A DNA stretch of 53,429 bases, from the NCBI GenBank assembly GCA_017473705.1, contig JAFUJQ010000006.1:1-53429 (forward strand). The letters run 5' to 3'. Below are positions 1 to 53,429 of the stretch, in pieces. A program made the position numbers and the translations under genes. How positions within the stretch are numbered: the first letter of the stretch is position 1; every line of letters starts with the position of its first letter. The notes below the pieces were generated by a model. That model ran no database searches, was not told the DNA's origin, and saw nothing but the letters and a program-made list of their open reading frames with translations. Source of the stretch: Bacteroidales bacterium (lineage in GTDB: Bacteria; Bacteroidota; Bacteroidia; Bacteroidales; UBA932).

Positions 1-119
1 CAAAGGCACGTAAAGGAGACAAGTAGGGCAAAATAAAAATGACCCCGCCGGCTAGGACTTTATAGGGGTCATTCTAAACTTGCTTTCGAGGGTCAACGGC
101 ACTTGGGCTTCGGGGGTCA
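1..119 (+). mobile_element. Probable right end of an IS21-type insertion sequence (partial)
   Basis: Read inward from about base 119 on the minus strand, the sequence shows three spaced repeats of a TGACCC core (gTGACCCCC, tTGACCC, aTGACCCC), about 22-30 bp apart. They are followed by an inverted repeat with AATGACCCC at about 38-46 and GGGGTCATT at 65-73. Spaced sub-terminal repeats of this kind are typical of IS21-family ends, where the transposase binds. A short open frame ending at base 26 (last residues KARKGDK) could be the 3' tip of the helper ATPase gene istB, which in this family ends just before the right terminus. The rest of the element lies outside the window. The assignment rests on end structure only; no transposase domain is visible. 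Confidence 0.5.
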
Positions 120-476
120 CGCGCACAGGGCTTTTCCAATATGCTTGTTCATGCGGGAATGCACCATAAAGGCGTCAGTCGGATCTCCACCATTGTAGAT
201 CACTAAGTCGCATAAATGAGACGGAACGGTTAATGCTATGCGACATGCCAACCTTTCAAGGCAGGCATTTGCTTGACGCTGCGAATGCTCATTATTGTAA
301 AGGAAGCACAACCCCTTGCCACTACTCAAATCGTATAGTGCCGGCAGCATGATACTGCCGCTCATCAAATCGCCCAAGTAAAGGCCTTCGGAAGGAAAAT
401 GCTGTTCTTGATTGCCCAGCAAAAAACCTCTTGAGTTAGCTACTGTTGCCTTGTTAGAGTCGTAATAGTTTGCCAT
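117..476 (-). pseudogene. 5' fragment of an unrecognised gene, cut off by the mobile-element end
   Basis: The frame encodes 119 residues and opens with MANYYDSNKATVANSRGF. Its stop codon (TGA, 117-119) is supplied by the terminal GTGACCCCC of the adjacent IS-like end, which is what an insertion inside a longer gene would produce. A -7 promoter element (TATCTTTG, minus strand, 514-521) lies upstream, so the fragment may still be transcribed. The region with LCFLYNN and LERLACRIALTVP resembles parts of large FtsK/SpoIIIE-type ATPases that I half recognise, but no Walker motif is present in the preserved part. Function is therefore left open. It could also be a complete small gene, but the stop inside the element end argues against that. 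Confidence 0.5.
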
Positions 477-513
477 CGCTTGTAATAGGTCCTATGAATG
501 AACCTAGAATTTA

Positions 514-521
514 CAAAGATA
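514..521 (-). promoter_or_regulatory. Bacteroidota -7 promoter element for the truncated gene
   Basis: On the minus strand the sequence is TATCTTTG, a match to TAnnTTTG. It lies about 38 nt upstream of the ATG at 476. No convincing -33 TTTG was found. Confidence 0.45.
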
Positions 522-598
522 ATTAAAACTGAATAAAAGTTAAAGGCAATTAATGCGATTGTTCAAACTATTACAGTTTTAGCACGCTTGCAAACAAT

Positions 599-690
599 TT
601 TCCCGATTCCCCCGAGATTTTATTTACCCAAATCCCCGATTCCCCCGAGATTTTTTCTATCAAAATCCCCGGTTTCCCCGAGATTTTAGG
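599..690 (-). repeat. Three imperfect tandem repeats, period 32-34 bp
   Basis: Three copies of a unit with the core CCCGATTCCCCCGAGATTTT (third copy CCCCGGTTTCCCCGAGATTTT-like) lie at about 602, 634 and 668. On the minus strand they translate in one frame to repeated ISGESGI/ISGKPGI blocks. The copy number is too low and the spacing too short for a CRISPR. It may be a remnant of a repeat-containing protein end or a dispersed intergenic repeat. Confidence 0.55.
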
Positions 691-921
691 ATTTCTTCAC
701 CATAGCAATCACAGCTCTCAACTCCTCAGCGGAAAGGTTCTGAAGTTCTTCCATTATGTCTCTCGGCCCTCTTGATATGCTTCAGGGTGTAATTCATCTT
801 ATTTCTACATCAAACCACAACCCTAGGAGGATACGAATCATTACCATAGTAAATTAGTGCATCCATATAAGTAGGAATAGGAACATGGACAGACAAGCGC
901 TCGGAGAAGGTATAATCTCCG

Positions 922-1509
922 TCACACTATCTTCACCATGTGCTTCATCCTGTGGCTGAAGAAGTCTCTGTCGTCGACATGTCTGAAGCCGAGCCTTTGA
1001 TATAGTGCTTCCGCTTCGGGTTTGTCTTCATCGACGATGAGGCCGATGCGGGAGTTGCCGAGAGAGGTGGCTCGCGCGATCTGCGCCTCGAAAAGGCGTG
1101 AGGCTATGCCTCTGCCGCGATACTCCGGCAGGACTCCGACCGAGTCCAGGTAGAACTCCCCTGCCTCGGTTTCATGAAGCTGAGCGAATCCTGAGTCTTC
1201 TCCGAGGCGGTCCACCAGCGGCTGCTTGAGCCTCTGGTAGTCCGCCCCGTCGTAGCCGCACATGGCACCGACTATCTTTCCGTCGACTTCGGCCACCCAT
1301 GTATTTTCACAGCTGTAAATCGTTGCAGGAAGGGCGCATATTGCCGTAACCGACTCGAGCAGCCGGTCATATGTCAGGCCATTGGACTCCATGATTTCCT
1401 CCACAGGCCAGGCTAGCATCAAGAGCTCCGCGACCTGCCTGGCATCGGCCCACTCAGCCTGCCTTATGGTACAATTATGATCTGCTGTGGTTCTATTAAG
1501 AGTGCCCAT
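922..1509 (-). CDS. GNAT-family N-acetyltransferase
   Basis: The protein has 195 residues and the fold signature of the GNAT superfamily, which transfers an acetyl group from acetyl-CoA to an amine. The CoA-binding motif A is clear in VLPEYRGRGIASRLFE (about residues 127-142), preceded by the beta-4 strand FYLDSVGV. The C-terminal ALYQRLGFRHVDD is the usual motif B region. The substrate cannot be read from sequence: it could be a small amine, an antibiotic or a protein N-terminus. The start codon lies 3 nt after the stop of the upstream gene (1513-1995), so the two form a two-gene operon. Length is slightly above a minimal GNAT because of a longer insert between strands 2 and 4. Confidence 0.85.
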   Translation of the reverse strand: MGTLNRTTADHNCTIRQAEWADARQVAELLMLAWPVEEIMESNGLTYDRLLESVTAICALPATIYSCENTWVAEVDGKIVGAMCGYDGADYQRLKQPLVDRLGEDSGFAQLHETEAGEFYLDSVGVLPEYRGRGIASRLFEAQIARATSLGNSRIGLIVDEDKPEAEALYQRLGFRHVDDRDFFSHRMKHMVKIV

Positions 1510-1512
1510 CTG

Positions 1513-1995
1513 TTATTGGAATGAGATGTTCTCCTCAACGAGGTCCAACAGGTCATCGATATCCTCGTACTCCTTTGCTGTGGTAAGGATTGTGAACAGC
1601 ATAGGCTTTGTTTCGCCAATCTCCGCACAGATGAAGTTGCATGCAAGGCCATCCTCTGTAGGCACCTCGAAACCATAACCCGTTGTTCCGAGGAAGTCAT
1701 ACTCACATATAGGATCCTCGTCCGGCTGTGATCCGGCGTCACCGATCAGGTCCTCAAACGTACCTCCGGCCTCCATCAGCGCATCCGAGCCCTCAGGCAT
1801 CGGCCCATAGCTGATCACAATCGACCTCGGATCTCCCTCAACTGCCGAAATGTCGATCATCGCACACTCTCTGCCGTCAGGTTCTGTATAAGTCTCGGTT
1901 TCAACGTTCCAGATTTCCGGAACCATCAGGGTCACGCCACCGTAGCATACCCTCATCAAATCTGTCTTTTTCATATGCTTTTGTTTCACTTCCAT
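1513..1995 (-). CDS. Conserved-looking protein of unknown function, partner of the GNAT gene
   Basis: This is a 160-residue acidic soluble protein without signal peptide or membrane segment. I do not recognise a domain. The sequence suggests alternating beta strands (VTLMVPEIW, AMIDISAVEG, SIVISYGPM, LFTILTTAKEY) and ends in an acidic amphipathic helix (DIDDLLDLVEENISF). It lies immediately upstream of the acetyltransferase with a 3-nt gap, so the two are probably co-translated and may be functionally linked. Two starts are possible: ATG at 1995, with GGTGGA close upstream, or the ATG seven codons later (MKKTDLM). The first has the better ribosome-binding context. Confidence 0.7.
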   Translation of the reverse strand: MEVKQKHMKKTDLMRVCYGGVTLMVPEIWNVETETYTEPDGRECAMIDISAVEGDPRSIVISYGPMPEGSDALMEAGGTFEDLIGDAGSQPDEDPICEYDFLGTTGYGFEVPTEDGLACNFICAEIGETKPMLFTILTTAKEYEDIDDLLDLVEENISFQ

Positions 1996-2110
1996 GTTCC
2001 ACCCAGGGCGTTTGCCGCTATCGCACGCCCTTGAGTTTTCACCACTTCTTCATCCAGTTCTGCAAATATAGTGATTTTCCGGTCGGGATGTTCAATAAGG
2101 CGGGCTGGGA

Positions 2111-2148
2111 TGCGAAGCGGACGGGAACTACGTGCGGTACGCTTCGCA
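2111..2148. repeat. Inverted repeat (9-bp perfect arms)
   Basis: TGCGAAGCG at 2111-2119 pairs perfectly with CGCTTCGCA at 2140-2148 across a 20-nt loop. It lies in the 332-base gap 1996-2327, which has no convincing gene. There is no T-tract, so it is not a standard terminator. Confidence 0.55.
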
Positions 2149-2198
2149 GGGGCAGGCCCCACCACCTCTACCGTCCATCATCAAAATGGCGAAAAAGG

Positions 2199-2283
2199 TG
2201 TCGGACGGTCCCCAAAATGATGGGAAATGGGTTGATTTTTGGGGCGTCCGACATCAAATCGAGATTTTGAGTGTCGGACGGTC
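2199..2283. repeat. Long hairpin plus a third half-copy upstream of the hydrolase promoter
   Basis: TGTCGGACGGTCCCCAAAA (2199-2217) pairs with TTTTGGGGCGTCCGACA (2237-2253), with only a 2-nt bulge in the arms and a loop of about 19 nt. The first 13 bases of the left arm, GTGTCGGACGGTC, recur directly at 2271-2283, about 30 bp before the -7 element of the hydrolase gene. This could be a regulatory site, a folded leader of an upstream transcript, or the remains of a small inverted-repeat element. Confidence 0.6.
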
Positions 2284-2314
2284 ATCGAGAAAGTGGACCT
2301 GAGTGTTTTTTTGG

Positions 2315-2322
2315 TAACTTTG
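2315..2322 (+). promoter_or_regulatory. -7 promoter element of the secreted hydrolase gene (nearly leaderless)
   Basis: TAACTTTG fits TAnnTTTG exactly and ends only 5 nt before the ATG at 2328. Transcription would then start at or just before the start codon, giving an mRNA with almost no 5' leader. Confidence 0.55.
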
Positions 2323-2327
2323 TCATC

Positions 2328-3242
2328 ATGAAGAACTTACTTACCACACTGACATTCTTTGTCTGCCTGCTGCTGGGCGGAGCGGAAGCTGATGCGGCGC
2401 GAAGAGGCGCCCGCGAGTTCAAGGTCTATGGTCCGCAAGGCGGCATCGCTATGGATGTGACGCTTCCCGACGGGGTCGACCCGGAGGAGTGGACCGTCGG
2501 AGCCAAGGAAGGAACCACCACGGAAGGTACAGAGACCGGGACCACCGGGCGAAAGTGCCCGATGGTGATCCTGATGCACGGAATCTTCTCGAGCGGAAAC
2601 ATAGTACCTATGCCGGCGCTGGCCAGGGAACTGGCGGAAGCCGGAATCGCTTCGATCCGGTTCGATTTCGGCGGACATTGGAGGAGCGAGGGCGAGATGC
2701 AGAAGATGACGATCGCGAATGAGATCGCAGACGCCTTGGCAATGTGGGAGTATGCGAAGTCGCTGCCATACGTGAGAGAAATCGGTCTTCTGGGGCACTC
2801 ACAGGGCGGTGTGGTTGCGTCTATGACTGCGGGAATCCTGACGGAGCGTGGAGAGGAGCCTGCGGGTCTGGTGCTGATAGCACCGGGCTCCGTGGTGCAG
2901 GACGCATGCAGGAACGGCAGGTTCTTCGGAGCGGAGTTCGACCCGGCAGACCCGCCTGAATATGTGAAGTGTTTCGGCATCATGAAGCTCGGAAGGGAGT
3001 ACATCCTCACCACCCAGGAACTGGACATATATGGTACGGCAAAGGCCTACAAGGGTCCCGTCAGACTGATACACGGCAGCAAGGATGCCATCGTGCCACT
3101 GTCCTGCAGCGAGAAGTTCGTGGAGGCCTATGGCGACAGGTCAGAGCTGATCGTGGTGGAGGGCGAGAATCACATGATCACCTTCAGGAAGAAGAAAACC
3201 GTGGCCCTGGCCGTGGAATTCTTCCGAAACCTTTGGAACTAG
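2328..3242 (+). CDS. Secreted alpha/beta hydrolase (esterase-like)
   Basis: The chosen ATG gives a 304-residue protein beginning with a signal peptide (MKNLLTTLTFFVCLLLGG, cleavage near Ala-Asp-Ala), so it acts in the periplasm or outside. An upstream in-frame start at 2271 would hide this signal and precede the promoter. The alpha/beta-hydrolase catalytic set is visible: nucleophile Ser in GHSQGG, Asp in HGSKDAIVP and His in GENHMITF. The oxyanion region is LMHGIFSSG. The family hydrolyses esters of small or carbohydrate-linked acids, and the nearest type by eye is the feruloyl/acetyl esterase-like Bacteroidota group. The substrate is unknown. The stop overlaps the convergent TSCPD gene in a shared CTAG. 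Confidence 0.85.
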   Translation: MKNLLTTLTFFVCLLLGGAEADAARRGAREFKVYGPQGGIAMDVTLPDGVDPEEWTVGAKEGTTTEGTETGTTGRKCPMVILMHGIFSSGNIVPMPALARELAEAGIASIRFDFGGHWRSEGEMQKMTIANEIADALAMWEYAKSLPYVREIGLLGHSQGGVVASMTAGILTERGEEPAGLVLIAPGSVVQDACRNGRFFGAEFDPADPPEYVKCFGIMKLGREYILTTQELDIYGTAKAYKGPVRLIHGSKDAIVPLSCSEKFVEAYGDRSELIVVEGENHMITFRKKKTVALAVEFFRNLWN

Positions 3243-3640
3243 TCAACCAAAGTCTTCAGGACCTGGGCCAGCTGGTCAGGGCATGAGGTGCCGCGGGAGC
3301 CGCACTGGATGCCGTCGAGACGCTTTATGGCCTCTTCCACTGACATTCCTTTGATGAGGGCTCCGATGCCGAGGGCGTTGCCCGGGCATCCGCGTGTGAA
3401 TTTGACAGAATCGATGATGCCGTCTTTGATGGTGATGTCTATCTGCTTCGAGCAGACCTTCTCACTCGGAACCGCTGTCACATGGCGTACGCCGTCCAGG
3501 ACCTCGTCTTTGATTATCTTATACATGGCCTCCTTCTGTGTCTGGACCTGAGGTTCGCCCTCCGGTCCTTTTGCCGTCTCCTGCGCTCCCGCTCCGATGC
3601 AGAGCAGGAGAGCAAACATTGCGATGATTACCTTTTTCAT
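3239..3640 (-). CDS. TSCPD-domain protein with an N-terminal signal peptide
   Basis: The 133-residue protein begins with a clear signal peptide (MKKVIIAMFALLLCIGAGAQ). Residues from about 45 onward match the TSCPD family: a cysteine in EKVCSKQ, one in RGCPGN, and the closing motif QCGSRGTSCPDQLA. Four conserved cysteines suggest a metal or Fe-S/zinc site. Stand-alone TSCPD proteins are usually about 80 residues and cytosolic, and the same domain closes some B12-dependent ribonucleotide reductases, so export is unusual. The gene follows rnr by 3 nt on the same strand and is probably co-transcribed with it. Function is unknown. Confidence 0.8.
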   Translation of the reverse strand: MKKVIIAMFALLLCIGAGAQETAKGPEGEPQVQTQKEAMYKIIKDEVLDGVRHVTAVPSEKVCSKQIDITIKDGIIDSVKFTRGCPGNALGIGALIKGMSVEEAIKRLDGIQCGSRGTSCPDQLAQVLKTLVD

Positions 3641-3643
3641 AGT

Positions 3644-6001
3644 CTATTTCTTCTTGCCGGCTGCCTTGCGGGCTTTGCGTTTTGATTCCTGGATGGCTTT
3701 GCGGACCTTTTCCTTGCGGGCGGCCTTGTTGATGCCGACCGTAACGTTGTCGAAGGAGCCGTCCTCTCCCTTGATGAATGAGGTTCCGCGGCCGCTTTCG
3801 TAGTCTATGCGGTCATAGATCCTGTCTTCGAGGCCTGTCTCGATCAGTTCATAGTCAAGGAGTTTCTGCTCGAGGTTGGTCTTCTTGACGCGTATGCGGA
3901 CAGGGTCACCAAGGTTATAAACTATGCCTGTGCGCTTGCCGACAAGGCGATAGTGGTCCTGGTCGAACTCGAAGAAGTCGCTGCGGATGTCGCGGAGCGA
4001 AACCATTCCCTCGATCATTGTAGGCTCGATCTCCACATACATTCCCCACTCCGTGAGGCCTGATATGTGGCCGCCGAATGTATATCCGACCTTGTCCTGC
4101 ATGAACTCCACGAGCTTATACTTGATGCTCGCCCTCTCCGCCTCGGCTGCGACGATCTCGCGCTCGGAGGCGTGCTTGCACAGCTTGTCATACAATGACT
4201 TCTCAGCGGACTGTCCTCCGGAGAGATACTGCGACAGAAGCCTGTGCACGAGCATGTCAGGATAACGTCGGATAGGAGAGGTGAAGTGTGTATAGTACTT
4301 GAACGCAAGGCCGTAGTGACCGAGGTTTTCGGTATCATAACGAGCCTTGGCCATTGTCCTGAGAGAGAGAAGCTCTATGGCGTTGTATTCCGGCGTATCC
4401 TTGGCTGCGGCGAACAGGTTGTTCAGCTCCTTGGATATTTCCTTGCCGTTTGTTGTCGCTCCCATGCGGTAGCCGAAGTTGCCGATGAAGTTGCGCAGGC
4501 TCTCTATCTTCTCCTGGTTAGGCTCGTCATGCACACGATAGACAAACGTCTTGGCCTGTTTTCGCGCGCCCTTTGCCGGAGCGTCTCCGACGCCCTTGCA
4601 TCCGGTCGCCACAAACTCCGCCACAGTGCGGTTGGCCAGGAGCATGAACTCCTCGATGAGCCAGTTGGCCTCCTTGGTCACCTTCTGGTAGACATTCACC
4701 GGACGGCCCTTCTCGTCCACCTCGACCTTCATCTCAGGACGGTCGAAGCTTATGGCTCCCGCCGCGAATCTCTTCTTGCGGAGCTTGGTCGCAAGACCAT
4801 GAAGCGTAAGGACTGCCGACACTATCTCTGCAGGAACTCCCTCGTGGGCAGCCTTAGGATCGTCTATGATCTCCTGAGCCTCCTCGTATGCAAACCTGTA
4901 GTCGGAATATATGACGGTCTTGCCGAACCATTGGGCTACGATGCGGCCGAGCGGAGTCATCTCGAATACTGCCGAGAAGGTGAGTTTATCCTCATGCGGA
5001 CGTAGGGAGCAGAGCTTGTTGCAGAGCTTCTCCGGAAGCATAGGCACTGTCCTGTCCACCAGGTAGACCGATGTGCCGCGCTCCTGCGCTTCTTTGTCCA
5101 CAACCGAGCCCGGCCTCACATAATGAGTAACATCGGCGATGTGCACTCCGACCTCGTAGTTGCCGTTTTCCAGCACCTTGAACGACAGGGCGTCGTCAAA
5201 ATCCTTTGCGTCAGCAGGGTCTATGGTGAATGTCAATGTCTGGCGGAAGTCCCTGCGGTCCTTGAGGTCCTCTGCAGTGATCTCCTCTGAAATCTGATCT
5301 GCAGCGTTGGCCACTTCCGACTCGAATTTATATGGAAGAGCATATTCTGCAAGGATAGCATGCATCTCAGTGTCGTTCTCGCCAGGTTCTCCAAGCACAT
5401 CGACTATGTGGCCACGAGGGGTCGCCTCGCTGCGCGGCCAATCGTCCACTACGGCTGCGACCTTCATGCCCGAGCGGGCCTTCAGCTCCTGCCTGCCATA
5501 TCCGTCCTCTCCCAGTTCGTACACTTTATGGATCGCATATTCATCATTCCCCAGCGGTTTGAGCCAGCCTGTGTCGTCCTTCGGCTCCGCGAGTGACTGC
5601 CCCTTGACATTGTGCCTGCGATAGCGGACTTCGTCCGACTCGGTGAACGGTATGGTGATGTCATATGGCATGAAACGGCTCTGCATGAGCACCCATGCCT
5701 GATTTCCGACTATATGCAATATTCCTATGAACGGTCTTGGAGACCTCTCGACTATCTCGATGACTTCACCTTCGCGACGCTGGCGGTCCGTCTTCTCGCG
5801 CTTCACTGAAACGCGGACGATGTCCCCGTTCAGCGCTCCGCGCGTCTTGGACGCCTTCACGAACACATCATCCTCCTCTCCCTCGACTATGACGAAGGCA
5901 TACCCCTCACGAGTCATCTGCACTTTTCCCGTAACCACCGGGAAAACCTTCTTTTCCTTCTTTCCACGGCCCCTGCCGTGATTGCTTCTCTTTCTGCCCA
6001 T
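3644..6001 (-). CDS. rnr: Ribonuclease R
   Basis: At 785 residues this has the normal length of RNase R, the processive 3'-5' exoribonuclease of the RNB family that degrades structured RNA. The order is a basic N-terminus (GRKRSNHGRGRGKKEKK), cold-shock-type RNA-binding domains, the RNB catalytic core with DPADAKDFDDALSF (metal-binding aspartates, around residue 262), the MLVHRLL region, an S1 domain near residues 640-730, and a lysine-rich tail (KRKARKAAGKKK). It is divergent from gpmI across a 113-bp gap with a -7 element for each gene. The TSCPD gene follows directly. Confidence 0.96.
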   Translation of the reverse strand: MGRKRSNHGRGRGKKEKKVFPVVTGKVQMTREGYAFVIVEGEEDDVFVKASKTRGALNGDIVRVSVKREKTDRQRREGEVIEIVERSPRPFIGILHIVGNQAWVLMQSRFMPYDITIPFTESDEVRYRRHNVKGQSLAEPKDDTGWLKPLGNDEYAIHKVYELGEDGYGRQELKARSGMKVAAVVDDWPRSEATPRGHIVDVLGEPGENDTEMHAILAEYALPYKFESEVANAADQISEEITAEDLKDRRDFRQTLTFTIDPADAKDFDDALSFKVLENGNYEVGVHIADVTHYVRPGSVVDKEAQERGTSVYLVDRTVPMLPEKLCNKLCSLRPHEDKLTFSAVFEMTPLGRIVAQWFGKTVIYSDYRFAYEEAQEIIDDPKAAHEGVPAEIVSAVLTLHGLATKLRKKRFAAGAISFDRPEMKVEVDEKGRPVNVYQKVTKEANWLIEEFMLLANRTVAEFVATGCKGVGDAPAKGARKQAKTFVYRVHDEPNQEKIESLRNFIGNFGYRMGATTNGKEISKELNNLFAAAKDTPEYNAIELLSLRTMAKARYDTENLGHYGLAFKYYTHFTSPIRRYPDMLVHRLLSQYLSGGQSAEKSLYDKLCKHASEREIVAAEAERASIKYKLVEFMQDKVGYTFGGHISGLTEWGMYVEIEPTMIEGMVSLRDIRSDFFEFDQDHYRLVGKRTGIVYNLGDPVRIRVKKTNLEQKLLDYELIETGLEDRIYDRIDYESGRGTSFIKGEDGSFDNVTVGINKAARKEKVRKAIQESKRKARKAAGKKK

Positions 6002-6029
6002 ATTCGTTTATATATGATAGTTTGGCACA

Positions 6030-6037
6030 CAAATATA
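6030..6037 (-). promoter_or_regulatory. -7 promoter element of rnr
   Basis: The minus strand reads TATATTTG, an exact TAnnTTTG match, about 28 nt before the rnr ATG. Confidence 0.6.
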
Positions 6038-6049
6038 AATAGAAAATTG

Positions 6050-6057
6050 TATCTTTG
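6050..6057 (+). promoter_or_regulatory. -7 promoter element of gpmI
   Basis: TATCTTTG on the plus strand, about 57 nt before the gpmI ATG. It is back-to-back with the rnr promoter. Confidence 0.6.
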
Positions 6058-6114
6058 CCACGCATTTTTCAAGGAATGCAAAAATTGAAGAAAATTTGAT
6101 AAAACGATAATATT

Positions 6115-7638
6115 ATGGACAAGAAAGTTCTACTTATGATCCTCGACGGATGGGGCGAGGGCAGACAGGATGAGTCTAATGTCATCTATACGCAGGGAGC
6201 GCCGTACATCGAGGCTCTCCGCAGACAGTACCCTATGAGCACGCTCAAGGCTTGCGGCGAGGCCGTAGGTCTGCCTGAGGGCCAGATGGGTAACTCGGAG
6301 GTAGGTCACCTCAACCTCGGCGCAGGCCGCGTGGTGTACCAGGACCTCGTGAAGATCAACATCGCCGCACGCGAGCACAAGTTCCTCGAGAACGCAGAGA
6401 TCAAGGCGGCTTATGACTATGTGAAGGCAAACAACAAGCAGCTCCACCTCATGGGTCTTGCATCCATGGGCGGTGTGCACAGCTCTCTGGAGCATGTGTA
6501 TGAGTTCCTCAATGTGGCCAAGGAGTATGGTCTCAAGGACGTGTTCGTACACTGCTTCATGGACGGCCGTGACACTGACCCTAAGAGCGGAAAGGGCTTT
6601 GTAGAGGGCCTCGAGGCCGCAATGGCTCAGTCTACAGGAAAGGTCGCTACAGTCTGCGGACGTTTCTACGCAATGGACCGTGACAAGAGATGGGAGCGCG
6701 TGAAGGAGGCATATGACATGCTCGTTGACGCAAAGGGAACATATGCGACTTCTGCAACTGAGGCGATCCAGGCTTCATATGACGAGGGCGTTACCGATGA
6801 GTTCATCAAGCCGGTAGTGATCACTGACGCTTCTGGCGCACCGCTCACCAAGATCCAGGAAGGCGACGCAGTAATCTTCTTCAACTTCCGCAACGACCGC
6901 GCACGCGAGCTCACAGCTGTGCTCACTCAGCAGGATATGCCTGAGCAGGGAATGCACACCATTCCTCTCTACTACTGCTGCCTCACTCCTTACGACGCTT
7001 CATTCACAGGTGTTCACATCCTCTTCGACAAGGAGAACGTGCAGGAGACCCTCGGCGAGGTGGTTTCAAAGGCTGGAAAGAACCAGCTCCGCATCGCAGA
7101 GACCGAGAAGTATGCTCACGTTACATTCTTTTTCAACGGCGGCGCAGAGTCTCTCTTCGAAAACGAGGACCGCATCCTCGTAAACTCTCCGAAGGTTGCA
7201 ACTTATGACCTTCAGCCTGAGATGAGCGCTCCTGAGGTTACAGAGAAGCTCGTTGAGGCTATCAACACAGGCAAGAACGACCTGATCATCCTTAACTTCG
7301 CAAACGGCGACATGATCGGCCACACAGGTGTATACGAGGCGATCCGCAAGGCGGTCACCGCAGTAGACTCATGCGTCGAGAAGGTCGTGGAGGCTGCCAA
7401 GGCTCAGGGTTATGTGATCCTCATCACAGCTGACCACGGAAACGCAGACTACGCAGTGAACGAAGATGGCACACCTAACACAGCGCACTCGCTCAACGAT
7501 GTTCCGTTCATCGTGGTGAACGCTGGCGACGAGGTTAAGGAGGTTAAGAACGGTAAGCTTGCTGACGTAGCTCCGACAATCCTCAAGCTGATGGGCATAG
7601 AGCAGCCTGCTGCAATGACCGGCGAGCCGCTCGTATAA
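6115..7638 (+). CDS. gpmI: 2,3-bisphosphoglycerate-independent phosphoglycerate mutase
   Basis: The 507-residue enzyme interconverts 3- and 2-phosphoglycerate in glycolysis without a bisphosphoglycerate cofactor, using two Mn ions and a phospho-serine intermediate. Key parts are visible: the metal-binding Asp in MILDGWGEG (residue 11), the catalytic Ser in [11 protein letters not shown] (residue 61), the FMDGRDTDP and [13 protein letters not shown] segments, and the late metal motif ITADHGNAD. Length is standard. Codon use is very regular, as in a highly expressed gene. It ends in a hairpin terminator. The other lower-glycolysis gene, pgk, lies about 9 kb away on the opposite strand. Confidence 0.97.
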
Positions 7639-7659
7639 CGGTTCCCGCATAAAACACCG

Positions 7660-7695
7660 AAAGTCAGCTGGCGCCCAACCAGCTGACTTTCTGCA
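7660..7695 (+). terminator. Hairpin terminator after gpmI
   Basis: AAAGTCAGCTGG (7660-7671) pairs perfectly with CCAGCTGACTTT (7679-7690) around a 7-nt loop, 21 nt after the gpmI stop. The tail CTGCATTTTA is only moderately T-rich. Confidence 0.75.
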
Positions 7696-7703
7696 TTTTA
7701 CGC

Positions 7704-7737
7704 AAACCTCGTGCTCCCCTTTGGCGGCACGAGGTTT
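7704..7737. repeat. Hairpin repeat, copy 1 (inverted copy at 10081)
   Basis: AAACCTCGTGC (7704-7714) pairs with GCACGAGGTTT (7727-7737), with the loop TCCCCTTTGGCG. The same unit, including the loop and an adjoining ATTTTACG, occurs reverse-complemented at 10081-10123. The two copies therefore bracket the GH92 gene at 7836-10073 as an inverted pair. Confidence 0.75.
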
Positions 7738-7795
7738 TCATAAAACATTGGCTGTCAGAATTTTACGCGCCAGCGCATTTTATAGAATTTATTGC

Positions 7796-7803
7796 TATAT
7801 TTG
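7796..7803 (+). promoter_or_regulatory. -7 promoter element of the first GH92 gene
   Basis: TATATTTG, an exact TAnnTTTG match, 32 nt before the ATG at 7836. Confidence 0.55.
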
Positions 7804-7835
7804 TAAACCCGTGATCAACTCGTCAGAAGATAACC

Positions 7836-10073
7836 ATGAATATCACCAGACTGATAGCTTTGGCACTTTGCGTAGTCAGTTTCCCGGCTTATGCCCAGCA
7901 GGCAAAGCCGGCTGACTACGTGAACCCGTTCATAGGATCATCGAACTATGGGACCACCAATCCCGGAGCCTTATGCCCTAACGGCATGATGTCCGTGTCT
8001 CCGTTCAATGTGATGGGATCTGAACTGAACAGATATGACAAGGACAGCAGGTGGTGGAGTACACCTTATAGTTCTGACAACAAATATTTTACAGGATTTT
8101 CACACGTAAACCTCAGCGGCGTAGGCTGCCCTGAGGTCGGTCTGGCTCTTACCATGCCTACAAGCGGTCCGCTGATGGTGGATTACCATGTTTATGGATC
8201 GGAATATCGGAACGAAGCTGCTGAGCCCGGATACTATGGATGTGATCTGACAGCGCATGGCATCAAGGCCGAGGTCAGCGCGACCACCCGTACATCTGTC
8301 GAGCGCTATACGTTCCCGGAGGGCCAGGGCAACATTCTGGTAAACTTCGGAGAAGGTCTGACCAACGAGACCGGTGCATGGATCCGCAAGGTCAGCGCTA
8401 CCGAAATCGAGGGGATGAGGCTCGCCGGAACGTTCTGCTACAACTCGCAGGCTGTGTTCCCCGTATACTTTGCCATCCGCATCAACAAGGTGCCGTCCGA
8501 GTGTGGATTTTGGAAATTCCAACCGCTTATGGATGGGGTGGAAGGAGCATGGACTCCGGATGACGGGACATATAAGGTCTACACGAAATACGGACGCGAG
8601 ATCGCAGGCAACGATATAGGATACTGGTTCTCTTTCGAGACTACCGAGGGAGAGCAGGTGGAGCTGCAGATGGGAGTATCATTCGTAAGCTGCGAGAACG
8701 CGTGGGAGAATCTCGATGCGGAGCAGGCTCCGCTGGCCCCTGGCGTCTCGAACCTCGAGACGGTGAGGGCCGCAGCGGAGGCAGCATGGGAGTCAGATCT
8801 GTCGCGCATCAAGGTTTCCGGAGGCTCGGAGAGAGACAAGGAAGTATTCTATTCTGCTCTATATCACACGCTTATACACCCAAGCATCCTGAATGACGTC
8901 AATGGAGAATATCCTCTGATGGAGTCTGACGGGGTGGGTCGGGTGCCTGCCGGGCAGAACCGCTACAGCGTATTCTCCCTGTGGGACACATACAGAAATC
9001 TGCATCAGCTCATGACCCTTGTCTATCCTGAAAGGCAGATAGACATGGTCCGCTCGATGACAGACATGTATAAGGAATGGGGATGGATGCCGAAATGGGA
9101 ACTTTTCGGCCGCGAGACCTTCACCATGGAAGGCGACCCGGCAATCCCTGTCATCACAGACACATGGCTGAAGGGCCTGAGAGACTTCGACATCGAGACC
9201 GCATATGAAGCGTTCGTGAAGTCTGCAACAACTCCAGGCGCGGAAAACCTCATGCGTCCTGACATAGACCCGTATCTCTCGCAAGGATACGTTCCGCTCG
9301 GATTCTATTCGGCTGACGCTTCCGGGGATAACTCCGTGTCGCATGCTCTTGAATACTATATCGCAGATTACGCATTGTCACTGCTCGCAGCTGACCTCGG
9401 CCATGCAGAAGATGCCGAGAGATTCCTTGAGCAGTCGCTCCGATATAAACATTACTACTGTCCTGCATTCGGCACATTCAGGCCTCTGAATGCCGACGGC
9501 AGCTTCCTCGAGCCGTTCAATCCTCGCCAGGGCGAGAACTTCGAGGCGGTGCCGGGCTTCCACGAGGGCAGCGCATGGAACTATACGTTCTATGTGCCTC
9601 ATGATGTACTCGGACTGGCAAAGCTCATGGGTGGAAGGAAGGCTTTCGTGAATAAGCTGCAGAAGGTCTTCGATGAAGGACTATATGACCCGGCAAATGA
9701 GCCCGACATCGCATATCCATACCTCTTCAGCTACTTCAAGGGCGAGGAATGGAGGACAGCAGAAATCGTTTCCGATCTCCTTGACAAGCACTATACAACC
9801 CGTCCGGACGGCATTCCGGGCAACGACGACACAGGCACAATGTCGGCATGGGCCGTATTCTCCATGATGGGCTTCTACCCTGACTGCCCGGGCCATCCGT
9901 CATATACCCTGACAACCCCTCGCTTCGACAGGGTGGAGATCAGGGTCGACCCTGCATACTGCGAAGGCAAAGACCTCCTGGTCATAACAAAAGGCAGACA
10001 CATGAAAGGAAGGATCAGCCACACAGACTTCCTCCAAAAACACGCTGCCGGACAAATACATGACAATCAATAA
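7836..10073 (+). CDS. Secreted GH92 alpha-mannosidase
   Basis: The 745-residue protein has a signal peptide (MNITRLIALALCVVSFPAYA) followed by a full two-domain GH92 exo-alpha-mannosidase. GH92 enzymes are calcium-dependent inverting exo-mannosidases acting on N-glycans and mannans. Landmarks are DYVNPFIGS at the mature N-terminus, GFSHVNLSG, SLWDTYRNLH, HEGSAWNYTFYVPHD (the region of the catalytic acid) and GNDDTGTMSAWAVFSMMGFYP (catalytic-base and calcium region). Where the two downstream paralogues carry HGNEP or HGNQP, this one has PANEPDIAYPYLF, so its linkage preference may differ. It is the first gene of the mannosidase block and is bracketed by inverted hairpin repeats. Linkage specificity is not decidable here. 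Confidence 0.92.
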   Translation: MNITRLIALALCVVSFPAYAQQAKPADYVNPFIGSSNYGTTNPGALCPNGMMSVSPFNVMGSELNRYDKDSRWWSTPYSSDNKYFTGFSHVNLSGVGCPEVGLALTMPTSGPLMVDYHVYGSEYRNEAAEPGYYGCDLTAHGIKAEVSATTRTSVERYTFPEGQGNILVNFGEGLTNETGAWIRKVSATEIEGMRLAGTFCYNSQAVFPVYFAIRINKVPSECGFWKFQPLMDGVEGAWTPDDGTYKVYTKYGREIAGNDIGYWFSFETTEGEQVELQMGVSFVSCENAWENLDAEQAPLAPGVSNLETVRAAAEAAWESDLSRIKVSGGSERDKEVFYSALYHTLIHPSILNDVNGEYPLMESDGVGRVPAGQNRYSVFSLWDTYRNLHQLMTLVYPERQIDMVRSMTDMYKEWGWMPKWELFGRETFTMEGDPAIPVITDTWLKGLRDFDIETAYEAFVKSATTPGAENLMRPDIDPYLSQGYVPLGFYSADASGDNSVSHALEYYIADYALSLLAADLGHAEDAERFLEQSLRYKHYYCPAFGTFRPLNADGSFLEPFNPRQGENFEAVPGFHEGSAWNYTFYVPHDVLGLAKLMGGRKAFVNKLQKVFDEGLYDPANEPDIAYPYLFSYFKGEEWRTAEIVSDLLDKHYTTRPDGIPGNDDTGTMSAWAVFSMMGFYPDCPGHPSYTLTTPRFDRVEIRVDPAYCEGKDLLVITKGRHMKGRISHTDFLQKHAAGQIHDNQ

Positions 10074-10080
10074 CTTACAG

Positions 10081-10111
10081 AAACCTCGTGCCGCCAAAAG
10101 GGAGCACGAGG
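10081..10111. repeat. Hairpin repeat, copy 2 (inverted relative to 7704)
   Basis: AACCTCGTGC (10082-10091) pairs with GCACGAGGT (10103-10111) across CGCCAAAAGGGA. It is the reverse complement of the 7704-7737 unit with small differences in the loop. It starts 7 nt after the GH92 stop and may also act as a terminator or RNA-stabilising hairpin. Confidence 0.75.
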
Positions 10112-10141
10112 TAAACGTAAAATACTGATACTTAATAACTT

Positions 10142-13100
10142 ATGCGCCAGATTAAAGTATTGTTTGCGGCAATGCTTCTGTTCAGTTGCACGCCCAAAGA
10201 GAGCATTGAAAACTTCACCTCTTATGTAGACCCGAAGATCGGAACCGGCGGACACGGACATGTGTTTGTCGGGGCGAATGTGCCTTTCGGCATGGTGCAG
10301 CTCGGCCCGACCAGCATTCCTCAGGACTGGGACTGGTGCTCGGGCTACCATGACAGCGACTCCACTGTTATCGGATTCTCACACACCCACCTCAGCGGTA
10401 CAGGAATCGGAGATCTTTTCGACGTCACTGTGATGCCGGTTGTAGGAGAGGAGCTGACCTACGCACGCGGACAGGAGGTGGACCAGCAGTCGGGACTATG
10501 GTCCTATGCTGACCGTACACGCGAAATCGTCCGCCCGGGCTACTACAGCGTACCTCTGACCCGCTATGGCGTAACTGCGGAGATGACTGCAACCAACCGA
10601 GTCGGCTTGCACCGCTATACATTCCCGCAGTCCGAAGAAGCCGGCATCGTGATAGATCTTCTGAACGGTGGATGCTGGGACAGGACGACAGAAACATTCA
10701 TCGAACAGTGCGGAGACAACGCCGTTCAAGGATACAGGTATTCAAAAGGATGGGCAGATGCGCAAAGAATATATTTCTATGCTGAATTTTCAAAACCGTT
10801 TGCTGACCTGCAGATACATGATGCCTATCACATGCCTCTCTTCGCAAAGGCTGACTTCACTACTGAGAAAGGTGAGCAGATACTCATGAAGGTAGGCATT
10901 TCATCTGTGAGCATGGAGGGCGCGCGCGCCAACATGGCTGCAGAGCTTCCGGGATGGGACTTCGAAGCCGTAGCTCTGGCAGCCGAAGAAAAGTGGGAGA
11001 ACGAACTCTCCAGAATAAAGATCGACACCAGGGATGCAACTGCGAAGAAGATATTCTACACAGCTCTATATCATGCGATGATAGCCCCGAGTACATTCTC
11101 AGATGCAGACGGACAGTATAGAGGTGCAGACGGAAAAGTACATGCCGATCCCGGCTATACGACCTACACGACATTCTCCCTTTGGGACACTTACAGGGCC
11201 GCCATGCCTCTATACAGCATAGTCATCCCAGAGCGCTACACTGACTTCATCAATACGATGCTCACCATCTGCAGGGAGCAGGGCAAGCTTCCGGTATGGC
11301 ACCTGCATGGCTGTGAGACCAACTGCATGGTCGGCAACCCGGGCATCCCGCCGGTGGCTGACGCCATAGTCAAAGGCCTCGACGGCTTTGACTATGAAGT
11401 GGCCTTCGAAGCAATGAAAACCTCGGCCCTCAGGCCTGACAGAGGTCAGGGCCATAGAATGAAATATGGATATATCCCATATGACAAGTTCCATGAATCT
11501 GTAGCTTACGACCTTGAGTACGCGCTTGCTGACGGAGCACTCGCAAATGCCGCCAAGGTGCTCGGCAAGGAAGATGACTATCAGTATTTCCTCAACCGCA
11601 GCAAGTCTTATGTAGACCTCTTCGATCACGAGCTGGGATTCATCAGAGGCAAAGACAGCAAGGGAAAATTCCGTGAGGAATACAATCCGTTCTCATCAGC
11701 ACACCGCAATGACGACTACTGCGAGGGCAACGGATGGCAGTACACCTGGCTTGTGCCTCACGACTTCAAGGGACTTGTAAGCTGTTTCGGCAGCAAAGAG
11801 GCATTCCTCTGCAAGCTTGATTCCCTCTTCACCGTCCCATCGGTGATCGAGGGCGAATTCACCTCACCGGATATCTCAGGTCTTATCGGCCAGTATGCAC
11901 ACGGAAACGAACCTAGCCATCATATTCTATACTTCTATACCCTGGCAGGCCAGCCTTGGAAGACTGCCGATAAGGTGCGCGAGGTGCTCAGCACCCTCTA
12001 CAGCGCCGAACCTGACGGACTCTCAGGCAACGAGGACGTAGGTCAGATGTCGGCTTGGTATATCATGTCATCGCTCGGCTTCTATGAGGTGGAGCCGGCA
12101 TCGGGACGTTACTGGTTTGGAAGTCCGATCTTCGACAAGGCTGAATTCACTGTCCAAGGAGGGACTTTCAGAATAACTACCGAGGACAACAGCGACGATA
12201 ACCGCTATATCCAGAGCATCACCCTCAACGGCAAGGCATACACAAAGGGATATATCGAGCACAAGGACATTGCTGCCGGAGGCGAGCTCGTCATCAGGAT
12301 GGGAGCGGAACCGAGAATATGGTACTGTCCCGAGGAGCCTCTCGAGTATGAAGATCAGCGTCCGCTTCCCGAAGACCGCCTATTCACATCCGCAGCCGTG
12401 GAAGCAGAAATCGAAAGGGTGGTCGGAATGCTGGAGAATCCGCGCCTGAAGTGGATGTTCGCAAACTGCTATCCCAACACTCTTGACACCACGGTACATC
12501 CGGTAGAGAACGAAGACGGACTTCCGGACACCTTCGTCTATACCGGTGACATTCCGGCGATGTGGCTACGCGACTCCGGAGCGCAGGTATGGCCATATGT
12601 AAGATATATAAACGAGGATCCTGAACTCAAGAGAATGATTGCCGGCGTGATCCGCAGGCAGTTCAAGTGCATATGCATAGACCCATATGCCAATGCATTC
12701 AATGTGGAGCCGGTCGGCGCGGCCAACAAGACAGACTGGCCTATGGCTGATCCATATATCTTCGAACGCAAGTGGGAGATTGACTCGCATTGCTATCCTG
12801 TCCGTCTCGCGTATGAGTACTGGAAGAAATGCGGAGACGAGACCATATTCGATACCGTATGGCATGAGGCCATAGGCAAGATCGTGGCAACGTTCAAGGA
12901 GCAGCAGCGCAAGGACGGGCACGGAAGCTACCGCTTCCTGCGCGTCACAGACCGCCAGCTTGACACCAAGTGCGTCGTGGGCAAGGGCAACCCTGTCAAG
13001 CCAGTCGGGCTGATAGCATCGGCATTCCGCCCGTCTGACGACGCGACCACATTCGAGTTCCTCGTGCCGTCAAACTTCATGGCAGTGACATCGCTGCGCA

Positions 13101-13687
13101 AGGCGGCTGAGATTCTTCGCGAGGTGAACAATGACGCGGAGCTCGCCCAGGAGTGCCTCGACCTCGCATCAGAGGTGGAGCAGGCACTGAAGGAATATGC
13201 TGTGCATGACCACCCTGAATATGGAAAGATCTATGCCTATGAGGTGGACGGCTTCGGCAGTCAGTTCCTCATGGACGACGCCAACGTGCCTTCTCTTCTT
13301 GCGATGAGCTACCTCGGAGATGTCCCTGCGGACGACCCTATATATCAGAATACGAGAAAGTTCGTATGGAGCGAAGCCAATCCGTATTTCCATAGCGGAG
13401 CCGCAGGCGAAGGCATCGGAGGGCCTCACATATGGTCTGAAGTCATATGGCCTATGAGCATCATGATGAAAGCATTCACGTCGGACAGCGACGAGGAGAT
13501 ACGAGAGTGCATCTGCCAGCTGATGACCACCGACGCAGGCACAGGATTCATGCACGAGTCCTTCCACAAGGACAACGCGGAAGTATTCACCCGCGAATGG
13601 TTCGCATGGCAGAACACCCTCTTCGGAGAGCTCATCCTGAAGATCATAGACGACGGAAGATTACACGTATTGAACGGTATAATTTAA
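10142..13687 (+). CDS. Lipoprotein alpha-mannosidase: GH92-GH125 fusion
   Basis: The 1181-residue protein starts with a lipoprotein signal (MRQIKVLFAAMLLFSC, lipobox cysteine at 16), so it is membrane-anchored. Residues of roughly 25-735 form a complete GH92 domain (SYVDPKIGTGGHGHVF, GFSHTHLSGTG, CEGNGWQYTWLVPHD, HGNEPSHH, GNEDVGQMSAW). Residues of about 745-1175 form a GH125 domain, known for exo-alpha-1,6-mannosidase activity, with the signature TGDIPAMWLRDSGAQVWPYV, EPVGAANKTDWPM and DDANVPSLLAMSYLG. Both halves look intact. The pairing would let one chain remove alpha-1,2/1,3 and then alpha-1,6 mannose. It is 1 nt upstream of the third GH92 gene. Confidence 0.93.
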   Translation: MRQIKVLFAAMLLFSCTPKESIENFTSYVDPKIGTGGHGHVFVGANVPFGMVQLGPTSIPQDWDWCSGYHDSDSTVIGFSHTHLSGTGIGDLFDVTVMPVVGEELTYARGQEVDQQSGLWSYADRTREIVRPGYYSVPLTRYGVTAEMTATNRVGLHRYTFPQSEEAGIVIDLLNGGCWDRTTETFIEQCGDNAVQGYRYSKGWADAQRIYFYAEFSKPFADLQIHDAYHMPLFAKADFTTEKGEQILMKVGISSVSMEGARANMAAELPGWDFEAVALAAEEKWENELSRIKIDTRDATAKKIFYTALYHAMIAPSTFSDADGQYRGADGKVHADPGYTTYTTFSLWDTYRAAMPLYSIVIPERYTDFINTMLTICREQGKLPVWHLHGCETNCMVGNPGIPPVADAIVKGLDGFDYEVAFEAMKTSALRPDRGQGHRMKYGYIPYDKFHESVAYDLEYALADGALANAAKVLGKEDDYQYFLNRSKSYVDLFDHELGFIRGKDSKGKFREEYNPFSSAHRNDDYCEGNGWQYTWLVPHDFKGLVSCFGSKEAFLCKLDSLFTVPSVIEGEFTSPDISGLIGQYAHGNEPSHHILYFYTLAGQPWKTADKVREVLSTLYSAEPDGLSGNEDVGQMSAWYIMSSLGFYEVEPASGRYWFGSPIFDKAEFTVQGGTFRITTEDNSDDNRYIQSITLNGKAYTKGYIEHKDIAAGGELVIRMGAEPRIWYCPEEPLEYEDQRPLPEDRLFTSAAVEAEIERVVGMLENPRLKWMFANCYPNTLDTTVHPVENEDGLPDTFVYTGDIPAMWLRDSGAQVWPYVRYINEDPELKRMIAGVIRRQFKCICIDPYANAFNVEPVGAANKTDWPMADPYIFERKWEIDSHCYPVRLAYEYWKKCGDETIFDTVWHEAIGKIVATFKEQQRKDGHGSYRFLRVTDRQLDTKCVVGKGNPVKPVGLIASAFRPSDDATTFEFLVPSNFMAVTSLRKAAEILREVNNDAELAQECLDLASEVEQALKEYAVHDHPEYGKIYAYEVDGFGSQFLMDDANVPSLLAMSYLGDVPADDPIYQNTRKFVWSEANPYFHSGAAGEGIGGPHIWSEVIWPMSIMMKAFTSDSDEEIRECICQLMTTDAGTGFMHESFHKDNAEVFTREWFAWQNTLFGELILKIIDDGRLHVLNGII

Positions 13688-13688
13688 T

Positions 13689-15944
13689 ATGAAAAAAATA
13701 CTATTCATCATTCTGACAATCTGCCTTCTGACCGGCTGCAGGCAAGAGCCGGAGCTGGTGACAGAGCCGGCCGACTATGTTTCCACCCTCGTCGGAACGC
13801 TCTCCGAGCATTCCTTCTCGACAGGAAACACATACCCGGCCATAGCCCTCCCATGGGGAATGAACTTCTGGACCCCAGCCACCGGAAAGATGGGAGACGG
13901 ATGGGCATACAGATATGACCACAACTGGATCCGCGGCTTCGAGCAGACCCACCAGCCGTCGCCATGGATCAATGACTATGGGCAGTTCGCCATAATGCCA
14001 GTTCGTGATGCAGCACGTGTGGAACAGGATGCAAGGGCCAGCTGGTTCTCGCATCACAGCGAGACCGCCAGGCCATATTACTATCAGGTATACCTGGCTG
14101 ACCACGACGTAAATGTGGAGATCGCTCCTACCGACAGGGCCGCGTCCCTCCTTTTCACCTTCCCAGAGAGCGAGACATCCGGCATCGTCGTGGACGCATA
14201 TGACGAAGGTTCATATATAAAGGTGCTTCCGGAAGATAATGCCATTGTCGGCTATACAACCAAGAACTGCGGGGGTGTTCCTGAGAACTTCCGCAACTGG
14301 TTTGTAGTGAAATTCGACAAGCCTATCGAGGACTATACCGTATATGCCGGTCCATCAAATGCACTGGAAGGCGCATCGGAATTCAAAGGTGACCATGCCC
14401 TTGCCGCTGTTTCATTCAAGACAGTGCGCGATGAGAAGGTTAATGCTCAGACCGCTTCGTCATTCATATCCCTTGAGCAGGCATGGATCAACTTCAAGGA
14501 AGTCGAGGACAAGAGCTTTGAGGAAGTACGCGACAAGGCAAAGGAACGCTGGAACGAAGTCCTCGGCCGCATACAGATAGGAGGCGGCACTGACGACCAA
14601 TACAGGACATTCTACTCATGTCTATACAGAAGCGTGCTCTTCCCTCGCAAGTTCTACGAACTCAACGAGGAAGGCAAGCCTGTGCACTACAGTCCTTACA
14701 ACGGACAGGTATGCGACGGATACCTCTACACCGACACCGGATTCTGGGACACGTTTCGTTGTCTCTTCCCTCTCCTGAACCTGGTCTACCCTTCAGTGAA
14801 CGCCGAGATCCAGCAGGGTCTGGCGAACATCGCACGTGAGAACCGGTTCCTGCCCGAATGGGCAAGCCCCGGCCACAGAGGCTGCATGGTGGGCAACAAT
14901 TCGGCTTCCGTAGTGGCTGACGCCATAATGAAGGGAGTCACCCCGAAAAAGGATTGGCAGACACTTTATGACTGCATCGTATACGGCACCGAGAACGTGC
15001 ACCCGGAAATCAGTTCCACAGGCCGCCTCGGACACGAGTACTATAATACCATAGGATATATTCCTTATAACACAGGCATCCACGAGAGTGTCGCGCGCAC
15101 TCTGGAATATGCATACGACGACTGGTGCATCCTTCAGATAGCAAAGAAGCTCGGCAGACCTGCAGAAGAGCTGACAAAGTGGGAGACCCGCTCGAACAAC
15201 TGGAAGAACGTCTTCGACCCTTCACACAACCTGATGCGCGGACGCAACCTTGACGGCACCTTCCAGGAGCCGTTCAGTCCGTACAAATGGGGCGGAGCCT
15301 TCACCGAGGGCAACGCATGGCACTATACCTGGTCTGTATTCCACGATGTGGACGGCCTGATGGAGCAGATGGGAGGACGCAAAGAGTTTGTGCAGATGCT
15401 TGACTCAGTATTCGTCGTCCCTCCTGTATATGACGACAGCTACTACGGATACCGCATACACGAGATCACCGAGATGCAGGTAGCTGACATGGGCAACTAT
15501 GCGCACGGAAACCAGCCTGCTCAGCACATGATCTATCTATATGACTGGGCAGACGAGCCATGGAAGACCCAGAAATGGGTACGCGAGGTCATGAACAGGC
15601 TCTACAAGGCAACTCCTGACGGATACTGCGGAGACGAGGACAACGGCCAGACATCTGCATGGTATGTATTCTCTGCGCTGGGCTTCTATCCTGTATGCCC
15701 TGCATCAGACGAGTATGCCATAGGCGCTCCACTCTTCCGCAAAGCCGTGGTGCATCTCGAAAACGGCTGCGACCTGACCATCAACGCAGAGAACAAGGCC
15801 GGCCATGACAAACCACTTGACCCATACATATCAAAGAAAAAGGTCAACTGCACAGCCTGGACGGAAAACTTCCTCAAGCACAAGCACCTGACAAGCGGAG
15901 CAACAATAGATTTCACAATGTCCGCCGAGCCAGCCAGCAAATAG
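13689..15944 (+). CDS. Lipoprotein GH92 alpha-mannosidase
   Basis: The 751-residue protein has a lipobox signal (MKKILFIILTICLLTGC, cysteine 17) and a full GH92 fold. Landmarks are ADYVSTLVGTLSEHSFSTGNTYPA, WDTFRCLFPLLNLVYP, TEGNAWHYTWSVFHDVDGL, YAHGNQPAQHMIYLY and DEDNGQTSAWYVFSALGFYPV. It differs from its neighbours in the N-terminal substrate-facing segment (GMNFWTPATGKMGDGWAYRYD), where the usual ANVPFG-type sequence is replaced. This is seen in a distinct GH92 subgroup, so another mannoside linkage is plausible. Its ATG lies 1 nt after the stop of the GH92-GH125 gene, so the two are translationally coupled. Two hairpins follow the stop. Confidence 0.92.
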   Translation: MKKILFIILTICLLTGCRQEPELVTEPADYVSTLVGTLSEHSFSTGNTYPAIALPWGMNFWTPATGKMGDGWAYRYDHNWIRGFEQTHQPSPWINDYGQFAIMPVRDAARVEQDARASWFSHHSETARPYYYQVYLADHDVNVEIAPTDRAASLLFTFPESETSGIVVDAYDEGSYIKVLPEDNAIVGYTTKNCGGVPENFRNWFVVKFDKPIEDYTVYAGPSNALEGASEFKGDHALAAVSFKTVRDEKVNAQTASSFISLEQAWINFKEVEDKSFEEVRDKAKERWNEVLGRIQIGGGTDDQYRTFYSCLYRSVLFPRKFYELNEEGKPVHYSPYNGQVCDGYLYTDTGFWDTFRCLFPLLNLVYPSVNAEIQQGLANIARENRFLPEWASPGHRGCMVGNNSASVVADAIMKGVTPKKDWQTLYDCIVYGTENVHPEISSTGRLGHEYYNTIGYIPYNTGIHESVARTLEYAYDDWCILQIAKKLGRPAEELTKWETRSNNWKNVFDPSHNLMRGRNLDGTFQEPFSPYKWGGAFTEGNAWHYTWSVFHDVDGLMEQMGGRKEFVQMLDSVFVVPPVYDDSYYGYRIHEITEMQVADMGNYAHGNQPAQHMIYLYDWADEPWKTQKWVREVMNRLYKATPDGYCGDEDNGQTSAWYVFSALGFYPVCPASDEYAIGAPLFRKAVVHLENGCDLTINAENKAGHDKPLDPYISKKKVNCTAWTENFLKHKHLTSGATIDFTMSAEPASK

Positions 15945-15960
15945 CAGTATCTCACATAAA

Positions 15961-15980
15961 GCTCTAACATAGAGCGTTTT
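15961..15980 (+). terminator. Short hairpin terminator after the mannosidase genes
   Basis: GCTCT (15961-15965) pairs with AGAGC (15971-15975) around AACAT and is followed by GTTTT. The stem is short but correctly placed 16 nt after the stop. Confidence 0.45.
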
Positions 15981-15985
15981 ACACA

Positions 15986-16017
15986 TTTAAGGGCCGGCAT
16001 TTCAACCGACCCTTAAA
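15986..16017. terminator. Bidirectional terminator between the GH92 block and pgk
   Basis: TTTAAGGGCCGG pairs with CCGACCCTTAAA with a single mismatch and an 8-nt loop. It lies between two convergent genes, and its A/T-rich arm ends suit either direction. Confidence 0.7.
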
Positions 16018-16037
16018 CATATAGTATATAATCTTTA

Positions 16038-17288
16038 TTACTTGCGGATTGCTGCGATGCCTGGGAGTTCCTTGCCCTCGAGGTACTCGAGCATTGCTCC
16101 ACCACCTGTAGACACGTAACTTACCTTGTTTGCATAACCCATCTGAGTTACAGCTGCCACTGAGTCACCACCGCCTACGAGGGTGAAGGCTCCGTTCTCT
16201 GATGTTGCCTTTGCAAGGATCTCAGCGATGCGGTTTGTACCCTTTGCAAATGCAGGGATCTCAAACACGCCTACAGGACCGTTCCAGAGGATGGTCTTTG
16301 ACTTCATGAGAACCTCCTCCCACATAGCGAGGGTGCTTGGAGCTGCGTCCATTCCTTCCCAACCGTCTGGAATCTCAGTGTTGAGAACGATCTTGGTGTT
16401 TGCATCGTTAGAGAAGTCGTCAGCGATCACAACCTCCTTGGAGAGATATACCTTCACGCCCTTTTCCTCTGCCTTCTTGAGAGTGTCGAGAGCAAGCTGC
16501 ATCTGGTCGTCCTCGCAGAGTGAGCGGCCGATCTGACCACCCTGAGCCTTTCTGAATGTATATACCATACCGCCACCGATGATCATGTTGTCAACTGCGT
16601 CGAAGAGCTTCTCGATGATAGTGATCTTTGAAGATACCTTTGCACCACCCACGATTGCAGTAACAGGGTGCTCCGGAGTCTTGAGAACGTGGTCGATAGC
16701 CTTGATCTCACCTTCCATCACATAACCGAACATCTTGTCATTTGGGAAGTAGTCAGCGATGAGGGCTGTAGATGCGTGTGCACGGTGTGCTGTTCCGAAT
16801 GCGTCGTTGATGTAGCAGTCAGCGTAAGAAGCGAGCTTTGCAACGAAAGCCTTCTGATTCTCCTTCACGACAGCCTTTGCAGCCTTCTTCTCCTCGTCAG
16901 TTGCGAACTCGCCTCTTGGCTTGCCCTCCTCCTCTGCGTAGAAACGGAGGTTCTCGAGTACGAGGCACTCGCCCATCTTGAGGGCAGCTACCTGCTCGTC
17001 AGCAGCCTGACAGTCCTCAGCGAACTTCACTGGTGCTCCGAGGAGCTCCTCAACGCGGCCGAGGATGTGCTTGAGAGAGAACTTCTCAGTCACGCCCTTT
17101 GGACGGCCGAGGTGTGACATTACTATTACAGCACCACCCTTCTCAAGTACCTTCTTGAGTGTTGGGATTGCTGCACGGATACGTGTGTCGTCGGTGATCT
17201 CCATCTTCTCGTTAAGAGGAACATTGAAGTCTACTCTGACGATGGCCTTCTTGCCGGTGAAATCGTAATTGTCAATAAACTGTTGCAT
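16038..17288 (-). CDS. pgk: Phosphoglycerate kinase
   Basis: The 416-residue glycolytic enzyme transfers phosphate from 1,3-bisphosphoglycerate to ADP. Standard motifs are present: the substrate-binding N-domain ([27 protein letters not shown]), the AHRAHAST loop, GGAKVSSKI, the hinge and nucleotide site ([13 protein letters not shown]) and the C-terminal glycine motif GGGDSVAAV with [13 protein letters not shown]. Length is normal and codon use is very biased, as expected for a highly expressed gene. It is monocistronic between a bidirectional terminator and its own promoter at about 17330. The hypothetical membrane gene of the peptide cluster ends 70 nt upstream on the same strand. Confidence 0.97.
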
Positions 17289-17313
17289 AATCGTATAATT
17301 GTTTTTGTTAATT

Positions 17314-17335
17314 GCTAAATCCGAGCAAATTTAGC
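17314..17335 (-). promoter_or_regulatory. pgk promoter -7 element inside a small inverted repeat
   Basis: The minus strand reads TAAATTTG (17326-17333, exact TAnnTTTG). A TTGG at about 17351-17354 gives a possible -33 with an 18-bp spacer. GCTAAAT (17314-17320) and ATTTAGC (17329-17335) form an inverted repeat over the -7 element, possibly an operator or a start-site hairpin. Confidence 0.5.
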
Positions 17336-17357
17336 AATTTTCTGCGAAATCCAAGAC

Positions 17358-18218
17358 CTAAAGCGTAATCATCGGCACATATTCCTCGCCACGCTTGTTA
17401 AGGCCCGCCATAATGCAGACACTGAGCTTCATTGCCTCGTCAACTGACCCGCTCCATACATCCGGGCTGAACAGATGCCTGACGATATCAAGCATAGGAG
17501 CAATAGATGCCGTACTATACGCAGCAGACGGTGCATCGGCCTTTATATCGTCATTCTTACGGTTGACGATAGTCACAATGTCAGAAGACGGATTTTCAAG
17601 ATCCTCGACACCACGCATCTGCTTCATGGTCCTGTCAATGAGTACCATCATCCACGCACTTTCAAACTGCAGTCTCTGCACCTCGCGCTTTTTGACGTCA
17701 ACCGGAATGGATGAATCCCTGAAGCAGTCGAATCTATATTCCAGCCTGTCATTATAACTGGCCATAGCCCGCTTCAGCTTTATGAGGGCTATCTGATTGT
17801 CTTCTGTGATCTCTCCGCAATGGTCGAGCAGCACATATTCCAGCGGGAAGGCCATATACGACACCTGATCCAGGCTCGGATAACTATTGAAAACGAAGGA
17901 AGACTGACTGAATTTATGCAGGATGCCACAGGACCGGATGTAATCTACATAGGCCAGTTCAAAAAGATGCTCCACCATTTTTATAAGACTTTGCTTGCTC
18001 ACCCGCTTGGTATTGGCCTCAGTCTGCTCCTGAGAGTCCAATGTACGCTTGGCAACGTAAAGTGAAGCTACACTCACAAAGAAAGCAAGGAGTGAGATCA
18101 TTATGGTAGAGAAGTCATATGGACCCAATGCGGTATTTTCGGCAGTCTGTCGGCTGGTAGTTGCAATCGAAACGAAGAGTTCGGTTGAATCTGGAGAGAA
18201 TGTACTTGTCAATATCAT
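17358..18218 (-). CDS. Membrane-anchored protein of unknown function, last gene of the peptide cluster
   Basis: The protein has 286 residues with one clear membrane segment near the N-terminus (about residues 36-56, STIMISLLAFFVSVASLYVA). A charged, probably coiled-coil stretch (KRTLDSQEQTEANTKRVSKQ) and a mostly helical cytosolic-looking domain follow. I do not recognise a family. Its start overlaps the stop of the formyltransferase gene by 4 nt (ATGA), so it belongs to the operon that begins with the cysteine-rich precursor. In such clusters a lone membrane protein without enzymatic motifs is often an immunity or export-related protein; here that is inference. No ABC-type transporter is present in the cluster. 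Confidence 0.75.
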   Translation of the reverse strand: MILTSTFSPDSTELFVSIATTSRQTAENTALGPYDFSTIMISLLAFFVSVASLYVAKRTLDSQEQTEANTKRVSKQSLIKMVEHLFELAYVDYIRSCGILHKFSQSSFVFNSYPSLDQVSYMAFPLEYVLLDHCGEITEDNQIALIKLKRAMASYNDRLEYRFDCFRDSSIPVDVKKREVQRLQFESAWMMVLIDRTMKQMRGVEDLENPSSDIVTIVNRKNDDIKADAPSAAYSTASIAPMLDIVRHLFSPDVWSGSVDEAMKLSVCIMAGLNKRGEEYVPMITL

Positions 18219-18679
18219 AACTCGTCATTAAAAAAATAAGTCTCTACTAAAGTCAATGCCACGCGGTCGGACTTATGCCGCGCTGACATCAGGTCTTCGG
18301 AAGAAGTCATCCGGAACGGAACCTGGGCCACGATTTCTCCGGCATCCGCATCCTGCGACATTCTGTGCAAGGTAACCCCTGACTCCTTGACCCCGTCTTC
18401 AAATATCTTCTGCCATGGATTCAGGCCCGGATAGGCCGGAAGCAGGGTCGGATGAATATTATATGCCCCCTCGAGGGCCTTGCTGAAGATCCTTTCCGGA
18501 AGTATGTATGGACAACGGTACGTCAGCAGAATCCTGACTCCTTCCGCCATAGAACTTTCCAGCTGCACAAATATGGAGTCACGCCCGACAGAACAATCAA
18601 GCACAAGAACATCCTGTCGGATCTCCAGAGCATCCCTCACCAGGCTTTTCCCTGTGGTCACCAGCAAGATATCAGTCAT
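18215..18679 (-). CDS. Short formyltransferase-fold protein in the peptide cluster
   Basis: The 154-residue protein matches the catalytic domain of N10-formyl-tetrahydrofolate-dependent formyltransferases (methionyl-tRNA and glycinamide types). The catalytic triad is intact: Asn74 and His76 in YNIHPTLLPAYPG, and Asp112 in DADAGEIVAQ. It lacks the C-terminal tRNA-binding domain of methionyl-tRNA formyltransferase (about 310 residues) and is shorter than PurN, so it is neither housekeeping enzyme. Gaps to its neighbours are 1 nt upstream and a 4-nt overlap downstream. From context I infer formylation of the peptide, perhaps of an amino group freed by the M42 peptidase, or of a small building block. 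Confidence 0.8.
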   Translation of the reverse strand: MTDILLVTTGKSLVRDALEIRQDVLVLDCSVGRDSIFVQLESSMAEGVRILLTYRCPYILPERIFSKALEGAYNIHPTLLPAYPGLNPWQKIFEDGVKESGVTLHRMSQDADAGEIVAQVPFRMTSSEDLMSARHKSDRVALTLVETYFFNDEL

Positions 18680-18680
18680 G

Positions 18681-19760
18681 TCAATCGATTCCTGGGATGA
18701 ATGATGCAGAAGGACGAAACGCTATGTGCTCCACTAGAGCAGACACAAGATTGATGACCGCCTCAACGTCCGACTTATGGCAGACCTCCACCGGAGAATG
18801 CATATACCGGCAAGGGACACTCACGTTCAGCGTAGCCACGCCACCACCGGATATCTGCACCGGTGCAGAGTCAGTGCCTCCATATAGAAAACGTCCTACC
18901 GAAGTCTGACATCTTATGTTTCTTTGCGCCGCGACCTCACCGGCCAGTCTCCTCATCACCGGATTGTTGTCCGCCTTGACCTGGAGACCGGCTCCTGCGC
19001 CAAGCCTGAGAGAACCCATCTGGTTATCATGCGGAGTCAATGTATCGGTAGCATAGTCCACGTCAAGCACTATGCAGGCATCGAACTTATGTCTCGAAGC
19101 TACCGCAGCACTTCCCCTCAGACCGACTTCCTCCTGGGCCGTAGCGACAAAGTGAAGATTCACAGGCAGATCCTTGCCCACAAGGGAACCCATGCACTCT
19201 TCGAGGATGAACAATCCTATTTTGTCATCCAAACCTGCACCGCAAAGACAGTCCCTGTTGAGGGTTGTGAGTTCTCCGCTCAGGACCCCGAGATCTCCTA
19301 CACTCACCTGTTCCTCCGCCTCCTGCTGCGAACCGGCGCATATGTCAATCCACAGATCCTCGTCCACAAGCCCCTTCGGCTGGCCATACTGGGATGTGGC
19401 ATCAAAACCCACTACTCCCGTGACGATTCCGCCTGCCGTCCTGATGTTCAATCTCTGTCCCAGCAACACATGAGGGATGAGGCCTATCTTCCTGAACTGA
19501 AGCATTCCATTGGGGAGAATCTTTGTAATCTGCACAGCGGTCGTGTCCATATGGGCACAGATCGCCACATTGACATCACGGTTCCCCTTCACACATGCGT
19601 GGATATTCCCTATAACATCCGTATCCACCGTCAATCCGAGGGAAGACCACCTCTGGCGCAGATATGCGGCCATATCGACCTCGTCCATAGAGGGAGAGAC
19701 TATTTTCATCAGGGCATCCAGATTCCGGAATGCCGCTTCGTCAAACATCCACATAATCAC
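18681..19760 (-). CDS. M42-family metallo-aminopeptidase
   Basis: The 359-residue protein has the di-zinc M42 peptidase pattern: AHMDTTA (His70, Asp72), CGAGLDDKIG, TAQEEVGLRGS with the catalytic and metal-binding glutamates, VLDVDYATD, GGTDSAPVQ and the metal-binding His in YMHSPVEVC. M42 enzymes are large oligomeric aminopeptidases that trim peptides in the cytosol. The start overlaps the stop of the B12-type radical SAM gene by 4 nt. In this operon the natural inference is removal or trimming of the leader of the cysteine-rich precursor. Sequence alone does not exclude a general peptidase. Confidence 0.88.
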   Translation of the reverse strand: MIMWMFDEAAFRNLDALMKIVSPSMDEVDMAAYLRQRWSSLGLTVDTDVIGNIHACVKGNRDVNVAICAHMDTTAVQITKILPNGMLQFRKIGLIPHVLLGQRLNIRTAGGIVTGVVGFDATSQYGQPKGLVDEDLWIDICAGSQQEAEEQVSVGDLGVLSGELTTLNRDCLCGAGLDDKIGLFILEECMGSLVGKDLPVNLHFVATAQEEVGLRGSAAVASRHKFDACIVLDVDYATDTLTPHDNQMGSLRLGAGAGLQVKADNNPVMRRLAGEVAAQRNIRCQTSVGRFLYGGTDSAPVQISGGGVATLNVSVPCRYMHSPVEVCHKSDVEAVINLVSALVEHIAFRPSASFIPGID

Positions 19761-21127
19761 TTCTTGTTATAATGCCTTACAATATATTTCCTGTAATTGA
19801 TCTTCTCGATCTGCTTGACCAAGCGGTCAAACTGATCATCAGTCATCCTGGATATATTTACAATCGGACATCCGTCCTGCAGGAACTGCACGGGGTCCGG
19901 GATCACACCGCTCCTGCAGGCTCTCCTGTAGATGACAGATCCGGGGAAGGCGATTATCATATCCACGAACATCCTGTATTTCTCATAGTTCCTCCTGAAC
20001 CAGTCAAGGGTGAACATCGCACTCTCATAGGTCTCCTCCGTATCACCGAAGATCACTCCGGAGCGGGAATTCAGACCGGCGTCCCTCAACATGTCCAGAG
20101 CCTTTTCGATCTGCACCCTGGTTATACCCTTTCTCATGCTCCTGAGCACATTGTCATCCGCACTTTCCACACCCACGAAGACATACCTGCACCTTGTATC
20201 CTTCAGCATATCGACCAATTCCTGGTTTATGCTGTCGATCCTCAACTGGATTGACCAGTCGAAATCATATGGTTCCACTCTTCTGCAGAATTCGCGGACC
20301 CTCTCGTTGTCAGTCGCGAAGAGTTCCTCCCTCAATGCGATATATGATATGTCATAGTTCCCGACCAGATAATCTATCTCGGCAAAGATCGAGTCCAGGG
20401 AACGCTGACGATATCTCGAGCCTGACGGATGGAAACAGAAGGTACAGTTATATTTACACGACCTTCCTCCTATCACCGACACCTGCGAGTACTTCTTGCC
20501 CTCGTCGCTCATATCTGGATTGCAGCGCAGATATTCGGCATAATTGAATCCGTCATAATCCGGGAACGGAAGACTGTCAAGATCATCGATCTCAGAACGT
20601 CTGCCTGTAATCACTAATGAATCGCCATCCCTGTAGATGAGGCCATCCACAGCAGACACGTCCTTGCCTGCCATCAGCGCATCAAAGAGCTCCACAGAAG
20701 TCCTTTCCCCCTCGCCGATAATTCCGAAGTCAACCTCCGGCATAGCCTTCATCGTCACCTCCGGATCCGCAGTCATGATACCTCCTCCAACCTGGATCAG
20801 CACATTTCCGTCAATCTCGGAGACATATGAGACGATTCTCTGAAGATCGGAATACTCACCGGACAGTCCGCCGACACCGACAAGGTCTATAGCATTCTCC
20901 CTGATGCAGTTTTCAAGAATATCATATTCCTGTCCCTCGACATGATTCAGATTAAGGGTGTGGACATTCACGTTGCCCTCCCTCTTGACATAGGCCGAGA
21001 CATACAGGATACCCATAGGCATCACATAGTGACCCTCCATCCCGTAGGTCCTGTACCTGGGGATGATGTAGAGGACATTGAGTTTCTTATTATGGGGGTC
21101 AGATCTCATTCCTGCTGATCTTTTCAT
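19757..21127 (-). CDS. B12-binding-domain radical SAM enzyme
   Basis: The protein has 456 residues. Residues of about 15-150 form a cobalamin-binding-type Rossmann domain (VLYIIPRY, VGVGGLSGEYSD, IQVGGGIMTADPE, FGIIGEGERT); its HxxG (His62-Gly65) remains but the Asp of the classic DxHxxG is a Leu. The radical SAM core follows, with the Fe-S motif SCKYNCTFC (Cys224, Cys228, Cys231), YVFVGVESADDNVLRSMRKG and FGDTEETYESA. Members of this class often methylate unactivated carbons or remodel rings. The gene overlaps the upstream SPASM gene by up to 29 nt and the M42 gene by 4 nt, so the proteins are translationally coupled. The likely substrate is the cysteine-rich precursor. Confidence 0.9.
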   Translation of the reverse strand: MKRSAGMRSDPHNKKLNVLYIIPRYRTYGMEGHYVMPMGILYVSAYVKREGNVNVHTLNLNHVEGQEYDILENCIRENAIDLVGVGGLSGEYSDLQRIVSYVSEIDGNVLIQVGGGIMTADPEVTMKAMPEVDFGIIGEGERTSVELFDALMAGKDVSAVDGLIYRDGDSLVITGRRSEIDDLDSLPFPDYDGFNYAEYLRCNPDMSDEGKKYSQVSVIGGRSCKYNCTFCFHPSGSRYRQRSLDSIFAEIDYLVGNYDISYIALREELFATDNERVREFCRRVEPYDFDWSIQLRIDSINQELVDMLKDTRCRYVFVGVESADDNVLRSMRKGITRVQIEKALDMLRDAGLNSRSGVIFGDTEETYESAMFTLDWFRRNYEKYRMFVDMIIAFPGSVIYRRACRSGVIPDPVQFLQDGCPIVNISRMTDDQFDRLVKQIEKINYRKYIVRHYNKK

Positions 21128-22463
21128 TGATGAACTCTTTCAGATCCTTGCCCGAAGCCTTTTGGAAATTGGCAGAAAGGACATTGAACAGCTGCACCTT
21201 CAGGGCCTTGCGGACGAAGTCACATCTGACCGCCTCATAATCCGGACTGAATGCATGGTGGAACAGACGGCAGCCTCCGCCACAGTTCCATCTGGCATAG
21301 CATCCGGCACACATCGGCTGCGAGTATATGTTGCTCTGCGAGATGATGCCCTTGAAACGTTCCTGATCGAAAACCAGGGTCCCATCCTCCACGCTTCCAT
21401 ATACATAATCCTCATATTTCTCCTCAAGAGGCGAGGATACTCGGGCACAGCTTGATATCGTCCCCATAGGAGTCAGGACAATCTTGCCCTCGCAGGTCCT
21501 GTCACGCACCATGGACAGCATCTCGACAGCCACACTTTCCACTGAAATGCCCAGGCCGGCCCCCTTTCTCTTCGCCTTCCAGTATTCTTCCAGGAATGTG
21601 TCGTAGTATCTACGCAGGTCCTCCGGAGAATCGAACAGATCCGGAGCGAGGACCGTGTCATAGACCACCTTCTTCAGCTTCGGGAAGCGTGCCGCAAGCT
21701 CATCGATCATTTCGCACATGCACGACACACTCTCCGGGGTGAATGTTGTCCTGATTCCGAAAGGATATCCTCTTTCCAGCATCATGTCCAGGTTTGCCGA
21801 CACCTTGTCATACGATCCACGTTCCTTGTTCTGAAGTCTTTCAAGAATCTCAAAAGAAACGGCCATATCCACCTTGTGCTCCTGAAAGAAGTCTATTATC
21901 TCAGGTGTGATCAGACTTCCGTTCGTGACCAGCCCGATGTTGTAGATGTAATTCCTGTCCTTGTTCACTTCCTCGATATATGCCACCGTCCTCTTGATCA
22001 GTTCGAAACTCATCAGAGGCTCTCCTCCACCGCTGAAATTGATGATATACGGATTCTTCTGTTCCTTCCCGCTGCAGAAGAGATAATCAATCACCGCCTT
22101 GATCTTCTCAAACTCTATCTGCCTGTTGGAACGTCCGGCTGCCGAATAGCAGTAGATGCATTTGAAATTGCATGTATAATTGGAAAGGATATCGATCTGG
22201 TAAAGTTCATGCGGGGTTTCCGGAAGGTAGTGAACCGGCACGGCACCTTTCGCCTGGAACATGCTGAGAGCCTTCCGGGATGCTTCATCAGCATTCCGTC
22301 CCTGTGCGCAATCACACAAGGCAGCCACATTCTCCCTTGTGGCCAAAGATATATGTCCGTTCAGTGGTGCATAGACCATATAGACACGGTCCGCCTCTAT
22401 CCCCCAGATGTCACCGGAAGGAACGGCAAAAATGTCCTTATCAATGATTATCTGACTGTCCAT
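21099..22463 (-). CDS. Radical SAM/SPASM peptide maturase (paralogue 2)
   Basis: The protein has 454 residues. The first 90 or so form a non-catalytic domain (DKDIFAVPSGD, VYMVYAPLNGHISLA) shared with the neighbouring paralogue and possibly used to hold the leader peptide. The radical SAM motif is CNFKCIYC (Cys98, Cys102, Cys105), followed by FSGGGEPLMSFEL. The C-terminal SPASM domain carries cysteines for auxiliary Fe-S clusters (RTCEGKIVLTPMGTISSC, CAGCYARWNCGGGC, RCDF). SPASM maturases form thioether or carbon cross-links in peptides. It follows paralogue 1 by 3 nt. The motif YCYSAAGRS is identical in both, pointing to a duplication within the cluster. Confidence 0.92.
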   Translation of the reverse strand: MDSQIIIDKDIFAVPSGDIWGIEADRVYMVYAPLNGHISLATRENVAALCDCAQGRNADEASRKALSMFQAKGAVPVHYLPETPHELYQIDILSNYTCNFKCIYCYSAAGRSNRQIEFEKIKAVIDYLFCSGKEQKNPYIINFSGGGEPLMSFELIKRTVAYIEEVNKDRNYIYNIGLVTNGSLITPEIIDFFQEHKVDMAVSFEILERLQNKERGSYDKVSANLDMMLERGYPFGIRTTFTPESVSCMCEMIDELAARFPKLKKVVYDTVLAPDLFDSPEDLRRYYDTFLEEYWKAKRKGAGLGISVESVAVEMLSMVRDRTCEGKIVLTPMGTISSCARVSSPLEEKYEDYVYGSVEDGTLVFDQERFKGIISQSNIYSQPMCAGCYARWNCGGGCRLFHHAFSPDYEAVRCDFVRKALKVQLFNVLSANFQKASGKDLKEFINEKISRNEI

Positions 22464-22466
22464 CTC

Positions 22467-23804
22467 CTAAAGTTTTGAACTGATGTCTTCATAAAAATCT
22501 CTGCCTGTGGCATCCGTATGCTTTCTCGCCAGAGCCACTATCAGGCTGTGGAGCAGCATCTTGCGATAATGTCCGCAGATCGCGTCAAAGATCTCCGCAT
22601 CATACACCCTGCGGCTGCTCGGGCATCCGCTGCCGCAGTTCCAGCGCGCATAGCAGTCCCTGCATTTGTCGATCGTATGGATGCTGCCGCGGGAAAGACG
22701 GGCGAAAGCTTCATTGTCGAAGTGTATGCCTTCTCCGGTCAGTTCACCGATTACGGAATCGGCATAATCCTCCTCATTAGGAGAAGACACGTCCGGACAC
22801 ATCGTCAATGTACCGTACGGAGTCAGACATAGAAGGTTGTAGCAGAACCTTTCACGCTTGGAATAATTCAGCAGGTGAGACGACGATGACCTCAGCACTA
22901 TGCCCAGTTCGCCCGCTCTCTTCTCTCCCTCACGATACGAACGGAAATATCTTCCGAAGAAATCCTCGACGACCTCAGGAGAGGTAAAGTATGAAGGATC
23001 GACGACCTGCTGACAGCTCATCTTTGTCACTTTCGGGAAATGCTCGTGGCAATACTCGACCATCTCCGGTATTCTGTCCACATTCATCTCCGTGATGGTA
23101 GAGCGGACATAATTGTTGATGCCTTTCTCCGTCAGGCGGACAAGGTTCGCTGCAACCGCGTCATATGAGCCGCGCTGGGAATTCTGCACATCCGGCAGTA
23201 TTTCAAACGATATCTGAACCGTAAAATCATGTTCCTTCAGGAAGTCAAGCATACTTTCCGTCATTATGGAACCGTTGGTCGTAAGGGAGAAGTGGACCTT
23301 TATACCCTGCTGCTCTGCAACAGACTCCGCATATGCGACAGATTCCTCGAGAAGCTTCCACGAGAGCACCGGTTCTCCTCCACCCATGAACATGACTGTC
23401 CTGTCCTTGACCGCCGTTCTGCGGGATGAAAGGAAATAATCCAGGGTTGTCCGTATCTTGTCCATATCAAGTTCAGCGGTCGAGCGTCCGGCAGCTGAAT
23501 AGCAATATCTGCAATGGAAATTACACTTTTCATTCAACAGCAGGTGCAATGTGCAGAAGGACTCCGTACTGACTTCATGGTCGGCGAAATCCTTGAATGC
23601 CGACTGGTCCAGCAGTCTTTCAAGCAGCTGAGACGACCGGCCTTCCTTCAAGGTCTGCTCAAGGAGAGCGACATCACCGGGAAGGGCCAGGAAAAATATA
23701 TTAGCCAAAGGAGAATATACAAGATAACATGCAGCTGGTGACTTGCCGAAATACTCGCCAGCCGGAATCGCGTAGACATCACGCTTTATCAATTCTTGAA
23801 ACAT
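22467..23804 (-). CDS. Radical SAM/SPASM peptide maturase (paralogue 1)
   Basis: The protein has 445 residues with the same layout as the next gene. An N-terminal domain of about 85 residues (KRDVYAIPAGEYFG, CYLVYSPLANIFFLALPGD) is followed by the radical SAM core with CNFHCRYC (Cys94, Cys98, Cys101) and FMGGGEPVLSW, then a C-terminal SPASM domain (CYNLLCLTPYGTLTMC, CRDCYARWNCGSGC, ICGHYRK). It is the first enzyme gene after the precursor, separated by 59 nt that contain an attenuator-like hairpin. I infer it introduces cross-links involving the precursor cysteines. Why two paralogues are needed is unknown; they may act on different sites or as a heteromer. Confidence 0.92.
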   Translation of the reverse strand: MFQELIKRDVYAIPAGEYFGKSPAACYLVYSPLANIFFLALPGDVALLEQTLKEGRSSQLLERLLDQSAFKDFADHEVSTESFCTLHLLLNEKCNFHCRYCYSAAGRSTAELDMDKIRTTLDYFLSSRRTAVKDRTVMFMGGGEPVLSWKLLEESVAYAESVAEQQGIKVHFSLTTNGSIMTESMLDFLKEHDFTVQISFEILPDVQNSQRGSYDAVAANLVRLTEKGINNYVRSTITEMNVDRIPEMVEYCHEHFPKVTKMSCQQVVDPSYFTSPEVVEDFFGRYFRSYREGEKRAGELGIVLRSSSSHLLNYSKRERFCYNLLCLTPYGTLTMCPDVSSPNEEDYADSVIGELTGEGIHFDNEAFARLSRGSIHTIDKCRDCYARWNCGSGCPSSRRVYDAEIFDAICGHYRKMLLHSLIVALARKHTDATGRDFYEDISSKL

Positions 23805-23817
23805 AACGGGGAAATAT

Positions 23818-23852
23818 TAAAAATGAGCAGAGTCCCTTGCAGGACTCTACTC
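23818..23852 (-). terminator. Attenuator-like hairpin between precursor and maturase genes
   Basis: On the minus strand AGAGTCC pairs with GGACTCT around TGCAAG. The stem is extended by GAG/CTC across a one-base mismatch and followed by ATTTTTAA. It sits 11 nt after the precursor stop. A leaky terminator here would give more precursor mRNA than enzyme mRNA, as is usual in peptide clusters. Confidence 0.7.
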
Positions 23853-23863
23853 AGTGATCAGAA

Positions 23864-24025
23864 CTAGCTGTTGTTGCATGCGCAAGTGCAGCCATAACCG
23901 AATACGTCGCAGCATCCTGAAGCACAGTTGCTGACATTCTCGTTTACAGTGAATACATCTGTCAACATAGCAAAATGTATTAGAAGTTCTACCCTACTCT
24001 GTTTAGGCTTTTCGGGATCGGCCAT
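23864..24025 (-). CDS. Cysteine-rich precursor peptide of a putative RiPP
   Basis: This short gene encodes 53 residues. The first 30 or so (MADPEKPKQSRVELLIHFA and following) look like a leader: charged, then amphipathic, without cysteine and without a secretion signal. The C-terminal 20 residues are the likely core, with six cysteines at 34, 38, 39, 46, 48 and 50 in the pattern CxxxCC-x6-CxCxC, ending NNS. The ATG at 24025 is preceded 6 nt upstream by TAAATTTG with a matching TTG 20 bp further, so the transcript is almost leaderless. A hairpin with T-run follows the stop, then two radical SAM/SPASM genes. There is no double-glycine cleavage site. An internal ATG at codon 20 is the alternative start but would remove most of the leader. 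Confidence 0.85.
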   Translation of the reverse strand: MADPEKPKQSRVELLIHFAMLTDVFTVNENVSNCASGCCDVFGYGCTCACNNS

Positions 24026-24031
24026 TCCGTA

Positions 24032-24062
24032 CAAATTTAGTAAAACTCTTCTACTATTCCAA
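24032..24062 (-). promoter_or_regulatory. Promoter of the peptide cluster
   Basis: On the minus strand TTG (24060-24062) is followed after 20 bp by TAAATTTG (24032-24039), a good match to the Bacteroidota TTTG-N19-21-TAnnTTTG promoter. Only 6 nt separate it from the precursor ATG. Confidence 0.65.
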
Positions 24063-24079
24063 GAAAATCAATTTATAAC

Positions 24080-24087
24080 TATCTTTG
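24080..24087 (+). promoter_or_regulatory. -7 promoter element of the rRNA methyltransferase gene
   Basis: TATCTTTG on the plus strand, 18 nt before the ATG at 24106. It is divergent from the peptide-cluster promoter. Confidence 0.55.
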
Positions 24088-24105
24088 CCGAAATTTTGGA
24101 CGCGT

Positions 24106-25041
24106 ATGATGACTATTGAAAGCCCTGGTGCATTCTGGAATGATTATGAACTCATTGACTCCGGCAATTTCGAGAAGCTCGAAAGGTTCGGTCCGTTCAT
24201 TATGGCCCGCCCTGAGCCTAAGGCCCTTTGGGACAAGTCCCTCTCGGACGGCGAGTGGAACAAGATGATCCACACCCGCTTCAAGACAGGGGCAGGATTC
24301 GGCAAGGCCGGCAAGGAGGACAGCGGCACATGGGAGCGCAAGAGGAAGATGGATGACCAGTGGTACATCCGCTACAACGGCGCACAGGAAGGTCTGAACT
24401 TCTCGCTCAGGCTCGGTCTCACATCATTCAAGCATGTGGGCGTGTTCCCTGAACAGTCATCAAACTGGGAGTATATCTACAGGCAGACAAAGGAGCTGGT
24501 CGAGAAGGCGGAAAAAGAGGGCAAGCCGAAGCCGAAAGTCCTCAATCTCTTCGCATATACCGGAGCAGCTTCACTCGCTGCCAAGGCAGCCGGTGCGGAC
24601 GTGACTCACCTCGACTCGGTACGTCAGGTGGTGACATGGGCACGCGGCAACATGGAGGCGAGCCGTCTGGACAACATCAGATGGATTGTGGAGGATGCTC
24701 TCAAATTTGCGCGCAGAGAGGCCAAGAGAGGCAACACATATCAGGGAATCATCCTTGACCCGCCGGCATACGGACACGGTCCGGACGGAGAGAAGTGGAA
24801 GCTTGACGAGTGCCTCAACGAGATGCTCCAGTGCGTGGCTGCAATCCTCGCTCCCCAAGACAGCTTCATGGTACTCAACCTCTATTCGAACGGTTATTCC
24901 GCCGTGCTTGGAGAGACCATCGTGAAGCAGGCGTTCTGCCTTAAAAACGCATACAAGTCCCTCGATTTCGGGGAACTTGTATTACGTGACTCTTACGGCA
25001 AGAATCTGCCTTTGAGTGTATTTGTGCGCCTGGCGCGATAG
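24106..25041 (+). CDS. Class I SAM-dependent methyltransferase, RlmI/RlmK-like rRNA cytosine/guanine type
   Basis: The 311-residue protein (starting MMTIESPGAF) has an N-terminal substrate domain and a C-terminal Rossmann methyltransferase. SAM motif I is VLNLFAYTGAASLAAKAAGADVTHLD, and the catalytic-type motif IV is ILDPPAYGHG. This layout is that of the YccW/RlmI-like group that methylates 23S rRNA. The base modified cannot be told from sequence. The TTG at 24085 would also give an open frame, but it overlaps the -7 element, so the ATG is preferred. It is divergent from the peptide cluster and probably unrelated to it. Confidence 0.85.
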   Translation: MMTIESPGAFWNDYELIDSGNFEKLERFGPFIMARPEPKALWDKSLSDGEWNKMIHTRFKTGAGFGKAGKEDSGTWERKRKMDDQWYIRYNGAQEGLNFSLRLGLTSFKHVGVFPEQSSNWEYIYRQTKELVEKAEKEGKPKPKVLNLFAYTGAASLAAKAAGADVTHLDSVRQVVTWARGNMEASRLDNIRWIVEDALKFARREAKRGNTYQGIILDPPAYGHGPDGEKWKLDECLNEMLQCVAAILAPQDSFMVLNLYSNGYSAVLGETIVKQAFCLKNAYKSLDFGELVLRDSYGKNLPLSVFVRLAR

Positions 25042-25064
25042 ATCCCCGATCAGTCGGGGATGAC
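25041..25064. repeat. Palindromic repeat (GATCCCCG...CGGGGATGAC type)
   Basis: ATCCCCGA (25042-25049) pairs with TCGGGGAT (25054-25061) around TCAG, followed by GAC. It lies between two convergent genes. The unit GATCCCCGRTCAG-CGGGGATGAC also occurs inside the trmN6-like gene at 34715-34777. Confidence 0.7.
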
Positions 25065-25067
25065 GGT

Positions 25068-28000
25068 CTATTCTTCCATTGCGAGGCGGTCGGTGAAGTA
25101 TTTTTCTATGGCTTCCGAGAGCTCGGTGTTGCCGTAGAAGTCCGCTATGTCCTGGAGGTCTGACAGGTGGACACATGCCGCCTCGAACTCTCTCTTCGCA
25201 TAATCATAGTTATAGAGGAAGAAGTCTGCCGACTGGAGAAGCTGGGCAGCAAACCTTGATGCCAGGTCTGACGCCTTCTCGTCCGCTCCGCACTCATAAT
25301 AGATGTTGATCATGTCAAGGACCATATACTCGTTGGAGAATCCGAGATAGATCATGTCGAGAGGGAAATTCTCCTCCGGAACACACTCCTGGCACATATC
25401 GATGATCTCCTCGGCACGGGCAGTATCCCCCACCTTCAGCATCTCCTTCGCCACATTGACGAAGAGCTGCCTCTGCGAAAGCACGCCGCAGAAAGTGTAG
25501 AAGTTCTGATAGTCCACAAACCAGTCAGTCCTCTTGAGGGCATCCCACGAGTAGACATTCTTCATCTTGTTGTAAAGATCCTCAGGATCGGCAAACCCGA
25601 TCTCAGTGCTCTTCATCCTGTTCTTTATCGGAACGAACTTATATGAGAATCCCTCATACATCAGGTAGTCCTTGATACCGACATTGATGTCGCCTCCCAT
25701 GCTGAGCAGGTGCAGAGGACGGTCCCACTGGTAGTTTGAAAGAAGGTCGAGCATGAATATCTCAGGCTTGGTGAGATAGTTCTTGTCCTTAGGGATGGTG
25801 AGCACGATCTCATCCGGGATCTGATCCTCGTACTTCTGGTCAAGAATACCATACTTGATGACATTCTCCTTGTTTACAGGAATTGAGAATCTCCTCGAGA
25901 TTATATAATCAACCTCCTTATTATTAGTAAGAGGAAGCTTCACATCCGGATGACGGAAAATTCTCATCACGTCTGCAAGAGGTATTATTGTATCGAATCT
26001 GTCCTGGATGAACACATACTCGTTGGTGCCGTAAAGGTACTGGCGAGGGCCGACCTGAAGATCGAGCGGCGAAGACTCGTTCACAGCATACTTCATCTGG
26101 TCGATGTGCCAGTCGGTACCAAGCAGGGACGTGTTGGCAATGCGGACATCCGGACGGATAGCCTCAACCTCCTGGGCATACCAGAGAGGGAATGTATCGT
26201 TGTCACCGTGAGTGACGAGGATACCGTTCGGGCCCACCGAATTAAGGTAGTTCTTTGCCATCTCGACCGCTGTGTAACGGTTGCTGCGGTCGTGGTCATC
26301 CCAGTTCTCAGAGGCCATGAGCGTAGGTACTCCGAGGAGGAGGACGGTCACTGCAACTGCAGGAACAAGAGGCTTGGAAACACGCTTTTCAATCCATGAA
26401 TACACGGCCGCAACGGCAAGACCTATCCATATCGAGAACGAATAGAACGAACCGGCATATGCATAGTCACGCTCGCGGACCTGATATGGAGGCTGGTTGA
26501 GATATATCACTATGGCTATACCCGTCATGAAGAACATCAGGAATGTCAGCCACGTACCCCTCTTGTCCCTGTCGAACTGGAAGAAAAGTCCTATCAGACC
26601 GAGCAGCAGAGGAAGCATGTAATAGTGGTTCTTTGCCGGATTGTCCGCCAGATATCCCGGAGCGTCGTACTGGTCGCCGAGACGGAACCTGTCGATGAAT
26701 CCTATGCCGCTCTCCCAGTTTCCGATGAAAGGATCTCCAGGAGAAGGGCTGTGGATGTCATTCTGACGACCTGCGAAGTTCCACATGAAATAGCGCCAGT
26801 ACATCCAGTTCATCTGGTAGTCGAAGAAGAAGCCCAGATTCTGGAAGAATGTCGGCTTGTCGTGCTCCGCACCACGGATCTTATGTCCTCCGCCAGGCAT
26901 ATATGACTTGTAGAAGGCGATATGGCGTGAATCCGAGCTCCACATGCGCGGGAAGAGCATCTTGCCCTCAGCGTCATACTTCACATCCCCAGGGCCTTCA
27001 GCCTTGATGTACTTGTCCTTGCCACCCTCCGGCATAGGAGCCCAGTAGGTTGTTTCCTCTATATCATATGGAGCACCGAAATACTCTCCATATACGAGAG
27101 GATTGCTGCCGTACTGCTCACGGCCGAGGTAGCGGCAGAGAGTGAAGGCATTGTCCGGCTGGTACTCGTTTGTAGGGGTCTTCACGCTTGAGCGGATGAC
27201 TACAATCGTGAAGAGGGAGAATCCTATTACGATGGTGGTGAAGCACAGGAGGACCGTGTTTGCGAACACCTGCTGCTTCTTCATGGTCCTGAAGAGACCC
27301 CAGAAGCATGCGGCGAGAAGGGCTGCCACGAAGAAGGCCGCACCACTGTTGTAAGGAAGTCCGAGCGTATTGACGAAGAACAGGTCAACATATGCCGCGA
27401 ACTTAGGCAGGTATGGGATGATGCCGAAGAGGATGACCGCAAGGATCACGACCGACACAAGGAATATCTTCACATACTCCCAAAGAGTATAGTGTCCGTC
27501 TTCCCTCTTCTTATAATAGAACATGAACACAAGCGCCGGAATGGCGAGGAGGTTCAGAAGGTGGACACCTATCGAAAGTCCCATCAGGAACGATATGAGC
27601 ACGATCCATCTGTTGGCATATGGCTGGTCAGCCTGCTCGTACCACTTGGTCATGGCCCAGAAGACCAGCGCTGTGAAGAGAGACGACATCGCATACACCT
27701 CTCCCTCGACTGCCGAGAACCAGAAGGTGTCGCTGAATGTGTATGCAAGAGCACCTACGGCGCCTGATCCGAAGATGGCTATTGCCTTGGCGACGCTGTA
27801 TGTACCGTCTTCAGAAGGCTTGACAACCCTCTTCGCAAAGAACACTATGGTAAGATACAGGAAGAATATTGTCAGCGCCGAACATATTGCATTCAACGAA
27901 TTCACAGCAACTGCAGCGTGCATATTGTCGGTGAACATTGTGAAGAAACGTGCAAAGAGCTGGAACACAGGGTTTCCCGGCGGATGACCTACCTCAAGCT

Positions 28001-28139
28001 TATATGACGAGGCGATGAACTCACCGCAGTCCCAGAAGGAAGCGGTCGGTTCGATTGTAAGAAGATATGTGACAGCTGCCACTACGAAGACGAAGACCGC
28101 AGTGAGTCTGTTCCACAAGGTGAATTTCTTGTTATTCAT
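25068..28139 (-). CDS. DUF2723 / GT117-family membrane glycosyltransferase-like protein
   Basis: The 1023-residue protein has an N-terminal block of many membrane segments (about residues 10-330 and 540-640) with the family hallmark PTASFWDCGEFIASSYKLEVGHPPGNP, where the acidic residues resemble the catalytic loop of lipid-phosphate-sugar-dependent protein glycosyltransferases. The C-terminal third is soluble and rich in helices. DUF2723 proteins are near-universal in Bacteroidota and classed as GT117. A role in protein O-glycosylation in the inner membrane is the accepted inference, not shown here. It is divergent from the SUI1 gene with its own -7 element. Confidence 0.93.
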   Translation of the reverse strand: MNNKKFTLWNRLTAVFVFVVAAVTYLLTIEPTASFWDCGEFIASSYKLEVGHPPGNPVFQLFARFFTMFTDNMHAAVAVNSLNAICSALTIFFLYLTIVFFAKRVVKPSEDGTYSVAKAIAIFGSGAVGALAYTFSDTFWFSAVEGEVYAMSSLFTALVFWAMTKWYEQADQPYANRWIVLISFLMGLSIGVHLLNLLAIPALVFMFYYKKREDGHYTLWEYVKIFLVSVVILAVILFGIIPYLPKFAAYVDLFFVNTLGLPYNSGAAFFVAALLAACFWGLFRTMKKQQVFANTVLLCFTTIVIGFSLFTIVVIRSSVKTPTNEYQPDNAFTLCRYLGREQYGSNPLVYGEYFGAPYDIEETTYWAPMPEGGKDKYIKAEGPGDVKYDAEGKMLFPRMWSSDSRHIAFYKSYMPGGGHKIRGAEHDKPTFFQNLGFFFDYQMNWMYWRYFMWNFAGRQNDIHSPSPGDPFIGNWESGIGFIDRFRLGDQYDAPGYLADNPAKNHYYMLPLLLGLIGLFFQFDRDKRGTWLTFLMFFMTGIAIVIYLNQPPYQVRERDYAYAGSFYSFSIWIGLAVAAVYSWIEKRVSKPLVPAVAVTVLLLGVPTLMASENWDDHDRSNRYTAVEMAKNYLNSVGPNGILVTHGDNDTFPLWYAQEVEAIRPDVRIANTSLLGTDWHIDQMKYAVNESSPLDLQVGPRQYLYGTNEYVFIQDRFDTIIPLADVMRIFRHPDVKLPLTNNKEVDYIISRRFSIPVNKENVIKYGILDQKYEDQIPDEIVLTIPKDKNYLTKPEIFMLDLLSNYQWDRPLHLLSMGGDINVGIKDYLMYEGFSYKFVPIKNRMKSTEIGFADPEDLYNKMKNVYSWDALKRTDWFVDYQNFYTFCGVLSQRQLFVNVAKEMLKVGDTARAEEIIDMCQECVPEENFPLDMIYLGFSNEYMVLDMINIYYECGADEKASDLASRFAAQLLQSADFFLYNYDYAKREFEAACVHLSDLQDIADFYGNTELSEAIEKYFTDRLAMEE

Positions 28140-28159
28140 TGTCTATTGTTTAAATCTCA

Positions 28160-28167
28160 CAAAGATA
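28160..28167 (-). promoter_or_regulatory. -7 promoter element of the GT117 gene
   Basis: The minus strand reads TATCTTTG, 20 nt before the ATG at 28139. Confidence 0.55.
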
Positions 28168-28180
28168 CAATTTAATATAC

Positions 28181-28188
28181 TATATTTG
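28181..28188 (+). promoter_or_regulatory. -7 promoter element of the SUI1-DUF4271 genes
   Basis: TATATTTG on the plus strand, 20 nt before the ATG at 28209. It is divergent from the GT117 promoter. Confidence 0.55.
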
Positions 28189-28208
28189 CAAAAATAAATT
28201 TCTTGCAA

Positions 28209-28553
28209 ATGGCTGACAACGACTGGAAGAAAAGACTCGGAGTAGTCTTCTCCACCAACCCGGATTTCACATATGAAGAGGAAACGGAGCAGGAGCCTGC
28301 AACTCTCGCGCCAGAGAAGCAGAGCCTCATAGTTTCCATTGACAGAAAGGGCAGAGGCGGCAAGCAGGTGACCCTTGTCACCGGATTTGTCGGCACCGCC
28401 GAGGACCTGGCAGAGCTGGGACGCACACTCAAGGTGAAATGCGGAGTAGGCGGAACAGCCAAGGATGGCGAGATAACCATCCAGGGCGACTTCAGGGACA
28501 GAGTCGTCGCTCTTTTGAAGGAAATGGGATACAAGGCAAAGAGAGGAAACTGA
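28209..28553 (+). CDS. SUI1/YciH-family translation initiation factor
   Basis: The 114-residue protein (MADNDWKKRLG...) belongs to the eIF1/SUI1 family (YciH in E. coli). The core is RKGRGGKQVTLVTGF followed by LKVKCGVGGTAKDGEITIQGD and the closing DRVVALLKEMGYKAK. Eukaryotic eIF1 controls start-codon fidelity; the bacterial versions probably modulate initiation but are not essential. The ATG at 28209 is used rather than the TTG two codons earlier. The next gene starts 1 nt after the stop, so it is coupled to the DUF4271 gene. Confidence 0.93.
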   Translation: MADNDWKKRLGVVFSTNPDFTYEEETEQEPATLAPEKQSLIVSIDRKGRGGKQVTLVTGFVGTAEDLAELGRTLKVKCGVGGTAKDGEITIQGDFRDRVVALLKEMGYKAKRGN

Positions 28554-28554
28554 C

Positions 28555-29175
28555 ATGCTGTTCAATATTCTCGCTCTGATATCATTCTTCATCATTCTCC
28601 TCCTGCTCAAGACATTGGTGGGAGTGTTCCCGTCATTGCTGGCCTGCCTGATCAGATGGAAGGAGAGCGTCAACCTTGACGCAAGCGTACAGCTGGGCAG
28701 GGACAGGGACATCATGGCCCTGACAATGGTGCTTCCATTCTGCCTGACAGCCTGCCGCTTCAATCTGTATGCTCCTCAATGGATGGCCGGCATCGGAGAG
28801 GCCGGCCGTCTGGGAATAATCATAGGCATATTCATAGCATTCATTCTGCTCAGAAGATTCCTGGAACACATATGGCAGCCGAAGAAGATGAACCCGAAGA
28901 CATACCGTACCGCTTGCAAGTCTGCGTACACTTTCTTCAGCATGCTGACTCTGCTTCTGCTGGTCACAGGAGGTGTCATGGCGTTCTTCGACGCCTCTGA
29001 CGAGGTGATCAAAACCGCAATGCTTTGGATATCAGCAACAACATACGTGTTATTTCTGTTAAGAAAATCACAAATTTTTATTTCTTCTTGCTCGTTTTTC
29101 GCCACTTTTTTGTACCTTTGCGCCCTCGAAATAATTCCGACTGGAGCGTTGGTCGCTTCAGCCATTATTTTATAA
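28555..29175 (+). CDS. DUF4271-type integral membrane protein
   Basis: The 206-residue protein has five or six hydrophobic segments (for example ILALISFFIILLLL, LGIIIGIFIAFILL, FSMLTLLLLVTGGVMAFF, TTYVLFLL) and ends with the family-typical FLYLCALEIIPTG. It sits directly upstream of hemD, the standard Bacteroidota order, which supports the DUF4271 call. The function of the family is unknown. The last 20 codons contain the promoter of hemD. Confidence 0.85.
   Translation: MLFNILALISFFIILLLLKTLVGVFPSLLACLIRWKESVNLDASVQLGRDRDIMALTMVLPFCLTACRFNLYAPQWMAGIGEAGRLGIIIGIFIAFILLRRFLEHIWQPKKMNPKTYRTACKSAYTFFSMLTLLLLVTGGVMAFFDASDEVIKTAMLWISATTYVLFLLRKSQIFISSCSFFATFLYLCALEIIPTGALVASAIIL
29113..29120 (+). 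promoter_or_regulatory. hemD promoter -7 element inside the DUF4271 reading frame
   Basis: TACCTTTG, with TTG at 29088-29090 upstream (22-bp spacer), encodes part of the conserved LYLCALE tail of the upstream protein. It would give hemD-rnpA-yidD an independent start about 90 nt before hemD. Confidence 0.5.
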
Positions 29176-29212
29176 GCCCGCGAGAGGCGGAAATACAGGC
29201 CCAAATTTTATA

Positions 29213-29956
29213 ATGAGCGTTAAGAATATACTGATATCACAGCAGCAGCCGAAGACGGCTTCGCCTTACACCAGCATTGCAGAAAAATATGGAGTCGAGT
29301 TCGACTTCAAGCCATTTTTCAAGATAGAGCCCCTGACATCGAGGGAGTTCAGGTCACAGAGGATAAACATCCTGGACCACACTGCAATCGTTTTCTCAGC
29401 ACGTACCACAATAGACGCATTTTTCCAGCTCTGTGAAGAGCTGCGTGTGAAGGTACCCGAGACTATGAAATACTTCTGCACAACTGAAGCAGTTGCAAAC
29501 TATCTCCAGAAGCACATCGTTTACAGGAAGAGGAAGATCTTCTTCGGCGACGGCACTCCGGAGTCCATCATAGGCCTCATCGGCACCAAGCACAAGGAAG
29601 AGAACTTCCTTATAGCGACAGCTGAATCTTCCAGCAAGGATGCGATCACACGCCTTTTCGAGGAAAGCAAGTTCTCCTTCGAGACCGCAGTCTTCGTAAA
29701 GCCCGTATCACAGGACCTTAAGGATGTGGACCTGCACAAATATGACCTCATCGTGCTCTTCAATCCAGCAGACGTGAAGTCACTCTATGAGAACCAGCCT
29801 GATTTCACCCAGGGCGAAATCAAGTTCGTTTCATACGGAAGATCAATAGTGAAGGCTATGGAAGAGGCTGGACTGAAGATAGAGATTTCAGCACCTACAG
29901 CCGAGGCTCCGTCAGTAGCCAAGGCACTTGAGATATATCTCACAAACAACCAGTAA
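29213..29956 (+). CDS. hemD: Uroporphyrinogen-III synthase
   Basis: The 247-residue protein has the divergent HemD two-lobe pattern seen in Bacteroidota: KNILISQQQP at the start, the first lobe with IVFSARTTIDAFFQL, the crossing linker YFCTTEAVANYLQKH and the second lobe with YDLIVLFNPADVKSLYE and VSYGRSIVKAMEEAGL. HemD closes hydroxymethylbilane to uroporphyrinogen III in heme and cobalamin synthesis. Sequence conservation of this family is low, so the call leans partly on its place between DUF4271 and rnpA. The stop is 1 nt before the GTG start of rnpA. Confidence 0.88.
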   Translation: MSVKNILISQQQPKTASPYTSIAEKYGVEFDFKPFFKIEPLTSREFRSQRINILDHTAIVFSARTTIDAFFQLCEELRVKVPETMKYFCTTEAVANYLQKHIVYRKRKIFFGDGTPESIIGLIGTKHKEENFLIATAESSSKDAITRLFEESKFSFETAVFVKPVSQDLKDVDLHKYDLIVLFNPADVKSLYENQPDFTQGEIKFVSYGRSIVKAMEEAGLKIEISAPTAEAPSVAKALEIYLTNNQ

Positions 29957-29957
29957 A

Positions 29958-30332
29958 GTGGAAACTGAGGCTGCAAATACCTCGCTGACCAAGAAAGAAA
30001 GGCTCTGCGGCAAGACCGCCATCTCAAGACTCCTTGACGAGGGCAGGCATGGCAGTGCCGGGAACATCCGCTTCCTGTTTCTTGCAGGAACAGGAGAGGA
30101 GAACAACAGGATCATGATTTCCGTTCCCAAGAAGAACTTCAAGAGGGCAGTCAAGAGAAACCTTCTCAAGAGAAGGATCCGCGAAAGCTACAGGAAACAG
30201 AAGCACAACCTGACCGTGGAAGGCGGTCTGGATGTGCTTTTCATGTATAGCACAAAAGAACTCCTGAGCTATGAGGAGATCTTCCAGTCAGTAGGCCAGA
30301 TTATCAGCAAGATCAATGAAAGAAACGCTTAA
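29958..30332 (+). CDS. rnpA: Ribonuclease P protein component
   Basis: With the GTG start 1 nt after the hemD stop, the product has 124 residues. It is the small basic protein subunit of RNase P, which assists the catalytic RNA in maturing the 5' end of tRNAs. The central basic helix [20 protein letters not shown] is the family RNR signature, preceded by [10 protein letters not shown]. There is no in-frame ATG; the TTG at 29928 would overlap hemD. It overlaps yidD by 17 nt, the usual rnpA-yidD pairing. Confidence 0.93.
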
Positions 30333-30549
30333 GAAAATACTGATAGCCCCATGCATCTTCCTGATAAGGTTCTATCAGGTGTGCATCTCACCTCTCAAGC
30401 CACCGACATGCAGGTTCACCCCGACATGTTCGCAGTATGCACTCCAGGCCTTCAGAAAACACGGCGTTTTCAAGGGATTTTATCTCACCGCCAGGAGGAT
30501 TCTCCGCTGTCATCCATGGGGAGGACATGGATACGACCCGGTACCATGA
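30316..30549 (+). CDS. yidD: Membrane protein insertion efficiency factor YidD
   Basis: The 77-residue protein contains the YidD core: [30 protein letters not shown] (three cysteines) and [12 protein letters not shown] at the C-terminus, after an amphipathic N-terminal helix. YidD helps YidC-dependent insertion of inner-membrane proteins. It overlaps rnpA by 17 nt. A small T-rich hairpin follows at 30557. Confidence 0.95.
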
Positions 30550-30556
30550 CGAAACA

Positions 30557-30575
30557 GCGTTTTTCTAAAAAACGC
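30557..30575 (+). terminator. Possible terminator after yidD
   Basis: GCGTTTTT (30557-30564) pairs with AAAAACGC (30568-30575), 8 nt after the yidD stop. The stem is A/T-rich and lacks a following T-run, so it is weak. Confidence 0.35.
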
Positions 30576-30750
30576 AACTGAGGCACCTACAACACGTAAA
30601 ACAACTACAAAAACAACAAAACATACAACATCAGTATCAAGAAAGAGCGCGATCTTTGCCCTCGGTTAAGAATCTTATTCGTCTCTTTCTGCAGATTCTG
30701 ATTTCCAGAAATGTGTGCAATTCCTTCAGGGTCTGCACAGAAAGAAAAAC

Positions 30751-30780
30751 AGCAGGACGCCGCGATGGTGTCCTGCTTTT
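30751..30780. terminator. Bidirectional terminator between yidD and lepA
   Basis: AGCAGGAC (30751-30758) pairs with GTCCTGCT (30770-30777). TTTT follows on the plus strand and GTTTTTC on the minus strand, so it can stop transcripts of both convergent genes. The 254-base gap 30550-30803 holds nothing else I can identify. Confidence 0.75.
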
Positions 30781-30803
30781 TGTATGCTTGCATGTAACGA
30801 GGG

Positions 30804-32591
30804 CTAGTCGAGCTTGAGCACTGCCATGAAGGCGCTCTGAGGAACCTCGACGGTTCCGATCTGACGCATTCTCTTCTTACCCTGCTTCTGCTTCTCGAGC
30901 AGCTTTCTCTTTCTGGTGATGTCACCGCCATAACATTTTGCAGTTACGTCCTTACGCACAGCCTTGACAGTCTCGCGTGCGATGATCTTTGCTCCAACAG
31001 CAGCCTGGATGGCGATGTCGAACTGCTGGCGAGGGATCAGTTCCTTGAGTTTCTCGCACATCTTGCGACCGAAATCATATGCATGGTCTGCGTGGATCAA
31101 TGTAGAAAGCGCATCCGCAGGATCGCCATTCAGGAGGATGTCGAGCTTCACGAGTTTAGCTTCCTTGAAGCCGATCACATGATAGTCGAATGACGCATAT
31201 CCCTTGGAGATAGACTTGAGCTTGTCATAGAAGTCGAAGACAATCTCGGAGAGCGGCATCTCATATGTAAGCTCGAGACGGTCAGCTGTGAGATAGTGCT
31301 GATTTATGAGCACTCCCCTCTTGTCAAGGCAGAGCTTCATGATCGGGCCATAATAATCAGACCTTGAGATTACCTGGGCTCTGATGTATGGTTCCTCGAT
31401 CTTGTCTATGAGGGTTGCAGGCGGGAGGCCTGAAGGGTTGTGCACATCGAGAACCTCGCCTTGGGTCGTATAGACCTTGTAAGACACGTTCGGAACTGTC
31501 GTGATGACGTCCATGTTGAACTCTCTGAAAAGACGTTCCTGAACTATTTCAAGGTGCAGCAGGCCGAGGAAACCGCAACGGAATCCGAAGCCGAGCGCAA
31601 GCGAAGACTCCGGCTCGAAGACCAGCGAAGCGTCGTTGAGCTGGAACTTCTCGAGCGAGGCGCGCAGCTCCTCATACTGGTCTGTCTCAACAGGATACAT
31701 TCCGGCGAAGACCATAGGCTTCACCTCCTCGAATCCTGCGATCGCCTCCTTGCATGGCTCCGACACATGTGTAATGGTGTCACCCACCTTCACCTCGACA
31801 GCGCTCTTTATGCCCGAGATGATGTAACCTACGCTTCCGCATGGAATCTCCTGACGGGGATGCATCTTCATCTTGAGGACTCCGATCTCATCTGCCGTAT
31901 ATTCCTTTCCTGTGCTGACGAACTTGACCTTGTCTCCCGGCTTTATGCTTCCGTTCACCACCTTGAAGTATGCTATGATACCCCTGAACGAGTTGAACAC
32001 CGAGTCGAAGATGAGGGCCTGAAGAGGCGCTTCCGGATCACCAGTCGGCGAAGGAACCCTCTCGACGATAGCGTCGAGGACTTCCTTCACGCCCTGTCCT
32101 GTCTTGCCTGAAGCAAGGAGGATCTCCTCCGGCTTGCATCCGAGCAGGTCCACCACCTGGTCTGTAACGACATCCACCATGGCAGAGTCCACATCGATCT
32201 TGTTGAGCACCGGAATGATCTCCAGATCATGTTCTATGGCAAGATACAGGTTTGATATGGTCTGAGCCTGAATGCCCTGAGTAGCGTCAACGACGAGCAG
32301 CGCTCCCTCGCAGGATGCGATGGCGCGCGACACCTCGTAAGAGAAGTCGACGTGACCCGGAGTGTCAATCAGGTTGAGGGTGTATTTCTCACCATTATAT
32401 ATATAGTCCATCTGGATCGCATGGCTCTTGATGGTGATTCCTTTCTCCTTCTCAAGATCCATCGAGTCGAGGACCTGGTTTTCCATATCGCGTGCGGTCA
32501 GAGTGTTGGTGATCTCCAGCATTCTGTCAGCAAGGGTGCTCTTGCCGTGGTCGATATGTGCAATGATGCAAAAGTTTCTTGTTTTCTTCAT
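30804..32591 (-). CDS. lepA: Elongation factor 4 (LepA), ribosome-associated GTPase
   Basis: The 595-residue protein is a standard-length EF4. The G domain shows [15 protein letters not shown], the [15 protein letters not shown] switch region and NKID. The LepA-specific C-terminal domain follows, with [24 protein letters not shown] near the end. It is a translation GTPase acting on the 30S/70S ribosome. It is divergent from the sigma factor gene, and a 25-nt palindrome lies between the two promoters. Confidence 0.98.
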
Positions 32592-32610
32592 CGTATACGT
32601 ATAATCGGTG

Positions 32611-32618
32611 CAAAGATA
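32611..32618 (-). promoter_or_regulatory. -7 promoter element of lepA
   Basis: The minus strand reads TATCTTTG, 19 nt before the lepA ATG. Confidence 0.55.
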
Positions 32619-32624
32619 ATAAAA

Positions 32625-32649
32625 TACGGAATTTTTCGAAAATTCCGTA
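32625..32649. promoter_or_regulatory. Perfect 11-bp inverted repeat between lepA and sigma promoters
   Basis: TACGGAATTTT (32625-32635), spacer TCG, AAAATTCCGTA (32639-32649). It covers the -33 zones of both divergent promoters, a position suited to an operator for a dimeric regulator. The regulator is unknown. Confidence 0.5.
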
Positions 32650-32655
32650 CATTTG
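32648..32655 (+). promoter_or_regulatory. -7 promoter element of the sigma factor operon
   Basis: TACATTTG on the plus strand, 31 nt before the ATG at 32687. Confidence 0.55.
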
Positions 32656-32686
32656 CTTAAACCTCAAACCATCCGGACGGTCTAAA

Positions 32687-33232
32687 ATGCTGATGAATGA
32701 CGGACATATCATAAATCTGTGCCAGAAAGGCGAGTACGAGCTCGCCTTCAATGCGATCGTACAGACATATACGGAGAGTCTGTACTGGCACGTCCGCCGT
32801 TTCCTGTGCTCCCACGAGGACACCAACGACCTGCTTCAGGACATATTCATCAAGATATGGTCAGCGCTTCCCTCCTTCCGTGGCGACTCACGCCTCTATA
32901 CATGGCTCTACCGCATCGCCACCAATGAAACGCTGAACCGTCTGCGCCGCATCAGACGCGAAAACGCCATCAGCCTTGATGCTGTGGGAGAATATCTGGC
33001 CGGGAAAGTGGACGAGGATCCATATTTCAACGGCAACGCGCTGCAGCGTGAGCTGCACAAGGCCATACATAAACTGCCCGAGAAACAGAGGCTCGTTTTC
33101 AATATGAGATATTTCGACGAAATGAAATATGAGGACATATCCGAGATCACAGGAACATCAGTCGGGGCGCTGAAGGCATCATACCATCATGCATACACCA
33201 AAATAAAAGAGGCGCTTGAAGAAATGGTTTAA
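32687..33232 (+). CDS. ECF-type RNA polymerase sigma factor
   Basis: Starting at the ATG behind the promoter, the product has 181 residues. Region 2 is visible in VRRFLCSHEDTNDLLQDIFIKIW and SRLYTWLYRIATNETLNRLRR, and region 4 in LPEKQRLVFNMRYFDEMKYEDISEITGTSVGALKASYHHAYTKIKE. There is no region 1 or 3, as in extracytoplasmic-function sigma factors. It heads a three-gene unit with a one-pass membrane protein and a Spy-like periplasmic protein, which suggests control of an envelope stress response. Longer starts would begin before the promoter and are rejected. The stop lies inside a 28-nt perfect palindrome. Confidence 0.93.
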   Translation: MLMNDGHIINLCQKGEYELAFNAIVQTYTESLYWHVRRFLCSHEDTNDLLQDIFIKIWSALPSFRGDSRLYTWLYRIATNETLNRLRRIRRENAISLDAVGEYLAGKVDEDPYFNGNALQRELHKAIHKLPEKQRLVFNMRYFDEMKYEDISEITGTSVGALKASYHHAYTKIKEALEEMV

Positions 33233-33253
33233 AATCGCATGCGATTTTAAACC
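33226..33253. repeat. Perfect 28-nt palindrome over the sigma factor stop codon
   Basis: GGTTTAAAATCGCA at 33226-33239 is followed directly by its exact reverse complement TGCGATTTTAAACC at 33240-33253. It contains the sigma stop TAA (33230-33232) and lies 30 nt before the next gene. As RNA it forms a long hairpin without a T-run, so an attenuator, processing site or protein-binding site is possible. Confidence 0.7.
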
Positions 33254-33283
33254 TTATTATACAAGATTTGTCTAAAAGAAGCG

Positions 33284-33691
33284 ATGAACAAAATGGAAAG
33301 AGATATTTTAAATGACCCGGAGCTTAAGAAGACTCCCTACATAGTCCCTGATGGATATTTCGACAGCCTCAGGAAAGAAGTCAGCGGATATGTCAGGCCT
33401 GTGGCCGTGAAAGTGAGCCTGTGGCAGAAGCTGGCACCGCTTGCGACAATTGCTGCCATGTTCATCATAATGGTAACCGCCGGCACATTCTTCCTCAGAA
33501 GCACATCTCCGGAGGACGAAATCACCCAGGAGGACTACATCGTGTTTGCCGGTGATTATTCCGACTTCGGGATTTATGAAGAAGAGAATGACGAGCAGTA
33601 TGCCGACGCCGGAGTAAGCGAAGACGACATCATCGAATACCTTATATATACTGGAGTATCAGAAGACATCATAGAACTTTCAAAGGAATAA
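33284..33691 (+). CDS. One-pass membrane protein, probable anti-sigma factor
   Basis: The 135-residue protein has about 45 N-terminal residues, presumably cytosolic (MERDILNDPELKKTPYIVPDGYF), one membrane segment at about residues 46-67 (KLAPLATIAAMFIIMVTAGTFFL), and a very acidic C-terminal tail (EEENDEQYADAGVSEDD). I know no enzymatic family for it. Its place directly after a sigma factor and before a Spy-like protein, and the topology, are typical of Bacteroidota membrane-bound regulators that hold an ECF sigma factor inactive; this is inference. Downstream gap is 3 nt. Confidence 0.7.
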   Translation: MNKMERDILNDPELKKTPYIVPDGYFDSLRKEVSGYVRPVAVKVSLWQKLAPLATIAAMFIIMVTAGTFFLRSTSPEDEITQEDYIVFAGDYSDFGIYEEENDEQYADAGVSEDDIIEYLIYTGVSEDIIELSKE

Positions 33692-33694
33692 ATC

Positions 33695-34174
33695 ATGAAG
33701 AAGATCATTACAATAATCGCTGCGGCAACGGCAATCCTTTGCTTCAGCACTGCTGCATCAGCTAACAAAAGATGCGGAGAGGACTGGAAAGAGAAGATGC
33801 AGAGCGAGAAGATCGCTTTCCTGACAACAGAAATAGGGCTCACTCCTGAAGAAGCGCAGGCATTCTGGCCTGTATACAACCAGGTAGAGAAGGAGAAGGA
33901 TGAGGCCATGCACAATGTCATCAAGGCATACAAGGAACTAAACAAGGCAATCGAGGAAGGCAGCAAGGACGTAGCCGCATTGCTTGACAAGTACATTACC
34001 GCGCAGGCCAAGATGAACGAAGTCGAGAACGGAGTGGCGGCGAAATACAAGGCCGTTCTTCCTGTAGAGAAGGTTGCCAAGCTCTATGTCTCAGAGGAGA
34101 GATTCAGGAGAAATCACATCCGCAGGCTTCATGGCGGCGAAGGCAGGCCAGGTCAGCCAGGACCGCAGAAATAG
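33695..34174 (+). CDS. Periplasmic Spy/CpxP-like protein
   Basis: The 159-residue protein has a signal peptide (MKKIITIIAAATAILCFSTAASA) and a helical mature part with the pattern seen in Bacteroidota Spy/CpxP-like proteins: KIAFLTTEIGLTPEEAQAFWPVYNQ followed by long charged helices and a Gly/Pro-rich tail (GGEGRPGQPGP). E. coli Spy is a periplasmic chaperone and CpxP a stress sensor. As third gene of the sigma/anti-sigma unit it may sense or relieve envelope stress. Its stop codon is immediately adjacent to the stop of the convergent trmN6-like gene. Confidence 0.82.
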   Translation: MKKIITIIAAATAILCFSTAASANKRCGEDWKEKMQSEKIAFLTTEIGLTPEEAQAFWPVYNQVEKEKDEAMHNVIKAYKELNKAIEEGSKDVAALLDKYITAQAKMNEVENGVAAKYKAVLPVEKVAKLYVSEERFRRNHIRRLHGGEGRPGQPGPQK

Positions 34175-34954
34175 TCAGGCGAACAGATAGAAATCTTTAG
34201 TGAGGGAAAGGTACTCTTGGGTATACTTTCCCTCATTCATTATTGTCAGCAGTTGCTCTGCCGGACTCTCACATCTTTGTCTTGAGAACTCCGCGATGAT
34301 GCGTATCGGGGACTTGCGCTCTACGGTGCGGATGCGCATGATGCGGAAAAGATGCAGGCCGCACATCCTGGAATAGCGGCACAGGGAGGCCTCCTGGTCC
34401 GCCGGGAGGACAAGCGAGACGCGGCCGTTCCCGGTCAGCCTCTCTGACGCAAATTCGAATATGTCACGGTATGAAAGTCCCACTGAAGTATGCCTGGCAG
34501 TGCTTTTCCTCTCATCCGGAGCTACGCAGGAATCCTCAAAGTATGGGGGATTGGAGAATATCAGGTCGTACTGAGCGGGCTCTTCGGAAGCGAAATCCTG
34601 CAGTGAAAGATTATGCGCTATGAGATGCTCCGCCCAAGAAGACTCAGCAAAATTGACAGCAGCCTCACTCGCAGAAGGCTCATCAATATCAATCGCATCA
34701 ATCATGACGTCACTCCAGGCCATCACCCCGTCATCCCCGGCTTTCGTCTCGTCATCCCCGGCCTGACCGGGGATCCCCAAAGCCCTCTGCGCCGCCATAA
34801 GAGCAACAGTACCGGTTCCAGTCCCGATATCCAACAGCCTCCTGTCCGTCTGCAATATGGTCATGACCGCCCCCAGCAGCACTCCGTCGGTATTCACCTT
34901 CATGGCACTGCGTTCATTCACGACATTGAAATACTTGAACCGGAAGACACTCAT
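34175..34954 (-). CDS. tRNA1(Val) (adenine-N6)-methyltransferase-like protein with a repeat-derived insert
   Basis: From the ATG at 34954 the product has 259 residues and starts FRFKYFNVVNERSAMKVNTDGVLLGA, the hallmark of the TrmN6/YfiC family that methylates A37 of tRNA-Val. Motif I is LLDIGTGTGTVALMAAQ, and the adenine-methyltransferase motif is FSNPPYFEDS. About 20 residues after motif I (near 60-80, GIPGQAGDDETKAGDDGV) are encoded by a palindromic repeat like the intergenic one at 25041; they fall in a loop before the next strand (DVMIDAIDIDE). It lies 40 nt downstream of lolD on the same strand. Confidence 0.88.
   Translation of the reverse strand: MSVFRFKYFNVVNERSAMKVNTDGVLLGAVMTILQTDRRLLDIGTGTGTVALMAAQRALGIPGQAGDDETKAGDDGVMAWSDVMIDAIDIDEPSASEAAVNFAESSWAEHLIAHNLSLQDFASEEPAQYDLIFSNPPYFEDSCVAPDERKSTARHTSVGLSYRDIFEFASERLTGNGRVSLVLPADQEASLCRYSRMCGLHLFRIMRIRTVERKSPIRIIAEFSRQRCESPAEQLLTIMNEGKYTQEYLSLTKDFYLFA
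34715..34777 (-). repeat. Palindromic repeat inside the trmN6-like gene
   Basis: On the minus strand GGATCCCCGGTCAGGCCGGG is followed by GATGACGAGACGAAAG and a second CCGGGGATGACG. The first unit matches the intergenic copy at 25041 (GATCCCCGATCAGTCGGGGA, then TGAC). The reading frame runs through it without a stop. Confidence 0.75.
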
Positions 34955-34994
34955 CGGACTGCTTTTTATGACTTTTTGAAAACAAACCCTCTCC

Positions 34995-35651
34995 CTACTC
35001 TGATACAAACTGTCCGTCGACCATGTAGAGGGACCTGTCGCACATTTTGGCAAGGTCCGGATCGTGAGTTACTATGATAATGGTCTGGCCATATTTGTCA
35101 CGGAGACTGAAGAACAGTCTGTGCAGCTCCTCCTTGGTTTTCGAGTCGAGATTACCTGAGGGCTCGTCGGCAAACAGGACAGACGGGTTGTTGATCAGGG
35201 CGCGTGCAATGGCAACTCTCTGCTGCTCTCCGCCAGAAAGTTCGGACGGTTTGTGAGTGAACCTCTCTCCCAGTCCGAGGTCTGTCAGCAGCGTCTTCGC
35301 CGCAGCTTCCGCCTCCGCCTTCGGACGGCCTGCTATAAAAGCTGGAATCATGACATTCTCAAGCGCTGTGAACTCCGGAAGCAGATGATGGAACTGGAAG
35401 ACGAAACCGATCTTGCGGTTGCGGAACTCCGCCATCGACTTACCCTTGAGCTGCAGGACATCTATGCCGTCGATCACGAGAGAGCCGGCATCCGGAGTGG
35501 ACAGCGTGCCGAGAATCTGCAGCAGTGTCGACTTCCCGGCGCCCGAAGCGCCCATTATAGACACTACCTCCGACTTTTCCGCACTGAAATCAATCCCCTT
35601 GAGCACTTTCAACGACCCAAAGGCCTTCTCTATACCTTTCGCCTGTATCAT
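34995..35651 (-). CDS. ABC transporter ATP-binding protein, LolD-like
   Basis: The 218-residue protein is a complete ABC ATPase: Walker [14 protein letters not shown]-loop [16 protein letters not shown], signature [15 protein letters not shown], Walker [14 protein letters not shown]-loop IIVTHDP. The [10 protein letters not shown] and EPSGNLD forms are typical of LolD/MacB-type ATPases that power lipoprotein release from the inner membrane or MacB-like export. No permease gene is next to it, so the exact partner is open. A -7 element lies upstream at 35669. Confidence 0.88.
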
Positions 35652-35668
35652 CTCATTTCAATTTTTGA

Positions 35669-35676
35669 CAAACTTA
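35669..35676 (-). promoter_or_regulatory. -7 promoter element of the lolD-like gene
   Basis: The minus strand reads TAAGTTTG, 17 nt before the ATG at 35651. Confidence 0.45.
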
Positions 35677-35709
35677 CACAAAACTTCCGTTTTTCTGGCC
35701 CGTCATAAC

Positions 35710-35743
35710 AAAAAAAAGAGGAAGCTTCTTATGAAACTTCCTC
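35710..35743 (-). terminator. Terminator after tRNA-Leu
   Basis: On the minus strand GAGGAAG pairs with CTTCCTC around a 12-nt loop, followed by eight T residues. It lies 13 nt after the tRNA. Confidence 0.85.
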
Positions 35744-35756
35744 GTGTGAAATGGAG

Positions 35757-35839
35757 TGCGGTGGGCGAGACTCGAACTCGCACAGGCTTACGCCCACTAC
35801 CCCCTCAAAGTAGCGTGTCTACCATTTCACCACCACCGC
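35757..35839 (-). tRNA. tRNA-Leu (anticodon GAG)
   Basis: The acceptor arms GCGGTGG/CCACCGC, D arm, anticodon loop CTTTGAGGG with anticodon GAG, a long variable arm as expected for leucine, and the T arm GAGTTCGAGTCTC all fold. The discriminator base is A and no CCA is encoded. A full promoter upstream and a terminator downstream make it a single-gene unit. Confidence 0.95.
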
Positions 35840-35857
35840 GTCTTTGATTTGGGATTG

Positions 35858-35888
35858 CAAAGGTACGATAAAAATCTTAACCTGCAAA
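35858..35888 (-). promoter_or_regulatory. tRNA-Leu promoter, near-perfect Bacteroidota consensus
   Basis: On the minus strand TTTG (35885-35888) is followed after 19 bp by TACCTTTG (35858-35865), 18 nt before the tRNA 5' end. Confidence 0.75.
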
Positions 35889-35937
35889 TTTTTTTAGCAA
35901 AATTTTTCAAAAAAAATCAACAAATCCAGTATTCCAC

Positions 35938-36411
35938 CTAAAAAACTCGTCTGATCGGCTTCCAATATATGGATTGAGAGAATCCGAGGAGATGGCCTTT
36001 CACCCTCAATGTGCCGTCTTCCATAAACTCGCAGACGACATTCGCTCTCAGACCTCGTGTCGGATCATATACTTTGACTCCGTCCCATCTGGATTTCTCC
36101 TTATTATATTTAAGGCCGCTGAAAAGTATGATCTTGTCACACTCCACATGCCGGAGGGACTTGTCCGGATTTTTCTCGTCGACACGGACGTTTCCATCCT
36201 CGTCAAGCCTGTTCTCCACCCAATATACCTGAGCCTTATATGTTCCGTCCGTATCTTTGGTCACACGGACTTTAGTATACTCCCCCTGATGCCTTACTTC
36301 ATACTCACCCAATATCGCATCGGCGTCTGAATTCAAACGGCTCTGAGCAGAAAGCGAGAATATGCAGGCAAGAAATGACAACAACACAAGCGTCAATCTT
36401 TTCATTTTCAA
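35938..36411 (-). CDS. Secreted DUF2147 protein
   Basis: The 157-residue protein has a signal peptide (MKMKRLTLVLLSFLACIFSLSAQ) and a mature beta-rich domain of the DUF2147 type: ILGEYEVRHQGEYTKVRV, DGTYKAQVYW, DEKNPDKSLR, VYDPTRGLRANVVCEF, GTLRVKGHLLGFSQSIYWKPI. The family forms a small calycin-like barrel in the envelope of many Bacteroidota and proteobacteria; its function is unknown. ATG at 36411 or 36405 would both keep the signal. It is divergent from rpsP. Confidence 0.88.
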   Translation of the reverse strand: MKMKRLTLVLLSFLACIFSLSAQSRLNSDADAILGEYEVRHQGEYTKVRVTKDTDGTYKAQVYWVENRLDEDGNVRVDEKNPDKSLRHVECDKIILFSGLKYNKEKSRWDGVKVYDPTRGLRANVVCEFMEDGTLRVKGHLLGFSQSIYWKPIRRVF

Positions 36412-36431
36412 TGATTTTTTATTGCGTGCGG

Positions 36432-36462
36432 TTGCAAATATACTAATTTTTGCCTAATTTTG
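36432..36462 (+). promoter_or_regulatory. rpsP-rimM promoter
   Basis: TTG (36432-36434), a 20-bp spacer and TAATTTTG (36455-36462), 62 nt before the rpsP ATG. It overlaps the divergent DUF2147 promoter at 36435-36442. Confidence 0.6.
36435..36442 (-). promoter_or_regulatory. -7 promoter element of the DUF2147 gene
   Basis: The minus strand reads TATATTTG, 23 nt before the ATG at 36411. Confidence 0.5.
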
Positions 36463-36524
36463 CGCGCTTTTCCTCGGGTAGGAAAGCCAGGTAACATTTA
36501 TTAATCATTTAAAACAGATTCACA

Positions 36525-37073
36525 ATGGCTGTTAAAATTCGTCTTCAGCGCCACGGAAAGAAGAATTTCGCATTCTTCCACATTGTAGTGGCAGATTCAC
36601 GCGCACCTCGCGATGGTCGTTTCATCGAGCAGCTCGGCTCTTACAACCCTAACACAAACCCTGCAACCATCATGCTCAACGCAGAGCGTGCACTTGCATG
36701 GCTTAACGTAGGAGCTCAGCCAACCCTTACTGCAAAGCGTATCCTCTCTTACGAGGGTGTTCTCCTTGCAAAGCACCTTCAGGAAGGTGTAAAGAAGGGT
36801 GCTCTCACTCAGGAGCAGGCAGACGCCAAGCTCGCTGCGTGGAAGTCAGAGAAGGCTGCTAAGGTCAACGCAAAGAAGGCTGGTCTCAGCAAGGAGGCTG
36901 CTGCCGCTCAGAAGGCTGCAGTAGAGGCTGAGGCTAAGGTAAATCAGGAGAGAGCTGAGGCTATCGCCAAGAGAAAGGCTGAGGCTGAGGAGGCTGCTCG
37001 CGCAGCTGCCGAGGCTGCCGCTGCTGAGGCTGCAGCACAGGCTGCAGAGGCAGAGGAGACACCAGCTGAGTAA
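36525..37073 (+). CDS. rpsP: 30S ribosomal protein S16 with long Ala/Glu/Lys-rich tail
   Basis: The first 80 or so residues are the conserved S16 domain ([40 protein letters not shown] and so on), which helps assemble the 30S body. The remaining 100 form a charged, alanine-rich, probably helical or coiled tail ([21 protein letters not shown]) ending ETPAE. Extended S16 proteins of about 180 residues are usual in Bacteroidota, so the 182-residue length is normal here. It precedes rimM by 4 nt, the common S16-RimM pairing. Confidence 0.96.
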
Positions 37074-37077
37074 TTCT

Positions 37078-37653
37078 ATGCAGCAGGTAGCTCAGGTTCT
37101 TAAATCGAACGGAACAGACGGGGAGCTTGTCCTCGGCTTCCGTGAGATAGCTCCTGAAGATATCAACCTACAGGAACCGGTGTTCATCATTTTTGATGGA
37201 CTTCCGGTTCCTTTTTATATTGAATCGTTTACGAAGAGGGGCAATACAAAGGCCCTGGTCCGCCTGACCGACATCTGTTCGCAGGAAGATGTGGAGGAGA
37301 TCGCAGGAAAGGCGGTATATGTGGAGGACGAAAGTCTTCCGGAAATGTCTCTTGAGGAGGACGGGTTCGCCGCCCTCGTGGGATGGACGCTGCTGACGCC
37401 GGTCGGAGATTTCTCGACTCCGCTCGAAATGACAGACAGGGATGAAATGACAGACAGGGATGAAATGACAGAGGACTTCGAAGTGGCGGAAGTCGGCGAG
37501 ATCACAGACTTCATCGACATCCCGAACAATCCTTGCATCGAGGTAGAAACAGAAAATGGAGCAGTAATGATACCGCTCCATGAAGATCTGATTCTGTCTG
37601 TCGACCCTGAATATCAGGAAATCACAATGCAGATTCCTGCAGGTCTTATCTAG
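37078..37653 (+). CDS. rimM: Ribosome maturation factor RimM with a repeat-derived insert
   Basis: The 191-residue protein has the N-terminal RimM domain (VAQVLKSNGTDGELVL, AVYVEDESLP) and the C-terminal PRC-barrel domain (GEITDFIDIPNNPCIEVE, VMIPLHEDLILSVD). RimM binds S19 and assists 30S maturation. RimM usually has about 170-175 residues; here about 25 extra (110-134, containing FSTPLEMTDRDEMTDRDEM) sit in the loop between domain boundary and barrel strands. They are encoded by a palindromic repeat plus two tandem copies of its tail. The frame and key motifs are otherwise intact, so the protein is probably functional. Confidence 0.93.
   Translation: MQQVAQVLKSNGTDGELVLGFREIAPEDINLQEPVFIIFDGLPVPFYIESFTKRGNTKALVRLTDICSQEDVEEIAGKAVYVEDESLPEMSLEEDGFAALVGWTLLTPVGDFSTPLEMTDRDEMTDRDEMTEDFEVAEVGEITDFIDIPNNPCIEVETENGAVMIPLHEDLILSVDPEYQEITMQIPAGLI
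37405..37479 (+). repeat. Palindromic repeat inside rimM
   Basis: GGAGATTTCTCGACTCCGCT followed by CGAAATGACAGACAGGGATG and two repeated GATGAAATGACAGA tails. The core GATTTCTCGAC-GCTCGAAATGACA corresponds to GATCCCTCGAC-GCTCGGGATGACA at 44410. Confidence 0.75.
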
Positions 37654-37660
37654 ATTACAA

Positions 37661-38293
37661 TTATGCAGCGACCTGCTGCTTTGCCTCATATTCCGTCTTT
37701 ACGTCTTCGTAGAAGGCAGCGATAGCCGTATACTCATATGGCACCAGCCACAGGTATCCGATGCAGAATGTAAAGAAACCGAGAATGTACCATCCGATGA
37801 AGCTGAGTTCAAGGAGGAAAAGGTCCAGTTTATGGCCATCCATCATCTTCATGCTGAGTTCGATAGCCTCATCTGCAGAAAGCTCAGGCTTATCGTTCAG
37901 GATAAACGGGGTCATCGCATATGCAAATGCCTTGATGAGGCCCGGAACAATAAGAAGAAGAGTCCATGCAAAAGTGTAGAGTGCCATCAGGAGCATTCCG
38001 CCCATGTTGTGAGTCCAGTTGCCGAATGCCACTCCGAACATGTTTTCAGTCAGTCTGGCATCTCCACCTGCATAAAGCTTTCTGACAGCAGCATAAATTC
38101 CTACTGAAAGAGGCATTGATACGAGGAAAGTGACAGTAATGCCCAGAAGAACAAGGACAGAGTTTTCCATTTCAACGAGCAATGAAGCCGCCACTGCGAT
38201 AGCCATCATGGCCAACGTTGCGAGAACTGCCGGCTTCCAGTTGCCTTTCAATGCCGCCAGAGCAGCATTTTTGTAATCCTGATTTGTTTTCAT
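37661..38293 (-). CDS. DUF975-type integral membrane protein (copy 2)
   Basis: The 210-residue protein starts MKTNQDYKNAALAALKGNW, the family opening shared with the gene at 38514. It has four to five membrane segments (PAVLATLAMMAIAVAASLL, VLVLLGITVTFLVSMPLSVGIY, LLMALYTFAWTLLLIVPGLIKAFAYA, LSFIGWYILGFFTFCIGYLW). The LLLIVPGLIKAFAYAMTPF motif is typical of DUF975. Function is unknown. It is the last gene of a long leftward string and converges on rimM with a 7-nt gap. Confidence 0.85.
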   Translation of the reverse strand: MKTNQDYKNAALAALKGNWKPAVLATLAMMAIAVAASLLVEMENSVLVLLGITVTFLVSMPLSVGIYAAVRKLYAGGDARLTENMFGVAFGNWTHNMGGMLLMALYTFAWTLLLIVPGLIKAFAYAMTPFILNDKPELSADEAIELSMKMMDGHKLDLFLLELSFIGWYILGFFTFCIGYLWLVPYEYTAIAAFYEDVKTEYEAKQQVAA

Positions 38294-38323
38294 AATCTGT
38301 TAAGTTTGAGTTCTGGAGGCAGG

Positions 38324-38500
38324 TTAAATCCTGTCTTTGATGATGAAATAGTACACTGCAAGGCCGATCCAGCTGAAGCAGAGAAGGCCGACTGTGAGGA
38401 GGACCTTGATAAGAGCGTCTACGTGTGATTTGCTCCATACATCCTTGATGCACCAGATGCAGCAGATGACTCCTACGAGCCAGATGATAAATGTCAACAT
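38324..38500 (-). CDS. Small two-pass membrane protein between the DUF975 genes
   Basis: This frame encodes 58 residues starting MLTFIIWLVGVICCIWCIKD, then a short charged linker (VWSKSHVDA) and a second membrane segment (LLTVGLLCFSWIGLAVYYF) ending KDRI. The pattern resembles small two-helix proteins of the PLDc_N type, without being a sure match. It starts 13 nt after the upstream DUF975 stop and ends 30 nt before the next DUF975 start, so it is part of the operon. Function unknown. Confidence 0.75.
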   Translation of the reverse strand: MLTFIIWLVGVICCIWCIKDVWSKSHVDALIKVLLTVGLLCFSWIGLAVYYFIIKDRI

Positions 38501-38513
38501 GATTCTTTAAGTT

Positions 38514-39188
38514 TTAATTGTTAATATTGGTATGTGTAAATTCTTTCTTGATGTCCTGGTAGAAGGCAGCCTGAGCGCTCATCATATATGGCATGAGCCA
38601 CAGAAGGCCGATGCCGCCTGTGAGGACAGAGAGGACGCCCCATCCGATGAAGCTGAGCTGGAGGAAAAAGAGGTCGAACTTGTGGCCCTTCATCATCTTG
38701 CAGCTGAGGTTGATCGCCTGATTTGCAGACAGCTCCGGATTATCTATGAGGATATACGGAGTCATAGCATATGCATAGAACTTGATGATTCCCGGCACGA
38801 TCAGAAGGAGTGACCACAAGCTTGTGAAGAGGCCTACCAGGAACATTCCCCATACGTTCCTTCCCCAGCGACGGAAGCCGAAACGGAATGTGTTTCCGGT
38901 CACGGCATTGTCCCCTTCCAGATAAAGACCGTTGAATGCATATGTAAATCCTATGTTCAATGGACTGAAAACGAAAGTGACACCGAATATGTATAATGCA
39001 TATACGCCCAAAATGAGACCGGGTGAACCAGGAGTCATTCCATTAAGGTTCAGCATATACATCACAAGGTACGGTCCAATTATCAGATATGTAAATGCCA
39101 TCAGCACTATAGATGCTATGACAGACGGTGCCCAATTGCCCTTGAGGGCAGCCAGGGCAGCATTCTTGTATTCCTGATTTGTCTTCAT
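38514..39188 (-). CDS. DUF975-type integral membrane protein (copy 1)
   Basis: The 224-residue protein starts MKTNQEYKNAALAALKGNW and shares this opening, the LLLIVPGIIKFYAYAMTPYI motif and the overall layout with the copy at 37661, so the two arose by duplication. About five membrane segments are seen. The start lies 3 nt after the DUF4465 stop. Function unknown; the family is often encoded near stress or envelope genes. Confidence 0.85.
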   Translation of the reverse strand: MKTNQEYKNAALAALKGNWAPSVIASIVLMAFTYLIIGPYLVMYMLNLNGMTPGSPGLILGVYALYIFGVTFVFSPLNIGFTYAFNGLYLEGDNAVTGNTFRFGFRRWGRNVWGMFLVGLFTSLWSLLLIVPGIIKFYAYAMTPYILIDNPELSANQAINLSCKMMKGHKFDLFFLQLSFIGWGVLSVLTGGIGLLWLMPYMMSAQAAFYQDIKKEFTHTNINN

Positions 39189-39191
39189 GTG

Positions 39192-39950
39192 CTAGTATTC
39201 AACTTTTATTGCCGCAAGATATCCGTCAAGGCAGAAATATTCCGGAACTTCCGGATTGGTGGATGTGACATCGAAATTGACATAAGCCACATCTCCGAAA
39301 GCAGAGAGGTCCAGCACAGACCAGTTATACATGACCGAGTCCTTTGCCTCTGTATATTCGGCAAGCGTGATGCTCTTCTCTGTCTTTGATCCATCCGACT
39401 TGATTCCTGTAGCCTTGAGAATGAGTCTGTCGCCGTCCTGGAAGTGCTCACGGATCTTGCGGGCGACATATGTCGTATTATTGACATAACATGCTATTGG
39501 CGCGCAGGAGCCCAGATCCTTATAGCCGAACTCGATATGGTACACAGGCATCATCGTCTCGACAGGATTGTCATAGAACACCGCATATGTCTTGCTTGCG
39601 GATGCTCCGCCAGTCGCATGCACGCGATAAATGTCATTATCCGCTGCAGGTTTTGTAAGCATTCCGTCTTTCTCACCCTTGAGATAAGACATCATAAAGC
39701 CCCCCTGGAACACACCTTCGACCTGCTTCTGGGAGAAGACCAGAGGATAGTTTCCATATACAAAGCCTTCTCCAGTAACACCATTTTCCCCCACCGGGAT
39801 GAAGTACAGGCTGTCCTTGAAACTGTTATGATAAACGTTATCAGGGAACTCAAAAGTAACATCCGCAGTGTATGACTGAGAGAATGAACCTCCTTCAAGA
39901 CATGACATCACCGAGAATGCCACCGCAATAAAAAACAAGATTTTCTTCAT
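39192..39950 (-). CDS. DUF4465 lipoprotein
   Basis: The 252-residue protein has a lipobox signal (MKKILFFIAVAFSVMSC, cysteine 17) and a beta-sandwich-like mature part. The family is suggested by FTFEFP-like TADVTFEFPDNVYHNSF, the GGASASKTYAVFYD segment and the closing YFCLDGYLAAIKVE. DUF4465 proteins are surface or periplasmic proteins of Bacteroidota with no assigned function, sometimes linked to metal or corrinoid uptake. It follows dapF by 1 nt, an odd neighbour for an amino-acid pathway. Confidence 0.8.
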   Translation of the reverse strand: MKKILFFIAVAFSVMSCLEGGSFSQSYTADVTFEFPDNVYHNSFKDSLYFIPVGENGVTGEGFVYGNYPLVFSQKQVEGVFQGGFMMSYLKGEKDGMLTKPAADNDIYRVHATGGASASKTYAVFYDNPVETMMPVYHIEFGYKDLGSCAPIACYVNNTTYVARKIREHFQDGDRLILKATGIKSDGSKTEKSITLAEYTEAKDSVMYNWSVLDLSAFGDVAYVNFDVTSTNPEVPEYFCLDGYLAAIKVEY

Positions 39951-39951
39951 A

Positions 39952-40785
39952 TTATATATTCACTTTTATTTCTGCCACATATGCCGCAGGACCTGTCAGC
40001 CAGACATCCACAGCAAGCATTTCATCGTTCTGCGTGAACTCGACCGCCAGTGCGTCACGCTTTGCCCTTACATCATATCTGAATCGGTCCGGACCTATAT
40101 GCTGCGGCTCCATAGCCCTGCTTCTCCATGCAGCCAGGCACGAGGCAACAATTCCCGTACCGCAGGCATTGGTCTCATCCTCCACACCCTTCTCATATGT
40201 CCTTACCTTCAGGAAGTCTCCGCACGGCTCGACGAAATTAACATTCACCCCTTCCGGCTGAAATTCCTTGGCGTACCGGATAAAGCGTCCTTCTGCAAAG
40301 AGCCTGCAGTTCTCAACATCCTCCACAAGACGCACATAATGGCGCGTACCGGTGTTGAGAAAATAGCCCTCTGACGGCACCGGAATGCCCTCCAGAGACT
40401 CATATGCCTTGATTTCCTGCACATCAGTCATCTTGAGACGCACTGTCTTTATGATGCCGTCATCCGAGAGGATTTCAGCCTTATGATATCCGTCTGCAGC
40501 CTCAAACCCGAAGCTCTTGACTCCCATGTCAGCCGCAAATGCCACGATGCATCGGCCTCCGTTGCCGCACATCATACCGCCGGATCCGTCAGAGTTGTAA
40601 TAAACCATGCGAAAGTCATAACTGTCACTGGTCTCCAGCAGCATCAGGCCGTCGGCTCCGACGCCGTAGCGGCGGTCGCAAAGCCTTGCGACCTGCTCCG
40701 GCGACAGCCGCAGCGAGCCGTCGCGGTTGTCAACAATCAGGAAATCGTTTCCTGCACCCTGATATTTATAGAATGTCACCATCAT
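39952..40785 (-). CDS. dapF: Diaminopimelate epimerase
   Basis: The 277-residue enzyme converts LL- to meso-diaminopimelate, the cross-linking residue of peptidoglycan and the lysine precursor. The first catalytic cysteine is in MMCGNGGRC and the second in ETNACGTGIVAS. The substrate loop YQGAGNDFLIVDN is at the N-terminus. Length is normal. It overlaps the upstream aminotransferase by 4 nt (ATGA). Confidence 0.96.
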   Translation of the reverse strand: MMVTFYKYQGAGNDFLIVDNRDGSLRLSPEQVARLCDRRYGVGADGLMLLETSDSYDFRMVYYNSDGSGGMMCGNGGRCIVAFAADMGVKSFGFEAADGYHKAEILSDDGIIKTVRLKMTDVQEIKAYESLEGIPVPSEGYFLNTGTRHYVRLVEDVENCRLFAEGRFIRYAKEFQPEGVNVNFVEPCGDFLKVRTYEKGVEDETNACGTGIVASCLAAWRSRAMEPQHIGPDRFRYDVRAKRDALAVEFTQNDEMLAVDVWLTGPAAYVAEIKVNI

Positions 40786-41963
40786 AGTGTTTCTCTCAAT
40801 AATCTTGACAAGAGTTCGACTCCTTCGCGGATCTTCTGCTCTGACATGAAGGAGAAGTTCATGCGCATAGTGTTCTTGCCGGTCCCGTCGGGATGGAAGA
40901 ACTCTCCCGCCACATATGCCACTCCTGCATCAAGCGATTTATCATAGAACCTGACTGCATCAAAGCCCTCCGGCAACGTCAGAAAGAGGAAGAGGCCACC
41001 TTCCGGATGTGTCCATGAAACCCCTTCGGGCATATGTTCCTCCAGCTGGCTGAGCAGCAGGTCCCTCTTGCGTCTATACAGGGCTATGCTCTTCTGAAGG
41101 TTCGCATCGAGGCGTCCGCTTCGGAGGAATTCTGCCGCCACATATTGGTCGAATATCGGCGGACATAGATCCAGGGACTGCTTGCAGACATATATTTTAT
41201 CCAGAATATCCGGATGGGCTATGGCCCAGCCAAGGCGGAAACCAGGGGCGAATATCTTGGAGAACGACCCCAGGTGAATCACTCTGTCCGGATCCAGCGA
41301 GTACATTGTCGGGATATGATCTCCTTCATATCTGAGTTCTCTGTATGGACTGTCCTCAACGATGAGGAAATCGTGCTCCTGTGCCAATGAGACAAGCATT
41401 TCACGCTCCTCAAGCGTGAGCGACTCGCCAGAAGGATTCTGGAAATCCGGAATCATATACAGGAACTTTATCTTCTTTCCTTCAGCCTCGACCTGCGCTA
41501 TGACCTTCTCATATTCCGCTTTGAATGCAGCTATGTCTGCATTATGAGCGACCCCCCTGATGTCCGCACGATATGAGCGGAAAGACTGGAGAGCTCCCAG
41601 ATATGAGGGACTGGATGTAAGGATCACATCGCCCGGATCCACCAGCACTCTGGTGCACACATCGATTCCCTGCTGGGAAGACGACGTGATCTGCACACGC
41701 TCCACAGGCACGCCGCATCGCTCGGCCACAGCCTCGCGAAGCTCCGGCACGCCCTGCGTCGCCCCGTACTGGAACGCCTTGCCCGCATACTTGTCTATCA
41801 CTTCGGACATGGTCCTGCGGATCTCTTCCAAAGGGAAAGTCTCTGCCGAGGGATAACCTCCGGCAAAGGAATATATGGAGCCAAGGTCCACCTTCTTGAA
41901 GATTTCCCTGACCGGAGACCTGAAGAAGGAGCCTACGTCTTCTGAAAACTTTTCTTCGTACAT
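40782..41963 (-). CDS. PLP-dependent aminotransferase, likely N-succinyl-DAP aminotransferase by context
   Basis: The 393-residue protein is a fold-type I aminotransferase of the 2-aminoadipate / MocR-like subgroup: ISFAGGYPSAETFP-type start, TSSSQQGIDVCTRVLVDPGD, PDFQNPSGESL, PLP lysine in LGSFSKIFAPGFRLGW, and the substrate-carboxylate arginine in NTMRMNFSF. It lies between dapD and dapF with overlaps of 1-4 nt. The succinylase route needs an aminotransferase (DapC) at exactly this step, so I infer that role. A broader-range transaminase is possible. Confidence 0.82.
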   Translation of the reverse strand: MYEEKFSEDVGSFFRSPVREIFKKVDLGSIYSFAGGYPSAETFPLEEIRRTMSEVIDKYAGKAFQYGATQGVPELREAVAERCGVPVERVQITSSSQQGIDVCTRVLVDPGDVILTSSPSYLGALQSFRSYRADIRGVAHNADIAAFKAEYEKVIAQVEAEGKKIKFLYMIPDFQNPSGESLTLEEREMLVSLAQEHDFLIVEDSPYRELRYEGDHIPTMYSLDPDRVIHLGSFSKIFAPGFRLGWAIAHPDILDKIYVCKQSLDLCPPIFDQYVAAEFLRSGRLDANLQKSIALYRRKRDLLLSQLEEHMPEGVSWTHPEGGLFLFLTLPEGFDAVRFYDKSLDAGVAYVAGEFFHPDGTGKNTMRMNFSFMSEQKIREGVELLSRLLRETL

Positions 41964-41964
41964 A

Positions 41965-42735
41965 CTATCGTAACATGTCCTCCAACGTTATGGAACCTGC
42001 AGTCTTTGCATCGCGGTATTTCACAATCACAGGGCAGTACAGGTGTATTCCCTGCTCTGCACCCGGTCCCTTGCTGATCGGACGGCTTCCCGCCACGACC
42101 ACTGCTCCCGACGGAACCACCATCTGGCCGTTCTCATTGGCCCTGATGTATTCTCCGGAAGTCGCATCGAATATCGCAGTAGAAGCATTGATGATCACGC
42201 CCGTGCCTATTACTGCATTTTCCTTGACGATAGTGCCCTCATAGATACCACAGTTTCCTCCTATGAACACGTTGTCCTCGATGATCACAGGAAGAGCTCC
42301 GACCGGTTCGAGCACTCCACCCAGCTGCGACGCAGCCGAGAGGTGCACATGCTTTCCGACCTGCGCACAAGAGCCCACAAGGGCATGAGAGTCAATCATG
42401 GTACCCTCGTCTACAAATGCTCCTATGTTTACATATGCCGGCGGCATCATGATCACAGACGGAGCGAGATATGCGCCTGCGCGCACGCTGCTTCCGCCAG
42501 GAACGATCCTGACGCCGTTCTCAGCGGTGAATCGTCTTGCAGGAATAGTATCCTTGTCAAAGAAGGAAAACTGCCCCTGAGTCATGTCCGTCAGTTTTCC
42601 AAGACGGAATCCGGAAAGTATCACCTCTTTTACCCAGGAGTTCACTTTCCACTCCCCGTCAACCTTCTCTGCAACTCTGACCTTGCCACTCTCAAGATCG
42701 GCAATGGTCTGATTGAATCTTTCTATATCTGTCAT
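41965..42735 (-). CDS. dapD: Tetrahydrodipicolinate N-succinyltransferase
   Basis: The 256-residue enzyme transfers succinyl from succinyl-CoA to tetrahydrodipicolinate. It has the left-handed beta-helix hexapeptide pattern ([49 protein letters not shown]) and the family motif [15 protein letters not shown] in the form [17 protein letters not shown]. Its presence shows that the succinyl branch of the DAP pathway is used. It is 1 nt upstream of the aminotransferase. A 114-nt repeat-rich gap separates it from dapA. Confidence 0.95.
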
Positions 42736-42769
42736 AATTTTCTATTGAAAATTAATGTCTTACCCCCCT

Positions 42770-42821
42770 GTCACTATTGTGACATCCCCCTGTCAGGGGG
42801 AATTTCGGTCCTACCCGGACC
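42770..42821. repeat. Cluster of short hairpins between dapA and dapD
   Basis: CCCCCTG-T-CAGGGGG (42786-42800) is a near-perfect hairpin. TGTCA...TGACA (about 42769-42784) and GGTCC...GGACC (42807-42821) flank it. The CCCC/GTCA elements resemble those of the insert inside the M20 gene. Confidence 0.6.
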
Positions 42822-42849
42822 GGTCAACAAATCATTCTGATTATGTTGA

Positions 42850-43731
42850 CTATAATAACCCTATCTGTTTAATAGTTTCGACCATCAGGTCGTATGTGGT
42901 CTGCTGGGATGGGACCAGCGGGAGGCGCAGCTCATTGCGGATGAGTCCCATCGCCGCAAGGGCCGCCTTTGCCGGGATCGGATTGCTCTCCACAAAGCAG
43001 TTGTTGAAGAGCGGAGTCAGGCGGGCATTCATCTCCTCAGCCTTGTCCATCCGGCCATCACGCACAGCATCAACAAACTCCGCCAGAAGCGCCGGAGCCA
43101 CATTCGACGCCACGCTGATGATGCCGGCGCCGCCGTTCTGCATCATCCAGAGAGTGTCGTCGTCATTGCCGCTGAGCACCTGGAATCCTTCCGGAGCGCC
43201 CTTGAGGATCTGCATGATCTGCTCCCTGTTGCCGGAAGCCTCCTTTATCGCCACTATATTATCAATCTCCGCCAGCCTCAACGCAGTCTCTGCCGTCATG
43301 TTGGCACCCGTTCTTCCTGGTACATTATATAGCACTATCGGCTTTTCAGTAGCAGCCGCCACCGCCTTGAAATATTGATACTGTCCCTCCTGTGTAGGCT
43401 TATTGTAATATGGCACCACAATCAGGAACGCATCCACGCCATATGGCTCGAGCATCTTCATGCTCCTTATGGTGTGCTGCAATGAGTTCGTGCCTCCGCC
43501 GACAACTATCGGCAGTCCGCCCGAATGCTCCTTTGCGACCTGCAGCACCTTGATACGCTCGTCATCCTCCAGGCAAGGAGTCTCGCCTGTAGTTCCGAGA
43601 GGCACGAGGAAATCTATTCCAGCCTCAACCTGACGGTCAACCAACGCTGCGAACGCCTCATAATCCACCTCACCGTCCTTGAACGGGGTGATGAGCGCGG
43701 TTCCGCAACCTGTAAGATTAATCTTATTCAT
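42850..43731 (-). CDS. dapA: 4-hydroxy-tetrahydrodipicolinate synthase
   Basis: From the ATG at 43731 (MNKINLTGCGTALITPF) the product has 293 residues, the usual length. It condenses pyruvate with aspartate semialdehyde. Visible are the LGTTGETPCL substrate motif, the Tyr in VLYNVPGRTGANM, the Schiff-base Lys in IVAIKEASGN, and VLSGNDDDTL. A longer start at 43758 would overlap dapB by 35 nt and is less likely; the chosen one overlaps by 8. Confidence 0.96.
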   Translation of the reverse strand: MNKINLTGCGTALITPFKDGEVDYEAFAALVDRQVEAGIDFLVPLGTTGETPCLEDDERIKVLQVAKEHSGGLPIVVGGGTNSLQHTIRSMKMLEPYGVDAFLIVVPYYNKPTQEGQYQYFKAVAAATEKPIVLYNVPGRTGANMTAETALRLAEIDNIVAIKEASGNREQIMQILKGAPEGFQVLSGNDDDTLWMMQNGGAGIISVASNVAPALLAEFVDAVRDGRMDKAEEMNARLTPLFNNCFVESNPIPAKAALAAMGLIRNELRLPLVPSQQTTYDLMVETIKQIGLL

Positions 43732-44404
43732 TGAACAAATCTTTAAATTCATGTACACCTGTGAGGCCTTCGGTCCTGAGGGCCGCTTCCACCGCTCCTG
43801 CGGCGAATCCCTGACGGGAGAACGCCTCGTGCGAGAGGGTGATGCGGTCGTTGAGGCCTTCGAATCCTATAGTATGTATGCCCGGTATCTCTCCGCAGCG
43901 CACAGACTGGATGTCCGTATGCACATCCATATTTGCATCCACAATGTCTGCCAGAGTCTTCGCCGTACCGCTCGGAGCATCCAGCTTATGGCAGTGGTGC
44001 ATCTCTATCATATATGGGCTGTAGCCGCCGAAGTCTGCCAGCAGCTTGGAGATATAGTCCGTAACTGCAAAGAGCACATTCACTCCCACTGAGAAATTGG
44101 TCGCCCAGATCATGGTCGTGCCGCATTTCTCGAAATATGCCACGACCTCGTCCCTGATGTCAGCCCATCCTGTGGTGCCGACTACCACCGCCTTGAAATT
44201 CTCTGCAAGGAACCTGTAGTTTGCCCTGAAGGCATCGGGAGTGGTGAAGTCTATGCATACGCACTCCTTGGCCAGAGCCGGATCGGTCTCGGTCACAGCC
44301 TCGGTCCAGCCGGCATATTCAAGGCCGCGCGAGAGGATGATGCTTTCGATCATCCTGCCCATTTTGCCGTAGCCGCTTATGTATAGTTTTGTATTCATTT
44401 TCAT
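43724..44404 (-). CDS. dapB: 4-hydroxy-tetrahydrodipicolinate reductase
   Basis: The 226-residue enzyme reduces the dapA product with NAD(P)H. The nucleotide-binding motif is LYISGYGKMGRMIES, followed by CIDFTTPDAF, VVGTTGW, ATNFSVGVNV and the catalytic His/Lys motif EMHHCHKLDAPSGTAKTLA. It is slightly shorter than the 240-270 residues of proteobacterial forms, as common in this phylum. A repeat array of about 80 nt separates it from lysC. Confidence 0.95.
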   Translation of the reverse strand: MKMNTKLYISGYGKMGRMIESIILSRGLEYAGWTEAVTETDPALAKECVCIDFTTPDAFRANYRFLAENFKAVVVGTTGWADIRDEVVAYFEKCGTTMIWATNFSVGVNVLFAVTDYISKLLADFGGYSPYMIEMHHCHKLDAPSGTAKTLADIVDANMDVHTDIQSVRCGEIPGIHTIGFEGLNDRITLSHEAFSRQGFAAGAVEAALRTEGLTGVHEFKDLFNE

Positions 44405-44409
44405 TCATT

Positions 44410-44482
44410 CAGATCCCTCGACAAGCTCGGGATGACAAGGTGACAAGCTCGGGATGACAAGGTGACAAGCTCGGGATGACAG
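44410..44482. repeat. Palindromic repeat with three tandem copies between lysC and dapB
   Basis: GATCCCTCGACAAGCTCGGG with ATGACAAGG, followed by two more 22-nt units TGACAAGCTCGGGATGAC plus AAGG/AGTC. It fills the whole gap between the two genes. The same family interrupts rimM at 37405. Confidence 0.8.
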
Positions 44483-44484
44483 TC

Positions 44485-45861
44485 TTAGAAGACTTCCAGG
44501 TCTTCCGGGTTGTCAAAGAGGTGGTCGTGAAGGTCCTGGACCACTTCGGTCAGTTCTTCGCGGTCTACCACAAAGCTGATGTTCACGAACGACGCACCCT
44601 GCGAAATCATATATACATTTGTCCTCTTGAGAGGCGCGAAAGTCTTCTTGAGCATGCCGTTGAGACGGACGATATTCTTTCCGATCACAGACACCTGAGC
44701 CTTGTCGTCATCCACAATCACGTCTGCAAACTCCGAAAGTTCTTCCACCACTCTGTCTATCTTCTCTGCAGCATCGACCGTCACGGAAATGTTGGCCTCA
44801 GACGTACTGATGAGGTCTACCGACACCCTGCTCTCACTGAAAATCTCGAACACGCGACGAAGGAAGCCGGAAGTGTTGATCATCTTCATGGAGAAGATGT
44901 TTATCACCTTTATGTTCTCCTTGAATGAAACCGACTTCACTCCATCCTCTATGAGTTCGTTGCGAAGGATCGCCGTTCCCTTTCCTGACGGATTCATCGA
45001 GTTGAGCACATAGAGCGGAATGTTCTTCTTCACTGCAGGCTCTATGGTCAGCGGATGAAGCACCTTGGCTCCGAAATGAGCCATCTCAGCTGCTTCCTCG
45101 AACGAAATCTTCTCCAGATATTTGGTATTCTTGACCTTGCGAGGGTCTGCTGTGCGGACTCCGTCCACATCGGTCCATATCTCTATCCTCTCAGCATCTA
45201 TCGCCATGCCGATCAGGGATGCTGAATAGTCCGAACCGCCACGGCCAAGGACTGTCTGCTCGCCTGCGAGATTGGAAGCTATGAAGCCCTGAGTGATCAC
45301 GGCATTCATGCCCTCATATGCCTCGGCAACGACGCCCGGCACTCTCTGGGCGATCTCCTCCACTATAGGCTCACCCTTGAGATATGAATCATTGGTCACC
45401 ATCATCCTGCGAGCATCGATGAAGCCTGTCTTTATGCCCTTGGCGTTCATCGTGTGGCATATGATAGTCGACGAAAGGAGCTCACCGTTCGATATGATGA
45501 TGGCCTTGTTGCGCTCTGAGAGCTCACCGACTGCGCAGATTGCGTTTGCAAGCGCATCCAGCTCGTCGCAGATGCCGTTAACGCGCTCAAGAGCCTGCTC
45601 CATCAGCATAGGGCTCTGCTCAAGGAGTTCCTTCGTAAGGTTTACATGACGCTCACGAAGCTGCGCGAGAAGCTCCTTTGTCTGTGCGGAATCCTGAGAA
45701 GCTGCCGCATCGGAAATCTTATAAAGAAGGTCGGTTATCTTCGAAAGAGCCGACACTACAACGACAGGCTTCTGGTCAAGCTTGCTGCCGATGATGAAAA
45801 TCGTTCTTGTGATGGCTTCGAAATCAGCTACCGAAGTACCACCGAATTTCATTACGATCAT
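44485..45861 (-). CDS. lysC: Aspartate kinase
   Basis: The 458-residue enzyme phosphorylates aspartate, the first step to lysine, threonine and methionine. It starts MIVMKFGGTSVADFEAI (the KFGGTS phosphate-binding motif) and has GRGGSDYSASLIG and TDVDGVRTADPRKV. Two ACT domains end the chain (about residues 300-458), so feedback regulation is expected. It is monofunctional: there is no homoserine dehydrogenase part. Its start follows the M20 gene stop by 11 nt. Confidence 0.96.
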   Translation of the reverse strand: MIVMKFGGTSVADFEAITRTIFIIGSKLDQKPVVVVSALSKITDLLYKISDAAASQDSAQTKELLAQLRERHVNLTKELLEQSPMLMEQALERVNGICDELDALANAICAVGELSERNKAIIISNGELLSSTIICHTMNAKGIKTGFIDARRMMVTNDSYLKGEPIVEEIAQRVPGVVAEAYEGMNAVITQGFIASNLAGEQTVLGRGGSDYSASLIGMAIDAERIEIWTDVDGVRTADPRKVKNTKYLEKISFEEAAEMAHFGAKVLHPLTIEPAVKKNIPLYVLNSMNPSGKGTAILRNELIEDGVKSVSFKENIKVINIFSMKMINTSGFLRRVFEIFSESRVSVDLISTSEANISVTVDAAEKIDRVVEELSEFADVIVDDDKAQVSVIGKNIVRLNGMLKKTFAPLKRTNVYMISQGASFVNISFVVDREELTEVVQDLHDHLFDNPEDLEVF

Positions 45862-45872
45862 AAACTACACTA

Positions 45873-47081
45873 TTACTTTTCTAAAATTATCTCATACATT
45901 TTCACATAGGCCTGGACGGCTGTCTGCAGGTCTTCCATGCGTATGTGCTCCTCCGGGCGATGGGCTACGAGGATCGAGCCCGGGCCGCAGAGGATCTTGC
46001 GGCGGAAGTTGGACAGCTGCGGAGCGTCACTGCCGAATGACACCGGCTTTGACGGGAATCCTTCCAGCACTTCGAACTTCGTCGGAGTATCGCCTCCCAA
46101 TGCGGTCACTGTCATCATTTCCTGCCACTGAGCCACTTCCTTTGCCACCATGTCGGAGCCGTCCTGCACCCTGCGCTTGCCGAATCTGAGTCTGGCGTCA
46201 GGCCCGGCCATGTTCTTCATGATATTGCAGACCATCTCGTCTGACTCAAATGTAGTCCTGAAATATACTCTGCATGTCAGACTGTCGCTGAGGATGTTCT
46301 GCGGATTGTCGCTCACGAGCTTTCCTATGTTCCATGTCGTCTCACCGAGAATCTCGTCTTTCGGGAAGACTATGCTCCTGAGAGCGTTCACAAAGTCATT
46401 GAACAGAAGGACTGCGCTCACTCCGTTCTCCGGATATCCCGAGTGGAAGGCCTTGCCGGTGAACTTTACCTCAAAAGCCTTGGTACCCTTTGCAGCAGAA
46501 GCCATGCAGTTGTCTGTCGGCTCGCCGACTATCACCCATTCTGCTCCCGGATGCTGCTCCCTGAACGCTTTGGCGCCGAACGATCCGGTCTCCTCGCCAG
46601 CAAGCAGAAGCAGGCCGAAGCCTTCATATCCTTTGCTTTCAAGAACCTTGCAAGCCTCATACATGGCAAATATCTGACCCTTCGCATCACATGTTCCTCT
46701 GCCTACGGCAGAGGCCATGTTACACCCCCAGTCAGCTTCGCTGACAGCCCCGAGGGGCATGCCGTCTCTCTCCGTTCGACGGGTGACATCGCTGCTTCGG
46801 TTTTCATTGAAAACCTCGCTGACGCGAGTGTCACGGCGCTGTAGCGCCTTGTCTGTAAAATACGGGGGGATGTATGGGGGAACTGTGTCCATATGTGTGC
46901 AGAAGACTACCTTAGGAGAGCCCCAGGACACGAGGATGTTCCTTGTCCCGTCACCCACCTCGAAAGTCTCCACCTTGCGGCCTGGCGCAGCCATTTCAAC
47001 TGCCAGAATATCAGCAAGTTCCGCTTCCTTTCCAGAAGTGGAGTCCACACTCAACATCTTATGAAAAAACTCAAGGTCCAT
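45873..47081 (-). CDS. M20-family deacylase, probable succinyl-diaminopimelate desuccinylase, with repeat-derived insert
   Basis: From MDLEFFHKML the product has 402 residues. Di-zinc M20 motifs are clear: CTHMDTVPP, GRGTCDAKGQ, LLAGEETGSFG, GEPTDNCMA, and the late VAHRPEEHI. M20 covers DapE, ArgE and carboxypeptidases. Being first in a string with lysC, dapB, dapA, dapD, an aminotransferase and dapF, the DapE role is the best inference. Residues of about 77-123, between the metal motif and GRGTCDAKG, are an extra segment encoded by GC-rich palindromic repeats. It lies at a surface loop position, so the enzyme could stay active. ArgE-type activity is the main alternative. Confidence 0.83.
   Translation of the reverse strand: MDLEFFHKMLSVDSTSGKEAELADILAVEMAAPGRKVETFEVGDGTRNILVSWGSPKVVFCTHMDTVPPYIPPYFTDKALQRRDTRVSEVFNENRSSDVTRRTERDGMPLGAVSEADWGCNMASAVGRGTCDAKGQIFAMYEACKVLESKGYEGFGLLLLAGEETGSFGAKAFREQHPGAEWVIVGEPTDNCMASAAKGTKAFEVKFTGKAFHSGYPENGVSAVLLFNDFVNALRSIVFPKDEILGETTWNIGKLVSDNPQNILSDSLTCRVYFRTTFESDEMVCNIMKNMAGPDARLRFGKRRVQDGSDMVAKEVAQWQEMMTVTALGGDTPTKFEVLEGFPSKPVSFGSDAPQLSNFRRKILCGPGSILVAHRPEEHIRMEDLQTAVQAYVKMYEIILEK
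46713..46853 (-). repeat. GC-rich palindromic repeats inside the M20 gene
   Basis: Successive hairpins occur in the frame: GTCAGC-TT-CGCTGAC-type, CCCCGAGGGG, GTGACATCG...ACTCGCGT-like GTGACA/TGTCAC arms, and GGCGC-TGTA-GCGCC. Together they add about 47 codons without a stop. Confidence 0.65.
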
Positions 47082-47122
47082 ATAAACAGAAAAGCAAAGA
47101 ACACGCAATGACGCATTCTTTG

Positions 47123-47130
47123 CAAATATA
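47123..47130 (-). promoter_or_regulatory. -7 promoter element of the M20-lysC-dap operon
   Basis: The minus strand reads TATATTTG, 41 nt before the ATG at 47081. No other convincing promoter was seen before the last DUF975 gene, so up to 11 genes may start here. Confidence 0.5.
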
Positions 47131-47154
47131 GTTAAAAATACAATATGATGAGCA

Positions 47155-49113
47155 TCAATTCACGACAACCTCATCGAGGAAAAGGAAGCCTCGCATTGTG
47201 CTTCTGTATGCGTGATAGCGGACATAGCGGGCCTTGATGTCGCATGATGTTTCGAATGTGCGGAATGTCAGTTCTTCCGCCGATGTCGGAATATCGTTTT
47301 CGATGGTCGCCACGAGGGTGAAGTCCTCCCCGTCTTCCGACACGAGAATCTCCACCTTGCGAGGCATGAAGACGCCCGGTCCTATGAGCTGCATGAATGT
47401 GCCTCCGACATAGCTGACTGGCTGCACCGAGCCCATGTCTATGGTCACATCTATGTCCGAGAGGAAGCCCTGCCAGCGGTTATCGCTGTATGTCCATCCT
47501 CCTGTGACACCATCAGTGAATGTCTTCTCACCCGCAGCCTGATACCACTCCTGGATAGGTTTGTTATATATGACCTTGCAGCCTTTGGCCTTATGGTCCA
47601 CACCGGTCAGGAAACCTTTCCTCTCACCATATTCATTCTTGAGGTCAAATGTCGTGTAGCCTTTGGCACGCATGGTTTCAAGTACTCGCAACACCCTATG
47701 TCTGAAGCCCTTGAGGTCTTTGTTCTCCGGCAGGCTCCAGCCGGTTTCAGCTATGGCTATGGCGCGTGGCCAATACATATATTCGGCATGCTCGTCAGTG
47801 ACGATATACTCCGACCAGAGGTTTGCCTGCACTCCCTTCAGGTGATGAACCTTGTCTGCCGGCATAGACGGTTCCACCGGCTCATATACATAAACGGAAT
47901 CCAGAGGGAGATAACCTCCGATGGACTGCGGCTCCTTGAACGGAGCATCCTGAGTGTGGTCCAGGTAGCAGTAGCGGCCAGGTGACATGACCACGTCGTG
48001 TCCCATGTTCATGGCCGCGATTCCGCCTTCCGTGCCCCTCCATGACATAACGGCCGCGCCTTCGGCCAGACCTCCGTCCAGAATCTCGTCCCATCCGATG
48101 ACCTTCCTCCCCTTCGACTCGACATAACGCGCCATACGCTTTATCATATAGCTCTGAAGTTCATCCACGTCCTTCAATTCCTCTTCCTGCATCCTCTTCT
48201 GACACTTCGGACATGTCTTCCAATGCTGCTTTCCAGCCTCGTCGCCACCTATGTGAATGTATTCAGACGGGAAAATCTCCATCACTTCGTCCAGAACAGT
48301 CTCCAGGAACCTGAAGACCTCCTCATTGCCCACGCAGAAGTCGCTGTCCTTGTATGCCTCTCCGCTGCAGCCGAGTTCCGGATATGCCGCCAGCACCTCC
48401 TCGCTGTGACTCGGCATCTCGATCTCCGGTATCACCTCAATGTGTCTGGCATGTGCATAACTTATCAGATCACGCATCTCCTCTTTGGTGTAATATCCTC
48501 CATAAGCATCCTTGGAGCCTTCTTCGGCATAGTGCCTGTCGCCGGCCCACCACTCTTTCCAGGTGTGCTCGGGACGCCAGGCGGCGAACTGGGTGAGACG
48601 CGGGTACGCGTCGATCTGCAGGCGCCAGCCGGCTGCGTCGGTCAGATGGATGTGCATTCTGTTCATCTTGAACATCGCCATCGCATCTATCTGTTTCTTC
48701 AGGAAGTCCACGCTGCGGAAATGTCTGGAAACGTCGACATGAAGGCCTCTGTATGGGAAGCGCGGGTAGTCATATATCTCACAGCACTGGAGTTCGTGGA
48801 CTGTACCGTCCGCTGTCATCTGATTAAGCGTCTGGAGAGCATAGCTCAATCCGGCTCCGGGACAAGCCTCGGTCCCCCAGTCGGAAGTGGAAATCGTGAT
48901 TCCTCGCTTTGTTATGATGATTCTGTATGCCTCAGCCGGCATTTCTCCCTCCGGAAGTCTCTGTACTTTTACCTTTGGACCCTTTTTCGAAAATTTATAT
49001 GAACCGCCCGTGACAGTCACTTCAGCAGGAGCAGGTATAAGGACTTCCGGTCCCTGTGCAGAGACATGCAGAGCAAAGATCAGTGACACCAGAGATAAAA
49101 TGCAGCGCTTCAT
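47155..49113 (-). CDS. Secreted GH20 beta-N-acetylhexosaminidase
   Basis: From MKRCILSLVSLIFALHVSAQ (signal peptide) the product has 652 residues. An N-terminal GH20b domain is followed by the TIM-barrel GH20 domain with YRGLHVDVSRHF, HLTDAAGWRLQIDAYPRLT and the catalytic Asp-Glu pair in YIHIGGDEAGKQHW, then W-rich substrate residues. The C-terminal 150 or so residues form a beta-sandwich, probably carbohydrate-binding. Such enzymes remove terminal GlcNAc or GalNAc from glycans using the substrate acetamido group. The gene is divergent from GH115 across an operator-like repeat region. Confidence 0.93.
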   Translation of the reverse strand: MKRCILSLVSLIFALHVSAQGPEVLIPAPAEVTVTGGSYKFSKKGPKVKVQRLPEGEMPAEAYRIIITKRGITISTSDWGTEACPGAGLSYALQTLNQMTADGTVHELQCCEIYDYPRFPYRGLHVDVSRHFRSVDFLKKQIDAMAMFKMNRMHIHLTDAAGWRLQIDAYPRLTQFAAWRPEHTWKEWWAGDRHYAEEGSKDAYGGYYTKEEMRDLISYAHARHIEVIPEIEMPSHSEEVLAAYPELGCSGEAYKDSDFCVGNEEVFRFLETVLDEVMEIFPSEYIHIGGDEAGKQHWKTCPKCQKRMQEEELKDVDELQSYMIKRMARYVESKGRKVIGWDEILDGGLAEGAAVMSWRGTEGGIAAMNMGHDVVMSPGRYCYLDHTQDAPFKEPQSIGGYLPLDSVYVYEPVEPSMPADKVHHLKGVQANLWSEYIVTDEHAEYMYWPRAIAIAETGWSLPENKDLKGFRHRVLRVLETMRAKGYTTFDLKNEYGERKGFLTGVDHKAKGCKVIYNKPIQEWYQAAGEKTFTDGVTGGWTYSDNRWQGFLSDIDVTIDMGSVQPVSYVGGTFMQLIGPGVFMPRKVEILVSEDGEDFTLVATIENDIPTSAEELTFRTFETSCDIKARYVRYHAYRSTMRGFLFLDEVVVN

Positions 49114-49137
49114 AATATCGGTTGTAATATACAAATG

Positions 49138-49145
49138 CAAATATA
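49138..49145 (-). promoter_or_regulatory. -7 promoter element of the GH20 gene
   Basis: The minus strand reads TATATTTG, 24 nt before the ATG at 49113. Confidence 0.55.
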
Positions 49146-49158
49146 ACGATACCTGCTC

Positions 49159-49241
49159 AAAAGCACAAAAACGGTGAATTATGTGCTTTTGACGGCAAAA
49201 TTGTGAGTTAAAAGCACAAAAACAACGATATTTGTGCTTTT
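49159..49241. promoter_or_regulatory. Two tandem inverted repeats between GH20 and GH115 (operator candidate)
   Basis: AAAAGCACA (49159-49167) with TGTGCTTTT (49182-49190), and AAAAGCACAAA (49210-49220) with TTTGTGCTTTT (49231-49241). Four half-sites of one motif lie between the two divergent glycosidase genes, which suggests a shared regulator. No regulator gene is adjacent. Confidence 0.55.
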
Positions 49242-49257
49242 AGAACCAGAAACGCTT

Positions 49258-52059
49258 ATGAAGATCAAGGCATTATTGGCAGTCCTGCTGCTTGCAGCGG
49301 GATGCGGACAGGCAAGTCATGAACTGGCCGGGTTTCCGGAAGTAAGAGAAAAAGCTGGCAAGGGAGCATTCCCTTTGGCTGGTGCGAAAGCAGCCAGCAT
49401 ATGCGTGGACAGCTGCGATGCGCGCGTCGTGAGCATCGCTGCCGGGCTGCTGGCTGACGATGTCGAAAGGCTGACCGGATTGAGGCCTGCAGTGCAGACA
49501 GATATGCCCGAAGAGGGGGCGGCTCTGATAGCAGGAACTGTCGGACAGTCGCATCTTATAGACAGTCTTTCCGATAAAGGTCTGATAGACATTGAAGCAC
49601 TGCATGGCAAATGGGAGTCATATATAGTCCAGACCATACATCTCGACGGACGTCCTCTGCTGGTGGTTGCCGGGAGCGACCGCCGCGGCACGGCGTTCGG
49701 CCTGACCTCGCTCTGCGAGGCGGCCGGAGTCTCGCCGTGGTACTGGTGGGCGGACGTGACGCCTGCACGCAAGAAGGAGCTCCATGTGCAGCCCGGACGC
49801 TTCCTGCAGGACGAGCCGGATGTGCAGTATAGAGGCATATTCATCAATGACGAGCGTTTCGGCGGCTGGGCCAGGTGGGTCGAGCAGACCTTTGACAAGG
49901 AGTCAGGCAAAGTGGGTCCCAAAGTATACGAGAAGGTGTTCGAACTGCTGCTGAGGCTGCGTGGAAACTATCTCTGGCCGGCGATGCACAACGGCTCGCA
50001 GGCCTTCAACGCCGACCCCGAGAATGCCCGTCTGGCTGACGACTATGCGATAGTGATGGGCTCATCACACTGCGAGCAGATGCTTCGCAACAACGAGGAC
50101 GAGTGGAAGAATGCCGGCACATGGGGAGACTTCAACTATGTCACCAACCGCGACAACATGATCCGCTACTGGGAAGAGAGAGTGCAGACCAACGGCAAAT
50201 ATGATAACACCTACACGTTAGGACTCAGGGGAATCCATGACTATCCGATGGAAGGCGCCAGCACGACGCAGGAGCGTTGCGCCATCATGCAGCAGGCGAT
50301 AAACGACCAGAGGGACATACTACGACGTAACGTCGATAAACCGGTTGAAGAAATTCCGCAGGTGCTCTGCACATACGAAGAAGTGCTGGATGCTTACCAC
50401 TCAGGACTGGTGGTTCCTGACGACGTGACCCTTCTGTGGTCGGACGACAAGCACGGATACACCCGCAACCTCTGCAACCCGGAAGAGATGAAGAGGAAAG
50501 GCGGAGCTGGAATATACTACCATCTGTCTTACCACGGAGACCCGGCCAGCTGGATCTGGCTCAGCCCGCTCTCCCCTGCCTTCATATCCACCGAACTCAC
50601 TAAGGCATACACCTACGGGGCCCGCAAGATATGGATATTCAACGTCGGAGACATCAAGCCGGCAGAGAAGGAAATCACCTTCGCCATGGAACTCGCATGG
50701 GACCTGGACAGATGGTCGCCTGATAAGGCCAACGGATTCATAAAGGAGTGGGCTTCACGCACTTTCGGGAAGAAATATGCAGCAGAGATCAGCAGCATTT
50801 ATGATGAATATTATCGCCTGCAGGCAGCTGGCAAGGATTCACATGTATGGTTCATAGAATATCCGGAAGCGGAAATCAGGGAACGTCTGAAACGCTGGGA
50901 AGACATCGCCCTGCGCGCGGAGGCCCTCAGGGCGGAGATCCCGGAGGCCCTTCAGGCGGCATATTTCGAACTGGTGGAATACCCGGTCCGCGGAGCATGG
51001 ATGATCAACGAATATCAGCTGCTGGCGCGCCTCAGCATGGCTCATGGCGCTTTCGCTGACGCGGAAGCCGCCTTAGCGGAAGCAGCCCGCGCCACTGAAA
51101 TGTACCACGCCCTCAATGACTGGACAGAAAGATACAACAAGGAACTCCTTGACGGAAAATGGAACAACTTCTTCCGATGGGACCCATACCATTGGTATTA
51201 TACGCCGGGAATGGCTGCATCCGTATGCACAGAAGAACTGATTGAGCAGGTCATGAAGGGACCTGAGCCGGGATTCCTGGATGCAGCGGATGCTCTGACT
51301 GACGGAGTGGTGATTGATAGCAGGAAAGAAGGTGAGATCCCTCTATGGATCCATGCCATCACCCCGGTGGAGAACTTCTCGAAAGCCGCCGAGGACAACA
51401 TATTCTGCAGGGTCAACATCAACGACCATTCATTCGCAGCCTCTGCCACACCTATAAATAATATATGGCATTCGCCACTCATCGGTCCGATGTGGAGCAA
51501 GGTAGGAACATTGAAGCTGACAAAGGGAGAAAACCATTTCAGAATCACAGACCTCAAGGCCGACGCTCACATCGATGCAATATTCATGGGCCTGTATCCT
51601 CCATTCCCTGCAGAGGCTTTAGCCTCTCTTCCTGCATCTGAAGGTAAGGCCATCAGGAATACCGACGAGGGATCCGTAAAGACAGTCAAGCTGCTCGGCT
51701 TCAAGGACGGAGTCGTAGTCCTGCCGTTTGACACTCCTTCATACACACCGGAAGAAGCCCCGTCTGTGGAATATGCAGTCGACATACCGGAAGGTGCCAA
51801 GCATCTGGAAGTCAGAACACTCGCCAACCTGCATGTCCACGAAGGCAGAGATGCAAGATATGCAGTAAGCATTGACGGTTTCCCTGCTGAAATCTTCTCA
51901 ATCCATACCGAAGACTTCTCCGCCGAGTGGCGCTGGAACGTCCTCAGAGGCTATTCTTCAAGAATCGTAGACATCTCGTCACTCCAGCCAGGGAAGCACA
52001 AAGTGACAGTCCATCTCCTCGACCCCGGCATAGTCCTCCAGGAAATCCGGATACAATAA
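49258..52059 (+). CDS. GH115-family alpha-glucuronidase lipoprotein
   Basis: From MKIKALLAVLLLAAGC (lipobox cysteine 16) the product has 933 residues, matching full-length GH115, which removes (4-O-methyl)-glucuronic acid from xylan and related glycans. Recognisable blocks are VAGSDRRGTAFGLTSLCEAAGVSPWYWWADV, YRGIFINDERFGGW, LRLRGNYLWPAMHNGSQAF, GSSHCEQMLRNNEDEW, LRGIHDYPMEG, LLWSDDKHGYTRNL and WIFNVGDIKPAEKEI. The C-terminal part (from about residue 750) is beta-rich, as in the family. It is divergent from GH20 and probably co-regulated. Confidence 0.93.
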   Translation: MKIKALLAVLLLAAGCGQASHELAGFPEVREKAGKGAFPLAGAKAASICVDSCDARVVSIAAGLLADDVERLTGLRPAVQTDMPEEGAALIAGTVGQSHLIDSLSDKGLIDIEALHGKWESYIVQTIHLDGRPLLVVAGSDRRGTAFGLTSLCEAAGVSPWYWWADVTPARKKELHVQPGRFLQDEPDVQYRGIFINDERFGGWARWVEQTFDKESGKVGPKVYEKVFELLLRLRGNYLWPAMHNGSQAFNADPENARLADDYAIVMGSSHCEQMLRNNEDEWKNAGTWGDFNYVTNRDNMIRYWEERVQTNGKYDNTYTLGLRGIHDYPMEGASTTQERCAIMQQAINDQRDILRRNVDKPVEEIPQVLCTYEEVLDAYHSGLVVPDDVTLLWSDDKHGYTRNLCNPEEMKRKGGAGIYYHLSYHGDPASWIWLSPLSPAFISTELTKAYTYGARKIWIFNVGDIKPAEKEITFAMELAWDLDRWSPDKANGFIKEWASRTFGKKYAAEISSIYDEYYRLQAAGKDSHVWFIEYPEAEIRERLKRWEDIALRAEALRAEIPEALQAAYFELVEYPVRGAWMINEYQLLARLSMAHGAFADAEAALAEAARATEMYHALNDWTERYNKELLDGKWNNFFRWDPYHWYYTPGMAASVCTEELIEQVMKGPEPGFLDAADALTDGVVIDSRKEGEIPLWIHAITPVENFSKAAEDNIFCRVNINDHSFAASATPINNIWHSPLIGPMWSKVGTLKLTKGENHFRITDLKADAHIDAIFMGLYPPFPAEALASLPASEGKAIRNTDEGSVKTVKLLGFKDGVVVLPFDTPSYTPEEAPSVEYAVDIPEGAKHLEVRTLANLHVHEGRDARYAVSIDGFPAEIFSIHTEDFSAEWRWNVLRGYSSRIVDISSLQPGKHKVTVHLLDPGIVLQEIRIQ

Positions 52060-52061
52060 AA

Positions 52062-52093
52062 TTTGGTTTATATTATAAACTTGTTTATATTTG
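52062..52093 (+). promoter_or_regulatory. Promoter of the membrane protein / winged-helix genes
   Basis: TTTG (52062-52065), a 20-bp spacer and TATATTTG (52086-52093) match the phylum consensus. The leader to the ATG at 52185 would be about 85 nt. Confidence 0.65.
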
Positions 52094-52184
52094 CTTCCGT
52101 GATCACAGGGAGGATTCCGCCTTCATCCGTCCGGAAGGATGGAGACAGAATCCGGAAGTTAAACGGATTTAAATGTATAATTGT

Positions 52185-52763
52185 ATGGAAAACAATGAAT
52201 TGACCCCTGAAAAGAGCCTTCAGATCATAAACGAGGCAATAGACAAGAGCAGAAAAGATTTTGAGAGAAATGCCGGTACCCCCATGATATTCTGGGGATC
52301 GATAGTACTTCTATTCTCTCTTGCAGTATGGATGCTTCTGATGCTTACCGGAAAACTTGAATGGAACTTCCTATGGTTCGGCATTCCGGTCATCGGATGG
52401 CCACTCTATCCTTTAGTCGTAAAAGGCAAGTGCAAGAACGGAGGCAAAAGCTTCATAAGCAGGAGTATCGGCCAGATATGGCTTGCATATGGAATCTTTG
52501 CAACAGTTCTCGCTGGCGTATTCGCCTTCATAGCACCTCATCTGACAGGCTACCTGACCGTAGCATTGCTTGGCTATGCAGCAGTCATGACAGGATTCGT
52601 TCTGAAAAACAAAATCATCACAGCCGGTGGATTCATTACAGGACTATGCTGTACCATCGCCCTTTTCTTTTTTGCAAAAGAATTCTCACCTTTGTGTGTA
52701 ACTGCCGCATCGATCCTGAACCTTGTCGTTCCGGGAATAATGATGAACAGAAGAGTAAAGTAA
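52185..52763 (+). CDS. Integral membrane protein of unknown function
   Basis: From MENNELTPEKSLQIINEAI the product has 192 residues. A soluble N-terminal helix is followed by five or six membrane segments (MIFWGSIVLLFSLAVWMLLML, FLWFGIPVIGWPLYPLVV, YGIFATVLAGVFAFIA, LTVALLGYAAVMTGFVL, FITGLCCTIALFFF). I do not recognise a named family with certainty. It is paired with the winged-helix gene 7 nt downstream, a common Bacteroidota arrangement in which the regulator controls the membrane protein. Confidence 0.75.
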   Translation: MENNELTPEKSLQIINEAIDKSRKDFERNAGTPMIFWGSIVLLFSLAVWMLLMLTGKLEWNFLWFGIPVIGWPLYPLVVKGKCKNGGKSFISRSIGQIWLAYGIFATVLAGVFAFIAPHLTGYLTVALLGYAAVMTGFVLKNKIITAGGFITGLCCTIALFFFAKEFSPLCVTAASILNLVVPGIMMNRRVK

Positions 52764-52770
52764 GACTATC

Positions 52771-53052
52771 ATGTTCAAGAAACTGGACCCATTATTACAT
52801 TCCGAACTGCGTCTTGCAGTCATGTCGGTACTTGTCAATCTCGAAGAGGCAGACTTCGTCTATCTGCGGGAGGCGACAGGCGCCACTGCAGGCAACCTCA
52901 GTGTCCAGATCGACAAGCTGACAACAGCAGGCTACATATCAGTAGAAAAAGGATTCAAAGGGAAAAAGCCACAGACCGTCTGCAAAATCACACCCGCCGG
53001 CCTGCAGGCATTCAAAGACTACGTCGAAGCCCTGCAGACATATCTGAAATAA
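52771..53052 (+). CDS. Winged-helix transcriptional regulator
   Basis: The 93-residue protein is a single winged helix-turn-helix of the HTH_34-like type: LDPLLHSELRLAVMSVLVNLEEADFVYLREATGATAGNLSVQIDKLTTAGYISVEKGFKGKKPQTVCKITPAGLQAF in brief segments, with recognition helix NLSVQIDKL and wing KGFKGKKPQT. It has no ligand-binding domain. It is likely an autoregulator of the two-gene unit with the membrane protein. It converges on tRNA-Ala across a strong terminator. Confidence 0.88.
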   Translation: MFKKLDPLLHSELRLAVMSVLVNLEEADFVYLREATGATAGNLSVQIDKLTTAGYISVEKGFKGKKPQTVCKITPAGLQAFKDYVEALQTYLK

Positions 53053-53064
53053 GATATAAGACAG

Positions 53065-53094
53065 AAAAAGGCCTGATCGATTGATCAGGCCTTT
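53065..53094. terminator. Strong terminator between the regulator gene and tRNA-Ala
   Basis: AAAGGCCTGATC (53067-53078) pairs perfectly with GATCAGGCCTTT (53083-53094) around GATT. On the minus strand it is followed by T residues (CCTTTTTCTG), and it begins only 5 nt after the 3' end of tRNA-Ala. It would stop the rRNA-tRNA transcript before any 23S gene. Confidence 0.85.
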
Positions 53095-53098
53095 GTTG

Positions 53099-53172
53099 TG
53101 GAGATAGTCGGAGTCGAACCGACGACTTCCTGCTTGCAAAGCAGGCGCTCTAGCCAACTGAGCTATACCCCC
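53099..53172 (-). tRNA. tRNA-Ala (anticodon TGC)
   Basis: A 74-nt cloverleaf with acceptor GGGGGTA/TATCTCC (two G-U pairs), D arm AGCTCAGTTGGCTAGAGCG, anticodon loop CTTTGCAAG with TGC, and T arm GTCGGTTCGACTCCGAC. No CCA is encoded. It is part of the 16S-tRNA-Ile-tRNA-Ala unit. Confidence 0.95.
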
Positions 53173-53177
53173 ATGCT

Positions 53178-53254
53178 TGGTAGTCCCGAGCAGACTTGAA
53201 CTGCTGACCCCTACATTATCAGTGTAGTGCTCTAACCAACTGAGCTACGGGACT
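53178..53254 (-). tRNA. tRNA-Ile (anticodon GAT)
   Basis: Acceptor AGTCCCG/CGGGACT, D arm AGCTCAGTTGGTTAGAGC, anticodon loop ACTGATAAT with GAT, T arm CAGTTCAAGTCTG, and an encoded 3' CCA (complement of TGG at 53178-53180). It lies in the spacer after 16S rRNA. Confidence 0.95.
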
Positions 53255-53333
53255 GTATGTAAAAAAGACCTCTTCACTGTACAAGGCTCATGCCTTGCAA
53301 TCCACCGCGAAGCTCGTGTCAAAACAAACTCCA

Positions 53334-53429
53334 AAAAGGAGGTGTTCCAGCCACACCTTCCGGTACGTCTACCTTGTTACGACTTAGCCCCAGTCACCAG
53401 TTTCGCCCTAGGTCGCTCCTCGCGGTCAC
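53334..53429 (-). rRNA. rrs: 16S ribosomal RNA, 3' end (partial, runs off the window)
   Basis: The minus strand ends with the conserved 16S terminus: GTAACAAGGTAGACGTACCG, then GGCTGGAACACCTCCTTTTT, containing the anti-Shine-Dalgarno CCTCC. The exact 3' end is placed within a few bases. A spacer of about 80 nt with a small stem (CAAGGC/GCCTTG, 53282-53297) separates it from tRNA-Ile. Confidence 0.95.

Follow-up and report, generated by a model that had tools for sequence, protein, structure and literature searches.

We found that a seven-gene operon on the minus strand of the window (the whole 53,429-nt stretch of Bacteroidales DNA analysed) probably encodes an undescribed family of RiPPs, in which two SPASM radical SAM enzymes would cross-link a short precursor, a B12-type enzyme would modify it, an M42 peptidase would trim it and a formyltransferase would cap it. 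The product is most likely a small, heavily modified Cys-rich peptide, cross-linked through Cys, trimmed and possibly also formylated. No description of the cluster's family was found in the databases and literature searched. A frame check recovered all seven reading frames on the minus strand, as a sequence-only reading of this DNA had proposed, and the six downstream genes proved as tightly packed as it had said, with a 3-nt gap, a 29-nt overlap, a 4-nt overlap, a 1-nt gap and a 4-nt overlap from the first SPASM gene to the membrane protein gene. The domain identities that it had assigned agree with Pfam (Radical_SAM, B12-binding, Peptidase_M42 and Formyl_trans_N, all above their cut-offs). 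The locus comprises:

23991..24025, minus strand: DUF805b leader RNA (Rfam RF02914; 38.6 bits, gathering score 35.6), in the precursor 5' leader, overlapping the start of a 53-codon frame

23864..23968, minus strand: precursor gene, 34 residues and stop (MLTDVFTVNENVSNCASGCCDVFGYGCTCACNNS), with homologues in 15 further loci, recovered by a leave-one-group-out profile and under purifying selection

23824..23853, minus strand: terminator-like hairpin of 13 bp followed by a U-run, between the precursor and SPASM1 genes, from folding against shuffles

22467..23804, minus strand: SPASM radical SAM enzyme 1, 445 aa, with CNFHCRYC and seven invariant C-terminal Cys

21099..22463, minus strand: SPASM radical SAM enzyme 2, 454 aa, with CNFKCIYC and seven invariant C-terminal Cys

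19757..21127, minus strand: radical SAM enzyme with a B12-binding domain (Pfam), 456 aa, with CX3CX2C

18681..19760, minus strand: M42 (TET-type) aminopeptidase (Pfam, 217 bits), with metal-ligand and catalytic residues

18215..18679, minus strand: formyltransferase, 154 aa, N-x-H...D motif intact (Formyl_trans_N 62.1 bits, cut-off 26.1)

17358..18218, minus strand: membrane protein with one transmembrane segment predicted from hydropathy (residues 38-56)

The small frame that opens at the ATG at 24025 spans 53 codons and ends at 23864, and it does carry the six cysteines in its last 20 residues (CASGCCDVFGYGCTCACNNS) that had been described. However, the true precursor very probably starts at the Met at 23968 and has 34 residues, because the first 19 codons of the longer frame cover the DUF805b element and because, in three relatives (L033, L034 and L025), a stop codon lying 1-3 codons before the homologous Met closes the frame; we therefore rejected the 53-residue precursor of the earlier reading. 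This start lies 22 nt after DUF805b. The peptide matches no family of Pfam or NCBIfam at E<=0.1, and its leader contains no GG.

The same peptide, 28-34 residues long and with a core of the form CC[D/E]..., adjoins SPASM radical SAM genes at 16 loci (14 in Bacteroidales, one in Lentisphaeria and one in an Akkermansia MAG). Across the 16 precursors four cysteines (CC and CxC) are invariant, so that the pattern CxxxCC-x6-CxCxC suggested earlier is too narrow; D/E21 (D in 15, E in one) and G24 are nearly invariant, and the MLT start and the leader are conserved as well. With profiles trained without each locus's own subgroup, the precursor was the top-ranked frame in 16/16 loci, and in the window it scored E 4.7e-7 among 1819 frames, the runner-up scoring 0.71. 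Conservation acts on the protein: 5 amino-acid changes were observed against L033 where 15.8 are expected under neutrality, and 8 against L034 where 19.1 are expected (0/5000 simulations as low in either case), and codon changes point to purifying selection in 7/7 pairs. The frame is thus conserved at the amino-acid level, one of the points on which the earlier reading had staked its proposal. The locus shows one general mark of RiPPs, a short precursor gene that is conserved as protein and stands beside modification enzymes, and this supports the earlier assignment to a RiPP-type cluster of a Cys-rich precursor and SPASM maturases.

Homologous operons lacking the precursor would likewise have counted against that assignment. 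All 16 counted SPASM-array loci carry it, but L044, L046 and L047, whose SPASM protein the tree places, with moderate support (88/75), among those of the arrays, lack the conserved peptide and have a different short Cys peptide, ending GPCDMCWGDLSL. The count of 16 leaves out L036 (identical to L026), L040 (97.6% to L028), L038 (89-91% to L028) and the phage-like contigs L178/L179. L054-L057 entered the locus comparison, L054 also entering the SPASM copy count and tree, and L180 and L182 were examined; the more distant SPASM relatives (L058-L112, L181 and L183-L257) were left out of the study.

Both SPASM proteins of the window have the CX3CX2C motif and the C-terminal SPASM cysteines. Among 26 SPASM proteins (set A1) the seven C-terminal Cys columns are invariant in all, and the middle Cys of CX3CX2C is absent in one; copy 6 of L026 is degenerate, lacking one Cys of this motif. 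Loci mostly carry 2-6 copies, with two in the window and up to six elsewhere. The paralogues group in the tree by their position in the array and not by genome, most copies being position-specific orthologues across families, and therefore the copies are probably not interchangeable. All 26 proteins match the PapB model (NF047865) at E<=1e-10; the two in the window score 130 and 127.3 bits, far from its cut-off of 340, so that PapB-type chemistry can serve only as an analogy, and they reach 97.7 and 98.8 bits on the SCIFF/CteB model (TIGR03974; cut-off 425). The best solved relative is PDB 5wgg, which we take to be the thioether enzyme CteB. At E<=1, no PqqD/RRE family appeared in the Pfam matches of these 26 sequences, and the N-terminal region is missing from some array members. 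PADLOC matches of the radical SAM proteins to viperin and PDC-M51A were taken as generic similarity.

The remaining enzymes retain their catalytic motifs. CX3CX2C is present in 11/11 aligned homologues of the B12-type enzyme, whose best-scoring models are HpnJ, PhpK and BchE, enzymes that differ in chemistry. The N-x-H...D motif is present in 9/9 aligned formyltransferases, and the M42 protein, whose best PDB matches are solved M42 aminopeptidases, conserves the expected metal ligands and catalytic residues, including the catalytic Glu, in an alignment judged by eye. Fusions tie the partners together: the formyltransferase is fused to the B12-type enzyme in L025 and to a membrane domain in L026, and the B12 gene is found at 9/9 loci that have a formyltransferase. 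Over the 16 precursor loci, some of which end at contig ends, the B12 enzyme occurs at 11, the formyltransferase at 9 and M42 at 7, so that trimming and capping would not be universal. For the membrane protein, neither Pfam nor NCBIfam gave a family at E<=0.1, and matches elsewhere are weak (PHROG, E 0.083; PADLOC HEC-01B, E 0.0024, 16 bits); its homology to the membrane domains of L025 and L026 was not established (hhalign probability 6, E 0.006).

The DUF805b element exceeds its gathering score upstream of the precursor in 10/15 other loci. We rejected it as a system-specific regulator, because it is a generic Bacteroidales element, found in 46/60 genomes of the order at E<=0.001 and lying before varied genes. 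Of 30 fetched loci, the 15 with the motif on the strand read were evaluated, and 12 of these have a frame (at least 80 residues, or at least 3 Cys) 16-30 nt downstream, a count made without a random control. At the hairpin, two stretches fold more stably than their shuffled versions (z -3.7 and -4.4), and the pattern scan alone gave no excess (1 found, shuffle mean 0.8). Hairpins of differing sequence occur at the equivalent position in 10/16 loci including the window, by a simple scan without shuffle control, and that of L033, missed by the scan, appears by folding.

The cluster is patchily distributed. Strong precursor matches (E<1e-10) were found in 3/344 genomes of the order and 4/299 of the family, the window's own genome being among both, and in these samples they occur only where a SPASM array stands, partly by construction since the precursors are in the profile. 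Only its own genome has the cluster among 151 of the same genus, and a sister species has nothing inserted at the corresponding site. A phage-like contig carries a complete related cluster, placed between its integrase and terminase genes; such phage-like relatives came only from IMG/VR, and no SPASM1 relatives were found in plasmids (E 1e-30) or INPHARED phages (E 1e-20). The island shows no foreign base composition (GC 0.500 vs 0.519).

From this gene content we infer a pathway leading to a cross-linked and perhaps also methylated and formylated product. The 34-residue precursor would consist of a leader of about MLTDVFTVNENVSN and a core of about GCCDVFGYGCTCACNNS, and may be made in excess over the enzymes because of the terminator-like hairpin that follows its gene. 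Two different SPASM enzymes would each install one distinct bond in the core, the likeliest chemistry being a PapB-like thioether link from Cys, for which the Asp/Glu that follows CC would be one acceptor. PapB is described as joining Cys to Asp across 0-6 intervening residues, accepting Glu too, and as favouring Cys-X3-Asp over adjacent Cys-Asp when both are available (PMC9413430), a preference that counts against an adjacent acceptor. The B12-type enzyme may then modify a further carbon, and the M42 aminopeptidase would trim the leader from the N-terminus and halt at the cross-linked core; M42 TET enzymes are described as hydrolysing peptides of up to 40 residues (PMC3511314), and the precursors have 28-34. 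Finally, the formyltransferase would cap the exposed alpha-amine, presumably the only primary amine in the window precursor because that peptide, like those of L033 and L034, has no Lys. The argument does not extend beyond the window's near relatives: all six group B loci carry the formyltransferase, yet their precursors contain 4-8 Lys, most of them in the leader, and the L025 precursor has one Lys inside its core. The finished peptide would probably be secreted and act in competition or signalling; the weakest step is the assignment of the membrane protein to export or self-protection. More tentatively, the system might be an assembly line in which 2-6 colinear, non-interchangeable SPASM enzymes make one specific bond each before TET trimming and a dedicated formyl cap, a factory that would move among gut and rumen bacteria belonging to several phyla, at least partly as temperate-phage cargo.

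The peptide could instead be a scaffold from which a small cofactor or metal-binding molecule is cut, in the way that PQQ and mycofactocin derive from peptides. The core is strongly conserved and alike in Bacteroidales, Lentisphaeria and the Akkermansia MAG, a core this short is served by as many as six SPASM enzymes, apparently more than plain cross-linking would call for, and neither a GG leader nor a peptidase-containing transporter is found among the seven window genes. Yet the confinement to one genome among 151 of the genus, the empty site in the sister species and the carriage on a phage-like contig point to an accessory trait more than to a central-metabolism cofactor, and we consider this reading unlikely. 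It is quite improbable that this is a conventional bacteriocin locus of the ranthipeptide or sactipeptide type, in which the extra SPASM copies would be redundant duplicates and the genes for B12 enzyme, M42 and formyltransferase mere passengers. SPASM enzymes with a Cys-rich precursor are indeed the usual logic of those families, and both the degenerate sixth copy in L026 and the absence of the three partner genes from many loci would suit it; redundancy and passengers, however, would hardly account for position-specific orthology across families, or for partners that are fused and keep their catalytic residues.

A 13-bp hairpin with a U-run immediately follows the Cys-rich frame, and most relatives have hairpins in the same place; this arrangement also resembles attenuation, in which stalling at the Cys codons of a regulatory leader peptide would control the hairpin and the enzymes would act elsewhere. 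We regard this as very improbable, since the conserved residues extend beyond Cys to the MLT start, D/E, G and the leader, the precursor of L028 and L040 lies within the array, after two SPASM genes, and the scan finds no such hairpin at 6/16 loci, though L033, one of the six, folds one.

Should the RiPP reading hold, up to six position-kept enzymes on a 28-30-residue peptide would rank among the most enzyme-dense RiPP systems, most radical SAM peptides having one or two maturases, and the SPASM series offers ready material for dissecting how these enzymes choose residues. Tailoring by a formyltransferase of its own would be uncommon for a RiPP, and the full relative cluster amid phage genes would tie peptides of this kind to competition between bacteria or between phage and host. 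Six family members match no NCBIfam model, and the precursor motif provides a route to members that current models leave unnamed.

Among known systems, the PapB/CteB ranthipeptides share the SPASM CX3CX2C and SPASM cysteines, an adjoining Cys-containing precursor and D/E near Cys. They differ in that the window proteins score far below both models, the precursor here has 28-34 aa and another motif, and the clusters mostly hold 2-6 SPASM enzymes, with B12 enzyme, formyltransferase and M42 added at many loci. Thuricin CD likewise needs two radical SAM enzymes, TrnC and TrnD, in one pathway, but has two precursors where there is one here, and its abstract mentions neither a formyltransferase nor an M42 peptidase (PMC12093266). 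RiPP clusters of the same order that also mature a short peptide by radical SAM chemistry are described as consistently associated with PCAT and GG leaders (PMC10352776), whereas the window cluster has no GG leader and no PCAT among its seven genes. The window formyltransferase shows sequence kinship to ArnA (E 1.3e-13) and to the formylation domain of linear gramicidin synthetase (E 1.8e-6). ArnA belongs to a sugar pathway and gramicidin synthetase to an NRPS pathway, whose product gramicidin is an N-formylated peptide; among the literature matches listed, titles and abstract openings yielded no RiPP formyltransferase beside radical SAM enzymes. The phage-like carriage has a parallel in sublancin, a RiPP cluster on the temperate prophage SP-beta, from which the present family differs in modification chemistry and host.

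The reading frames of the window bore out the seven minus-strand genes, and their spacings, that the sequence-only reading had described at 17358..24062, and Pfam and NCBIfam confirmed two SPASM-type radical SAM proteins (SPASM1 and SPASM2), a B12-binding radical SAM protein, an M42 peptidase and a formyltransferase. Neither database had a match at E<=0.1 to the small peptide or to the membrane protein, and six precursor sequences matched no NCBIfam model at E<=5. At the contig end (53099-53429) lie a pair of tRNA genes and part of a 16S rRNA gene, namely its 3' end.

With SPASM1 as query, its own genome alone matched among 151 same-genus genomes (E<=1e-60); at E<=1e-40, matches occurred in 5/299 family, 4/344 order and 1/345 phylum genomes, its own being counted in each set. 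Named relatives (L-numbers, loci; G-numbers, genomes) were obtained by a single search of a species-genome collection with a SPASM alignment, A1, from which the best 80 matches were used. Among the matches listed, at least 16 loci (copies dropped) combine array-type SPASM genes with the same peptide:

Group A (window, L033, L034, L025): two SPASM genes each
Group B (L026, L041, L042, L043, L027, L053): five or six SPASM genes
Group C (L028, L029, L039: five or six SPASM genes; L045: one visible, at a contig end)
Group D (L035, Lentisphaeria): four SPASM genes
Group E (L037, Akkermansia): three SPASM genes, one on the opposite strand

In the alignment of these 16 precursors (A2), four cysteines are invariant, position 21 is D in 15 sequences and E in one, and the leaders mostly start with MLT or MIT. 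When each locus was searched, across all its six-frame stretches, with a profile from which its own subgroup had been left out, the precursor ranked first at 16/16 loci (E<1e-5 in 15, 0.017 in L037). All seven close pairs had fewer amino-acid changes than expected from neutral simulation, with 0-1 of 5000 simulations as low. Of the 344 order genomes and the 299 family genomes, only those with a SPASM array gave strong precursor matches (E<1e-10); as the search profile included the array precursors, the informative part is the absence of strong matches elsewhere. Weak matches (E 0.001-0.01) occurred in five genomes with no SPASM match at 1e-40, and the profile found no precursor in G211 or G601, which encode one more distant SPASM protein each. 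Nine of the ten genomes named by locus have one precursor match, and that of L044 has none.

It is possible that the frame is a leader-peptide attenuator in place of a true precursor, as a 13-bp hairpin lies behind its Cys codons. Such an attenuator, however, leaves unexplained both the conserved non-Cys residues and the precursors located within the array in L028 and its near-copy L040. The precursor itself very probably comprises 34 residues and starts at Met 23968. The 53 residues originally proposed did not hold: their start codon coincides with the opening three bases of an RNA motif, a block conserved upstream of the precursor in the window, L033, L034 and L025. In the latter three loci a stop interrupts the frame 1-3 codons ahead of the residue homologous to Met 23968. 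The motif is:

23991-24025, minus strand: DUF805b RNA (Rfam, 38.6 bits against a gathering score of 35.6)

DUF805b also scored above gathering at ten further precursor loci (L033, L034, L025, L026, L027, L042, L043, L045, L053 and L039); none did so in L041, L028 or L029, and none was found at E<=0.5 in L035 or L037, which lie outside Bacteroidota. The distance from the motif to Met 23968 is 22 nt. In an uncontrolled count over 15 loci with the motif on the strand read, 12 had a frame that began 16-30 nt downstream of it. DUF805b is widespread, occurring in 46/60 order genomes at E<=0.001 (28 of these 60 over the cut-off), and in the window and at L113-L142 it often lies ~16-30 nt before the starts of unrelated Bacteroidales genes. 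The motif could mark true start codons.

A tree of 79 SPASM proteins, which was rooted at the midpoint only and has several weak forks and two long branches (L035_S4, L054), grouped them by array position and not by genome. Each of the two group A positions forms a clade with 100/100 support, and the group B positions form separate, mostly well supported clades. SPASM2 clusters with a Lentisphaeria copy and an Akkermansia copy (100/100), and SPASM1 with a Lentisphaeria copy (99/96). This topology suggests that the copies are probably not redundant. In the sixth copy of L026 (6200-7537), CX3CX2C is broken, the middle Cys being missing (CNLRRVYC), through either decay or sequence error; the protein is perhaps a pseudo-enzyme partner.

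Three SPASM proteins of a sister RiPP-like system, whose peptide ends in GPCDMCWGDLSL, nest within the array part of the tree (88/75). All three loci (L044 5845-16333, L046 5743-14534, L047 5590-15246) encode this array-related protein and an M42 peptidase; L044 and L046, the loci whose further proteins were scanned, also encode an S9 peptidase and radical SAM proteins of MiaB/RimO-like type (UPF0004). In single-SPASM systems (L031 4543-5313, L048 11274-11524, L052 27-2739), multiple short Cys-rich frames follow one another, and some of their leaders resemble VSEL, VSEI or ISEI.

With L033 and L045 stopping at contig ends, the B12 enzyme is visible at 11/16 loci, M42 at 7/16 and the formyltransferase at 9/16, always together with the B12 enzyme. 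The formyltransferase is fused to the B12 enzyme in L025 and to a membrane domain in L026. Catalytic positions are kept in 9/9 formyltransferases and CX3CX2C in 11/11 B12 enzymes; of 12 aligned M42 proteins, two (L033, L031) are truncated, and the remaining ten, read by eye, retain the expected residues. Group B loci L042 (9619-11643), L043 (5072-6898) and L053 (11328-13427) encode a related membrane protein of 608-699 residues, with a shorter piece in L041 and an RCK-domain match in L042 only, which is a candidate export or immunity protein. Another accessory domain is common to four loci:

L028 5042-5683 and L039 15224-15862: stand-alone
L029 8034-9941 and L035 14038-15840: fused to a SPASM protein, at its C-terminus

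In the sister genome G007, the methyltransferase and pgk genes are 97.7% and 97.6% identical to those of the window and start 138 nt apart; homology ends at 17354 and 24105, and the inserted stretch is therefore essentially the operon. The two genes are divergent within about 150 nt in 10 of the 18 other methyltransferase genomes (G007 among them); pgk is close by in another arrangement in three, and outside the short stretch examined in five. Two IMG/VR contigs, L178 (G1102) and L179 (G1103, 29.4 kb), identical over >10 kb, bear a group B cluster, comprising on the longer one a precursor, five SPASM genes, membrane protein, M42, B12 enzyme and formyltransferase. There, integrase and phage DNA polymerase genes occupy one flank, and the other encodes a terminase large subunit together with a DNA polymerase from a different family; from this gene content, the phage-like contigs may carry a phage-borne RiPP factory. 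Their integrase is 78% identical to that upstream of the L044 sister system. Named phage and plasmid collections yielded no relative at the thresholds applied.

We file the system among SPASM-matured RiPPs, in no named class. Four core strings occur in no paper of the literature searched in full text, which leaves out most subscription papers, and no title or abstract opening searched describes it, so that an earlier description elsewhere is possible. In the proposed pathway, the SPASM enzymes would cross-link Cys to Asp/Glu in the manner of PapB, after which M42 would trim the precursor and the formyltransferase would cap its N-terminus. M42 TET enzymes cleave peptides of up to 40 residues, according to PMC3511314, a limit that fits precursors of 28-34 residues. 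The window precursor is devoid of Lys, making the N-terminus its sole primary amine, and capping after trimming would therefore be the simplest role of the formyltransferase there; this reasoning cannot be carried over to group B, in which the precursors contain 4-8 Lys. For the SPASM step, PapB offers the strongest chemical lead by analogy: PMC9413430 describes joining of Cys sulfur to the Asp beta or Glu gamma carbon, tolerance of 0-6 residues between Cys and Asp and, with both spacings offered, a preference for three intervening residues over none. In the precursors described here, Asp (once Glu) follows CC, and 26/26 SPASM proteins of A1 match the PapB model at E<=1e-10, although the two window proteins score well below its cut-off.
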